DNA of 64,000 bases from Chiua virens. Taxonomy: Eukaryota > Basidiomycota > Agaricomycetes > Boletales > Boletaceae. Location: the NCBI GenBank assembly GCA_019787685.1, contig JAHNUO010000036.1, positions 1 through 64,000 of the forward strand, given 5' to 3'. A program made the position numbers and the translations under genes. The notes beneath the pieces are model-generated. The model was not told the origin of the DNA and did no database searches. It saw nothing but the letters and a program-made list of their open reading frames with translations. How positions within the stretch are numbered: position 1 is the stretch's first letter; each line of letters starts with the position of its first letter. This document shows positions 1-64,000 of the stretch, in pieces.

Positions 1-1124
1 CCCAGCTTTCCATGGCATACAGCCTGATCGAGCCGTATGCTTCGGATGGGGTAGTTCAAGATGAGGATAGCATTCGCCACGCTATGGCGGGTGTATATGT
101 TGGTAAGTTGGATAAGTTCTTTGAACATTTCCCCGTATCAATTACACTCTGCATGCTCGCAGCTGGTGCAGAAACTGTGAGTTTGACCCCCTTCTTATTA
201 ACCGATGACATACACACACTTCTGTTTAGGTTTTCAGCAGCATCGACACCGCGATCCTTGCTCTTATGCTTCACCCTGAGGTCCAGGAAGTTGGTCAGAG
301 AGCTATTGATCAACTCACAGGAGGTCAACGGCTACTGTCACTCGAGGACCGTAGCAAACTACCCTATATAGACGCAGTTTTGCGAGAAACGCTAAGGTGA
401 GCACTGGTTTATGGTGGCTTGTCAGTTAATAACTAAACATGAAGGTGGAATCCTGTCGCACCATTAGGTAAGTAAACTGTGCTTATACCCTGTATATTTC
501 TCGTCGATCTGTTTTTGATTTAGCCGTGCCACATCGCCTCACCCAGCCGGATTCTTATGGACAATGGGAACTTCCAGTTGGAACGACAGTTATTGCGAAT
601 AGCTGGTATACCTTCCGTTGCTTACTGTGGACCTTGATCTGACATACCTCGAGGCATATGTTGCACGATGAGGCAGTGTATCCCAATCCATCCGAGTTTA
701 TTCCACAAAGGTTCATTAATGCAGACGGGACGCTCCGCGATAACATTTTGGATCCGCGTGAAATTGCCTTTGGTTTTGGTCGCAGGTAAACCTTTTCTTA
801 GCCTTTCTCGTGGATTAACAAGTACATATACGCTTTCATCTCTTTTCCAGGATATGTCCCGGTCGCTATTTGGGAGAGGAATCGTTATGGATAGCTATCG
901 CTACCATCATTTATCTGTTTGATCTTTCCTTACCAACCGACGAGAATGGGACACCTATCCCTCCAGAGATCAAGTATGAATCTCCATTCATCTGGTGAGT
1001 AATCTAACTCAATACATGAACGTAATTTGGTGCTGATGCTACCATGTGTACCAGTCGTCCAAGCCCATTTCAGTGCGTGTTTACGCCCCGATCACAAGCA
1101 GCAGCTTTGTTGGGAACCAGATGA
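1..1124 (+). CDS. Cytochrome P450 monooxygenase, 3' part (5' end outside window)
   Basis: Haem-thiolate monooxygenase, probably ER-anchored; its N-terminal half lies before base 1. Splicing short introns gives an uninterrupted C-terminal half. In order it shows the I-helix oxygen-binding motif AGAET (split by an intron near 170-230), the K-helix ExxR (RETLR, about 385-396), a PERF-like segment (FIPQRF, about 697-714) and the haem-binding loop FGFGRR/ICPGRYLG with its cysteine, split by an intron at about 787-850. The last coding block ends in TGA at 1122-1124. The frame is open from base 3. The arrangement resembles fungal OrdA/CYP620-like P450s, but subfamily and substrate cannot be read from the sequence. 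Its last coding exon lies at the left breakpoint of the tandem duplication, and a copy of that end reappears at 6555. Confidence 0.9.
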
Positions 1125-1561
1125 AGGAAGGTTTGGGTACGGTGGGATTGCGAAGATGGCACACTGTAGCCTTGGCTAATAATTACAATGCACTAAGATG
1201 AGGTAGGCATAAGATCTGGGGGATAAGAGACAGTAATGGAATAGTCTTGGAAATAGTATACCAAATGAGAACAGGGCATGTCCGGAGTGGACTGTGAGAG
1301 TATGGTACATTTATTTATGGGGGATATCATTGATATCGTATAATGGAGACACTGGAGAGAGCGGCAAGTATGTCATGTGTGCCACCACTGAGTGGGTTAT
1401 GAAGGTGTAGAGTGATGCGTAAGATTAAGACTGTCGGTTGGCGAGACGTGCGTCCAGCACATTGTTTTGATTAGAGATCGACGCTGAGTAGCAACCGTGG
1501 TCCTTCCAACCCAACGCTCCGACCTTGATCCAATCAATAATGAGCGTTGGAACCTTGATTG

Positions 1562-3749
1562 TCACTCACCTACATAGTATGTCTCAGTGGTATTACGCGA
1601 ATTGGGACACCCTCTTCTTGACGTTCGAGATTGCTTTCTGTGAGTGAGGCCTAATGTCCACTTCAAATGAATTCGGGCAGCTATTTGAGGGTTAAGCTTA
1701 TAGGGTACTTGCAACTTCGAGATAGAATTCACGTACATTACAAGCCCATCAGTAGTACAAGATGGATTTAATGGGATATCGTTTCCATCTGCGTCCTTCT
1801 TCTTCGACACGTGAACGATGGCGACGATATGTGAAAACAGCATGAACAGCACGTTATCAGCTAGATGTTTCCCAGGGCAGATCCTATCATTCGAAACAAT
1901 GTAATCAAGACCGTGGAGCTCAGGCCTAAGTACACACCTGCGTCCGAAACCGAACACATACGTATGCGGATCTATCGCGATGTCTTTGACCTTGTCTACA
2001 AGGTGACGCTCTGGTACGAATTCATCTGGAGGGAATCCGCTCTTGTCGTCTCTCGACATGGCCCTGGTTAAGTTGTCGTACTTTGTTCTCCCTTGGACGA
2101 GAACAAAACACATACCATAGGTTTGGAACCACGATAGTACCCTCCGGAATATAGTATCCTGTTAGATCCACAGGCTCAGCTGTCTAAACGTGTGAAAAGC
2201 AGGATGGATGACATACCCTTGTAAAAATCGGCTGACCTCGTTGCCCGAGCAATACTGAGGGGAGCCGCAGGTCTCCACCGCAATGTCTCTTTGATTGCCG
2301 CACAAAGGTAGGGCAAGGAATCACGATCCTGAGGTGTTGGGAGACGCTCCGTCCCAACGACGCGAGTGAATTCTTCGTTGAGCTTTACCTGCACATCAGG
2401 GTACAATGCCAGCGCGAGGATGAAATTCAGGGTCGTGGAGTACGTCTAACACAGGGAGAAAATCAGCGAAACCATAGTTTCGATCTTCTCAAAATTGAGA
2501 CATACGGTCTCTACTCCACCTGTGTGTTTTCGTTCATCAACGAGAAAAAGCCCGGGAAGCTGGCCAATGGGAGGTGGTACTCACCGCCATACAATGTTCC
2601 CGCTGCCCAAAGAATTGTATGCTCGACGTCAGCTTGCACGGCTAGATCGTCGGACTGGTATTTATCCAGACAATCGGACGTGAAAGAAGGTCGATTGGTT
2701 CCCCGTTGACGTTCCCTCTTCACATATTCATATGGGTGGGTTATGAGACTCAGGATTGCTGTGCGTTCGCGTGCCGCGGTGGCGCCAGTATCATTGAACG
2801 GAACCCAAGCGGGAAGGTATTTGACTTGTGAATTAGAGGTTAGGGAGAGCCTGAGGGCGTGCAAGAAAGAATTCCTTACGACCTGGTATCAGATCAACAA
2901 GGAATGTTCCCGGGACTGTTGCTTTCACTATCGTTCGCATTGTTCGCTCTGCATGCGTGAGGAACTGTGACAAGGTACCGTGTGTCGTAAATTTCGCCAG
3001 ATCATCAGGGGTATCCACAGGAATGCCATATGTGACGGCCATGATTACCCGTCCAAGCGTTCTGCAGAGGATCATTTAGTTAAATGTCATTATATAGAAC
3101 CTTGTGGACTAACACACGAAGATCCCGTTCGAAGTCGTCCGGATTGTCCAACAGAGAAGCGACATATTTAGCAGCAATATCGCCGATCGAGTCGTATTTC
3201 TTGACTGCTTCAGAATTCAGAGCCATGTGTGTGAGCTTCCTGTGTCGCCTCCATTCTTCTCCATATCGCATCAAGAGCAGGCTCTACATGTCAGGCTTGA
3301 GCTCATCGTACAGAGTCCAGCAGAAAAAAACACACATTGTCCAGTCCCATGAGTTCACCGGCCATTATAAACTTTGGACGATCGCAGTAAATGGCGTGCC
3401 GCGATCCCAGGAGGTCGGAGACGGCCTCAAGCGTGTTTACGATGAGCATCTTGTTTCCCAACGCCTCAACGTACACAATATCACCTGAATACCGGGGATG
3501 CACAGTCAGTTAATGTAGAAAGAGTCGCAAATTAGGACAATGACCATAATGTTCTTTCCATTTCAGAAATTGGTGCCACTGCTCAGACCGCGGTATATCA
3601 AGCAGATTTCCGACCAAGGGTTTCCTCGGGGGGCCTGGGGGAAGGGGAAACCCATTGGAGAGTTTGGCATGAGCCCATTGGGAGCGCTTCTTCCAGATGT
3701 AGATGGACAGGACGACGAAGGGAACTACGACAATGATATGCATGGTCAC
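1562..3749 (-). CDS. Cytochrome P450 monooxygenase, tandem copy A
   Basis: Probably complete P450 on the minus strand, starting ATG at 3749. The N-terminus is a membrane anchor (IIVVVPFVVLSIYIWKKR) followed by the proline-rich hinge PLPPGPPRKPLVGN. Splicing about eight short introns keeps one frame through the WRRHRK C-helix segment (about 3250), the I-helix motif GGVETT (created by splicing near 2510), KETLR ExxR (about 2285), the FVPERH region (about 2010) and the haem loop FGFGRR/ICPGKHLADN (intron at about 1880-1935). The layout is that of OrdA-like fungal P450s. The frame runs to a stop at 1562, about 29 codons longer than copy B, which is frameshifted near its end. No substrate can be assigned; the neighbouring oxygenases suggest a specialised-metabolism or detoxification role, which is inference. 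Confidence 0.88.
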
Positions 3750-4044
3750 TGCAGAATGGGAGCTTGTGGGATATCGAGGAATAAAATCAGCGCGGAGCCT
3801 CGGGCCTCCAGTTTTGATGACGAACTCGATATCTCAACATCAATTCTGATGAGCGTCACATCAGATACCAGGAACAGAAGGAGAGATTGCTGGTACTGTA
3901 AGGGCGAGGCGGTACCTCAGGTTTCACGCGCCATCTCGAATCCAGAGATCATTTCAAGACATAAAACTTCGACCTGTGACACTGCACCCATCGTTTGTTA
4001 GCAGGATTTTGACTTTCAGGAAGAAAACAGAAGAGATTTGTCAC

Positions 4045-5685
4045 TCACAAAGTTCTGAAAATTGAATGCGGTCGTGACGCAGCTTCAACTAACGTCACGG
4101 GTGACCGGAACCCCGACCCGGAAAGCGTCACAGTACGGAGTCTGTGCTGGGCTGTCAGTCCTGTTTGTTCGCCCGTCGGGAACCCCTCCGAGAGGATCAG
4201 GGCTCCAAAGGCTATAGTACGCACAGGGACAGGTAAAAGGGCGGGATAGTGAGCGGTTTCGTGCCTGCGAAACCTCTCCACTACACCGACCGTCTCCCAT
4301 CTAAGGTCGTTTAGCGGAATTCAATACCGCAGTACGTCGGCTGACTGCGTGAATGCAGGCGAGGTACCACTTCCACGGACTAACCGGGCGCAACATTTCC
4401 TTTTGAACATGCCACGCACTTGCTCTACCCGGGCGGTACCCCACGGGCATCCTTTTCGTGTGGATCCGGCCCCTCGCCATCCCCAAGGAAATCGATTTGC
4501 AACACAGTAAACTGACCATTGATGGTGAAGCTGAAAGACCGCTGATCTGCCAACTATGACGATCGTCCGATCCAACAAATCCGAAGTTACCTGTTACCTG
4601 TCATTACGTTGTGCAACATGGGTCGAAGAGGAACGCACAAGTACTCACATCATTGTCAGTGGGTCGAACCTGACGACATTTTCCGTCGATGGACACATTT
4701 GAAAACCACCGATAGACCGGCTCCAGAGGATTGTCATATGGCCAATGTGTGTGATTGTTCACGCTAGCAGAGAGAAGTTCAGCAAAGCCCATGGAATTCG
4801 ATCTTATTAAATATTGACACATACAGCTTCTACTCCATCTGTGTGTTCTCGTCCCTCGACGGTGGAAACAAGCCAATTTAGGGTGTCACCGCTATGCAAT
4901 GTTCCTGCTGTCGAGAGAAGGGATGCCCGAAGGGAACTTGCTCATAGCATGGGTCGCCGGACTGATATTTGTCAACACAAACGGATGCGAATAAAGGGCT
5001 GCCGATTCCCTACATGCGTTCCCTTTTCATGCATTCATAAGGATGGACGAGACTCAAGATTTCTGCGCATTCGCGTAGATGGAATTCCGACGGAGGAGTA
5101 TGTTACTCGTGACGGAATTGTCATGGCGAGCTCGAGGGCGTACAAGGAAGAATCTCCTTACAGGGTGATATCAGAACAACAAGGAATGTCCTCGGCATTG
5201 TTTCTCGTGATCATTCGCATAGCTCGTTCTGCATGTATGAGGAACTGCGACAGAGTAACGTGCGTTGCGTAGCCAAGTCATCCACAGCGTCCGCATCTTG
5301 TCTCCCAACGCCTGAATATTGATACATGATCAGCCATTGTTGCGGCAAGTAAGATGACAGCACCGTATTACCCTAAATTAGCGCCGCTTTTGACAGCGGG
5401 CATGTCAAAGGGATTCCCAGCTAGCGGTTTTAGTGAGGGCCCTGGACGAAGGGGAGATCCATTCAAAGGTCTGGAGTGGGTCAGTTGGGAGCATTCCTCC
5501 CAGAGATAGACTCTCAGGAGGACGAATGGTATCACGACAATACACAGGGACGAGCGCAGGACGGGTGGTTGTAGAAATTCAAGGAGTAAGTGAAACGACA
5601 CATTTAAAGCCTGAGGATGAGCCGACATCTCAAGTTTTGAGTGCGATGCTAAATGGGGACGACATATCTTGACCCTTGACCGCAA
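4045..5685 (-). pseudogene. Decayed P450/oxygenase relic, copy 1
   Basis: The 5' part (about 5400-5640) encodes a P450 start: a hydrophobic anchor and the hinge PLRPGPSLKPLAGN, clearly related to the intact P450s. About 5170-5280 encodes LLSQFLIHAERAMRMI, matching LSQFLTHAERTMRTI of copy A. Between and after these, every frame has multiple stops and frameshifts. About 4690-4880 may match the DGKWRWV region of the dioxygenase at 13.8 kb. The stretch 4045-4580 is open in short frames but I do not recognise it. Neither the I-helix nor the haem loop was found, so no functional P450 can come from this copy. Confidence 0.65.
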
Positions 5686-5689
5686 GATT

Positions 5690-6553
5690 CAAGACTTGAA
5701 ACCTATGTCAAGTGACGTCCACCGTCTCAAGTGTTGTGCGAAGCGGCTTTTGAGTTTCAATTATAATGTACGTGGCCCTGCAAGATGTAGCGCTTGGATT
5801 GTCGAATGGATTACAAAGATCAAATGTGGACCAGGTACCTCACCTAGCGCAAGTGTTATCATTGCCTCGTCATTGCTGTAATCTTGGACTGTGGAATATT
5901 GGGTCCATCATTAAAGATTCCGTGGACAGTCATGCTCAGATCTCAAATGAGACGAAACCCCCACTCGCTAGAAGAACGCTGCGGAAACATATGTAATATG
6001 TAAGCACTGGACCACAAAAGTTGTGCCTGCCTGCCAGTCACTGGACGTGAGGGAGTTGCAACTTCTTGAGACTTTGAAGTTGTGTGATCAACATGACATA
6101 ATTATGCTCCGGTTGATGACGGATGGGAAGGACATTGACATACTAGGTATATCTGGTTATTAACGAAATGGGAGATCCATACCAGAAGCTAGTATCGCAG
6201 ACTATCATGATTTGGAGTTCACGAGCGAGGCTACTTCCAAACGTCTGGATTCTCCTCTTCTATGTTTGCTTCTGGTCGTCTTCGGTCAGTTTCCTCAAGT
6301 TACCATGGTTCCACTTTGTTCTTATTGGTCCTTTCCACAGGACCATCCATGGTCTTCGCGAGTGCCGTCTGGAACTTGCGCCCGTCGATAGCAAGCTTGC
6401 CATCACTCATTTTCTTTCCTTCCCATCATGATGAAAGCTTCTGTATCGCATCGCATCACTTGACTTCCTTTCGCAAAGCCGTCAATTGACTCAAAGAGCA
6501 TTGCCAAGACCTCCAGGCAAGACAGATCTTCGCCGACCCACTCGGGCCGAAAC
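5690..6553. other. Non-coding tail of duplication unit 1
   Basis: No gene recognised. The segment is shared with 11390-12870. Copy 1 lacks a block of about 660 bp that copy 2 carries at about 11834-12497. Short open frames differ between the copies, which argues against coding function. Confidence 0.5.
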
Positions 6554-6554
6554 T

Positions 6555-6642
6555 CAGTGCGTGTTTACGCCCCGATCACAAGCAGTAGCTTTGTTGGGAA
6601 CCAGATGAAGGAAGGTTTGGGTACGGTGGGATTGCGAAGATG
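6555..6642 (+). pseudogene. Fragment of the 3' end of the left P450
   Basis: Matches bases 1071-1157 with single substitutions, for example an Ala codon changed to Val. It encodes only the last coding residues of the P450 at 1-1124, with no upstream exons. It is a by-product of the duplication junction, not a gene. Confidence 0.85.
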
Positions 6643-6838
6643 GATCTCTTGAAAATCTTTAGCCATTGACGCTGCGGGTATCGACCCCTTGCGTAGTAGG
6701 AACCTCTTCAAAGGGCTTGTAGGTCCATCTACTGGATATCGCACGGCGATCCTCTCGATGGTACATAATTCGATTGCTTCTGTTTCAGATTGACTTGCAT
6801 GTACAGCTCGGCCTGACTATACAGGTGCGGGTCATTGG
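6642..6838. other. Copy-specific 197-bp segment
   Basis: Present in unit 2 between GCGAAGATGG and CACACTGTAG, which are adjacent in unit 1 (around 1157). It is either an insertion in unit 2 or a deletion from unit 1. No terminal repeats or coding potential were recognised. Confidence 0.6.
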
Positions 6839-7354
6839 CACACTGTAGCCTTGGCTAATAATTACAATGCACTAAGATGAGGTAGGCATAAGATCTGGGG
6901 GATAAGAGACAGCAATGGAACAGTCTTGGAAATAGTATACCGAGAACAGGGCATGTCCGGAGTGGACTGCGAGAGTATAGTACATTTATTCATGGAGGAT
7001 ATCATTGATATCGTAAATGGAGACACTAGAGAGAGCGGCAAGTATGTCATGTGTGCCACCACTGAGTGGGCTGTGAAGGTGTAGAGCGATGCGTAAGATT
7101 AAGACTGTCGGTTGGCGAGACGTGCGTCCAGCACATTGTTTTGATTGGATATCAACGCTGAGTAACAACCGTGGTCCTTCCAACGCAACGCTCCGACCTT
7201 GATCCGATCAATAATGAGCATTGGAACCTCAATTGTCACTCACCTACATAGTATGTCTCAGTGGTATTACGCGAATTGGGACACCCTCTTCTTGATGTTC
7301 GAGATTGCTTTCTGTGAGTGAGGCCTAATGTCCACTTCAAATGGATTCGGGCAG

Positions 7355-9434
7355 CTATTTGAGGGTCAACTTATAGGGTACTTGCAACTTCGAGATAGAA
7401 TTCACGTACATTACAAGCCCATCAGTAGTACAAGATGGATTCAATGGGATATCGTTTCCATCCGCGTCCTTCTTCTTCAACACGTGAACGATGGCGACGA
7501 TATGTGAAAACAGCATGAACAGCACGTTATCAGCTAGATGTTTCCCAGGGCAGATCCTATCATTCGAAACAATGATTAAACTGTATAATCAAGACCGTGG
7601 AGCTCAGGTCGAAGTACATACCTGCGTCCGAAACCGAACACATACGTATGCGGATCTACCGCGATGTCCTTGACCTTGTCTACAAGATGACGCTCAGGTA
7701 CGAATTCATCTGGAGGGAATCCGCTCTTGTCGTCTCTCGACATGGCCCTGGTTAAGTTGTCGTATCTTTGTTCTCCCTTGGACGAGAACAAAATACATAC
7801 CATAGGTTTGGAACCACGATAGTACCCTCGGGGATATAGTATCCTGTTAGATTCACAGGCTCAGCTGTCTAAACGTGTGAAAAGCAGGATGGATGACATA
7901 CCCCTGTAAAAATCGGCTGACCTCGTTGCCCGAGCAATACTGAGGGGAGCCGCAGGTCTCCACCGCAATGTCTCTTTGATTGCCGCACAAAGGTAGGGCA
8001 AGGAATCGCGATCCTGAAGTGTCGGGAGACGCTCCGTCCCAACGACGCGAGTGAATTCTTCGTTGAGCTTTACCTGCACATCAGGGTACAATGCCAGCGC
8101 GAGGATGAAATTCAGGGTTGTGGAGTACGTCTAACACAGGGAGAAAATCAGCGAAACCATAGTGTCGATCTTCTCAAAATTGAGACATACGGTCTCTACT
8201 CCACCTGTGTGTTTTCGTTCATCGACGAGAAAAGGCCCAGGAAGCTGGCCAATGGGAGGTGGTACTCACCGCCATACAATGTTCCCGCTGCCCAAAGAAT
8301 TGTATGCTCGACGTCAGCTTGCACGGCTAGATCGTCGGACTGGTATTTATCCAGACAATCGGACGTGAAAGAAGGTCGATTGGTTCCCCGTTGACGTTCC
8401 CTCTTCACATATTCATATGGGTGGGTTATGAGACTCAGGATTGCTGTGCGTTCGCGTGCCGCGGTGGCGCCAGTATCATTGAACGGAACCCAAGCGGGAA
8501 GGTATTTGACTTGTGAATTAGAGGTTAGGGAGAGCCTGAGGGCGTGCAAGAAAGAATTCCTTACGACCTGGTATCAGATCAACAAGGAATGTTCCCGGGA
8601 CTGTTGCTTTCACTATCGTTCGCATCGTTCGTTCTGCATGCGTGAGGAACTGTGACAAGGTACCGTGTGTCGTAAATTTCACCAGATCATCAGGGGTATC
8701 CACAGGAATGCCATATGTGACGGCCATGATTACCCGTCCAAGCGTTCTGCAGAGGATCATTTAGTTAAATGTCATTATATAGAACCTTGTGGACTAACAC
8801 ACGAAGATCCCGTTCGAAGTCGTCCGGATTGTCCAACAGAGAAGCGACATATTTAGCAGCAATATCGCCGATCGAGTCGTACTTCTTGACTGCTTCAGAA
8901 TTCAGAGCCATGTGCGTGAGCTTCCTGTGTCGCCTCCATTCTTCTCCATATCGCATTAAGAGCAGGCTCTACACGTCAGGCTTGAGCTCATCGTACAAAG
9001 TCTAGCAGAAAAACACACACATTGTCCAGTCCCATGAGTTCACCGGCCATTATAAACTTTGGACGATGGCAATAAATGGCGTGCCGCGATCCCAGGAGGT
9101 CGGAGACGGCCTCGAGCGTGTTTACGATGAGCATCTTGTTTCCCAACGCCTCAACGTACACAATATCACCTGAATACCGGGGATGCACAGTCAGTTAATG
9201 TAGAAAGAGTCGCGAATCAGGACAATGACCATAATGTTCTTTCCATTTCAGAAATTGGTGCCACTGCTGAGACCGCGGTATATCGAGCAGATTTCCAACC
9301 AAGGGTTTCCTCGGGGGGCCTGGGGGAAGGGGAAACCCATTGGAGAGTTTGGCATGAGCCCATTGGGAGCGCTTCTTCCAGATGTAGAGGAACAGGACGA
9401 CGAAGGGAACTACGACAATGATATGCATGGTCAC
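7355..9434 (-). CDS. Cytochrome P450 monooxygenase, tandem copy B
   Basis: Near-identical duplicate of copy A, with the same exon pattern and the same anchor, proline hinge, ExxR, FVPERH and haem loop. Visible differences are scattered single substitutions, a few extra bases in the intron just upstream of the haem-cysteine exon (7570-7610), and one deleted base near 7366-7372. That deletion changes the frame at the C-terminus, so the protein ends as PYKLTLK with a stop at 7355-7357, about 35-40 residues before the stop of copy A. The loss lies downstream of the haem loop, so activity may survive. Both copies being open suggests a recent duplication or selection on both. Confidence 0.85.
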
Positions 9435-9722
9435 TGCAGAATGGGAGCTTGTGGGATATCGAGGGATAAGATCAGCGCGGAGCCTCGGGCCTCCAGTTTT
9501 TATGACGAACTCGATATCTCAACATCAATTCTGATGAGCGTCACATCAGATGCCAAGAACAGAAGCAGAGACTGCTGGTACTGTAAGGGCGAGGCGGTAC
9601 CTCATGTCTCACGCGCCATCATGGCAGAGGTCATTTCAAGACACAAAACTTCGACCTGTGACACTGCACCCATTGTTTGTTAGCAGGATTTTGACTTTTA
9701 GGGAGAAAACAGAAGAGATTTG

Positions 9723-11300
9723 TCACTCACAAAGCTCTGAAAATTGAATGCGGTCGTGACGTAGCTTGAACTTCACGGGTGACCGTCGGAACCCCGACAC
9801 GGAAGGGGTCACGGCACAGAGTCTGGGCTGGGCTATCAGTCCTGTTTGTTCGCCCGTCGGGAACCCCTCTGAGAAGATCAGGGCTCCAAAGGCTATAGTA
9901 CGCACAAGGACAGGTAAAAGGGCGGGATAGTGAGCGGTTCCGTGCCTGCGAAACCTCTCCACTACACCGACCGTCTCCCATCTTCCCATCTAGGGTCGTT
10001 TAGAGGAATTCAATACCGCAGTACGTCGGGAGTAGGCATGGGTGTCGCGAAAACTGGGGAGAGGGAGCTGGATACTCTAGCAACAGCGGATAACAATCCG
10101 ACGTAGGTGTGATGGCTGACTGCGCGAATGCAGGCGAGGTACCACTTCCACGGACTAATCAACCGGGCGCAACATTTCCTTTTGAACATGCCACGCACTT
10201 GCTCTACCCGGACGGTATCCCACGGGCATCGTTTCCGTGTGGATCCGGCCCCTCGCCATCCCCAAGGAAATCGATTTGTAACACCGTAAATTGACCATTG
10301 ATGGTGAAGCTGAAAGACCGCTGATCTGCCAACTATGACGATCGTCCGATCCAACAAATCCGAAGTTACCTGTTACCTGTCATTACGTTGTGCAACATGG
10401 ATCGAACCTGACGGCATTTTCCGTCGATGGTGTCATACGGCCAATGTGTGTGATTGTTCACGCTAGCAAGGAGAAGCTCAGCAAAGCCCCTGGAATTCGA
10501 TCTTATTAAATATTGACACATACAGCTTCTACTCCATCTGTGTGTTCTCGTCCCTCAACGGTGGAAACAATTGAAGCCAATCAAGGGTGTCACTGCTATG
10601 CAATGTTCCTGTTGTCGAAAGAAGGGATGCCCGAAGGGAACTTGCTCATAGCATGGGTCGCCGGACTGATATTTGTCAACACAAACGGATGCGAATAAAG
10701 GGCTGCCGATCCCCTACATACGTTTCCTTTTCATGCATTCATAAGGATGGACGAGACTCAAGATTTCTGCGCATTCGCGTAGATGGAATTCCGACGGAGT
10801 ATGTTACTCGTGACGGAACGGTCATGGCGAGCTCGAGGGCGTACAAGGAAGAATCTCCTTACAGGGTGATATCAGAACAACAAGGAATGTCCTCGGCATT
10901 GTTTCTCGTGATCATTCGCATAGCTCGTTCTGCATGTATGAGGAACTGCGACAGAGTAACGTGCGTTGCGTAGCCAAGTCATCCACAGCGTCCGCATCTT
11001 GTCTCCCAACGCCTGAATAGCGATACATGATCAGCCATTGTTGTGGTAAGTAAGATGACAGCACCGTGTTACCCTAAATTAGCGCCGCTTTTGACAGCAG
11101 GTATATCAAAGGGATTCCCAGCTAGCGGTTTTAGTGAGAGCCCTGGACAAAGGGGAGATCCATTCAAAGGTCTGGAGTGGGTCAGTTGGGAGCATTCCTT
11201 CCAGAGATAGACTCTCAGGAGGACGAATGGTATCACGACAATACACAGGGACGAGCGCAGGACAGGTGGTTGTAGAAATTCAAGGAGTAAAACAAGACAT
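9723..11300 (-). pseudogene. Decayed P450/oxygenase relic, copy 2
   Basis: Duplicate of the relic at 4045-5685. It carries the same P450 anchor/hinge remnant (about 11090-11290) and the LLSQFLIHAERAMRMI block (about 10865-10970), with no haem loop. It has its own extra indels: about 70 bp at 10030-10105 absent from copy 1, and a deletion around 10405-10440. Both copies were therefore already dead at duplication or have decayed neutrally since. Confidence 0.6.
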
Positions 11301-11833
11301 TTAAAGCCTGGGGATGAGCCGACACCTCAAGTTTTGAGTGCGATGCTAAATGGGGACGACAGACCTTGACCCTTGACCGCAAGATTCAAGACTTGAAACC
11401 TGTGTCAAGTGACGTCCACCATCTCAAGTGTTGTGCGAAGCGGCTTTTGGGGTTTCGATTATGTACGTGGCCCTGCAAGATGTGGCGCTTGGATTGTCGA
11501 ATGAATCACAAAGATCAAATGTGGACCAGGTACCTCACCTACTGACACCTAGTGCAAGTGTTATCATTGCCTCGTCATTAATCTTGGACTGTGGAATATT
11601 GGGTCCATCGTTAAAGCAAAGATTCCGTGGACAGTCGTGCTCGGATCTCAAATGAGACGAAACCCCCACTCGCTAGAAGAACGCTGTGGAAACATATGTC
11701 AAAAATTGTGCCTGCCTGCCAGTCACTGGACCTGAGGGAGTTGCAGCTTCTTGAGATTTTGAAGTTGTGTGATCAACATGACATAATTATGCTCCGGTTG
11801 ATGACGCGATGACGGATGGGAAGGACATTGACA

Positions 11834-12497
11834 TCTATTATATTTAGCACCGTAACTTGCCGGGTGGCTTATGATCGGTCGCTGGCCGCACTCTTTTCGG
11901 CGAGGAGCGATCGCTCATCGATCATCGATCATCCTGTGACGTGCTCTCTTTCGCCAACCCTTCTTACTCTTCGTTGCATCACTCCCCTGCAATCGAAACG
12001 TTTGTAATGTGTTGCATTGATGCAACTATCTCTCCCTCTGGTCTGTCATCCTTCCATTGTGTGCAGTGCAGGTCTGTCGTCGGCACAGCACTGCAAGGGT
12101 CTCACGCTCCTCTGCGTTGTCAGTCGATCATATCATTCATATGGAGCGCCGCTCTGTTAGGGGGTGTGGCACCCCTGCGGCTCCCCGTCTTCCCCACAGT
12201 TCTTCCTTTGCATTGTCTTTTCTCACTTTCCTTCTTCTCTTCGCTTCAGATGACCTCTGTTTGTAGCATTCACAGAATCCTCGGCGTTCAGGGAAAACAG
12301 GCCTATCAGTATGCTGAAAGAAAATCGTTTTGGAAGCACGAAGGTTTTATTCCTTTGCTCTCCGAGTCTGGCGCACCTTCAAATGAAACTAAATCTACGA
12401 CTAACATAGTGTACCATCATCTCCTTCTATAGTCTGGATGTATCTATCTATGCCAGTGCAATCATGATGCCACCGTCTGAAGGCTATACTTGTACTA
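11834..12497. mobile_element. Copy-specific insertion of about 660 bp in unit 2
   Basis: In unit 1 the flanks GACATTGACAT and CTAGGTATATC are essentially adjacent (around 6140). In unit 2 about 660 bp separates them. The block has CT-rich tracts and no long convincing frame. No clear terminal inverted repeats or target-site duplication could be fixed by eye. It could be a non-autonomous element or a deletion in unit 1. Confidence 0.4.
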
Positions 12498-12719
12498 GGT
12501 ATATCGCAGACTATCATGATTTGGAGTTCACGCGTTCACGAGCGAGGCTACTTCCAAGCGTCTGGATTCTCCTCTTCTATGTTTGCTTCTGGTCGTCTTC
12601 GGTCAGTTTCCTCAAGTTACCATGGTTCCATTTTGTTCTTATTGGTCCTTTCCACAGGACCACCCATGGTTTTCGCGGGTACCGTCTGGAACTTGCGCCC
12701 GTCGATAGCAAGCTTGTCA

Positions 12720-13214
12720 TCACTCATTTTCTTTTCTTCCCACGATGATGGAAGCTTCTGTATCACATTGCATCACTTGGCTTCCTTTCGCAAAGCCGTC
12801 GATTGACTCAAGGAGCATTGCCAAGACCTCCAGGCAAGACAGATCTTCGCCGACCCACTCGGGCCGAAACAGCTCTTTCCAGACAAAACCAGTTACACAT
12901 GGTATCATGGTAACTTTTCCACGGAAGAATTCCAGTATGGCAAGGCGATAGACGAGAAAAATCTTGTCCTTCTCGGAACTGAAGTCCGTTCTAAGGAGGA
13001 GATTTACATCATGCTCTTCCGCCATTATTCGCGCGATGCTCACGAGTGCATAGTATCGTTGGGACTTGCCCCGGTGCTGCGAGGGTACGACAGGATCCCT
13101 GGGGAATGGGTCATGGTTGTCTTCGATGCACTGTGCGGTTTCCAGTCTCGCAGACCACCGGAAGCCCCCCTCTCGGTCGGCATTCGACGAGATTACTATC
13201 AAGACATTTACCAA
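12720..13214 (-). other. Open frame of 164 codons, unrecognised
   Basis: Stop-free frame directly downstream (in minus orientation) of the dioxygenase relic. It has no ATG until about two fifths of the way through; the frame opens at a TTG. Its 3' part lies inside duplication unit 2 and has a partial counterpart at 6380-6550. It matches no family I know. It may be an exon of a decayed gene or chance. Confidence 0.25.
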
Positions 13215-13229
13215 TTGTAGGCGAGTTCA

Positions 13230-14905
13230 TGCTGACGCATTTGGATCCACGTAATACATAGCTACCTTAGATTTGCCGGGGTGTTGAAAAGTCACTAGAC
13301 ATGTACCAAACACGTGAAATTCTTGAACAACAGCAGAAGTGCAGAAGGTTGTATACCAAGAAACTCGGCGACAATTCCAAGCAAATAGACGTCTTACGAC
13401 CTTAGTTGTAATGTTTTACGACGATAACGTCGATCATCTCCTCGGTGTTCTTCTCTGACCCTGCTTCAAAGCCACACGTCCATACGAGATCGTCCGCTCC
13501 TTTTTCCATGCCTCTGCAAGTGGTCAGGACAGCGTCTCTCGTGCCAACGCGCTGCAGTACCGGGCTGTGTGCGAGGGGCCCATGGTAAAGTGGAACACCC
13601 CGAATCTGTCGTAAGCTCTTTGGTCATGTGGCAGTTGAACGACGCGATGGATGGTGGATTTGTAGAATACGCCTGTGAGAAAGACCATCATATCCCGTGT
13701 TGATAACCTGTGGTCCTGCCGTCAGTACATGGGTTCACAGGAAAACATGGAGTGGGTGAGGACGCACCAGTGCATTGTCAATGTGTCGGACCCAGCGCCA
13801 TTTTCCGTCAGGGGACAGGATTTAAAGACCACCAACAGGCTGGTTCGGGAGAATCGTCACGCTCCCGATGTCTGTGATGGTCCAGCTGTAGCTCGATTTA
13901 TACGACTGACGAAAAGACTAACCACATTCTTAGACTTTTCCTCTTCTTCCTCTGCGTCTGTAGTTGACAATCACGCAGACGTGTCATTAACCGAACAGGT
14001 AAGTAAAAAGAGGACGCATACTATTTCATGAATCTGGCTGTGATACGCTTTATCACCCAAGTGGAGAACTGTATGATGGAAGGCCGTACTGGCAATTTCA
14101 CCTTGTCCGTTGCAGGTGTGCCTGTCTACCAGGGTTTCCTTGGGTAACTCGAGCTCAGTACAATGAGCCTGAAGCAATCGTCAACGTTGATATACTCTAG
14201 AGGAGGAACAACGACTTGCCTGAGGATTGTATGCAAGTTGTTGGTTGTGACGAGCAGAAGCATCAAGCTCGGGCAAGCAAAAACGAAGTGCTTGCGGATG
14301 GGACGCTTGGTGACATCATGATGCACCACCAGTGTATGAGGAATACACCAACATCGGTCAATACTGGACACGCACGTGCAGTATTCAATCTGATCCAAGA
14401 CGCTGTTCCCAGTGTCGACTTTCTATGCTGGGAGAGTCAAGACTGCGGATTACGGCAGAGGAGTACATACCTGCTCAGTACCTGCGCGATTTATATCCGG
14501 CGTAGTATCCGACTTTCTCGGGGTCGGCAGTATATATTTTCATTTCTTCGGACAGCCGTAAACGGCACATTTGCAATATCGAATATCCGATCGCGCATAT
14601 CCTGGAGGTGAGTGACTGGAAGGATGAATCGAGGTAGGAGGTACATGGGCTTGAGTATAGCCATGATAGACGGCGTAGATGAAGCCATTGGTGCGAAGGC
14701 CATGACGAAACTGCGATGCGAGCTCTGCGCGCCCTCGGGCGTGAGGGTTTTAGAAGGATCGATTATCGCGAGATCAGTAAAATCGACTGCGAAGGTCTAT
14801 TGTCAGAATAGGCGAGAGAAGAATGGGCGGAAACATACGGTTCCAACGTTGTTCGATGTAACGAGGACAGTCAGGAATAGTGACGCTGGGCATGATGGTA
14901 AGTGA
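13230..14905 (-). pseudogene. 2OG-Fe(II) dioxygenase (isopenicillin-N-synthase-like), decayed
   Basis: Read on the minus strand from about 14900, pieces of one well-known fungal family appear in correct order. They are an N-terminal TDLAIIDPSKTLTPEG block (about 14740-14800), RDRIFDIANVPF (about 14565-14600), YTADPEKVGYYAGYKSR (about 14480-14530), a TELELPKETLVDRH block (about 14110-14170), and TDIGSVTILPNQPVGGL followed by ILSPDGKWRWVRHIDNALV (about 13780-13890). Last is FYKSTIHRVVQLPHDQRAYD (about 13590-13670), which carries the H..R 2OG-binding region. The frame is broken by TAA between GGL and ILSP, explicable as CAA to TAA, and by frameshifts. The iron-binding HxD region is altered to ITD. 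It lies beside the P450s, which would suit an oxidative tailoring cluster. It is dead as it stands. Confidence 0.75.
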
Positions 14906-15303
14906 ATGGTTATCAGAGCCGTGAGATGAGGAAGCTTACCGTCATAGCTTTTAATTTAAAGTGGACATAGAAGTGACATGACCTGGCAGTATGGATGAGT
15001 GTGTGAGCCTGCTGGAAATAGCATGTCGATGCGTATGACTGCGCAGCGGCGAGCCGAAGCCAAATAGCTAACGGCCAGTTCAAAAAGGGAGAACGGCTGC
15101 CATATAACATTGAGAGGATCGACGAGGGGCATCAGAGGGCTGTTGTATTGATTTGTCGTACTGTGGAAGAGTGTCAGTGGATGATAAATTTCGGTACCGT
15201 GGACAGAGTGGCGAGCAAACAAGCCAAACTCTCAACTCAGAAACTCACGACGTCGCGGCCAGCAGCGTCGTCGACACCGTCGGTCACGCACAACAACCCC
15301 TCA

Positions 15304-18300
15304 ATGTCGAGACAGACTCGCAGCGTACCACCACCGTCGTCGCCAAACCCACAACATGGCTCAAGGCTCTCCAAGTTCCTACAGAAGCAGAGTCGTGACA
15401 GGTCAAGGTCCTTGACGGATCCTGCGGCAACCGACAGCTCGACGAGCATCGCCAGTTCGAGCTCGTCCTCGCACACGTCCCCGACGTCCTCTGCGGCTCA
15501 TTTGGGTGCACGCAAGAATCGATCTGGGCACGAGGACAAGTCTGCCACGATGGATGAGGACAGCGAGCACGAGGACAGCGTTGAGGAGATACCCGTGATC
15601 GTCGAGAGCTCGGACTCGCCGCGGTCCCGCACATGGAACGACCGGCCGCTCAGTGCTATATCCGACATCCGACCTTCCGTATCAATGTACACTCCCTCAT
15701 CAGCTCGCATATCCGATCTTCCAACTCGTCTCTCCGGCTGGTTCTCTCACACCTTCTCCTCCTCTTCCACAGACCTTTCCCTCCCAAACATCCTCTCCCA
15801 GTCACACATGTCCTCCCCAAAGTCAAAGCCAAATCCCCTTCTCACAGCAGCCAAACACGGCAAGGGCCATCTCGACCGCGCAATGCGCTTCCTCCTCGAC
15901 AGCGACTCCACCCCAGACAAGTGCACTGACCCAATCTGGCTTCTTGGCGTCCAGCATCCTGGCTACGAGTCCCCGCCCGCCCCAACACCCCTTCGTCGTC
16001 CCTCTCTAGAGTCCCGCCGCACTCCCTCCTTTCGTTCAAACTCGTCTTCCTCCGCTACCGTATCCGAACTCTCCCAGTCTCAGCCTCCCTCATCAGGAAA
16101 GAACCCTGCCGCCAACTGGCCCCCGGTCTTTTACGCAGATTTCACCTCCCGTATATGGCTCACCTATCGCAACCAATTCGCACCAATCAGAGATTCCAAT
16201 CTCTCATCACTCGAGGCTGATCTGGCCTCCGGCGCCCAGGCTGCCACTCCCTCCAGCCCCCGGCACAGAAAGTGGAATTGGCCAGGTTCCGGTGAAAAGG
16301 GGTGGACAAGCGACGCAGGGTGGGGTTGCATGCTTCGCACCGGTCAATCCCTACTCGCCAATGCCCTTCTCCATCTCCACTTGGGCCGAGGTAAGTACAT
16401 GACCCCATCTTCATGTAGTACGCCCTCATTTACGCCGTATTTCAGAATGGCGCCGGCCCCCGTACTCTGTTCGGACAAACGACTTTGCAACTTACGTCCA
16501 GATCATTACCTGGTTCCTTGACTCCCCATTGCCTCAAGCACCATTCAGCGTTCACCGCATGGCCCTCGCTGGTAAGGACCTTGGAAAAGACGTCGGTCAG
16601 TGGTTTGGTCCCAGCACAGCCGCTGGTGCGATCAAGTAAGAATTTCATCTCCTCGTCTATCCACATGGATCTCAGCTTTCACCGCAGAACTCTTGTACAT
16701 GCTTTCCCAGAAGCTGGTCTCGGGGTAGCTGTTGCCGCAGATGGTGTGGTATATCAGTCAGATGTATATGCCGCCTCAAATGTTTATATTGGTTCTCCGC
16801 GCCGGCACGCGAAATCTTCCTGGGGAGGACATGCGGTGCTTGTGCTGATCGGTATCCGTTTGGGTATCGATGGCGTCAATCCTATCTATTACGAGCCCAT
16901 CAAAGTAAGTCGCATCACTCTGCCTCTGATTCAGATGGGAACGAAATTTCTGGCAGGCGCTATACACGTTTCCCCAGTCCGTTGGCATCGCGGGTGGGCG
17001 TCCTTCTTCTTCGTACTACTTTATGGGTTCGCAAGCCGATAATCTCTTCTACCTTGATCCTCATCACGCCCGTCCTGCGGTTCCGCTCCGCCTCGCTCCA
17101 CCTTCTTCCATAAATGATTATCCTACCGTTCGCAGTCGCGAAAGCACACCCGATAATGCATCTGACCGGCGCGCAGCGACCCGTTCGCCTGGCGCCCACT
17201 CCACATCCTCCCACCACCATCGTGCACCCACGTCCCCGTCGTCCGTGAGGACCGGTTCGTCGACATTCTCATACCATGCACCCCTCTCTCCATCCCCTCT
17301 ACAACATCAACTCTCGACAGCATCGAGCGTGTCATCCTCATCAGTTTCGTCGCAACATCCATCTCGTTGGCAGAATGCGAGTATGCCTACCTCGCCCTCG
17401 CCCCAACTCAATGGTTCTGACCTGGACCCCCGTGAGCTCGGGGTTGAAGAGGAAGACCTAGATCCGCTTCCAGAGCACTACGTCACGCAGTATAATACTG
17501 CAGAATTGCGCACGTTCCACTGCGATCGAATTCGTAAGATGCCACTCAGCGGTCTTGACCCCAGCATGCTTCTCGGGTTCCTATGCAAAGATGAAAAGGA
17601 CTGGATTGATTTGCGAAGACGTATTAATGAGGTTTGCATTGTCCCGTTGTTTTCCTGTGATGATCTGACTGATGTGTCTTCGTCAGCTCAACGCAAAGTA
17701 CAAGACGATTTTCACGATTCAAGACGAACCTCCCTCGTGGCCTTCGGACTCGGATGAATTCATGGGCCTTGAGTCCGTTTCTGATCCAGACGACATGGTG
17801 ATGGATCCCGAGGACGAAGACGAAGACGAAGACGATGCCGAAATTATTGACGTTGATGGCGCAGAGGGACGGCCAGTCCGATTGCGTGATGCTGAAGACC
17901 AATTCTTTGACACTCGTTCGATGTCCATCTCTCCCGTGTGTAGCAGTGTGAAGGGTGGTACCAAAGGCTCGGAGGCCGATACGGAGGAGGATCCTATAGG
18001 ACCCATCACTCCTGGGCCCCATTCGCGTTCCACGTTCGAGGTTGACAAACATGAGGATTCCACCCTCAAGGATCTTTCCAGGAACGACGATTTCGAAGAG
18101 ATCGATGGGCATGAGGAAGACGATGAAGAGTGGGTTGACCCTTCGATTCCTACACCGCTTGCACAGTCGATCGACCGCCCATACGCTCCCCCAATAACGC
18201 AAGCCAAGTCGACAGGGAGCACAGGGAGTAGAAAGGGCAAGAAGGGCAAGAAATCGAAGAAGTCAAGCGTGCCCATCGTCAATGCGCCCTCGCCGCCTGT

Positions 18301-18469
18301 GAAGTCCGAGGCTCACTTCCCTTTCCCGCGGTCCCTCGAGGAGAGCTTCCACGAACGCTTGGATGAGAGAGGGAATTACGAGAAACGAATGAACAACGCG
18401 CGTGCTCGAGACGGCGGACGCACGGAGAGTGGGGGGGTCAAGGCGGTGTTGACGGACGATGTCCGTTGA
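15304..18469 (+). CDS. ATG4: ATG4 cysteine protease (autophagy)
   Basis: Cytosolic C54-family protease that processes and delipidates Atg8 during autophagosome formation. Five exons (15304-16390, 16446-16635, 16688-16904, 16957-17631, 17687-18469) give 983 residues in one frame. The catalytic Cys lies in [12 protein letters not shown] (Cys342, codon 16327-16329). The Asp/His pair is in LDPHHARPA (codons 17056-17067). [12 protein letters not shown] precedes it and the [20 protein letters not shown] block follows. A roughly 300-residue Ser/Pro-rich N-terminal region and a long acidic then lysine-rich C-terminal tail frame the catalytic core, as in other long basidiomycete Atg4s. I chose the ATG at 15304 (MSRQTRS); an upstream in-frame ATG at 15148 is possible but lies in poorer coding sequence. 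Confidence 0.95.
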
Positions 18470-19366
18470 GATTGTGAACGAGACTGCTATTCTTTCTCCT
18501 CTTACTTTCTTTGTCTATTGTTTTCCCTTCAGTTATGGTGGCGCATTTCGCCCGTTCTTTCTCGACTGTGCAGGCCCATTTCCTACTTTACTTTGATCAC
18601 TGCCTGTAACAAGTTCTTAATGGACGTGTATACGTTTCTTTTTGGATCGGCTGTAAGCCTGTGTATGTTTTGTTTTGTTTTTCGCCACGTCGAGATACCC
18701 TCCCATCCCTAGTGTCGTTGCGAGGACAGACTCGCCTTTGTATTCCCTCAGATCCCTTGAATTTACTTTGAGCTACTACTCCAGTAATTGACGGGGTCGT
18801 CACGTGGAGCTCGGCACTGTCCACGGCAACTCCCGGCCAACTCAAAGTTAGAACCTCCTATCGTCAGCTGTGTTACGCCCCGTTGTTCCCCTGAAACCCT
18901 TACTTGGTCCTACCTGTTAGTCTCTAGCAGACTCCGCTTTCTGACTCGTTAGTATAGCACAATCTTTTCTGAGGTGGTTCGCCCTTTAGGTTACATTATG
19001 TAATCTTATCACCTGCTTGTTTCTGCTGACGCACAGCCCACTCTGCTGCCTTCCCACTCAAACCAGGACGATATGCACTCACCTCATGGTCCCCAATGGT
19101 GATGGGCTTGCAGCCTGCGCCCAACTGCGCCCACTACGCGCACTGGAGGATGTCCATCATCCCGGGGTTCGCCGATAGGGAATCCTTTTACGCGTTTACA
19201 AGCTGTGCTGATGCACCGCATGTAAATTTCTCCGATTAAACATATCTTTTTTCATGGCTTGCTAGCATCGCGAATATGGGCGTGAGCAAGTACATGTGAG
19301 AATGATGGATCGAGTAGATAAAAGCATCAGCTATCAACACGTTTCAAGATCTCACCTTCCTCCAGA
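18470..19366. other. Intergenic, no gene seen
   Basis: T/C-rich 3' flank of ATG4 and promoter side of the DUF952 gene. No conserved frame, RNA or repeat recognised. Confidence 0.6.
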
Positions 19367-19798
19367 ATGTGTAGCTGCGCTTCCAAGGACAGCCCGACCT
19401 ACATCTACAAACTCGTTCCCCACACCTCCCCAGTCCCCGCAGAGCTCCCTGACGCCCTCCCGGTCTCCAACATTGACCAAGCATCCGGCTTCATCCACCT
19501 CTCGACAGCCCGCCAGATCACAGGGACCCTCGTGCATTTCTTCGGGTCTGACCCACGCGTCCATGTGCTCCGCCTCGCATATGCGCCCCTCGCGGACGCA
19601 GGCCTGATAAAGTGGGAAGATCCCGAGGGCAAGGTGTGCGGACCGCGCCCAGGCGAGGGCACCTTTCCACACCTGTATAACGGTTTTAGGTTGGGAAAGA
19701 ACGAGATCGAGAGCCTGCAGGTGTTGGAGAAGGGTGAGGGGAGTTGGGAGGAGGCGATCGCGCGAGATGCCGAGTTCAACGCATGGTTGGTCTTTTGA
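19367..19798 (+). CDS. DUF952 family protein
   Basis: Single-exon gene of 143 residues with an ATG start. It shows the family's opening TYIYKLVP, a central GFIHLSTARQITGTL block and FPHLYNGFRLGKNEIESLQV near the end. DUF952 proteins are small, widespread, probably cytosolic and of unknown biochemical role; some resemble glutathione-S-transferase-associated or ADP-ribosyl-like folds in the literature, so I do not assign an activity. Length is typical for the family plus a short C-terminal extension. The family call is firm. Confidence 0.9.
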   Translation: MCSCASKDSPTYIYKLVPHTSPVPAELPDALPVSNIDQASGFIHLSTARQITGTLVHFFGSDPRVHVLRLAYAPLADAGLIKWEDPEGKVCGPRPGEGTFPHLYNGFRLGKNEIESLQVLEKGEGSWEEAIARDAEFNAWLVF

Positions 19799-21314
19799 AG
19801 GCTACGAGCTGTGTCGGTGATCATGGTGTGTTCATTGGTCATTCTTGGGAGGTGTTTCTTTTCGTTGCTGATCTTAAATCTTAGGGTCTAGCTATGAATG
19901 AATCGAGTGATGTGTGCTAGAATGCGTCCGCTTGCTCAATGTAGAAGCTCTAAGTCTCATCGATCTCATCAGTCAACTAATTTGGTAAGAAATTCCAGCG
20001 CATCACCAAGTGCGTCTCCGTGCCCGGCATGCTGCGGGCCATTCAAACGCACCTTTGTCTTATTGAGCCTTACTGGCACAATGAAGGAGAGACGAAACGT
20101 ACCCATGCAGGTACTGCCAGTGATGGTTCCAAAGTGCGGGTATGTCTGGGCAGACACCTGCACTCTGATACCTACAGTTTCGTTGATGGAGGAAGCCTTC
20201 CGCCAAAATCCCTGATGAAAAGGATCCTTTCCACCCAGAGGTGCATGAAAAACTTGACAAACTCGTGAATGGTGAATCGCTTCATAAAATCTCCAATGAT
20301 CGCGGCTACTTTCCGCTCGGGAGAAGGAATCATACCGTGACATTTACATGTTGGGTAAGGATATAATATGACCATTGCTACACGCACGCCTCGTCGAATT
20401 CATGACGAATTCCACACACGGTCGAAAACCCAGATCTGCGGTCTGAGGCGTGCTCCTGATTTGTTTCCACGTAGTTACCACGACTCAGAGGTATTGCACT
20501 ACCATAGAATCACACAGTATTGATTTATGAAGTTGCAAGAGTGGTACAATAGTATACGATATTTTAGCCACGAACAGAAAGGTGGGTATTCTCTGACAAA
20601 AAATTTATATATTACAAACGAATGTCATGTGCTCCATATTGGGATGACTTCCCTCAACTACTATCAATACTTGCGCAGTTGGCAAGGGAACGCGCTTACA
20701 ATCCAGTTATCAAACCTGTGAGCACTTCATCTGATTTTGCTCATTTTGGGGTTTACAACCCAATCATTCTCAATAAAATCGGGTTTCAGCGATATGTTCT
20801 ATGTGTTCCATTTCGAGCACAGGGGGTAGCAATTGTCCGAGTCGTCGAAGTCTAGATCGGTGAATGTGAGATCAAAGTCATTATCCTCGCCAGCGTGATC
20901 AGGAGTGAAACGAGGCCGAAACGAGGCCGAAACGGCGTCCAATCGAGGCCCAAATGCGCCGGTAATATTCTAGAGGCCCCTGTGAGGCGGTATCCAAGAA
21001 ACCAATTACTACCTACAGTACAAGGGGAAGTGCCAGTGGTCTCTCAGATTACTATTGCTCCCGAAAAGTGATGACTGAGGTGTCCCTGTTCCTTTTTTCT
21101 TAAAATGACTTCGTAACAGATCCTCGGTCACAATGTGCAGGTCAAATCATGCCAGTGTGTTATACGGACACGGACGCATAGCAAATACATTAATAAATTA
21201 TGCCGTGGAGTTCAGCATTCAATCTCAACTTCCTCTCAACAGTTGCGGAAGCTTGGTAATTGGATGACATTTTAATCTCTGAAATTGGCCCGTCTACTTC
21301 CTCGATAACATTGG
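19799..21314. other. Intergenic, no gene seen
   Basis: About 1.5 kb without a recognisable gene. Short overlapping frames at 19.9-20.35 kb on both strands are not coherent. A small direct repeat of GAGGCCGAAAC occurs near 20910-20935. Confidence 0.5.
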
Positions 21315-22720
21315 TCACACTGGCGCCCCGCTACTCGATCCAGACGACGTGGTTTCGATAGGCACACGCTGTGGTTGTGGATCTGAGGGCGAGTAGTATC
21401 TGAGATCACCGAGCGACACTGAATTTGTTGATTGATCTTCCCCTTGATAGTGGAAACTTTTTCGCAAATTGAACATGATTCGCGACGCAAGCACACTGTG
21501 AAGGGTGATCTGGGGACTATAAATGGAGGTCGTCAGAGCGTTCCCAGGAAAAACTGGGAGTTCAGACTCACATGTCCAGAAGGTCGGTAAATTGCATCTA
21601 AAGTCAACCACCGTTTCAGTATATTCTCGGGTGGGTGTTGTGGAGAAAGAATGCTGACCGGAAATACACCGTCAAGAATCATATTGGAGAATGTGATGAC
21701 TAGCCAACAAGGTTAGCTGGGACGTACTGGCATAGATTCGACTTACGTATGATGCAAAACATGTAAAACATCCCATCTCGATAAACTGTAAGCATGATCG
21801 GGGTCCTCACTCCACGGTACGAGCGGAAACGCTTGTAGGCAGTCAAAGACAAGATCACTGTGATCAAACACAAATCAGCCTTTGCAGCGATCGCGAAACA
21901 GGCCACTGACCTGTTTCAAAGACCAACAAAAATAAATAGACAAAAGTACCGTTTCGGGAGGCAATCAAAAGGCAACCTGGGGGTGCTCCTCCTGTGACTG
22001 GTAATGAATGAGAAAGCCGCTAGTCTAGTTAGGGACTTGCCTCTCGGGATGAGCTGTTTTGGTGAGACGTTGATCGCGACGGCTGCCCCGATTGTCGCCT
22101 AAATCATGTCCCGCATGAGCTCGACAGAAGCACAATGCAAGAGCCCACTCACACTACCGTACGCAAGCAGACCGTACAGCACACGCTTATCACCTTGCCA
22201 AAATGCGTATGTGCGCAAAATCAGAAGCACTTTATCACGAACAACATTCATGTGGTGCTCAAGAACGAGACCAGACGACGGACCTTCTGCGGCAATAATA
22301 CCCAGTGTGTGGATGACTGACAAAAAACAGGCGTTCATTCAGACGACATCCAGATCTCGCCAACACAACTATTTACTGTTTTCGTCTAAACTCTGTGGAC
22401 ATGGCTAAAGCAGCGTGTTTAGCTGGTGATCGACAACGACATGCCACATGATTCAGAAACGTACGTCCGTGCTTGTGCGCAAGGCGGCTTCCCGTGGATC
22501 CTTGTCAGCAAAAGAAAGAAAAAATCCCTCCCATGGTGATGCGCACCATAGGCAGTCATCCCTGCCCCCGCAAAGGGGAGATACCTCGACACTATAAAAA
22601 CACATCGCGTCGCATCCCAGCTGCGGCCCCATACCCATCTTACCTACAAAGGATCATCAACTTAAATATGTTGGTGACGAAAGAGGCCGTCAACGTACTT
22701 CGTCCTCGAACGTGATTGTG
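21315..22720 (-). CDS. DUF6533-type multi-pass membrane protein
   Basis: Minus-strand spliced gene typical of Agaricomycetes. Diagnostic pieces are LLILRTYAFWQGDKRVLYGL (about 22130-22220), a loop TGGAPPGCLLIASRNGTF (about 21940-21995), then VILSLTAYKRFRSYRGVRTP and YRDGMFYMFCI (about 21740-21865). The soluble tail YYSPSDPQPQRVPIETTSS ends at the stop 21315-21317. Members are predicted seven-helix integral membrane proteins of unknown function, often in large lineage-specific families. Several introns are needed. The 5' end is uncertain: I did not find a convincing first exon, so the start coordinate is approximate and a 5' truncation is possible. Confidence 0.6.
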
Positions 22721-23879
22721 TAATCAAAGACCTACATCAGCGTCCTGACGTCAGGGATCGGTCAACCGGCAGGCGAACGTCCTCACCAAAATCGCCAAGC
22801 CAGCGACTGTGATTGCATGAGCATGGCGCCTAACGTAACATGAAATGTATGAAAGAAAGCCGTACCGTTGAAATACTGCCATATCGTGACAATAGTGCCA
22901 TGTGGTGTCGGCGATGACAGTAAAAAGTTATTGGAGCAAACGCGTGACTCGGAGGTGGGTGGTCAATGTCAGACGTCTCAGCAAAAGGCCCACCTTGGAT
23001 GTCTGTAGTCCAACGAGCTCGGAAATGGTGAGCGACATCGCGAGCGATCAAGACGCCGAATCCCCAGTAACCAGCTAGGGGGAAGGAGCTCTGGGAAAAT
23101 CATCCGACGGAGGATCGAAAGAAGCCAGCTTAATAAGCCTGGGGCTACAAGCTTTACCCTGTACACAGGCAGGCCAGGCCAATAATAAACCGTGCACCTG
23201 ACACGAACTTGGAATGATGGTGATTTTTTGATTATCACGATTTCCAGGATAGACTCTGTGATTGATCAAAATACTGGAAACTTTCCGAAGTCACTCATGG
23301 CGCGCGTTAACCGTCAGTACTTATCCGAAATGAATGCACTCAGGCTGCCAGGGGAGCAGTGGAAGAAGGGGGGCTATGAAGATCTGGGATTGAACTTGAA
23401 ACTTGAAGGCCCAGTGGGGAATCACGTCAAGTTGAATGAGAAAGACCTTAGGCTGCTAGCAGCTTACCGTGACCTTCGCTAAATGCAAAGTAGTAACGTT
23501 GCATCCACCTCTGGGCCGGATGTAATGCCACGAGTAACCACCAGCATTGCCCGCAAGCAGTGTTCGATCCATTTCATCGACCATCACTGCCGCGGCGATA
23601 CCATCACCCGTGAACGTTTCCATAGTATGTGTCCCAGACCAAGATAGTTTTCCCTCGGGATGGCATACTTGTGAATCGCTCAGCCCAAGGACAGTGGAAA
23701 TAGATCTCTGAACGTTCTAAGACAATTGCACTGGTAAATCTGGAATACCGCTTTCAAGTGGACGGGTTTGGGCTTGGCTATCAAAAACAGATATGATATT
23801 TCACACACACACGCGACATACAAACCAAACCCATCCATCCCATTCACACCTGCGCGAGTGCCAGCGCATGTCATTGGGA
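22721..23879. other. Intergenic, no gene seen
   Basis: Only short frames, such as 61 codons from an ATG at about 23298 on the plus strand, ending at 23482. None has a recognisable family. This may include 5' sequence of the DUF6533 gene. Confidence 0.4.
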
Positions 23880-26800
23880 TCATCCCGCTAACAGGGACTC
23901 CGGCCTGTCCCACTCGATTTTCTGCACCAAGGCCGCTCGGAGCAACAACTCTGTCGAATACACCTTGAAACCCTCTTGCACCAAAGGCCGCCAAATCGCC
24001 TTATCTTCCTCGCACGACACGACGTATCGGTTCGGCTTCCCTGCGAGAATCCGCACCGTTGGCGTGATGGTGATTCGGACCTGGCCACCCCCCGCCAAAA
24101 CGACATTCTTGAGCAACTTGGCGTCAACGGGAATATTGGGTGTGAGATAGAAGGTCATTTTCTGGAACAAGTTTGGACCGCCTTCGGGTCCTTTTGCGTA
24201 TACCATTGCATCCGAAAGCTTGAAGGACCATTTTTTCTCCGCAGCGTCGTCAGACAATAGATAATTATTTTCAGCTAGGGTAGATGGTGTCAACGATCGC
24301 AGAGAATGTTCAGTGAAATTCGGGACGCACGAAGAAGTTTTCCACTCTTGGCACTGGCATTCGGCCATTCTTTGGTCAAGATATATGGTGAAACGGACAT
24401 GGCACACAAAAATTTTTCTGTCCGGATGAGACCCTTGGCAATGAGGTGTGTGCAGTCCGTCGGCTTTGTCGTCATCTGTACGCCTAACTTGGTGAGACGC
24501 TGCAGCGTTTGCAAGAAAGGTGTCAGTCACCTAATGTCTGAGTGCGAAGAACAGACCAACCTTGATGACGTCGTCCGTAAGACCCAGGCCGGTCGTCATC
24601 AGTCGGACGGCCGCCTTCTCTCTCCCAGTCTTCTCCTGGGACCCTCTCGGTTTCTTCGCAGGAAGATCGTGCGCATCCGTTTCATCGTCGGATGCCACTG
24701 CTGTGACCCGTTTCGCCTTGCCTTTTCCATTGATAGTGTTGGGTTTCGCGTTGACCGAGGACACCAACACGACGTCCTCGACTTCTGCTTCTTCCTCTTC
24801 CTCTTCCGCTACTTCTGTCGCCAATCTCCTCTTTTTGCCCCTCTTCTCCCTCCCTCCCTCCCCTCCCACAGATGCAATGGACTCCCCACCCGTACTCCGC
24901 CTCCGCTTCATCTGTTTCTGTTCCTTCTCAAAATGAATCACGTCTGGCATGATTTCCTCCCTTAACCGCGTGGTCGCCTTGTTTGCCGCACTTCGTCTTG
25001 GTCCGCCACGGCTAATGGGGGTAGCATCGACGATCAAGGATATCTCGCTGTCATCCACGTCATTGTGTTTGTTTGTGCGCGTCTTACTTTCTTCCTTGGA
25101 CGTCGCTGCCTTGGGCTTGGGCTTGATCGGGAGCTTCGTCTTCCCACTCAGCAGTGTGACCGATACCTTTGCAAGAGATGGCGATGGCTTGTTGCGTTTA
25201 TTTGAAGAGCTCAATGCCTCCGCGGCGACCGCACGCGACATCCTGGGTACAAGCTGTTGCTTGGCTGCCGGTTTGGCGCTGCTGACAGCTTCTTCTTTCC
25301 CAATGTCGCGTTCGTCCTCGTCTTCTGCGTCTGTCGCATCATCCATACTTTGCGATGAAAAATAATCGCTAGGCACGGATGGCACAAGGACGGATAGCCG
25401 CCGTTTTGGTTTAGGCATGTTCTTCGTGTTGGAGCCTTGGGGGGCTGCTTTGTCCGTTTCGCTCCTCCCATTGCTGTGGTTCTTCTTCTCCCTTGCCTTG
25501 GTCATAGCTTCGTCGTTGCGGGATTTCGGCACGCCATCGGGAGTTTTGACCTCAGCGCCCACTCCTATGCCAGAGTCTGCAATCCCTATCCTTCCCTCAT
25601 CCTCACTCTGTCCGTCTACCAACCTGGCCTTGGAAACGGATTTAGACTTTGGTCTTGGCTTCATCCCCGACTGGACGGGTGTTATCGATCCAACGGCAGT
25701 CGTCCTCCGAGGTGGTACAGATGTGTTTGAGGCCTCACCGGCATCCGCAAAGGAGTGTTCAGAATCAGTTGCAACACTTCGTCGTGTTGCGTTGCTCGCT
25801 TTTGCCAGCCCCTGTTGCGACGCCCTGGCATCATTATCATTTTGAGTGCTCTGATTGTCTGCCTTGCGTTTGGCCAGTCGAGACTTGGGTTTTGCAAGAC
25901 GTGTTGCATGTGGACCGACCTTCTCTCCAGCTTCGGATGGTCGCGTTTGTCGCATCTCGTCATCCTTTCCTTGACCATTTCTCCCAATCTTCCCCATTCC
26001 AGCCATCGAGCTCCCTTTCGAATCACTGACGACTACCTCGACATCCCTCATGGGTGAAGAAACGCGAGATGTCGACAGTCGTGATGTCCGTGATGTCGTG
26101 CGCGAGCCTGTCGAAAATGCGCGTTCACGTTGCTTGCCGGCCGCTCGAGTAGATTGTTTTCCATTCGCCTCCTTGTCGGTGTCATCGTCCGGGGGAATTT
26201 CAATTACATGGTCGGTAAACGCGCCTGTCGCCGACGCCGTCAATGGGGTAGATATCGACTCGGGCCTTTCTCTGAGGGACGGTGGCGGCGTCTTCTTCAC
26301 TGATCCTGCCCGGGACCGTGGTCTCGCTCGTGCTTCTGTCGGTTGGTCGCTCTCCGGCCGGGTGACATCTCCCGTCAAATCGCTCACATCAGCTTCGTGT
26401 GTCTTCCACGGATGCATTACATTCCGAGGATCGTCTGCACGTTTGCGATATTCGGCATCGCGGATTTCGTCTTCTTCCACATCGATGATATTAACACTAC
26501 GACCACCTGGAACGGCGCCCCCAGTAGAACGCGAGATAGAAACGGGTTGGGAAGCAAACGCTGCAAGACAAGAGTCACGTTAGAAATAGTATCATCAGAG
26601 ATAGAAATAACGTACATCCGTCCTGACGCGTCATTAGCATTTTGCCGAAGTCGATACCCGGCGGATACACGATATACCGCTCCAATCCGACAGTGAGCGC
26701 GCTGGTATGCGTGAGCAGCACGATGAGAGGATAGGAATAGAGGGACTCACCGCCACTCCGCAAAACAGTCTTCTAACCATGTATGGTTTACAACTGGGAT

Positions 26801-28293
26801 AGACCACGAGTGCGCGCGCGCGGTCTTGGGAGACGGCTGACTGGAAGAGATCCAGTCAACACGGGTTTTCGAACTACATGAGAATGTACTAACAAACCGG
26901 CAACAAGGACTTTATTCGATTGAGTCATGCTTGGCGTGAACTTGGCACCGACTAGAAGGATAAGGCGCTTGATATAATCGCGTGCTTCACCCGTATAATT
27001 GGTAATCGAAATTTCCTGTAAAATGAGTCAGTCGGGAGGGGGTAGCGAGACCCGCGCAAGCACGAACGCAATCAATGAGGCCGGGGATGCCACCTCTTGG
27101 AGTAGGATACCAGATCAATGAATCGAGTGGCGAATAGAGGGTCCCACCGGACTCGACGCTAAACAGCCAGCTAAGGGTCCCAATGAGAAGGGAGGCACGC
27201 GCTGCCTAGGGGAGCGAGAGATGAGGGAAAAGCAAGATGATGAGAAATGCATACCTTGAAATATGCTTTGCCACTGCGCCATCGTGTAATGAAAACGTCA
27301 CATTCGTCGACGGCCTTTTCTTCGGCATCCTCTTCGGCATCTTCTGCGATTGGCACAACAACGCCACCGGCACGATGGATGCCTGCTTCTATCGCGCCTC
27401 GAGAACCACCTCCCATTTCGAGTGAGGGGGATAGAAAAATGCGACGACCAGCCCAGACGGGGACATGGTCAATTTCGTCTTCGGTCCCATCCCCTGCATC
27501 ACCCACCGTATCTCCGGCGGGTTTCCGTTTACGTCGACCGTCCGTGGCAAGGGGTTCGTCACTGAGGTGGAGGGTCATACCAGGACGTAAAATGGGAGGA
27601 TCTGGCCAAGTATAGGGTGTTTCTGGAATACGACGGCCTAGACGAACGGCGTCGTCGAACCAGTGTGGGGTGAGGATGTACATGTGTGTCTGAGACGCAA
27701 AGTGAAGGGCGGTGTTATACTGAGCGGGAAGATGGGAAATTAAGAAGGGAGCGGTGCGAGTGCGAAAGGGAATACCTTGTCACTTCCTGGACGAAGGGCA
27801 AAGAGATGGGTGACGTCGCGAGTGAGACCGATACGCCAATGACCACCCAGGGCAGTGATGCCTGCTGAGAGAACCTCGAGATCGGCTGCAACAAGCTAGA
27901 CGAAAATGTGACGCGCGATAGGAAAGACGAGGAAGGACATACGTCGGTAGCACAGGCGACGACACCTGAAAAGATCATCGCGGGGTCTGGAGAGTAGTAC
28001 TGCTCGCTGGATGGAAACGTGTTAGTATGCGACGGGACCAGAAAAGAAAGCAAGGCGCACGGTTGACGTTTCCCCATGACCACACTACGATCAACCCAGC
28101 GGTCGGTGACTAGCTTGAGATTTGGATCATTAGTGGCATCGCTATGGGCGTGGGAGGCAGGGAGAGTTATGAGATGAGTGTGGGGTGGATACGAGGTTGC
28201 ACCATTCAGGTCAAGAATGGCGGTGAGTTCATTTCTGCGCGCAGGGGAGATCGACTGAGAGAGAGAATAGTGCACTCCATCGAAGACGACCAT
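23880..28293 (-). CDS. Multi-BRCT DNA-damage scaffold protein, Brc1/Rtt107-like
   Basis: Large minus-strand gene, stop TCA (read TGA) at 23880-23882. N-terminal tandem BRCT modules occupy about 28290-26600: MVVFDGVHYSLSQ, then KLVTDRWVDRSVVMGK, MYILTPHWFDDAVRLGRRIP, then HSWSIPVVNHTWLEDCF. A roughly 600-residue Ser/Arg/Lys-rich disordered region follows (26480-24560). The C-terminal BRCT pair contains CTHLIAKGLIRTEKFLCAM, ILTKEWP and YVVSCEEDKAIWRPL. Four-plus-two BRCT architecture is that of Rtt107/Brc1/PTIP proteins, nuclear scaffolds that bind phosphorylated H2A and Smc5/6 factors at stalled forks. I place the start at the ATG 28293; a TTG further upstream is just after a stop. Ortholog assignment rests on architecture only. 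Confidence 0.75.
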
Positions 28294-29019
28294 ATCAACA
28301 GTCGCGTTCCAAAAGTCACGCGCAGGTAGCGACAAAACGTTGGCTTAGTCAGCTAAATCCTATGTGGTTCTGATCTATTCCATTTTCTACGCGAAGGAAT
28401 CTGAACACATCGTACGTGCTACGATGATCATCTAATCAACTGTTGGTAGTGAATACCTCACTGTTGTTTTGGAAGCCTGAGGTCCGTACCGCTACAAGCG
28501 TGCCTGTCAAAACAACCTCCTCTCAGGTGCATCCCCCACCTTTCTCGTATCTGACCCAACGGCACGAGCGGCGAATGTGGAGTGTTATCGTGGAGGACGA
28601 TCAACGTATACCCTTCAGAGGACAAAATCGAGTCGATCGGGAGCCGAGAATCATTGCAGCCCCGGTGATGTCTGTATAGTTGGTCTCTCGTGATGGATTG
28701 ATGACGTGGGTCTCCAACATTATGGTGACGCTGAGAGAAATATCTTGGGTGGTTGAAATCCCTCACATCGCGTGCGTCGCGCAAGTCGAATGTTACCGCA
28801 CCTCGATGGCTGAGCTGCATGTGACCGTGACGAGGGTGTGCAGGCGTTCTGTGAGTATCTGAGCTCTGGCAAGCGTGACGCTTATATATCAAGCAAACCC
28901 GTTTGAGTACATGGGCCACGAGCAATGCGACTGGGAAATGGCAAGGATAAGAGCAGTGGTGAAGAAGGTACATTGTCGCCGGATGCCTCAACATTCTGTA
29001 AGCTGAGTGCGTTCTGATA
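28294..29019. other. Intergenic, no gene seen
   Basis: Contains a 178-codon minus-strand open frame (28458-28994) and overlapping plus-strand frames. Neither shows a conserved domain. The plus strand may hold further eroded sequence of the MED14-like fragment that follows. Confidence 0.35.
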
Positions 29020-30137
29020 ATGGCCTTCCACTACCCTCCCCCTATCATGAATATCCTCCAATGTGCGCAGGACGGAGCCCCATTTCTCTTCATGTGTTTG
29101 ACGTCCCTGTCCCCAACAAGGCTAATTTGTATTCTCAAGGAATCGAACAACCTCGATTTTGAGGCGATGCTTTACAGGATTATCAACGCACATGCCAGAG
29201 CTATCCTCAAAGTATCTCAGTTCCAACTCCAGCGTGGTCCGACTCGCAACGTGTTTTCTTCCGAAGGGAAAGTCGTCTTAGACTCTCGTGGTTCGTACCT
29301 TTGTTTCGCACGTGCGAAGGGATATCTGACTTGCGTAGGCAGGTATCACGTACTTTGTGTCCATCTTTGTGCGGACAAGGTCGTTCTTGTTTCAATCGAC
29401 GTCAGAACTGGTCGCAGGCATCTTCGGGACACGGGTGACCTCGCCGCCGCGTCCCACGGACCACGGTTTGCGATCGTCTCGAATCGTTTGAACGACAATC
29501 TGACTATGCTGCTAGAGGTCTTAGTAAGGCTGCGATTTGACGCAAGTCGCAACAATGGTCAAGCCCACACGAAAGTCTGATACGAGACGTCGCGATTTCT
29601 ATAGACAGTCATGGACCTCATTGAGCAGAAGGTGAATTATTTCGGATTACAAGCTTTCCGGCATCGTAATTTCTCAAAGGAGGGTATGCAGTATATCCTT
29701 TCGTCCTTTAGCTTTTAACACGCATTACGTTTCACTCAGAGATAAAAAAGTTGGGACCCCTGGCAAAAGGAACGATGTACATCAAACTTGCTAACTTTCC
29801 GTCTTACTATCTGGTCCTTGTGATCATTGAAGAAGATTTTCGCTATGCCCTTATCGCGGTCAAGGTATTATCGGATAGTATGTGTGGCAATATGATTATG
29901 GAGGATATCAGACGGTTAGGCATTCGACGTATCCGTGGTGAGAAGCGACCACCTGAAGTTGTCATCGACCCACGTGCGGAAGATCCCAGAGTGGGACAAA
30001 AGCGGAAGCGCGATGTTGCCGTTCATTGGCGCAGAACACCCTACGAAGGGACGACAAGTAAGCTCTACAAAAAGATCCTTGGTGATTCCATTCTCGGACC
30101 TTCAATCGTCATTTTTATAGTTTCATTTGTTGCATGA
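29020..30137 (+). pseudogene. MED14: Internal fragment of a Mediator subunit 14-like gene
   Basis: Spliced plus-strand blocks match the central part of basidiomycete MED14, the backbone subunit of the RNA polymerase II Mediator. They are NNLDFEAMLYRIINAHARAI (about 29147-29206), SIDVRTGRRHLRDTGDLAAA, LIEQKVNYFGLQAFRHRNFS and KLGPLAKGTMYIKLANF. Then come EEDFRYALIAVKVLSDS and a nuclear-localisation-like KRKRD near 30005. The N-terminal Med14 LXXLL/TPR-like half and the long C-terminus are missing; frames close at 29580 and 30137. Identification is by remembered family sequence. This is a truncated extra copy, not the essential gene. Confidence 0.6.
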
Positions 30138-30496
30138 GAATCTTGTCGAGAGAAGCGTTGGTGGACTTCATTCTCAATGGAGGAGATCCACCTCAATGGA
30201 AGAAAAACTTGTGCTCATGCATTTTGGACTTGGACCATGTTTAGTCTTCGCTATCCTGGAATGCTCGGCGTACATACGCGGGAACACAAATAATTGTGTC
30301 CCACATGAATCCTTAAGTACGCAATTCATCTCACACTGGTGGTACATTTCCTTGGCTTGCGGCAGTGCACATTGGAGACTCTGGCGCGCAGAATTGAACC
30401 GGCAAAGTCATTAAATTGGTGACATCATGATCAGAGTGGTCGTACAGAAAGATAGCAACCGACTTTGACCTTCATTCAGCCCATCATGATGAGACG

Positions 30497-30962
30497 TTAG
30501 GGAGCTGCGGCGAGTGTGTCAATTGGGATAGTGTGCAGGTACTTGTCGCCCTCCTGTGTGGAACCAGGGGTGCCCTTGAATTGAAATTCGTACGGTTCCG
30601 TATCAGGGAAGAAATGGCGTATCATTGGGACGGACGCGCAACGTTGCCTCTATCCATTCCATGGTCCCATTCGAAACGCGCACCAGCGGTTGTCGGGCCT
30701 CGATCGGACCAAAATTTACGAGCCAAGAACATGGGATGAGAGTGTACACCATGTAATCCATGCATTCATCCGGCATTGGTATGTTGGTGGGGATATATGT
30801 GTGTTGGTTGTGAAGGCCGCTGTAGGGTAGGTAGGCGAGATAAGTGACAGAAGTGTTTGTGTGGAGTGTTGAGACGCGTGTTAGGTTTGTCGAGGATATC
30901 GAGGGTAATGCCAAGCTGGGATGATGCAGCTGGATCCTGGTTGGGCATGTATGGCGCACCAC
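30497..30962 (-). pseudogene. Possible frameshifted small gene, unrecognised
   Basis: A minus-strand frame (about 30962-30603) reads coherently through PDECMDYMVYTLIPCSWLV and RQPLVRVSNGTMEWIEATL. It then continues after a one-base shift as DTEPYEFQFKGTPGS and ends HTIPIDTLAAAP with TAA at 30497-30499. The coherence across the shift suggests a decayed or mis-sequenced gene. No family recognised. Confidence 0.3.
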
Positions 30963-32289
30963 ACCCTGCCCATGTGATACGCTGGGACATGTTGATGTTA
31001 CAATAGTTCCGGGTAGGACCTATTGTAGCCGCAAAAGCGCCAAGTACCAAGTGGCTGCGATAACTCAAACAACCACCACTTGATACGTGGTGCGCTGAAG
31101 AGTAGATGAGGGTTTCTGGTCAGCTGTGACTACCAGAGAGACGAGTGAAAACTCAGGCATTGCTGAGAGTTGTCCTGTTGGGAATCTATACCCAAGGGAC
31201 AATCAAGGGTCGAGGGTGGGTCAACGATGGTTCTAGTGTTGTTTCAAGGGACGACGAGAGAAGTCCCTGGTTGAGTGGTCACAAGGAAGGATCCGAGTGG
31301 AGCAGTGATACTCAGCTAGATTGCGGAGATCAAGACTAGTGTACAGGAGTATCGCTGCGAGGTTTTTATACTACAAAGATCATGCACGGACCACGTAACT
31401 GAAAGGAGTAGGCCCGAAGAGCAGAAAGGGCGAAAGGCCAAAAGGGGAGTGCACAATAATCAAAAGGGAATCATACGATGCGAAGGCAATGGACGATGAC
31501 GAAGATGAAATGACAAATGTGAAGCCATCGGAAGATGATGAGAAAGGGAGAACGTAAGCACTCGGGTAAAGCCGGTGCAGGTTACAAAGGAGAAAGGGAA
31601 CGAGTACAGATGAATGTACGATGATACCTAGGTATCGAGTAAAGCGAAGAAGTACAAGTGAGACGAAAGAAAGAAATTGTAACATTACCCCCTGAGTACG
31701 ATCAAAGCACCAAGCTATGCATCACTTCTGCTGTCCAACCCTAGCACCCTAGGGTTACATTGTAACCTTAGGGTTAGAATAGCTTATCAGCACTGTCTAG
31801 CTGATGAGGGAAATGGGACAATAGGTGCGGATTACCAGTCCAGCACTTCCTATTTCATTTGGTACTCATCAGGTCCCATTCAATAGTATATGTGATCAAA
31901 TAGACACTCACGACGTTTAATATGTTGTTACGTGAGATTTGCGTATTTTTACGGTATAAGCTGATTCATGGAGATAACGATATGCAGGACGGACCTTAAA
32001 ACCTAAAATTATCCAGCGGCCCGATCTATTTCCTGTACCCCTGACTGCGTTTTTAAGACCCGGTTCCTATTGGTAAGCGGTTATGAGTGCTCTTTGCTGG
32101 TACCCTAGGGTGCATTTAGAACCCCATCCTAGGGTTTAATAGATCCTAGAATAGGGTTTGGTAATAAATCTATGTTCTATAAAAGGCCTTGAGTATAGTA
32201 AACTGGGTAGTACTCAGACTGTATTGACTCTATCTGTGTATAGTGATGTGATTGTAAGTAAGAGTGCTGTGAAGAACAGTAGAAAAACA
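30963..32289. other. Gene-free stretch with telomere-like CCCTAGGG palindromes
   Basis: No gene seen. At 31745-31776 an ACCCTAGGGTTACA arm faces an imperfect inverted copy, and CCTAGGGT motifs recur at 32103-32157. These resemble degenerate (TTAGGG) telomere units but are not tandem. Confidence 0.4.
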
Positions 32290-33237
32290 GTAAACATGAC
32301 AATTGCCACAGACATGCAAGCTTACCATCTAGGACAGAGAACAGCACACAGCTTACATGGCATGTGAGAATTGCTACAGATACCAGCCCGCCGTCCTGGA
32401 AGGAGAGCAGCACACATGTCTGCATAGGACATGACACTGATCATGGACATGTAACACAAGCTCTCCTTCCTGGAAGGAGAGCAGCACACATGTCTGCATA
32501 GGACATGACATTGATCATGGATATGTACCACAAGCTCTCCTTCCTGGAAGGAGAGCAGCACACATGTCTGCATAGGACATGACATTGATCATGGATATGT
32601 ACCACAAGCTCTCCTTCCTGGAAGGAGAGCAGCACACATGTCTGCATAGGACATGACATTGATCATGGATATGTACCACAAGCTCTCCTTCCTGGAAGGA
32701 GAGCAGTATACATGTCTGCATAGGACATGACACTGATCATGGACATGCAATGTGAGCTCTCCTTCCTGGAAGGAGAGCAGCACACATGTCTGCATAGGAC
32801 ATGAATTGATCATGGACATGTACCACAAGCTCTCCTTCCTGGAAGGAGAGCAGCACACATGTCTGCATAGGACATGACACTGATCATGGACATGCAATGC
32901 GAGCTCTCCTTCCTGGAAGGAGAGCAGCACACATGTCTGCATAGGACATGACATTGATCACGGACATGTACCACAAGCTCTCCTTCCTGGAAGGAGAGCA
33001 GCACACATGTCTGCATAGGACATGACACTGATCATGGACATGCAGTGCAAGCTCTCCTTCCTGGAAGGAGAGGAGTATACATGTCTGCATAGGACATGAC
33101 ACTGATCATGGACATGCAATGCGAGCTCTCCTTCCTGGAAGGAGAGCAGCACACATGTCTGCATAGGACATGACAATGATCACAGATATGTAATGCGAGC
33201 TCTCCTTCCTGGATGGAGAGCACACATCCGTGGGGAT
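32290..33237. repeat. 74-bp tandem array centred on a 21-bp palindrome
   Basis: Eleven near-identical units start at 32461, 32535, 32609, 32683, 32757, 32830, 32904, 32978, 33052, 33126 and 33200, so the period is 74 bp with one 73-bp unit. Each begins with a near-perfect palindrome with 10-bp arms around a single T (CTCTCCTTCC-T-GGAAGGAGAG). The first boundary unit (about 32390) is a chimera with the left arm GCCGTCC of the other palindrome family. The open minus-strand frames here are a consequence of the repeat, not genes. Confidence 0.92.
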
Positions 33238-33415
33238 TGTCACGTGCCATGCTTGATATGTGTGCTGCCCTCCGTCCAGGACGGCGGGCTGGCATGTCCG
33301 TGGGGATTGTCACGTGCCATGCTTGATGTGCGTGCTGCCCTCCGTCCAGGACGGCAGGCTGGCATGTCTGTGATGATTGTCACATGCCATGCTTGATATG
33401 TGCTGCTCTCTGTCA
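33238..33415. repeat. 70-bp repeats with CCGTCCAGGACGG palindrome
   Basis: Two full and one degraded unit, with palindromes at 33272-33284 and 33342-33354 and CACGTG or CACATG about 30 bp upstream of each. Sequence resembling the reverse complement of this unit lies on the other side of the 74-bp array (about 32298-32400). The whole locus is therefore flanked by inverted copies. Confidence 0.8.
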
Positions 33416-33940
33416 AGGGTGTAAGGGAGAATGTGAGTCCAGAATGGCCAGAAAGTGACAAGTTGCACAATATATTACTTGAAACAATGTGAAAGATTTG
33501 TATTCCATGTACCCATAATAAACAAAATAAATAAGAACACTCGGAACATGTACAAGTCCAGTGAGAGAATGATTTGTCTATCATAGAACAGCGACCAGCA
33601 TGTGATGATTGCACAACATGGGAAGATCCACATGGGAAAGAGACTGAAAGTTCATCACAAACTTGGTGATATTGTGCGATTAAACCAATAGATAGCTTCT
33701 TTGCAGATACCATCATTTGCCACCAAGAGGCATTGAACTGGTTCCTGGGAAACTAAACTAATGGTGTAATCTAACACAGAATACATTACAGTGTTGCCCA
33801 CATTGATTTGTCAATCACAACATGCTTGGCACCTGTAAAGGAGTAAACATAACTGTGCTCTCCCAGATGAAAAGTAAAGTAAAGTAAAGTTTAAGGGGAA
33901 GGGCCAGGGGTTGAGTGGTGCTAATAGGGAGATGCAAGTA
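33416..33940. other. Gene-free AT-rich spacer
   Basis: No recognised gene. A minus-strand frame covers 33240-33716 but crosses into the repeats and shows no domain. Confidence 0.4.
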
Positions 33941-34840
33941 CAGTTGACTCTCACTTAAGGAATAGGGGTTTAAAGTGATACTCTCTCATAGTGTATACCT
34001 TTTGAGATTTCCTGGCTCAGAATGTGGGACTTCACTGCATAACAAATACCCTCAATAGGGATTTCTCAATGCCATAACTGACACTACCTTCAGAATGATG
34101 CTAAATTAGGCAACTGTATTATATAATTTTCCTCAATTGGCCTGCATCACAACATGTACAAAGGCAAGTGACTCAAAGTCTGTTCCTGTCTTATCATTAT
34201 TGGTGACTCAGACCCCACTGCCGAGTCTGAAAGCCTTCTCAAAAGTGCTCTAGACAATTTTGAGGCGACAGGTATCCTTCAGCTCTCGCACCAGATGAGT
34301 GTTTCTGAGGTCCTCAACTTGGACATAGATGACAACAGTTTTGACATGATGGATAAGGATATCTATCAGTCCATTATGGATGCACGCATGGCATGGGAAA
34401 AGAGTGAGACTGACAAACAGGATTGCAGTGTCACAAATGTCAACCTGAAGCCATGTCCTCTTGAGTGTATAATTATATTAAATATTAATAATTTTTTCAA
34501 ATTTGTTTTCAAATTATATATAATAACTCAAATATATATACATCATGGAAGTGCTGCAAGATATTGTCGACGAGCTTGATGATGATTTTGGATGGGAGTT
34601 TGAACAACTTGAGTCACCAGGATGCCGGTCATTGCGGAATGCAGTGAACGGTAACGTTACTGATCATTTCACACGTACATAGCCTAAGTTATATTATTCT
34701 ATATATTGTCTCTACTAATACTACTCAGAAAACTCAACTGCTTTGTCTCGGCAAGCCGACCTCTCAGGAAATGTATACTCTCTCATAGTGTATACCCTTG
34801 GGCATGTCCCGAGGGGTATCGCTTGTGTGAGAGTCGACTG
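33941..34840. mobile_element. Pogo/Tigger-like (Tc1-mariner) DNA transposon remnant
   Basis: A 900-bp element with terminal inverted repeats CAGTTGACTCTCAC (33941) and GTGAGAGTCGACTG (ending 34840), one mismatch. It is flanked on both sides by TA, the target duplication of Tc1-mariner elements. A subterminal motif CTCTCATAGTGTATACC occurs near both ends. The plus strand carries a short coding remnant (about 34210-34470) with LLKSALDNFEATGILQL and DIYQSIMDARMAWEKSE, which resembles the acidic C-terminal tail of pogo/CENP-B-type transposases. The catalytic DDE core is absent, so it is non-autonomous. Confidence 0.8.
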
Positions 34841-34842
34841 TA

Positions 34843-35480
34843 CTCGCATGGAAGCACAAACAGGAACGTGTTGCCGCGTTCCTGTTTTGTGTTTGCACGC
34901 GAGTGTGGGCAAGGTGAGAATGAGTGGATTGAAGCCAAGGAATGATGAGAAGAGTCCCACAAGGGTGGGCACACGATGAAGGCTAGGGGCGAGGCGAGGT
35001 GGTGAGAGGGTCAAGGTGGCAACGGCGACGAGACTACAAGAGTGAACACGAGTGCTCGTGTGCAAACACGAATGCAAACGCTTATCATTTGCATTTGTGA
35101 TTGCACAAGAAGGTGTTGGTGTTGGTGGGGCAAGGGTAAGGTGGTGAGACGGTGAGAGGTTGGAGGTAAGGGAGCTCGTATGCAAGCACGAACGCAAATG
35201 CGAATGGCTATGGTTATGCCGTTCACGTTCGTGTTTGCATACGAGGGTTGAGGGAGATGGGGTGGCGACAGTGGCGAAGGCAAGGCAAGGCACTAATGAT
35301 GCCCTTGTATGATGGGATGGTGATGGTGACCGAAGGCGAGGATGGGGTGGCAAGGGCACAGCGAGACAGTTAAGGGTGAGCGTGAGGGTAAGGTGGGGAG
35401 GGTGAATGCGAGGGCCCTCGTGTGCAAACATGAATACGAACGAATATCATTTGCGTTCATATTTGCATACGAGGGCGCAA
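34843..35480. repeat. Cluster of four fold-back hairpins
   Basis: Four related inverted repeats at about 34843-34903, 35054-35109, 35173-35246 and 35416-35476. Each has arms of the type CTCGTGTGCAAACACGAA facing a near complement such as TTCGTGTTTGCATACGAG, separated by 5-20 bp. Arm sequences differ between the four, yet pairing is kept. The first one starts at the right TA flank of the pogo-like element. The long proline/serine frames on the minus strand are low-complexity by-products. Confidence 0.75.
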
Positions 35481-36040
35481 TGAGGTGGCGACAGTGGCAG
35501 CGGCAAAGGCGGGGCGGCAGAGGCATGCTCGTGTTAGGTTGATGGGTGGCCTTGAGGGCCTTGAGACAGCCGGAACGATGGAGATGGGGCCAATATGATG
35601 GGGAATAAGGTTGGACGGATGGTGCAACGAGCAGTGCACACCGCAACTCAGAACGAGTCGGGATGCGGTCGCTAGCTAAAGAAGAGACGAGTCAGGGCCA
35701 ACAGTATAACCACAAGAGAAAAGCAGACGTACCTGGTCCAAACCCTATCAACAACCCTGGATGTTCTACCAAGCCCGTACACCCACCGCCTCGATACGGA
35801 TGACTCAAACCAAACGCTAGCAGAATCAGTAGAGCCTGCACGTGCAAAAGCACTTACCAAGGTGAACAAGAAGTTGAGTCGGGCAAAGTCAAGATGTATG
35901 TACTAGAAGGATTTAGTAGAGTGGTTAGGCTTGAATTAAGGACTCACATGACATGAGTAGAACAGACCCAAGGCTGAATAATAGCGCTGAATGTTGAATG
36001 TTGAATCGGCGAGGTCTAGCAATATGTGCATAGCACGCCA
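35481..36040. other. Gene-free spacer
   Basis: No gene or repeat recognised between the hairpin cluster and the next palindrome array. Confidence 0.4.
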
Positions 36041-36382
36041 CCGTCTTGGACGGCGAGCGTGGGCAAGCTATTTCTCAAGCACGTGATACGCAGTGACACG
36101 TGCGGCACGCCGTCTTGGACGGCGAGCGTGGGCAAGCTCTCAAGCACGTGATACACAGTGATGCATGCAGCACGCCGTCTTGGACGGCGAGCGTGAGCAC
36201 TGTTACTCCTCAACACGTGATACCTGGTATTGTATGCATTGCGCCGTCTTGGACGGCAAGCGGGCATACAGAGGCCCATCAATCAGTGAAATGGTACGTC
36301 CCTGACGTTGACATCGATTACCCTGAACTTACATTACAGCAAGCCACAGGTGTATGGCGTGTGCAGCGTCCGTCCACGACGG
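36041..36382. repeat. Array of CCGTCTTGGACGG palindromes, about 65-69-bp period
   Basis: Palindrome cores at 36041, 36110, 36175 and 36244, spaced 69, 65 and 69 bp, plus an imperfect core at 36370. Each is followed by GCGAGCG or GCAAGCG, and the first three spacers contain CACGTGATAC. This array lies about 500 bp upstream of the SNF2-like gene. Confidence 0.88.
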
Positions 36383-36747
36383 CGGAGAGCGGCCAGTAGC
36401 GAGTAGTATCATTTCGTGCTTGGTGCACGTTGTGATGGTGAGTACGTTTTATTTCATTTAACGATCAGATCGAGTAACTCACTCCCCTTTGACCATTGTG
36501 GCAGATCACACAGTGCATGGGACGGCGATATCATTCGCTCCGTGCTAATCATTTGGATGAACGTTTCCAGAATTGGGGATCGTTGATGGCAAGTGGGCTC
36601 GTTTCGCACTCAGTGCACGTTTTGACGGTGAGTTCATTGTGTCATTCAACGATCTGAGTGACTCATACATACCCCTTTGACCGCATCAGTGCTATATCAC
36701 AACACACCACAAGCGAACAAACGGCGAGCGCATGACGTGTGCAGGCA

Positions 36748-36760
36748 CCATCCAGGATGG
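36748..36760. repeat. Diverged palindrome CCATCCAGGATGG
   Basis: Single copy of the same palindrome family with both arms changed (CG to CA on the left, CG to TG on the right). Symmetry is preserved. Confidence 0.7.
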
Positions 36761-36881
36761 CCGAGAGCAGTCGAAAGTGATGTCGTCATTTCGTGTTTGA
36801 TACACGTTGGTGCGTTCTTTCGTGTACTTAATTAAGATCTCAATCACACACCCTCTAACCATCTTCGTTTTTGCTTCAGCA

Positions 36882-39800
36882 ATGCCTACGGCCAACCTCC
36901 ACACCATCCTGATGTCTCTGAGCAATAACGACGGCCTGCCATGGACTTCAGAGACATGGCAGTCGCTGACTCGTATCAATGGGATCCCCTGGCACTACAG
37001 CCCCGATGCTGTCAATGACAGCCCCGCACCCAACTATCGACAATGGACCGTCTATGACGCCAAGATGGTGAAGACGTTTGCGGCGACTATGTGGGCGACA
37101 GACGAAGCTGATCAAGACTGGTATATGTCGGCACGCACAGCTGACAACAACTCCCGAGGACGCGACGCATGGCACAAATTTATCAAGGACACAAGGATCG
37201 CTTCGATTATCAACAAAGTTATCGACAACTGTCTCACCGAACACGAGCGCAACCCGTACCAAGTAATGCAACAGCACGGCCAACGTTCAGTAAGTGTCAC
37301 GATCGATGACCGACTATGTAACTAATCTTGCTAATTAATCAAGCTCCCTACGGTCGAAGAAGCTCAAATTCTCGATGTTCGGATGGACTTGGCGACTCGA
37401 TTCTTAGGGGACGACGCCTACGTCAACAACGGGAGGGCCCTGCAGAAATGCGTCTCAAGATTCGTCACGACACTCCTCGTCCACTCGTGGAACCGGTTCC
37501 GGAAGACGGTGAACGGAGAAATACCAAGAATGGAGAATCTCATCTCCACAATTAAGACGGAACTTGCAAGTACGTTCAACGGCTCTGTGTTGCTCGCGAT
37601 ATAATCTCACAATTACTGTAGGGTTAAGTGCCGAGGGCTACAAGCCCAAAGCGGCAGAGCTTCTTGACCTTCTTAAGCAAATTCGCAGTGTTACCACTCT
37701 GCTCGTCAAATATTCCGACACTCAGACGATATCCGAATTAGAATTTTTCAAGGACCAACTGGAGGGGCTGCTGGCAGCCGTGCGAAAGGATACGTCGAGT
37801 GATGCTGCAAAGAGTACGTCGTCCATCTGCAAATCGTATCCATCCACTCATGTTCATCAAATAGAATTGCCGAAGGCAGTTGTTGAAGCTTTGTCACAGC
37901 TCGCAAGTGTAGAAGATATCGAGGCGATCACAAACGTCATTCGCGCATCCCTGGAAAATCTCGCCGTCGACACTCACGAGAAATTAGATTTTGAAGGTCG
38001 AGAAGATGTCAGCATTTCAGACTGGAGTGAAGGCGTTGAAGAGCTCGCAAAGCTCACCACCGACGACCTCTGGGTTCGACTTGGCCTTCCTCAAAAGCGC
38101 TTACCTCTGTTCCAGGAATGGACCGACCCCAACATGTTGGTCGACGCATGGAGTGACGAGGGCCAGAAACACCTGGACGACCCAGACTCAGCACGGCAGC
38201 CATTGACCCCTCGCTGGCATCAACTCGTCGGGATCTACAGGACGCTGGAACGAATATTCGACGACAAACCCCTTCTATTGATGGACGGCGTAGGCTTAGG
38301 TAAAACCTTGCAAGCCGTTGGGACCATCGCATGCCTAGCATACTACAGAGAATGTTTCCTCACGAAGGGAACATTTCCTGGACACTTCGGTGAGTTTTCT
38401 CACCATTACCATCTAGCAAACTAATCGAACAATATGATCCAGCCAGCCGCCGCATGAAGACTCCAGACGGAAATATTCCTGACCTCCCGCACATCATCGT
38501 CTGTCCCGTCAACTTAAGGGACCAGTGGGAGTATGAGATAAAACGCTTTCTCAAGCCGGCATCATTCGATCTATTCCCCTACGTTGGTCGTTGCGACAAG
38601 CGCGAAAACTGGTGGGAAGCGCTTTTCGCAAAAAGTCTCCAACGCAATTGCCAGCGTATCATCCTCACCACATATACGGTAGGGAACTTCATTTGCCTAT
38701 ATATTCACATCACAAATTAAATACATATCATGTCTAGGCTGTACAAGACGATGCCACTCGTTGTTTCCGTGCCGGGGTTAAAGAGGACGTGGGGAAAGGC
38801 ATCAAACTCGGTCAATACGAGCGCAACTCTCAGTTGACGGTGTACGGCTGACAATTCGGAGTGTTGGTCATGGACGAGGCACATACGGGCCGCAAGTACA
38901 ACCTTGCACACGTCGCGTGTCGCGAGCTGCGCACCCAGTCAAAGGCACTAATAGCCCTCACCGCCACGCCAGTCACCACCAAACCACAGGTGCGTCTATC
39001 AGAACGGTTCATTCATGCTCGACTAACACTTATTCTCTACAGGATCTATGGATAATGGGCGATCTAATGGGCATCAAAGGCTTCCAAGATCGCGAAGAGT
39101 ACCTCAAGCTTAATCGTGAGGTCAATGCTGCAAATCGGCGTGACAACAAAGCCCTCTGAGACGCAGGCACCGAAGGATCAACGCTTCGAGGCGTCCTTGT
39201 CGGTAAAGTCGATCCGAACGCTCCAGACCTCGACTTCCCCACCGTAATGCGTACTTGGATGGTACTCATGCGGGGACGGTTTGCGGCTCACGTCATTCGT
39301 CGGACGATCAATTCCCTCGATTACGAAGGTAACAAACTTTTCGGCATGCGACCTTATATCGACCACTCGCTCAAGGTCAAGATGTATGAATGGGAGATGG
39401 ATTACTTGCGCAGTTTCGCCAAAGAGATCATCAAGGACAACCCAATGGCCACAGCGCCAGATACTCGCAAGGTACGTACTTCCTTTCCTGATCCACTGCT
39501 CTCTCTCTCTCCGTCCTGGACGGCGCACGCACACCAACACTCGCCGTGTCATGCAACACAGTACTTCTCACTGCACTCGCCGTCCTGGACGGCGCACGCG
39601 CACCAACACTCACCATGCCACGTGACGTGACGCGTCTGAGCTTGTCGTTCGTCTCACGTGACGCAGTGCTTCCTACTGCGTTCGCCGTCCTGGACGGAGA
39701 GCTCGAGTATCGCCTTCAGTATTCCACACACCTCGCTCACTTCTATCATACAGCACTTCTACATCGAATTTTGACGTTCAATGCTCCACCCTCGCCTGAA

Positions 39801-41532
39801 TCCAAAATTCGGCGACTACTGGAGGAAACCGGCATCACTCGAACAGTGGCAGAACAGCTCCGAGAAGACAGTGAAATTGGACGTCCTCACACAAGTCGTC
39901 AAGCACCATCTCCTTGCAGATGGTCAACAGCCCTTGACGATGAACGATGACGGTCACACGCTCGAGCCCAACCTGTCACTGGCGAACGATCCTGAGGAAT
40001 ACGCCGAATCCGATCGCATCGTCATTTATTCGGCATTCCCCTCATCAAATCAAGCCATTGTGGACGTGGGTACCTTTCACTCAATTCATATATTCGCACT
40101 AACGCTCGATCATTGCAGATATTGGGTCTCCATCGTGTCAGGGCCGTGGAACTGAATGGCACCTTGTCCACAAAGAAACGCGTTGAGGCGCTGAATGCCT
40201 TCCAAACCTCCACCAGAACGAATGGACCTCGCGTCCTCATCTTGTCCAATGTCGGGTTGGTCGGGCTCAACTTAGCGTGCGCAAACATAATGATCACTGT
40301 GGTACGTCCTTTTCTTATTTCATTATCACCACTCAGCCTCGATGGCATTCCGTCAGGACACTACTTGGTCAGCACTCGATGATGAGCAACTCCAGGGACG
40401 AATCTTTCGTTTCCCACAGCCCAAGCAAGTTCATATTTACCGTCTCATCGCCCTTGGAACACCCGACGTATTCTTGAACAACATTTCATTCGACAAGGGT
40501 CAGTTACACGCGGCATTTACTGGCGCAGATCCGGAATTTCGTAAGTACATTTACTAACGACTACATACGACTACTAATCCCTTCACCGTAAAACTCATAC
40601 TCTTAGGAGAGATGTTTATTGACCAGGATGATGGCATCGATCTAGTCTCAGTGGCTGACAGCGACGCAACACTCACGAACAACAATCGACAGTCCGCCTC
40701 CCGCAGAGGCAAAGAAAAGGCCACTGCCGACCCTTCGCAAACATCGGCGTCGACTGTGGTGAAGGGAAAAGGGAAGGGTAAGAAGGGTAAGGGTAAGGGT
40801 AAGGCAAAGTCGAAGTCGATCGCTGAAAGTGAGAACACACCCGAGCCCCAGCCCCAGCCCCAGCCCCAGCCCCCTTCTACTCCCCCTCCAGGCGTTCAAC
40901 GCAACGCCGGTCCCTCTCGAGTCGTCCGCTCACCCCAAGCTGGTGACAAACGTCGCCCCTCCGTGGCTACCCCGATCTCACCGCCATCAAAAAATCACAA
41001 ACGTGGTCGCAAAGGATCAGTTGTCCAAGCTCCCACCAAAGCCAATCGTTCGCGCATTAAAAGAAAACCAAACGCTCAGCTCTCTGCAGAGGAGTGCGAC
41101 ATGGAAATCTCCGATCCGTTCCCTTCTTCACCCAGTACTCCTCCTCCCGCCTTCCAGGACGCCGACTTGTCAGAGGATCCTATCCTTCGCGCTCTGCAAG
41201 CACCGCATGGACAGAATGACCCCGACGAGGACCAGGCAATTGCCTTTGCTGCTTTACAAGTCTCGGGTACATCAGGCGCGTTCTCACAACTCCCAGTCGG
41301 CCCCTCCTCACCACTCAGTTCACTGTCATCATCGTCTCCTGCGAGTCCTGCATATATCATGCCGCACCGTGCCCAAACACACAGCGCCACCCTGGCTAAC
41401 CGAAATCCGATGTCAACTAACCAACCCGGGCACGACTTACAGCCCCTCTCGCGTTTGCACAACTCAAATGTGGGTGCTAATCGTAGTGATGGCAGTGGAA
41501 GAAGGGGTCGGAGCAGAGGGGGTCACAAATGA
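36882..41532 (+). pseudogene. SNF2-family helicase-like gene with three in-frame TGA codons
   Basis: Eleven exons splice with clean GT-AG borders: 36882-37289, 37344-37569, 37622-37813, 37865-38389, 38443-38678, 38738-38989, 39043-39471, 39754-40065, 40119-40301, 40357-40540, 40607-41532. The product has a long N-terminal region, Walker A DGVGLGKT (about 38283-38310), motif Ia IIVCPVNLRDQW, DEAH box VLVMDEAH (about 38862), a LTATPVTTK motif III and C-terminal motifs VLILSNVGLVGLNL and WSALDDEQLQGRIFR. A basic Ser/Pro-rich tail with (Lys-Gly) and (Pro-Gln) runs follows. SNF2 proteins are nuclear ATP-driven DNA translocases. TGA stops at 38849, 39157 and 39772 interrupt otherwise coherent helicase sequence; each is one C-to-T step from CGA. 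Non-functional unless these are errors or bypassed. Confidence 0.8.
39472..39753 (+). repeat. 282-bp intron loaded with three palindromes
   Basis: The other introns of the SNF2-like gene are about 50-60 bp. This one contains CCGTCCTGGACGG at 39511-39523, 39580-39592 and 39685-39697, with CACGTG between the last two. The extra length is essentially the palindromic repeat units. Confidence 0.8.
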
Positions 41533-43022
41533 CTTCATTCCGTGGTTGTATACATGATTTGTCAACGCGTACTACTTCACATGTTTGCCTCGTTAGTATA
41601 TATAGCATGCCGACTACATTATGCAGTTTCTACTACGCTTTGCCCATAGTCTTCATTTTCTACACATCTTCATCTGAGAGCGATCATGACCTACCGAGAT
41701 GGTCTGTTCAATCAGGGTGAGTATGGTACAACAAGAAATTCAGGACGTTAACTTTCATCTCTTCACTCTATGCATATGATTGATCATTTACTTTCCCATG
41801 GCCATTGGCGAGATTTGGAAGCAAAGAAACCTAGATTACCCGAAGCTAAAGCTGACATTCTTTGTCATTGGCAGAGACACTACTGTTTCGTCATTGTCTA
41901 CCTCCAAATCATTTCAACATATGCCTAGTCACCATCTCACCTCTTCCCAAGAGACGAGTAAGTAGTGTCAATTGAACCTTGTTCTTTCTTCGCACTGAAC
42001 TCATTACTCATTGCCTTGTAGACGGGACACCAATAGATCGCCCACCAGGGTGCGCCAATGATTGTTACTTGCAATCTCGGGAACCCACCAGTCCTACACA
42101 GCGATTATCAGCGATGTTAGAGGCCGTCCTATTATATCATCATACATGACGAGATCTTTGGCAACAATGTTCAGGTGAGTTCGCACACACAAGGAATACA
42201 TGCAGTTACTGAATCTCGTTCCAGTGTGCAAGAGTTGTCTTTGTCAAAGCTAACATGATCCGTGTCCATTCCTGCTCCTGTTTATATTGAGTGTCCTGTT
42301 TCGAACGTGGCGTCCTTGTCTGTATTCATGTCGACCATCAGATGCTGATGTATGTGAACTGATCGTGAGCAAATTTGCTAGTCAAGCTGACACCAACCTA
42401 GCTCATTTGCGGTCACCCCCACTTCCATTTCGACCCGGACCTCAGATTCGACGATAGCTCTGCTTCAGTTTTCTCCGGGAACCAGACCTTCAACGTTTCA
42501 TTTCAACATCGAGCAGTGGCTGGCTGGCTTCTGGTGGCCACACAAGACATGGTGGGGAACATGTTTTACATGTGATCTCATTGCCTCGACGAATAGCTTT
42601 GCCTTAGTTTTCTCCGGGAACCAGACTTTCAACATTTCAACATCGAGCAGTGGCCAGCTGGCTTCTGGCAGCCACACGAGAACATGGTGGGGAACATGGT
42701 TTACATGTGATCTTATTGCCTCCGTCCAAGAAGGCAATCTTACTTCATCCTACAGGGCAAAGAGATTCGTCTGTTAGAGTGTCGAATTGAACCTCTGCCA
42801 AAGAATGAACATGGACCGGAATGGAGTGCCACAGGAACAGAGTTGGACTGGTGCATGCGGCATGCCAGTCGATCATTCCGTGTGGTAAGTCATGCTCAAT
42901 GGGTCACATGTTTTGTGTTGGTGCCGCAGCTGTAGCACCGAGCTAGCATGGCTGTTCCACTGAACTGACAAGTGTTTCACATGTACTGAGGAAACCCAAC
43001 TTGGGGTTCTGCAATGTTTTCT
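41533..43022. repeat. Gene-free stretch with a direct repeat of about 135 bp
   Basis: No gene recognised. At about 42449-42720 two tandem copies share CTCCGGGAACCAGAC, CATCGAGCAGTGGC and CATGGTGGGGAACATG. The second ends beside a degraded palindrome (42722). Confidence 0.6.
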
Positions 43023-43274
43023 CCGTCCTGGACGGCGTTGGGCTTAGCAAAGTCACCGATTGCATCGCTTCCCTACCTCCACCCACCCTCCGTCCTAGAC
43101 GGCGAGATCACTCAGCTCTCTCACAACATGGTAGCAATCTTCGTGGCCCACTGGTGTGTACAACTCCTCCGTCTGGGACGGCGACCATGCATATCACGAT
43201 TTCTACTGGTTGTATTGTGTTGTATACTGATCACGTGTCTCACAGCCTGTCAACGTGCTCGCCGTCTCGGACGG
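43023..43274. repeat. Palindrome cluster with dissimilar spacers
   Basis: Cores at 43023 (CCGTCCTGGACGG), 43090 (CCGTCCTAGACGG), 43169 (CCGTCTGGGACGG) and 43262 (CCGTCTCGGACGG), at 67, 79 and 93 bp. Unlike the 36-kb array the spacers are not alike, so this is not simple tandem duplication. Confidence 0.8.
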
Positions 43275-43371
43275 CAATGCAATGCAATCCTTTCAAAGAT
43301 ACTATTCGATCGAAATATCATACTTATCAAATATTTAAATTCACCTTGACGTAAGTGTCCCAGTATTTCCT

Positions 43372-44880
43372 TCAATCACTGGACTCTTCCTCCTCTTCTC
43401 GTTCTGCTCGTCCACCAAGCCTTAACGCTGTCAACTGCCTACCTAGAATTCGCTCCGCACTCTCTTCCCTGTCATCAACCGATTCTTCCTCTTCCTCGCG
43501 CTCCATAATTCGTCCACGATGCTCTCGAGCATGCCCTCGACCGTGACCAGGGAGCTGCCTCCCATCTAACCTTCCACCTGCAGGGCCTTCCTCATGCTCC
43601 ACAGATCGTTGACGCTGACGATGAGCATGGCCTTCAGCACGACCAGCTTGCCTTCCAACTCCCCGATTGTCATTTGCTCCTGCACGGACTTGCATTTGCT
43701 CCTCTCCATCTTCTCGTACGTCATTCTCTTCTCTCGCAAGATCTCTTGGGGCGGGGCGAAGGTGAGGCTGTCCATATCTACGTTGTTGTGCTTTTGGGTT
43801 AAGAGCGATGTGCGGTCCACAAGGTGTTTCCCCCACAGGCAGCATTGTCCATTGTGCCGAGTAGTTCGCCCGAGTACACCACATCTTGTCACTTTGAGTG
43901 TATGGAATCCACAACATTGCGTCGAACGTTTTTTTGATGATTCCCCGCACTCGTACGAGTGATTGCGGGTTGAGGACATGTTGAAGTTCCAGCCACTGAG
44001 AATAATAACTGGCTTGTTTGAAGTTTTGCCCAATTGTGGCTGGTTGCTGTGCAGGAAACATCCTGTCGAAGTGTTTCGTCCATTCTGTGCCCGTGCAGAA
44101 TTTATATTGAGCAGCTGTGAAAGGAAGAGCGAGTGTTTGATACAATGCTTCTGTGCCTTCTTCCGTTCGCATGTCCTTCGGAATGTTTGTCCATGAGCCC
44201 TCACGTGCGGACTTATGATTCGGTGCTTGTAGCAGGATGTCCAAGAAGAATTGCTCTAGCAATTTTTGAATTTGCACAGACAACGCTTGCACGCCATCAT
44301 TTCCTTGATTCTCGATCACCTGAAGTCTGTTTCCCCCTCCAAATTCCATGAAATGGTCAACGTCTTCTCCTCTCATTTGATGTGGGGGTCGCATTCGGAT
44401 ATGGTTTAGCCTGTCGGCTTCAATTCGAGGAAGGGGGCGATCATCATCTCGTATGTCGTCTGCACGAAGTGTTTGCTGTCCACTGCGGTTGTCGCTGCGC
44501 TCTGCATTAGACCTGGTCTTAGTCCGTCTGACGCCAGCTGTCCCCATAGCGGCCCGCAAGTCTTGTAGAGAAATCCTGAATGCACCTAAGATCACATCCT
44601 CCGAGAACGATTTGTGATACGGCAGACGGTACGTTCCGTTTCGATCGACCACGATGTCACATATGAAATAAAGACCAGCATTGTACATCAGCGGGATTCG
44701 ATCTTCAGGTTCGGCCGTGTCTTCATCATACATTCTATAATCCAACGGGATTTCCTGGCATGCCTTCTCAGCTAGCTCTGTGAATCGAGTCTCTGGGGTG
44801 TGAAACAGGCCATTAAGAAGCCATATCACCACGCCTCCTAGGACAAGAGCACATTCTGTCTGCCTATCTCTATGTCTCAC
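43372..44880 (-). CDS. Hypothetical protein, long open frame of 502 codons
   Basis: Uninterrupted frame on the minus strand, unlikely by chance in this composition. The N-terminal part includes a hydrophobic stretch LVLGGVVIWLLNGLFHTPE. The middle has a compact region with Trp/Phe/Tyr (WLELQHVLNPQSLVRVRG, FDAMLWIPYTQSDKMW). The C-terminus is an Arg/Glu-rich low-complexity tail with REEEEES repeated. The frame opens at a GTG and the first ATG is about 48 codons in, so a first exon may be missing. Upstream lies the CCCCGT satellite, which could have cut off the 5' end. I do not recognise the family. Similar unknown proteins are often repeat-borne in mushrooms; that is inference. Confidence 0.55.
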   Translation of the reverse strand: MRHRDRQTECALVLGGVVIWLLNGLFHTPETRFTELAEKACQEIPLDYRMYDEDTAEPEDRIPLMYNAGLYFICDIVVDRNGTYRLPYHKSFSEDVILGAFRISLQDLRAAMGTAGVRRTKTRSNAERSDNRSGQQTLRADDIRDDDRPLPRIEADRLNHIRMRPPHQMRGEDVDHFMEFGGGNRLQVIENQGNDGVQALSVQIQKLLEQFFLDILLQAPNHKSAREGSWTNIPKDMRTEEGTEALYQTLALPFTAAQYKFCTGTEWTKHFDRMFPAQQPATIGQNFKQASYYSQWLELQHVLNPQSLVRVRGIIKKTFDAMLWIPYTQSDKMWCTRANYSAQWTMLPVGETPCGPHIALNPKAQQRRYGQPHLRPAPRDLAREENDVREDGEEQMQVRAGANDNRGVGRQAGRAEGHAHRQRQRSVEHEEGPAGGRLDGRQLPGHGRGHAREHRGRIMEREEEEESVDDREESAERILGRQLTALRLGGRAEREEEEESSD

Positions 44881-44884
44881 CGTC

Positions 44885-45290
44885 TCCGGTACCGCGCTCC
44901 GTCCCCGTCCCCGTCGCCTTTTTTGGCTTTTTTTTCGACTCCGGTCCCCGCCCCTGCCGTCACTTCTCGACGTTCGTCTCTCTGTCCCCGTCCCCGTCGC
45001 CCTTTTTGGCTTTTTTATCGACTCCGGTCCCCGCCCCTGCCGTCACTTCTCGACGTTTGTCTCTCTGTCCCCGTCCCCGTCGCCCTTTTTGGCTTTTTTA
45101 TCGACTCCGGTCCCCGCCCCTGCCGTCACTTCTTGACCTTCTTCCTTTCCCTGTTCCCCGTCTGACTTTAATTTCGACTCGGTCCCCGTCCCCGTCCCCG
45201 TCCCTGTCCCCGTCCCCGTTCCCATCCCCGTCCCCGTCCCCGTCCCTGTCCCCGTCCCCGTCCCCGTCCCCACCCCTATCTCTGTCCTCA
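44885..45290. repeat. Pyrimidine-rich satellite and (CCCCGT)n tract
   Basis: Three tandem units of roughly 80-87 bp contain GTCCCCGTCGCC, a T-run and CGACTCCGGTCCCCGCCCC. A hexanucleotide run (CCCCGT) follows from about 45180 to 45275. Frames through it encode Pro/Ser or Gly/Thr repeats and should not be called genes. Confidence 0.85.
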
Positions 45291-47487
45291 TCCCCATTCA
45301 ACGTCTCCATCCCTGTGTTCCTCAAACGTACACTAGCGTACGAAACCCACACCAAGTACTTGCCACTTTTTTTTTCTGGGCTGACGTCTCATCGAAACCA
45401 TCGTCCCAGTTCCCATTTCAGCTCTCCAGGATCCCATCATTCACTGCATAACCTTTCTACAGATACTCTTCTATAACTTTTTAGAATACAAGTACACCCA
45501 TTCTTCCCTTCTTCCCTTCATCCCATAGCCTTCTTGTGACCTATGTTCTACACCTATCCTTTCTCGTCGCCTACCCGTCCTGTCCCTTGGAGACTACCTG
45601 TCCATCTCATCATGTCCGAGTCATAACTACCTGCTATGTGAATCTACTAACCATCACTGTCTCCATCCTCTGTCTGCCACGAGAGCTCCAGGACGCTGCA
45701 ACGAAACCTTTCTTTCCGAATGATGGCAGCACGATCCCTAGTATAAGAGACCCAAGTCCTTCGTGAACCCTGATCACAACGAGCCTTACGCCGTCCATGA
45801 TTTAAGGCTTTGCTCCATCAGTCCCATCACTGCTACCATGTCATATCTACATTTATATCCTGTACACGACATCCTCATCGACCACGAAATCGACAGGACT
45901 GCCATGATTTATACGAATGGCTGCAAAATCAGATCGTTGCCTCGCCGTCCTGAGACTTTTGTCCACCGGAGAAACCGCAGTAAGCTGTGGGTGTCTGTAG
46001 GCAATCCACCCGACTTGCACAGTGCAGACGGTTGGTCCACAGCCCATCCACTGGCAGGCATGACAGTTAGGCTGTGTGTTATGAGTCGCTCGCTTTCAGG
46101 TGGTGTCCCAATCGTCACAAGACTGAATCCTCGACATTCAAAGCCGTCAGGACTGAGAGGTTCATCGGCGGCGTTCTTCAGTTGTCACATTCATGTAGAC
46201 CCGGCAGCGCTCACAAATCTCATTCTCTGGTGATATGGCATCACCCTCGCTGTACCGGTATCATCGGAAGAATATGTTTTCTTCTTTGCTATGTCGCTCT
46301 GGATCTTCGTTCTCATCGTTTGCACTTGCAGCTCAACTAGACCTCTCCTTCCTGAATATGACGAGGTTGATCGACATGTTTGTTGTCGTCAACTCTTTTG
46401 CTCGCTCGATCACACCTTCAAAGTCTGTCGTCTTCGAAAGCAAAAACCCTAGCTTCGTCAGAATTCGAGGTATGTATAATGAGACATCATAATCGTCGTA
46501 ATCGAGGTGTGATTGTGACTGGACTTGATTTTTTGTTTGTTTTTTTTTTTTTTCCACTCACGTATGGACTGAGAACAGGTGATGCGGTTGTACATCCAGG
46601 ACTTTGACACGTCTATCCACAGTCCTGTAGACATGACAGTCAGGCCGACAAGTTGCTGATGTGACCTCCTGGTCATCGTCATGTCACCATCTCTTGAACT
46701 TGCAGTTCTCACTCCGTTCTACCAAGCATGTCATTTATCTGAGCCAGCGCTAACTACCGTCCACACGTCAGTCCACTTGCGACCACTTTTCTTCAGGCCC
46801 AGGTCTGCTTCTAGATCGAATCCGACAGCCCATTTGCCTTTCATCATGGCATTATTGTGGTGCTACCACGTCACGGGGCATGTACTCCAAGTCTCTAACG
46901 CAGTAATATGCCATAGTATGTGATTTGATTTTCGATGCACCTCTTGACCGGATTTTTTTTTCTGTAGAATCTGACCCTTTTCGGCATACCTTCTCGCCGG
47001 GAGGGTTGTCAGCATCCCGTACTCGCATCCTCCTCCATCATTGTCCTTTGACTCATCCCGCAGCGTTGGTCCCAGCTGTCTGGGCTATCCTAGGGTCGCT
47101 TGTGAGTTATTCTAGTCACCGCTCAGGGAGTACTACATGGCAGCCGGAGTGCCTCTCTGGGCGATGACATCCGTGTGTAACACACCCTGACGACTCTATG
47201 TCCAGGGCTGGTGGAGGATCATGCTTGCAGCGAAACCCTTAGTAAGTTAACCCCTTCCGACCGTAGTCCTCTAGTACGCTCAGTAACCGAAGGGGCTTTT
47301 TTTTTTTTTTTGTGAAGCTGATCACGGAAGAGCCTTGGCCCGGCGGGTTAGCGTCTGAGCTGGAGGCGAGGTTGAAACGAAGAAATCGAAGTGATAAAAG
47401 GCGACAGCACTCTTCTCAGAGCTTGTTTCCCATTCGTTACTATCGCCTTGTATTCTCTCCCTCGAATTCAAATCCAACACAGAACCT
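45291..47487. other. Gene-free stretch upstream of the first RecQ-like gene
   Basis: Several medium frames exist, for example 45763-46233, but none shows a domain or codon coherence. Poly-T runs occur at 46530-46553 and 47298-47311. Promoter elements were not identifiable. Confidence 0.45.
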
Positions 47488-50400
47488 ATGCCTGAGTGTA
47501 CGACGCCCCACTGCCTCGCCCCACTGGGAGACCCCACCACAAAAAAACACGCGTGGAATTACCACGTCACCCCCATTCCGTTCTCCGTAGCTGGTATGGT
47601 CATGAGTTTCCACGTGCATGAAGGGAAGCTGCTTTGCCCTTTCCCCCAGTGCTCCACGTCCTTGAATAGAAGGGACCGAGCGATAAGACACGCCCGTGAT
47701 ATTCATGGCATCTCCAGTGACATACTCATCTTTGAAAAGCCCTCCGGTGAGTGAATGCCGCGACTCCAAGTCTACTACCGTCTCAAATCTGACCTCCAAA
47801 GTTACCTCTCTGACTGCGGGAGGCCACCAGGGGCCCAGTTCGTCCCCAAATACTCCTATAGTCATGCTGGACGATCCGAAAGAAACGAGCACTAGTAAGT
47901 GACTTGAGCTACAGCCTCCGGCGTTCTTTCCACTGATGGCCCTTCAACCAGACCCAACCCGTCATCCCGCTTCCGTGGAGTCTGCAGAGACTCCCCAAGA
48001 AACCTGTGAGCCAGCCCATGAATAAGCCACATAACCCGCTCACCTTTCGTTCCTTCGTTCCTTCGTTCCTTCGTTCCTTCTTTTTCTTCTTTCTTCTTCT
48101 TTGACCTCCATTCAACTCAGTCCGTCGCGGTGGCGAACAGAAGGTGGCTCTCAACCCCGACGTCAACTATCTAGAAGGTGGCGGCGTTCTTGACAAGCTT
48201 GGGATCTGGTATCACCATGGCCTTGACGTCTTCCTCTGCCGCTCTTGCAGCACATGCTTGACCCTGGATATTCTCAACGGCCACTGCAGAGGCCAGCACA
48301 AAGTATCCATGTCCCCCGACCTGACGGAGGAGCTCCATGCGTTCAACCAGTCTCACCATGTCTACGAACGACCACAGGACGTCCCCCTCCCATGTCCAGG
48401 CGGGCCTGTCATCGACGGTTTGTCTTCACCAGAGAACGGGTTCGCGTGTGGCTTTCCAGGCTGCGATTACTCCGTAAAGAGTGAAGAGACGATGAAAAAA
48501 CACGAGCGCAATTGCCACGATCGCCGTCCACTTCAACCTACTTCATATCAGACCTGCAAGGTGCAGACGCTCTTCCGTGCCGTTGGCAACGTGTACTTCG
48601 AGGTCGAGGAGTCAGCGAAGGAAGGACAGCAGCCGCTCCTACGGCAAGCCTTGAAGGAGCTGGGAGGGCAGGACGACTCGGAGGAGGCTGCCATCGCCAC
48701 CGACAAGGACCGAAACCCTCCAGCGCTGTTGAAAACGACGGGATGGGCGGACTACTTGCCCCACGTCCGTGCCAATAGGACCCTCCGTGCAAACGCCTTG
48801 GCTCTCAAGGGGAGGCGTGACCCGAGCGAGCTCGGTGGCATTTTACCGGGTCTAGAAGCCGCAGTCGATGAGATATTCACCATGGGCCGGTATGCGTTGA
48901 ACGGGCACCCGTCCAAGCTCACCGTACTGAAATTGCTCCTGTATGGGGATAACATACCGAGTGATAAGTCAGTCTCACGACATGAATTCCTCCCGACCGT
49001 TACGCTGACGATGTGATGGCTTCTGCAGACCGAAACACTGGAGCCCCATCGCTGCCTCCAACGTCGAGTACTCGGCGTTCGTCACAGAATGGATGACAGC
49101 GGTCCTCCGGTCCTCGTCTGGGAATTCGAGCGCCGGTGGCTTCCACTTTACGCTCTCAAAGGACCAAGAATCTCACCTACGAGCACTCGAGCATGTGCTG
49201 AGACAGAAGGATGCGGTCAAGGCAGTGCAGTCTTGCCAGAAATTCTTGTGGAGCATCACGTCTGCCCAGCCTGACAGCAGAGACACTTGGAAGGACGTCA
49301 CGCAGCAGTGGATTTGGCTGAGGGCTCTCCGGTCGGACGGTAACTTCTATGGACCGTCGTCACTCACCCCAGACTTGGCGAAGATACGATACGTGATGCG
49401 ACAGACCGCCTTGCTGCAGGCTATCACCCAGCAGTCAGGAAGTGAGGAGGCGCTGGTCGAGTGAGTGACACCCATCGAAAGCATGGACCCGAATGCTGAC
49501 GCCATAGTACGCCCGTTCTGTAGCCGGGTGGTGACATTGCACGCGGACGTACTGAAGCCGGGGAAGCCGACGCCGTTCAACATGGTGACGGACCTGTCTG
49601 CGTATGCATCGTCCCTGGTGCATTCAGAGGTGAAGGACCCCAAGGTCACCCTCTCCGAGGACTATAGGTCGTTCACGGTCGGCACTCAGACGATGTCACT
49701 CGATAGGCTTCGAGGGGGGATCCAGACCGCGATCGCTGCCATCTGGACGGCATACGACCACATCGTCCATTGCGACAGAATCGTTCCAGAGGGGCTTCAA
49801 CCGGTCGACGACCTTTCGAATGACGCACGAGGTTACAGCTTCTTGTGTGAAAGGCCCTTTAGTGAAAAACGACGGTCGATGCTCTGTCACCTGGTGTGCA
49901 TTTACAAGCTCGCGAGCTTGGACTGCGAGGGTAGGCTTTGCTGGGACGTTCCTCAGGTCAAATGTTTGCTTGCGAAGTGCGAGCGGCTGTGGGACAACGT
50001 CCTCCACGTGCTGTTCATCACGATGGGGGTCTCGACCCGCGTCTCTCAGTTCTCACGGATGCAGCTAAGGAACGGAGACCGTCAGCGTAACCTTCAGTTT
50101 AGGAACGGGGAGATGTTCTTCATGACGCGGGACAGCAAGACGAGCAGTACGCTTGGGAGGGATTCTTGCGTTCCGTCATTTCCTCCCTCGCAAGTCGCCT
50201 CGCTGCTGCTTGAGCTCGTCGGAGGTGGACTTCGAGAAGCTGAAGCATGTCTGGTGGGACAAGCGTATGGGTCAGAGGCGATGGAGCTGCACAGAAGGTG
50301 ACAGAAAAAAATCTCTTGCGTCGAGTCATTTTCTGACTTCTTTACTCCTCCCTGGAACAGCTACCTCTGTATGCGTGGGGGAAAGAGGCTGGAGCCGGAG

Positions 50401-52990
50401 CAATTTTACAGCATGTTCGCAGCGAAGAATGGCGAGCTGTTCGGCTGTGCTTGGGGCTGTAGGGACTATCGCCAAGGTGCGATCTCGATGGCCAGGCACT
50501 TCATATCTGTGGCAGCTGCTAGTGATGCCACATTCACTGCTCTCGACGAAGCACTCGCGGAGGCTGCAGACCACTCTACCCGCATCGACCATGCGCACTA
50601 TGGAAGGACGCTTGCTGACCATCCGCGCCTCACGCACAGCGACATCGAGAAACAGCGATGTATATGTCAAGAATGGCATTCCTTCTTAGGCTTGGGGCCG
50701 TTTCCAGTACAAGAGCCGATTGCCGTGGTACGGTCCCGAGGCAATAGCTCTCATGTCGACAAGGAAACGCTGAAGTCAGCACTAGCCGAGCTACTCCCGG
50801 AACTCTGCAGCTCGATCGCGGACGACGTGTCGAAGAAGATGATGTCAATAGCCAACCGTGACGAAGCAGCACCTACCACTGCCTCCTCCTCTCATGCCAG
50901 TGCTCCGAGTCAGTGCACGTCGTCTAGGCCTCGAGCTCTAGGTTCCACCCGCCCCGCTGCCACTGTGGTCAGAATGGAGGTCCCTTCTGAGCACCTCCCT
51001 TCGACTGCCCAAGAGCCTGCTTCCCCATCCCACCTGGCAGGTTTCGGTGTGCCTTCGCCTTCTCGCTACTTCCATGGCCAACCCTCCCCGCCGCCCGACG
51101 ATCGCGACGAAATGCACATGCCAATCGGCAATCACGCACCGAAACTTCCTGCAGTGGACGGCCGGAGGTTCCAGATGGAGTTCGATGTCTTTTCCTCCGA
51201 TCCCAATTCGAGTCAGCCTCGAGCCCTCCCGAGTGCCATTTTCGAGAATGGGCACTCTGCACTGGACAAGGGAAAGGGAAAGGGAAAGGGAAGGGAAGCA
51301 GACCTGCCTAGTGTGACAGCTCCAGAGGAATCCATACTTGACCTGACCTCCTCTCCTCCCGTTCTCGATTCGAGTGAAAAGACGGCGTCTGGTCGGAACC
51401 CTGGGGTAGGACTCAAAGCCTTACCCTCTCAGCTGATCGTTCCCATCGGTCAGAGAAAGAGACGTGCCCCAGCTGAACCCCTGCTGCTAGACTCGGACCT
51501 TGGACTCGAGCATGAAGCGGAGACAGCACCAAAGCGAGTACGTAGGGGCACGGACGCAGAGGCTTTTGCTTTGTTCTCTGACAACGAAGCGGAAGACGGC
51601 GGTGGCTACGACTTCGATCGTGACTGCCTGGACGACCTCATTGCTCCCTCCACTCCAGACTCGGCGGCGGTGACCATGCGTGACGCCATTCGCTCCAAGA
51701 TCGCAGAAACAGTGAAGAACCCCAACGCCCGGGAGAAGAGCCCAGAGCAGATGGACGCGCTTCTCGCCATCATGCTGCAGGATCCAAGGGACCTCGTCGT
51801 GGTCATGAAGACGGGAGGCGGGAAGAGTCTGCTGTGGACCATCCCACCCCTTCTCAAGCTCCCTGGCATCTCGGTCGTGATCTGCCCCTTCAAGTCGCTG
51901 TTAGACGAACAATATGCTCGATGCAAGAGCGCTGGTGTCGTCTGCCACAACTATTGCCATTCGAAAACTGTCCAGGCCGGCACGCAGAACCTCTTCTTGC
52001 AGGTAGAGCACGTGGGCATGAACGTCTTCCAAAAGTGAGTCACCCCTCGACCACCCACGCTTTCCATTTGTCATTGACCCCCGCCGGGCCCTCCCCCTCA
52101 GTCTTTTAATGGAGCCGATCGGGAAAGAGATCAAGAGGGTCTTCGTGGATGAGTTCCATGACATCATTCAATGCCCCCCTGGGCGTCGTTCGAGCTGGAA
52201 CACGCTGGCCCGGCAGTGCTCCTCGATGAACATACAGATGATTCTTCTTTCTGCGACATGTCCCCCGTCGATGACTACCGAGCTGCTTAACCCATTCCAA
52301 CTGAGAGAAGGCAGAATGAACCTGATTCGAGGGCCTACGGACCGGCCAGAGATCGGCTTGCATTACATCAGAGCCCTGTACACCCCGGACGGCCATGTCC
52401 TCCACAGCGTTGTGAACCGTTTACATGCCATGCTGGGCCCTCAGGAGAGAATCCTGGTCTTCCTCAACTCGAAGAAAGAGGTCGAAGCGTTCGCAGGCAA
52501 AGCCAAATGCGCCATGTACCATAGCGAGTTGTTCGAGGCCGGAAACACGAGGAACGAGAACATTCTTCGGTGGGACTTGGGCGAGACGAAGGTCATGGCC
52601 TGCACGACAGGCTTCGCTCAGGGCATCGACAGGCCAAGCGTGCGGTTCGTGGTGATAAAGGACCCTCAGTATGGGCTGCTGCTGACGATGCAGATGGTCG
52701 GTCGTGCCGGAAGAGACGGAAAAGAGTCCCACGCCTTCATCATCGACACGGAAGGGGGGCAAATTTTCAGAAGCAAGAGCCTCGCTTGCAGCAGTTCGGT
52801 GAAACAGGTTATGGGGAACGATGCTCTGTGCAGGGTTCGATCGACTACCAGGGCCCTCGACGGGAAAGGTTACGAGCACCAATGCAGGGAGCGCCCAGGT
52901 CGTGTGGCTTGCGATGTGTGCAATCCGAGCCACCCCATCCACTGCGCTGCGGTCGCTGCCAGCAAGAACGTGAGCGGCCCAATAATCTAA
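47488..52990 (+). CDS. Zinc-finger / recombinase-like / RecQ-type helicase fusion, gene 1
   Basis: About eight exons, roughly 1,650-1,680 residues, apparently intact from ATG 47488 to TAA 52988-52990. In order: C2H2-like fingers (LLCPFPQCSTS..H..H near 47630; FLCRSCSTCLT..H..H near 48230; FACGFPGCDYS..H..H near 48440). A helical region follows. Then comes a domain with Arg in TRVSQFS (50038), Lys in DSKTSS (50137), CRDYRQ (Arg 50470) and DHSTRIDHAHYGRT (His 50572, Tyr 50599). A disordered linker follows, then SF2 helicase: Walker A KTGGGKSL (about 51808), VDEFHD in place of DEAH (52125), LLSATCPP, and QMVGRAGRDG (about 52690). A Cys-rich C-terminus (CDVCNP) is last. The helicase resembles telomere-linked RecQ helicases of fungi. 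The recombinase reading is mine. Introns at 50298-50360 and 52035-52101 keep frame. Confidence 0.85.
48038..48106 (+). repeat. Pyrimidine microsatellite in an intron of RecQ-like gene 1
   Basis: Several CGTTCCTT units followed by a TTCTTC tract, just before the acceptor at about 48120. Likely serves as an extended polypyrimidine tract or is neutral. Confidence 0.7.
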
Positions 52991-53024
52991 TAATCTTCCC
53001 CTCCGTATCCGTACCACTTGATAG

Positions 53025-55260
53025 CCCCTGGAACAACCTAGTGGAACAACCTAGTCAATGGGGTGGAACAACCTTGTGGAACAACCTAGTCAATGGGGTG
53101 GAACAACCTTGTGGAACAACCTAGTCAATGGGGTGGAACAACCTTGTGGAACAACCTAGTCAATGGGGTGGAACAACCTTGTGGAACAACCTAGTCAATG
53201 GGGTGGAACAACCTTGTGGAACAACCTAGTCAATGGGGTGGAACAACCTTGTGGAACAACCTAGTCAATGGGGTGGAACAACCTTGTGGAACAACCTAGT
53301 CAATGGGGTGGAACAACCTTGTGGAACAACCTAGTCAATGGGGTGGAACAACCTAGTGGAACAACCTAGTCAATGGGGTGGAACAACCTTGTGGAACAAC
53401 CTAGTCAATGGGGTGGAACAACCTAGTGGAACAACCTAGTCAATGGGGTGGAACAACCTAGTGGAACAACCTAGTCAATGGGGTGGAACAACCTAGTGGA
53501 ACAACCTAGTCAATGGGGTGGAACAACCTAGTGGAACAACCTAGTCAATGGGGTGGAACAACCTTGTGGAACAACCTAGTCAATGGGGTGGAACAACCTA
53601 GTGGAACAACCTAGTCAAAGGGTTGGAACAACCTTAGCCTAAGTGGAACAACCTAGTCAATGTGGTGGAGCAACCTTAGCCTAAGTGGAACAACCTAGTC
53701 AATGTGGTGGAGCAACCTTAGCCTAAGTGGAACAACCTAGTCAATGTGGTGGAGCAACCTTAGCCTAAGTGGAACAACCTAGTCAATGGGGTGGAGCAAC
53801 CTTAGCCTAAGTGGAACAACCTAGTCAATGGGGTGGAGCAACCTTAGCCTAAGTGGAACAACCTAGTCAATGGGGTGGAGCAACCTTAGCCTAAGTGGAA
53901 CAACCTAGTCAATGGGGTGGAGCAACCTTAGCCTAAGTGGAACAACCTAGTCAATGAGGTGGAACAACCTTAGCCTAAGTGGAACAACCTAGTCAATGGG
54001 GTGGAACAACCTTAGCCTAAGTGGAACAACCTAGTCAATGGAGTGGAACAACCTAGTCAATGGAGTGGAACAAGCTTAGCCTAAGTGGAACAAGCTTAGC
54101 CTAAGTGGAACAACCTAGTCAATGGGTGGAACAACCTTAGCCTGAGTGGAACAACCTAGTCAATGGAGTGGAACAACCTTAGCCTAAGTGGAACAACCTA
54201 GTAGAACAACCTAGTCAATGGGTTGGAACAACCTTAGCCTAAGTGGAACAACCTAGTCAATGGGTGGAACAACCTTAGCCTAAGTGGAACAACCTAGTCA
54301 ATGGAGTGGAACAACCTTAGCCTAAGTGGAACAACCTAGTGGAACAACCTAGTCAATGGGTGGAACAACCTTAGCCTAAGTGGAACAACCTAGTCAATGG
54401 AGTGGAACAACCTTAGCCTAAGTGGAATAACCTAGTGGAACAACCTAGTTAATGGGTTGGAACAACCTTAGCCTAAGTGGAACAACCTAGTCAATGGGTG
54501 GAACAACCTTAGCCTAAGTGGAACAACCTAGTCAATGGGTGGAACAACCTTAGCCTAAGTGGAACAACCTAGTGGAACAACCTAGTCAATGGGTTGGAAC
54601 AACCTTAGCCTAAGTGGAACAACCTAGTCAATGGAGTGGAACAACCTTAGCCTAAGTGGAACAACCTAGTCAATGGGTGGAACAACCTTAGCCTAAGTGG
54701 AACAACCTAGTGGAACAACCTAGTCAATGGGTTGGAACAACCTTAGCCTAAGTGGAACAACCTAGTCAATGGGTGGAACAACCTTAGCCTAAGTGGAACA
54801 ACCTAGTGGAACAACCTAGTCAATAGGTTGGAACAACCTTAGCCTAAGTGGAACAACCTAATCAATGGGGTGGAGCAACCTTAGCCTAAGTGGAACAACC
54901 TAATCAATGGGGTGGAGCAACCTTAGCCTAAGTGGAACAACCTAGTCAATGGGTTGGAACAACCTTAGCCTAAGTGGAACAACCTAGTGGAACAACCTAG
55001 TGGAACAACCTTAGCCTAAGTGGAACAACCTAGTCAATGGGGTGGAACAACCTACTGGAATAACCTAGTCAATGGAGTAGCACAATTTAGTAGAACAACC
55101 TAGTCATTGGGGTGGAATAACCTGGTGGAACAACCTAGAATGGCGTAGAACAACCTACTGGAACAACCTAGTAGAACAACCTAGAATGGGGTGGAATAAC
55201 CTACTGGAACAACCTATTGGAACAATCTAGTCAATAGAGTAGAACAGCCTACTACAGAAA
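53025..55260. repeat. 35/42-bp minisatellite built on GTGGAACAACCTAGTCAATG
   Basis: Begins about 35 bp after the stop of RecQ-like gene 1. The first part (53040-53620) is a 35-bp composite of two related words: GTGGAACAACCTAGTCAATGG followed by GTGGAACAACCTT. From about 53630 the second word becomes GTGGAGCAACCTTAGCCTAA, giving a 42-bp unit repeated many times with internal duplications. It frays into diverged units by 55080-55260. No coding role; the direction of decay suggests growth from the gene-proximal side. Confidence 0.95.
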
Positions 55261-55632
55261 TCTTGTCAATGCAGTGTAACAATCTGATAAAGACAATGTC
55301 TGTATTACATAGCCACAAGCACATGTATTCCAAATACTTGGGCATGATGATAAAATGACTGAGATACTAGGCATGAGGCAAAATCCATGTAAGTATATTT
55401 GCATTAGTGGAATACTTATGGCAATTGATAGACACCAATTCAGCTAAGTTAGTCAACTACTAGTGGAAGCATATGATACATTTCACTTTTACTAATTGAT
55501 AGCCACTATCATAAATATATGGAATATTTATGCTGAGCTACAATCACTTAGTAGAATAAGTCAACAAGCTAGCTATGGATAGAAGTATATAAACATGTTG
55601 ACACAGACCAATCTACCACACAGCGGAAACCA
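55261..55632. other. AT-rich gene-free spacer
   Basis: No gene. Contains one imperfect copy of the GCACAAGTAT-type palindrome at 55319-55343. Confidence 0.45.
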
Positions 55633-56017
55633 CAATTAGTCATGGTGAAATACAATCTACTATGGACCTCTGGTTACCTACAGACCCTTAGATCATAAGA
55701 TGTGGAGCACAGGATCAAAGGATATGGCCATTTCCAGGTGGCATGTTGGTCAGAGAGGGTCTTAACTCAGTTTTTGTGGTAGAAATTCAAATGAAATATC
55801 TAAAATTCTGAAAATATTGTGGGAAGTACCCATGGATAGGAGCTAAAGACTGGTCCACTAAAGGACAAGTCTTTTATTTTTTCAAAATCAAGGCAACTGG
55901 TAACTGAACTGGTCAGCAACTGGATGCAACTGCAACTGCAGTCCAGTTGCTTACCAGTCCAGTCTGGTCCAGTTGCCAGTCTTTTGAGCAGCCCTAGACT
56001 GGACTTTGGAACACTAG
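55633..56017. mobile_element. Truncated copy of the TIR element at 57945
   Basis: Matches 58147-58499 over about 380 bp, including GGGAAGTACCCATGGATAGG and the right terminus ACTGGACTTTGGAACACTAG. The left about 200 bp with the left inverted repeat is missing. Confidence 0.75.
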
Positions 56018-56880
56018 GAGTTAATGTCTGAGAAGGTCAGAGTTGGATTTGGTGGAATGGAGATGGTATGGTATATAACAGTGAGCCAGATGTGTCATCC
56101 CAGAAATCCTATCAATAAGTGCAACTCTCCTATTTAAAACTCTGACCCTTCAGATCTAAATTCCTGCAACTCCAAAGCATTCTTGCACTCCTCCTTCAGC
56201 TCCAGACCTCTAGACTTGTACTCTGAATATCTCTTAGATCTCCTTTGTCCCTTTTTGTCCTAGTGTACATTCTGTATTCCTGTGTCTTGCTTAGGAGCAC
56301 AGCTCCAGCTTTTATACATATCTGACTTCTTCCAGTTACTTACTTTCCTATCATCTGTCTTAGCTCTTTAGTCATTCTCCATTTCTCTGGCTTATTCATC
56401 TCCTAAACTCCTTAGTAATATCCTTTGATCTCTGAGTATATAAACTTTGTTACTCCTCTTGCAACTCTAGCTTGATTATCAACATACATGTAGATGAATC
56501 CTGCCTAATCATCCCCAAACTCCTAAAGGTCCTGGTGACTTCTCTTGTTCATCCTGAACTTCTCCAAGCTCCTTCAAACTATCTCTGTAAATCCATGACA
56601 CAATGCTAGTAAGAGGGCAGCACATAAGCTGAACCCAATGTCCTATCTAAACATTTGAACTCTGAGATACCCCTATTTCTGGAGTACATTCCGGAGGAAT
56701 ATGGTCTTAACAAAATGATACTACTCACTCTGATGAGACTCTCTGTTTGATGTGGTCAGGTCACTGAGTGCTATTATTCAATTTACATTAGAGATGTAAG
56801 CACTAGTTTGGGTCAGTGGTGATTTAGTAATACTGTAGCATTGAATAAAATTGTTTGTCACATATGAATTTCACATTGAT
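56018..56880. other. AT/CT-rich gene-free stretch
   Basis: No open frame of note, no repeat recognised. Confidence 0.45.
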
Positions 56881-57944
56881 ACAGAGGTTAGAATGCCATG
56901 TAGCTACACTAAATGGAGTGAGTATGAAGCATTGAGTCATTCAGCAGTGAAATAAACATGCCAGAGTCAATTTGAGATTGAATGGGGAGTCAGGTAAGAG
57001 TGGTAACTGGGACATGCCAGGGCCATTTGATGTTGATATAAGAGGGAATGGGACTAAAATGGACTCAAATGAGTGAATATCATGGGATAAATTGATTGGT
57101 CATGACACAAACATCTGTATTGAAATTAAAATCCAGGAAGGGTTGAGGCAAGTGGGGTAACAAGAGTGTGTTGTGGTAGTTTTAGGTCAATATACAGGCA
57201 GGAACAGCACCTAAATTGAGAGTAAGTAGAGTGTGTACCAAGCAACAAATCAACTACATTAAAAATTGAGACACAAAGGGGGATAGAGCTAAGTGAAGTG
57301 ACTGGGACATGTTGGAGCTATTTCATGTTGATGTAAAGTAGGAATAGCACCTGAACAGACTAAACAGAGTGAGTATGAATCAATGAACTGATTGACAGCA
57401 AAACAAAACATACCAGAATGAAACTAAAAACCAGGAAGGGTTGAGACAAGTAGGGTAACCAGGACATGGGAGCCATTTTGGGTCAACATGAAGGTGAGCA
57501 TAGCACCTAAATAGACTTAGTAGAGTGGGCTCCAAGTGGCAAATTATTTGGTCATAAGAAGAACATACCACATTGAAAATAAGGTCCAAGGAAGGAAAGG
57601 AGAGAAAAGGAACAACTGGGACATGTCAAAGGGGAGATCAAGACAAGTAGGGTGACTGGAATGCTTCAGGGCTGTTTCAGGTCAATGTAAAGGTAGAAAC
57701 AGCACTTAAATACACTCAATGGGGTGAGTACAGAGTGACAAACCCCTTGGCAGTAAAATAAATATACCAGAGAAATTTGAGATGAAGGGGGTCAAGGCAA
57801 GTGGGGTGACTGGGATGCATCAGGGCCAGTTCAGGTGAATGTAAAGCAGGGAATGGTACCAAAATGGATTACATAGAGTAACTATGAAGCACAAAATCAA
57901 CCAGTTGTAGAACAAACATACCAGAATGTGTAACACCATGAATA
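56881..57944. repeat. Degenerate tandem repeats of about 130-170 bp
   Basis: Recurring blocks at roughly 56990, 57150, 57300, 57450, 57640 and 57800 share GACTGGGACATG-like starts, a GGTCAATGTAAAGG-like middle, AGCACCTAAAT, GAGTGAGTATGAA and ACATACCAGA. The copies are strongly diverged. No coding potential. Confidence 0.7.
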
Positions 57945-58499
57945 CATAGTGTTTTAAAGTCTGGTCCAGTCTGGTTTTCCATGGTCCAAATGAGACAACT
58001 GGACCAAGACCAGTCCTAGAAAGGTCCTGGACCCTTCCAACCACATATGGACCAAAAAAAACTGGTCCAAAACAGTCTTTTGATCAGTTACAATCAGCTG
58101 CAACCATTGTTGTTCCAAACTGGTCCTTTGACCCCTTTTGCGTGGGAATCATGATTAGTCATGGTGAATTCAAATCTACTATGGACCCCTGGATACCTGC
58201 TGACCCTTGGATCATAAGATTTGGATCACAGGATCAAGCAATATGGCAATTTCTGGGTGGCATGTCAGTCAGAGGGGATCTCAACTTGGTTTTTATTGTA
58301 GAAATTCAAATAAAATACCTAAAATCCTGAAACTATTGTGGGAAGTACCCATGGATAGGAGCTAAATACATGTCTCTCTTTTGTCTAAATCAAGGCAACT
58401 GGCAACTGGACTGATTGACAACTGGATGCAACCACAACTGCAGTCCAGTCCAGCTGCCAGTCTTTTGAGCAGTCCTAGACTGGACTTTGAAACACTATG
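57945..58499. mobile_element. MITE-like element with terminal inverted repeats
   Basis: The left end CATAGTGTTTTAAAGTCTGG (57945) is the imperfect inverse of the right end ACTTTGAAACACTATG (to 58499). Length is 555 bp with no transposase. The interior is rich in TGGTCCA/TGGACCA words, itself foldable. A clear target duplication could not be fixed. Confidence 0.65.
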
Positions 58500-59152
58500 A
58501 ACACACAATTGCAGCACACACCAAATATGACATCAATCAGAGGCACCAGCTGAGCCACATGGTTTTGTGCAGCACACAAGGCAGGTTTGTATTAATAAGT
58601 GATGGTTAGAGCTGTAGCCTAAATAGCCAAGACAACCACTTGCACCTGACAGAGGTGAGACAAACAAACTATGTGAAAAAGTGTTGGATGGCAGTCTCCC
58701 ATGGGGTTCTCCACTAACTTATTCATGATGTAAAATATCACAGAAGGTTGTGGAAATAGCCAAGACAGAAATACTTAGACCAAATAATAATAACTACCAG
58801 CAGCACAAGTGTATGAATACTTATGCTGAGGAGAACACAGAATGAATCAAGTATACTATTGGATGGATTGGTTGTACACATGTATGTATACTTATGCTGT
58901 CAACAATTTCTTATGCAAGCCAGTGGTTTGATCCAGACGATGTATAAGAATTTTAAGTAGTTACCTCAATATCTGTTTGAACCAGTTTACTAATATAGCC
59001 ATACTAAAATTTCTTCAATCAATTGCTTGCACAAGCATATGAAATACTTGTGCACACATCGTGGGAAAATTATTCAAGTGGAGTTTGAATTTATCATAAA
59101 TATAGGCCAACCTGTGGGAAAATATTGTTCTTTCTCCCACTTTCATACCATC
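58500..59152. other. Gene-free stretch with palindrome copies
   Basis: Leader region of RecQ-like gene 2. GCACAAGTAT-type palindromes at 58803-58826, 58874-58897 (weak) and 59029-59053. Confidence 0.55.
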
Positions 59153-62100
59153 ATGTTTACCTGCAACTCCTGCAAGCTACAATTTGACTTGAAGTCTATA
59201 TATATCACTCACATTAGAAAATGTGTTCCCACATCTATCTTTTTCACTCATACTAAACAAAAGGTCACTGTACAGAGGAATGAGGATGGTGTATTTCTTT
59301 GTTACTGTTCTAACCCTGGCTGTCCCAAGCTGACAGGTTTCTCTACCACAAACAACATGAAAAAGCATATGAAAAAAGTCCAATCAATTTGGGTGGGACC
59401 AAACAAGAACAAACAATGTGCACAAGTAAATGAATATTTATGCACATCCAATCCAGTAGGTGTTCACTGATTTATAGTCATTGTGTCTGACATTTAATAA
59501 TTTCAAATCCAGTTCCTTGATACTGCTATGCGATCTTCACCACCTTCTGCCCATAGCAATCACAATATGATCACCTCCCCAACGAATGTAAGCCATGTTT
59601 GTGTGCACAAGTATTCCATTTACTTATGCTAGCAATAGCAGAGCCCCCAAGCCTCTCATGTAAGTGTATTTGATGTGCACAAGTATTCCATATATGTACT
59701 TATGCTGGCAATAGCAGGATCCTCAAGCTTCTCATGTAAGTCATGTTCATGTGCACAAGTATTTCATATACTTATTCTGGCAATAGCAGGACTTCCAAGC
59801 TTCTCATGTAAGTCATGTTCATGTGCACAAGTATTTCATATGTTTATGCTAGTGACAGCAGGATATTGACATGGGATCACCTCTGGTTATATCACCAAGA
59901 TCTTTAACTCAACCCATACCATCCTTGATAGTAAGTTCATGTTCATAAACAAACCTCAGCTATGAATAATTTATTTTATAGTCTATATTAGAGCAGCAAC
60001 ATCGATCAGTATCAGCCACAAAAACTCCTTCACCACCACCCATTCCTCCAGTCATACAAGAAACCAGTATCAACCCATCTTACATCAGATCCAACGGTTT
60101 CCTCCGACACTCGTATCTTGACTCATTGAATTTGGTTGTCAATGAGGAATTCCATTTCCTTCAATGTCAGGAATGTGGCATTGCATTGTTACAAGAAGAG
60201 GCTGCCATCCACCTGATGCAAACACATCCTGCCATATGCATGGATCAACACAAGTTCGCTCAAGCAGCCATGGAAGTCTCACTGGCTAAGAACTTTCCTT
60301 CACATATAGAAGGACCAAGAGACAATATAGATGGACTGTCCATCCATGATGCTTTTGCATGCAACCACTGTTTCAAGCTTTACATGGCAGAGGAGACTGT
60401 ACGGACTCATCATTACAAATACCACAAGGACATTCCAAAGCCATCTTTTTGGAGACGCTGCAAAGCTCAAAGCATCCATTCGCGGCGAACAAAAGCTCAC
60501 AGTGCTTGCCACCTCCTCTGGGAAGTGTACGAAAAGGAAACCATTCAAGGGCAGTCTTTCAAAGAGTCTTTGATAGACACCCTCTTGAAAGAACTAGAGG
60601 AAGAGTTCCATATTCCATCTGTGATATCGGATGAACGTCTAGTGACTCCATGGCTCAACACAACACGTTGGCATGAGTATGTTGCAGGAGAAAGATTTGA
60701 TACCAAGTCTTTGTGTACCATGGTATCCACTCCCAAGGACGATGATCTGATTCTGCCAGGTTTACGCACTGCTGTCAACACATATTTCCAAGAAGCATTG
60801 GATCTGTTGCAAATAACTGATGAGCTGGTGCTCAAACGTTTGAATTCGCCTTGTCCCCTTCAAAAGTGAGTCTAACAAACACTGCATGGCACAAGTATAT
60901 TGTATACTTATGTACACCTTGCTCATCTTTTTCAAGTGGCATATCCAACACTCCACTTCACAAGCACATGTTGGACAAGAGCATGACCAAATATGTAGCA
61001 CCAGTCATTGCCTTGTTGGTCATGTTGATGACGATGGGCAGCGAGGACCTAGAGGTCAAGCAGATGGCCGAGCTCCTTTTTAGTGCACTCCCACAGCGAA
61101 AGGAACGAGCAAACCTCTCAAACTACATTCATTGTATACTCATCAGGGTATGGACAAAGACCTGGAAGCGTAGCCCAACCACAGTCATCATGGACCCTAC
61201 CGAACGGTGTCTGGCTCTGATGACATTGAAAAAAGATGGTTCCTTCAATGAACCCAAGCATGTCACTACAATCATTGCAAAGCTCGAGTACTGCATGCGA
61301 TTGACCTTCTTGAGGGAGATCAGAAGCAGAGTGGACATTCCAAATGGAGTGGAGGAAGAGGTGGCCTGCGATGCCCTTCAAGATTGGTTCATCGAAAACA
61401 AATACTCCACGTTTGCCCGACTACGCTCCCTACAGCATCGTGCTACTGCCATCGTATACGACACGCCGAGCTTGCCTAACATCTGGTGGACAGACAGTGT
61501 CCACTGGAAGTCCATGCTGTTCAAGGGTGAACCAATTCACTTTGATGACATCTGTGGCATGTTTGCAGACACAGAAGCCAAGCTGATTGAACTATGGGAA
61601 CAAAAAATACTGGGTGGGCTGTCCTTGAGGGCAGAATATGATGCTGTTGCAGATGATCTTACCAACAAGGATGTTGGTTATTCATTCCTATCTGACCAGC
61701 GAAACAAAGCCTTTCAACAAAGAGGTCGATTGGTCCAAGCTGCAGCCAGAGGAGAAGGTCGATTCAGACATTGGGCGAATGTGGTGAATGGAGAGATAGA
61801 ATGGAACAAGGGAGCCATGAGGGCATGGTTGCAAGACTATGCTGAAATGCAACACCTCCTGCTTGTACGAGCAGAAATGCTAAGTGGGGCTCCAAGTCGT
61901 GGCACGGAACTCACTGCATTGGCATACCGCAACACCAAGACCCGACCTACACGCAGCCTAGTCATGTTGGGCAAGCACCTTACCATCCTCTGTCAATACA
62001 TGAAGACCACAGCACTCACAGGACAGGATAAACTCATTCCACATGCCCTGGATGCTATCACAAGTGACATTCTCATTCAAGACCTAGCGTTGGCCAGACC

Positions 62101-64000
62101 GTTTGCAGAGATTGCAGCACGAGCATGTTTTCCCAACAAGCCAGAAGTGAAAGAGCTATATCAAAACCAGCTCTTTGTCAACTTCAATCGGCTGTTTACA
62201 ACTGACGATCTTTCTGGAGTGATGTCAAAGTATAGCCTTCCTCGTCTCAACTATGCACTGACGGTCAATCCTTGGCGTCATATCCAGACTGCCTGGAAAC
62301 GCAAATTCAAATGCTCATCTGAGGCTGTGCAGGAAGACAACATGGTAGACAATGTTGAAGCCCTTCAGGCTGGGCATACACGAGCGACAGAGAATCGCAT
62401 CTATGGTCTTAGCATGCATACGTTGGCTGGAGCACCAGAAGACATACTGCCATACTATTTGGAGGCAAGCACATTGTGGCAAAAGCAATGCCAAACAGTC
62501 CCAGGTGGAACCAACCTGCCTTATCAACAAGCATGTACAACAAGCTTTGTTAGCACAGCATCTTCAACCCATGCATGTGAGTGTATGAATGCTTGTGCAT
62601 AATCACCACTTACACTCTTTGCAGTGTCTGCAGATCGAGTGCACAAGTATATGAATACTTGTGCAATACCAGCACCACCACACACCAATGCTGGTCCATT
62701 AACACAAGACATAGCCCAGCAAATTATGACATGCTTGATGCCCTCCTTGTCTAGTCTCATACAAGATGCGGTCACCAAGGCTTTGGATGATCGTCTGCCC
62801 ACTCAAACAACCACAGAGGGCAAAGGCAAAGGCAAGGCAGTCGAAACCCTATTGGACGATGAGCAGAATCCAATGTCTTTTGTGGAGGATGAGGAGGATG
62901 ACATAGGATTGAGACTGGCTTTGCAACAAGAAGCAGAAATGAATGCCACAAAGAGATGCACTAACAATCAAGGAGAAGGCATGTAGTATCTTATGGTATT
63001 TCTAGAACATTCTGTGACATGCTCATTTCAGGACCATCCAAGTGGGCAGCCACATCCTCCAAACGACTTATGGATCCTATTACCTCTCCCTCTCCCTCCA
63101 ACAATGCTTATCGCCATGTGCGTCAACGGCTCATGACAACTCTTTCACCTCCTGTCCCTTCCAATGGCACAAGTATCCATACACTTATGCCAATCTCTAC
63201 CACTGCCACACTTGAATCCAAGGCACTGGCAACCATGAGACACCTTCTTGGAAATTCAACTGCCAACTGGCGCTCTGTAGAACAAAAACAGGCCATGTTA
63301 GCAGTGTTGAACCATCATGAGGATGTTATCACAGTGCTAGCGACTGGCGGAGGCAAGTCCATGTTGGCAATAGTACCCAGCATGATGGAGCAATCAACAG
63401 TGACCATCCTGGTCTTACCGTTGAACTCTCTTATCATTGACTATCAACGTCGTCTCACAGGAATGCAAGTGCCATATCAGGTGTATGGTGAAGGAGATAC
63501 AGAGGATGGACAACTGAGTGTCACCAAGAACCTAGTCCTGGTGTCTGCTGACAGAGCTCAGACCAGTGATTGGCGAAATGCATTGTCTATACTGGCTCAG
63601 AAGAAGACTGTGGCACGCTTGGTCTTTGATGAGGCCCACATTCCCTTGATTGCCAAAAACTATCGTAAAAGCTTGGACAACATCTATCAAATACGCTCGA
63701 TCCCCTTGCAACTTGTGTTATTAAGCGCCACTCTTCCTCCCAGCTTTATTCCTGAGCTCACTGCCTCCTACAATCTGCTTTCCAACACCACCATTGTCCG
63801 GCAGTCCACAAACCGACCAGAGCTTATCTACATCCTAGAAAAAATGGCTTCTACATCTCTTCTTGCAAGAACCATGCAGATCTTGGAAGAAGAGAAAGAC
63901 AACTGGAGAGAGGAGGACAGAGGGTTGGTCTTTGTGTCATCCATCGCAGAAGGACAGCAGTTGGCAGGTCTCACAAAGCATGCCTTGTATGTGGGTGATC
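59153..64000 (+). CDS. Zinc-finger / recombinase-like / RecQ-type helicase fusion, gene 2 (3' end outside window)
   Basis: Divergent paralogue of gene 1 in AT-richer DNA. ATG 59153 starts a finger MFTCNSCKLQF..H..C. After a repeat-rich intron, further fingers FLQCQECGIALL..H..H (60150) and FACNHCFKLYM..H..H (60355) follow. After the intron near 60855-60936 comes a long alpha-helical region, then Arg in PSRGTELTAL (61898), Lys in YMKTTALTGQDKLIPH (about 61995-62040), NPWRHIQTAWKR (Arg 62276) and GHTRATENRIYGLS (His 62375, Tyr 62402). A Lys-Gly-rich linker precedes the helicase: Walker A ATGGGKSM (63340-63363), FDEAH (63625-63639) and LLSATLPP. An intron at 62979-63031 appears to use a GC donor. 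The window ends inside the helicase. 5' exon joins between 59390 and 60080 are uncertain. Confidence 0.8.
59420..59849. repeat. GCACAAGTAT..ATACTTATGC palindromes inside gene 2's first long intron
   Basis: Copies at 59420-59443, 59605-59629, 59677-59705, 59753-59776 and 59825-59849. The last four lie 72-76 bp apart, and the intervening sequence (GCAATAGCAGG..CTTCTCATGTAAG) is also repeated, so they form a small tandem array. Confidence 0.85.
60889..60913. repeat. Palindrome copy within an intron of gene 2
   Basis: GCACAAGTATATTGTATACTTATG-type copy lies between the donor at about 60867 and the acceptor at about 60935. Confidence 0.85.
62573..62664. repeat. Two palindrome copies, one spanning a splice donor and one in coding sequence
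   Basis: 62573-62598 is a diverged copy whose left arm contains the splice donor GTGAGT. 62641-62664 is a perfect copy read in frame as HKYMNTC just after the acceptor at about 62625. Confidence 0.8.
63167..63190. repeat. Palindrome copy in the coding linker of gene 2
   Basis: Read in frame as GTSIHTLMP in the disordered linker just before the helicase domain. Confidence 0.85.

Follow-up and report, generated by a model that had tools for sequence, protein, structure and literature searches.

A tyrosine-recombinase-like domain between zinc finger and RecQ-type helicase in two contig-end-linked genes of Chiua virens

Introduction

In the available parts of two earlier reports, the subtelomeric RecQ genes of fungi are regarded as helicases whose role is unexplained (PMC7473861, PMC10532341). 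The window analysed here, the first 64,000 nucleotides of the Chiua virens contig JAHNUO010000036.1 (C36), contains two large genes with a RecQ-type helicase core (Pfam DEAD/Helicase_C). These genes raise the question of whether the segment upstream of the helicase is related to tyrosine recombinases, and whether such a protein could act on the locus that encodes it. In the reading that we prefer, with a probability of about 0.7, both genes belong to one multi-copy, contig-end-linked family whose products combine a zinc finger/OrsD region, a recombinase-fold domain with Arg-Lys-Arg-His-Tyr and a RecQ-like helicase, and exchange or reseal strands at their own unit. The support in hand comprises the domain order, the conservation, the signs of purifying selection, the predicted core fold, the contig-end linkage and the exact left end of the unit.

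Gene layout and putative catalytic residues

The original prediction placed the domain between zinc fingers and helicase, and profile matches agree, with an OrsD region upstream and DEAD/Helicase_C downstream. It also called the genes divergent, which is right for their diverged sequences and wrong as an orientation, both genes lying on the + strand. The C2H2-like first exon of gene 1, from the ATG at 47488, was read by eye, the profile scan having started at 48105.

Gene 1:
47488..49013, + strand: N-terminal zinc-finger/OrsD region (Pfam PF12013 OrsD, E 1.4e-13 in 48105-49013)
49524..50760, + strand: tyrosine-recombinase-like domain (predicted exons 49524-50297 and 50361-50760)
50038..50040, + strand: box-I Arg (STRVSQF)
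50137..50139, + strand: beta-hairpin Lys (DSKTSS), 2 residues past the predicted strand, in a low-confidence stretch
50298..50360, + strand: predicted 63-nt intron splitting the recombinase-like domain (GT..AG and frame continuity)
50470..50472, + strand: box-II Arg (RDYRQ)
50572..50574, + strand: second His
50599..50601, + strand: putative nucleophile Tyr
51742..52990, + strand: RecQ-type helicase (Pfam DEAD and Helicase_C; NCBIfam recQ, 5.5e-16)

Gene 2 (invariant refers to an alignment of seven paralogous domains):
59982..60866, + strand: OrsD-like zinc-finger exon (Pfam PF12013, E 1.7e-4, below the cut-off)
61469..62497, + strand: tyrosine-recombinase-like domain
61898..61900, + strand: box-I Arg (SRGTEL), invariant
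62003..62005, + strand: beta-hairpin Lys (YMKT), invariant
62276..62278, + strand: box-II Arg (NPWRHI), invariant
62375..62377, + strand: second His, invariant
62402..62404, + strand: putative nucleophile Tyr, invariant
63202..64000, + strand: RecQ-type helicase (Pfam DEAD, 4.4e-13; PDB match to BLM, 3.3e-10; Helicase_C in L042)

The helicase frame of gene 2 runs about 1.06 kb beyond the window end on C36. The NCBIfam recQ models remain below their own cut-offs, and for gene 2 the model DpdF scores slightly above them.

All five residues that had been claimed for each gene are at the predicted positions: the two box Arg and the Tyr follow one another in the expected order, and the hairpin Lys and the second His are present as well. 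The coordinates also reproduce the predicted spacing, His-to-Tyr being 9 in both genes and box-II Arg-to-His 34 in gene 1 and 33 in gene 2. At position -3 from the box-II Arg, where the first His of HxxR is expected, gene 1 has Arg and gene 2 has Asn, again as predicted. Some natural members of the superfamily also carry a different residue at this position. The tetrad of tyrosine recombinases is described as R-H-R-Y (PMC3212892), and its first His is thus replaced in both window genes. Therefore, the domain is classed as recombinase-like by predicted fold and residues, short of a proven recombinase.

Conservation in the paralogue family

All copies compared come from one genome, the Chiua virens assembly. 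In the alignment of seven paralogous domains, which leaves out gene 1, all five named columns (Arg, Lys, Arg, His, Tyr) are invariant, while overall 22 of the 226 gap-free columns are, including the Glu of RxxE and the Gly preceding the His. The putative Arg, His and Tyr, which the original prediction had proposed to follow through a family alignment, are thus conserved. The chance of all five columns being invariant is P ~6e-6, or ~1e-4 when restricted to Arg/Lys/His/Tyr columns (8 of 38 invariant); both values assume that the paralogues are unrelated draws and serve only as a guide. The first His of HxxR varies in the same alignment (N, N, S, H, Q, R, R), with His in one member, L018.

The gene 1 domain belongs to this family as well, since its second half matches the L028 domain (E 0.0055 and 0.0075) and the C13 copy bridges both genes, being matched by gene 1 (4.9e-30) and gene 2 (3.6e-4). 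In L028, the domain shares a single stop-free frame of 707 aa with a RecQ helicase (TIGR00614, 3.1e-32). The domain lies upstream at 21 of 24 helicase loci, the locus lists being lower bounds. The dN/dS ratios of three paralogue pairs (0.119, 0.100 and 0.126) are signs of purifying selection on the domain family, against which the pair L018/L024 stands higher, at 0.28. These ratios are rough, with two pairs saturated and the four distant pairs that could be used having a dS of 1.4-3.1. Several family copies are interrupted by stop codons and, among the copies inspected, catalytic Arg replacements occur only in these: box-I Arg is His in C13 and C8:254 kb, both Arg are Gln in C79:36 kb, and box-II Arg is His in C8:280 kb. 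Box II of the gene-2-type copies was judged from alignments and translations.

These results bear on the alternative that the domain is a recombinase relic that only binds DNA, carried by ordinary telomere-linked helicases that spread through homologous recombination between chromosome ends. Such an explanation could draw on the subtelomeric RecQ genes known in several fungi (PMC7473861, PMC10532341) and on the catalytic loss reported for domesticated Cryptons (PMC3212892); in addition, gene conversion would also be expected to yield unit copies as similar as those observed here. However, the catalytic residues are invariant in members only 20-25% identical to gene 2, and the replaced catalytic Arg is confined to stop-bearing copies among those inspected. 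We therefore consider a relic unlikely.

Predicted fold and sequence searches

The structural models were built on 8 and 12 sequences and reached mean pLDDT values of 52.4 and 63.7. Recombinases, integrases or topoisomerases make up 38 of the best 39 of 50 VIA rows for the gene 2 model, the remaining row being a phage repressor. For gene 1, they fill 27 of the best 30 of 50 rows, with SPbeta-type repressors in the other three. The repressors in these lists have a recombinase-like fold themselves. Both domains are thus predicted to have the catalytic core fold of tyrosine recombinases, and in both models the Lys comes after the second hairpin strand. The pLDDT is below 50 at the Lys, second His and Tyr stretches in both models, and also at the box-I Arg in gene 2, so the active-site geometry lies beyond these models. 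Foldseek returned nothing at E ≤0.001 for either model, its best two rows for gene 1 being unrelated proteins, and no confident match to a non-recombinase fold emerged. Combined, the paralogue conservation and the predicted core fold support well the claim of a tyrosine-recombinase-like domain in both genes.

Sequence-level kinship to known recombinases received no support. Pfam gave nothing better than E 0.034 for seven members (an unrelated receptor family, in a single member), the best PHROGs match for the domain was no better than 0.38, the gene 2 domain had no NCBIfam match, and the domain had none among PDB sequences up to E 10. Nor did hhalign of the domain against Cre, the genome's own recombinase L001 or a 16-sequence recombinase alignment provide support. 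As a yardstick, L001, the genome's own PF00589 match, scores 22.6 bits, below the PF00589 cut-off, and sequence methods may therefore be too weak here. A search of IMG/VR with L001 found no relative.

The missing sequence matches and the low confidence of the models where several active-site residues lie would suit a chance resemblance of the five residues within another fold. Given the residue invariance and the core-fold results, this explanation is already disfavoured and appears highly improbable. Type IB topoisomerases belong to the same fold superfamily and have the identical five residues. The domain might be topoisomerase-like and, with the helicase, relax or dissolve joined chromosome-end DNA, as a one-chain analogue of RecQ plus topoisomerase III. 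In both structure lists, however, Xer/Cre recombinases rank above type IB topoisomerases, though differences below 1 count as ties, and L018 carries His at the first-His position of HxxR; a topoisomerase is thus a rather improbable identity.

Comparison with known systems

In comparison with Xer, Cre and lambda Int, the domains share the predicted core fold, Arg-Lys-Arg-His-Tyr and the His-to-Tyr spacing of 9. They differ from these enzymes in showing no detectable sequence similarity, in carrying another residue in place of the first box-II His in both window genes, and in being fused to a zinc finger and a RecQ helicase. The original prediction also invoked a Crypton-like or Starship-like logic. 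As membership this is not supported: Pfam scans gave no GCR1_C, DUF3504 or DUF3435 match, GCR1_C having been sought in gene 1 from 48105, in gene 2 to 63999 and in the gene 2 tail. CryptonF elements feature a GCR1_C DNA-binding domain and terminal direct repeats of 5-6 bp; the likeness to Cryptons lies in fungal recombinase-type proteins in repeated units, while the family described here differs by its helicase. Starship captains (DUF3435) are fungal tyrosine recombinases that move large units; they resemble this family as tyrosine-recombinase-type proteins of fungi, whereas here a helicase is fused. To our knowledge, one chain combining a helicase with a Tyr-type strand-transfer enzyme has not been described in eukaryotes. 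Starships are described from Pezizomycotina (PMC12289983).

The closest parallel in position is provided by telomere-linked RecQ genes (TLH; UTASa/UTASb; the subtelomeric RecQ of Agaricus bisporus), which are likewise RecQ-like, present in many copies and located near chromosome ends. In Ustilago maydis, the RecQ piece UTASa has UTASb pieces in its neighbourhood that carry a 'core' domain, an OrsD domain or both (PMC10532341). The difference is that a recombinase domain is named for the family here and not in the available portions of those descriptions. No publication naming a helicase-recombinase fusion was found in the literature covered, from which bioRxiv preprints and the majority of subscription journals are absent.

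Contig ends, repeat units and their left end

Like the TLH class, the family has many copies near ends: of 20 domain loci located on contigs ≥300 kb, 13 are no farther than 60 kb from a contig end (20 of the 34 loci being used, with the 60-kb limit picked post hoc and near-identical copies not independent), and 12 of these 13 are oriented towards it. TTAGGG x3 is absent from the assembly, and positions are relative to contig ends, not telomeres.

Within the window, the gene-2 unit abuts a truncated gene 1:
52986..52988, no strand: junction of the gene-2 unit left end with truncated gene 1 (C21, C51 and a C10 fragment share this unit end but are flanked differently)
53029..55253, no strand: tandem repeats of ~35-42 bp near the gene-2 unit left end

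Gene 1 is uninterrupted in C79. In the window, its last-exon frame has 322 aa, compared with 363 aa in the C9, C79 and C83 copies, 41 codons being missing at the 3' end. The gene 1 tail has five matches in the assembly (C79, C9, C83, C5, C8), none on C36; the gene-2 unit has therefore not simply been inserted into gene 1 there. Nevertheless, the proposed mobility of the locus has become likelier, since the units are near-identical (95-100%) and share one exact left end beside differing flanks.

Under the preferred reading of a recombinase-helicase family, the Tyr would most likely nick DNA, giving a 3'-phosphotyrosine link, and strands would be exchanged or resealed at a site that we place inside the protein's own subtelomeric unit. 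The helicase would meanwhile open or branch-migrate the DNA, and chromosome-end units may thereby be copied, moved or resolved.

Alternatively, the common left end could stem from broken chromosome ends that were processed by end joining or break-induced copying, rather than from a recombinase. The absence of the gene 1 tail from C36 fits this origin. At the joint, the flanks agree with each other in CT alone, a dinucleotide with which the unit itself may begin; an 8 bp sequence, AATAATCT, lies on either side of the C36 joint. Moreover, the C21 flank is a repeat that C36 carries 8 kb upstream of its own joint, so that these two joints may depend on each other. On the other hand, C36, C51, C21 and C10 use one unit end to within two bases, unlike random breaks. 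We regard broken-end repair as a serious possibility, though at less than even odds.

More tentatively still, fungal telomere-linked RecQ genes may be the recombinase-helicase genes of a class of chromosome-end-targeted mobile elements, in which the zinc finger finds the end, the recombinase cuts at the fixed unit end (52986) and, driven by the helicase, the unit is copied or captured onto other ends. If so, fungal subtelomere plasticity would be partly enzyme-driven, beyond homologous recombination alone. Under the preferred reading, a conserved, apparently intact strand-exchange domain would give subtelomeric RecQ genes a testable chemistry, add a recombinase family overlooked by sequence searches, and make directly testable why RecQ genes sit at chromosome ends. 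It suggests that end-linked helicase genes may themselves rearrange or spread chromosome-end DNA.

Position 45673, a candidate for the left limit of the gene 1 unit, proved to be an indel, with ~877 extra bases in C79 and C12, and C11 running through.

Domain order of the two genes

The genome examined here (48.3 Mb, 136 contigs, intron-bearing) includes the window as positions 1-64000 of contig C36; other C-numbers denote contigs of the same genome and L-numbers its loci or frames. The kinds of genes present suggest a basidiomycete fungus. Two large genes of the window enclose a middle domain between a zinc-finger region and a helicase:

Gene 1: 47488-52990, + strand; OrsD zinc-finger region first, DEAD/Helicase_C helicase last
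Gene 2: 59982 to about 65061 (beyond the window end), + strand; OrsD zinc-finger region first, DEAD/Helicase_C helicase last

By their sequence, the helicases of both genes are RecQ-like. Gene 1 matched the NCBIfam recQ models at 5.5e-16 and gene 2 at 5.8e-16, in every case under the curated cut-offs. The DpdF model (5.4e-18) was slightly ahead of these for gene 2 and likewise far under its own cut-off, and the top match of the gene 2 helicase among PDB sequences was BLM (3.3e-10). Since locus L028 on C12 carries both the domain and a RecQ helicase within a single stop-free frame of 707 aa, the link between the two is independent of exon guesses. In 21 of 24 helicase loci from genome searches whose lists are lower bounds, the domain precedes the helicase and shares its strand, the exceptions being C63:38 kb, C28 and C5. 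C28:317631-318866 and C5:1201467 are RecQ-like helicase pieces, with no recombinase-like domain among the matches listed near them.

Residues and family of the middle domain

The original prediction assigned to both genes the hallmark residues of tyrosine recombinases (box-I Arg, Lys, box-II Arg, second His and Tyr), and a sequence check found all of them in both genes, spaced as claimed. Searches of the same genome with the middle parts as queries gave at least 29, 11 and 31 matches, which were merged by eye into 34 loci. Conservation was assessed within this genome, using an alignment of seven paralogous domains that includes gene 2, to which the remaining six are 20-50% identical, and leaves out gene 1. 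Of its 226 gap-free columns, 22 are invariant, including R100, G101, T102, E103, Y133, K135, R226, G258, H259 and Y268 (numbered from 61601). Aligning gene 1 to this set put its five hallmark residues in the matching columns; the Glu of RxxE is Gln in gene 1, and the Gly preceding the His is Asp. At the sequence level gene 1 is weakly placed in the family, but it was recovered independently through L028 (E 0.0055 and 0.0075) and through one C13 copy that the gene 1 and gene 2 queries both matched.

No convincing match to the domain was obtained in Pfam, PHROGs, NCBIfam or PDB sequences, and hhalign comparisons gave no support. The structure models were least certain at several active-site residues, which speaks for a chance resemblance of five residues in a domain of another fold; we regard this as very improbable. 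Type IB topoisomerases also possess the Arg-Lys-Arg-His-Tyr set minus the first box-II His, and for this reason we retain the alternative that the domain resembles these enzymes in action instead of a recombinase. The only PF00589 match in the genome at E <= 0.001, L001 (C16:534922-535134), belongs to a separate recombinase-like frame of 573 aa and is below the family cut-off.

Nei-Gojobori dN/dS was calculated for seven pairs, giving 0.119 for L007/L006 (dS 1.4), 0.100 for L018/L022 (dS 1.7), 0.126 for L007/L012 (dS 3.1) and 0.28 for L018/L024 (dS 2.3). Gene 2/L007 and L022/L024 were saturated, and the 0.47 of gene 2/L004 stems from very few changes. The stop-free copies covered by a pattern check retain the box-I and His-8-Tyr motifs. 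The copies in which a catalytic Arg is replaced contain stops: the box-I Arg is His in the C13 and C8:254 kb copies, the box-II Arg is His in the C8:280 kb copy, and both are Gln in the C79:36 kb copy.

No helicase was among the matches listed just downstream of 13 of the 34 domain loci, namely the decayed C13 copy, C12:612 (contig end) and 11 loci of a second subfamily (L043, L044, C14, C79:36 kb, C21:40 kb, C2, C47, C53, C58, C90 and C12:190 kb). OrsD matched weakly in L043 and not in L044, and some copies of this subfamily contain stops.

Position in the genome

On the 13 contigs of at least 300 kb, 13 of 20 domain loci lie within 60 kb of a contig end, in zones making up 8.5% of the sequence of these contigs (P about 5e-10). 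Twelve of the 13 are oriented towards the end (P 0.002). The choice of 60 kb was post hoc, the copies are related, and the contig ends are not proven telomeres. Four of the five second-subfamily loci on such contigs are likewise within 60 kb of an end. A search for TTAGGG x3 across the assembly found none. Gene 1 and gene 2 themselves sit 48-65 kb in from the beginning of C36 and are oriented away from that end.

Left boundary of the gene-2 unit

Gene 2 is carried on a repeated unit. From window 52984-52986 rightwards, the sequence is found again on C21 and C51 (8 kb, 95% identity) and on C10 (3 kb, 92%; 36 of 378 candidates scored), and C36:64001-67000 recurs at 99-100% on C51, C40 and C21. 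The left end agrees within two bases across C36, C21, C51 and C10, while the flanks differ:

C36: gene 1 codons
C21: the C-rich repeat of window 44865-45062
C51: retrotransposon-like frame (by eye)
C10: other DNA

Each flank ends in CT, which may be the start of the unit itself. At L086, the C51:73611 boundary, the frame preceding the unit appears by eye to be a retrotransposon polyprotein. Because the repeat flanking the unit in C21 also lies upstream in C36, these two joins may be related rather than independent.

Gene 1 is uninterrupted in C79, and its tail has matches on C79, C9 and C83, diverged ones on C5 and C8, and none on C36. This missing tail implies that the C36 joint is to be read either as replacement of everything distal or as insertion with later loss. 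In C36, AATAATCT occurs twice in this place, as the last 8 bases ahead of the joint and as the opening 8 bases of the unit.

Proposed action and earlier descriptions

The explanation we favor, with a probability of about 0.7, is a family combining a recombinase-like domain with a RecQ helicase and acting on chromosome-end units. The zinc fingers would most likely bind subtelomeric DNA, the Tyr would attack a strand, and strands would be exchanged or resealed, while RecQ would unwind or migrate the junction. That telomere-linked RecQ genes are the recombinase-helicase genes of a class of mobile elements targeted to chromosome ends is a tentative, rather doubtful extension. Our confidence in both was lowered by the weakness of the models at active-site residues and the possible non-independence of the C21 and C36 joins.

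Our literature search found no paper naming a tyrosine-recombinase/RecQ helicase fusion. The helicase core is reported as the sole domain found in subtelomeric RecQ helicases (PMC7473861), and in U. maydis UTASa is described as RecQ and UTASb as 'core' and/or OrsD (PMC10532341). The text of another account of U. maydis telomeric RecQ genes lacks the words tyrosine, recombinase and OrsD (PMC7593156). Host-transposon fusions including helicase domains are described in PMC10799480, in which 'tyrosine recombinase' is confined to the reference list. The features by which Crypton membership was judged are those given in PMC3212892.

Repeats near the genes

Window 44863-45672 is a C-rich repeat of 0.8 kb with 83-bp and GTCCCC tandem units and copies on C39, C28, C40, C79, C12 and C48; at its right edge, C79 and C12 have about 877 additional bases compared with C36. 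Repeats of 35-42 bp (TGGAACAACCT...) make up a long tandem array at window 53029-55253, close to the left boundary of the gene-2 unit; the array is also present at the starts of contigs C10 and C5.
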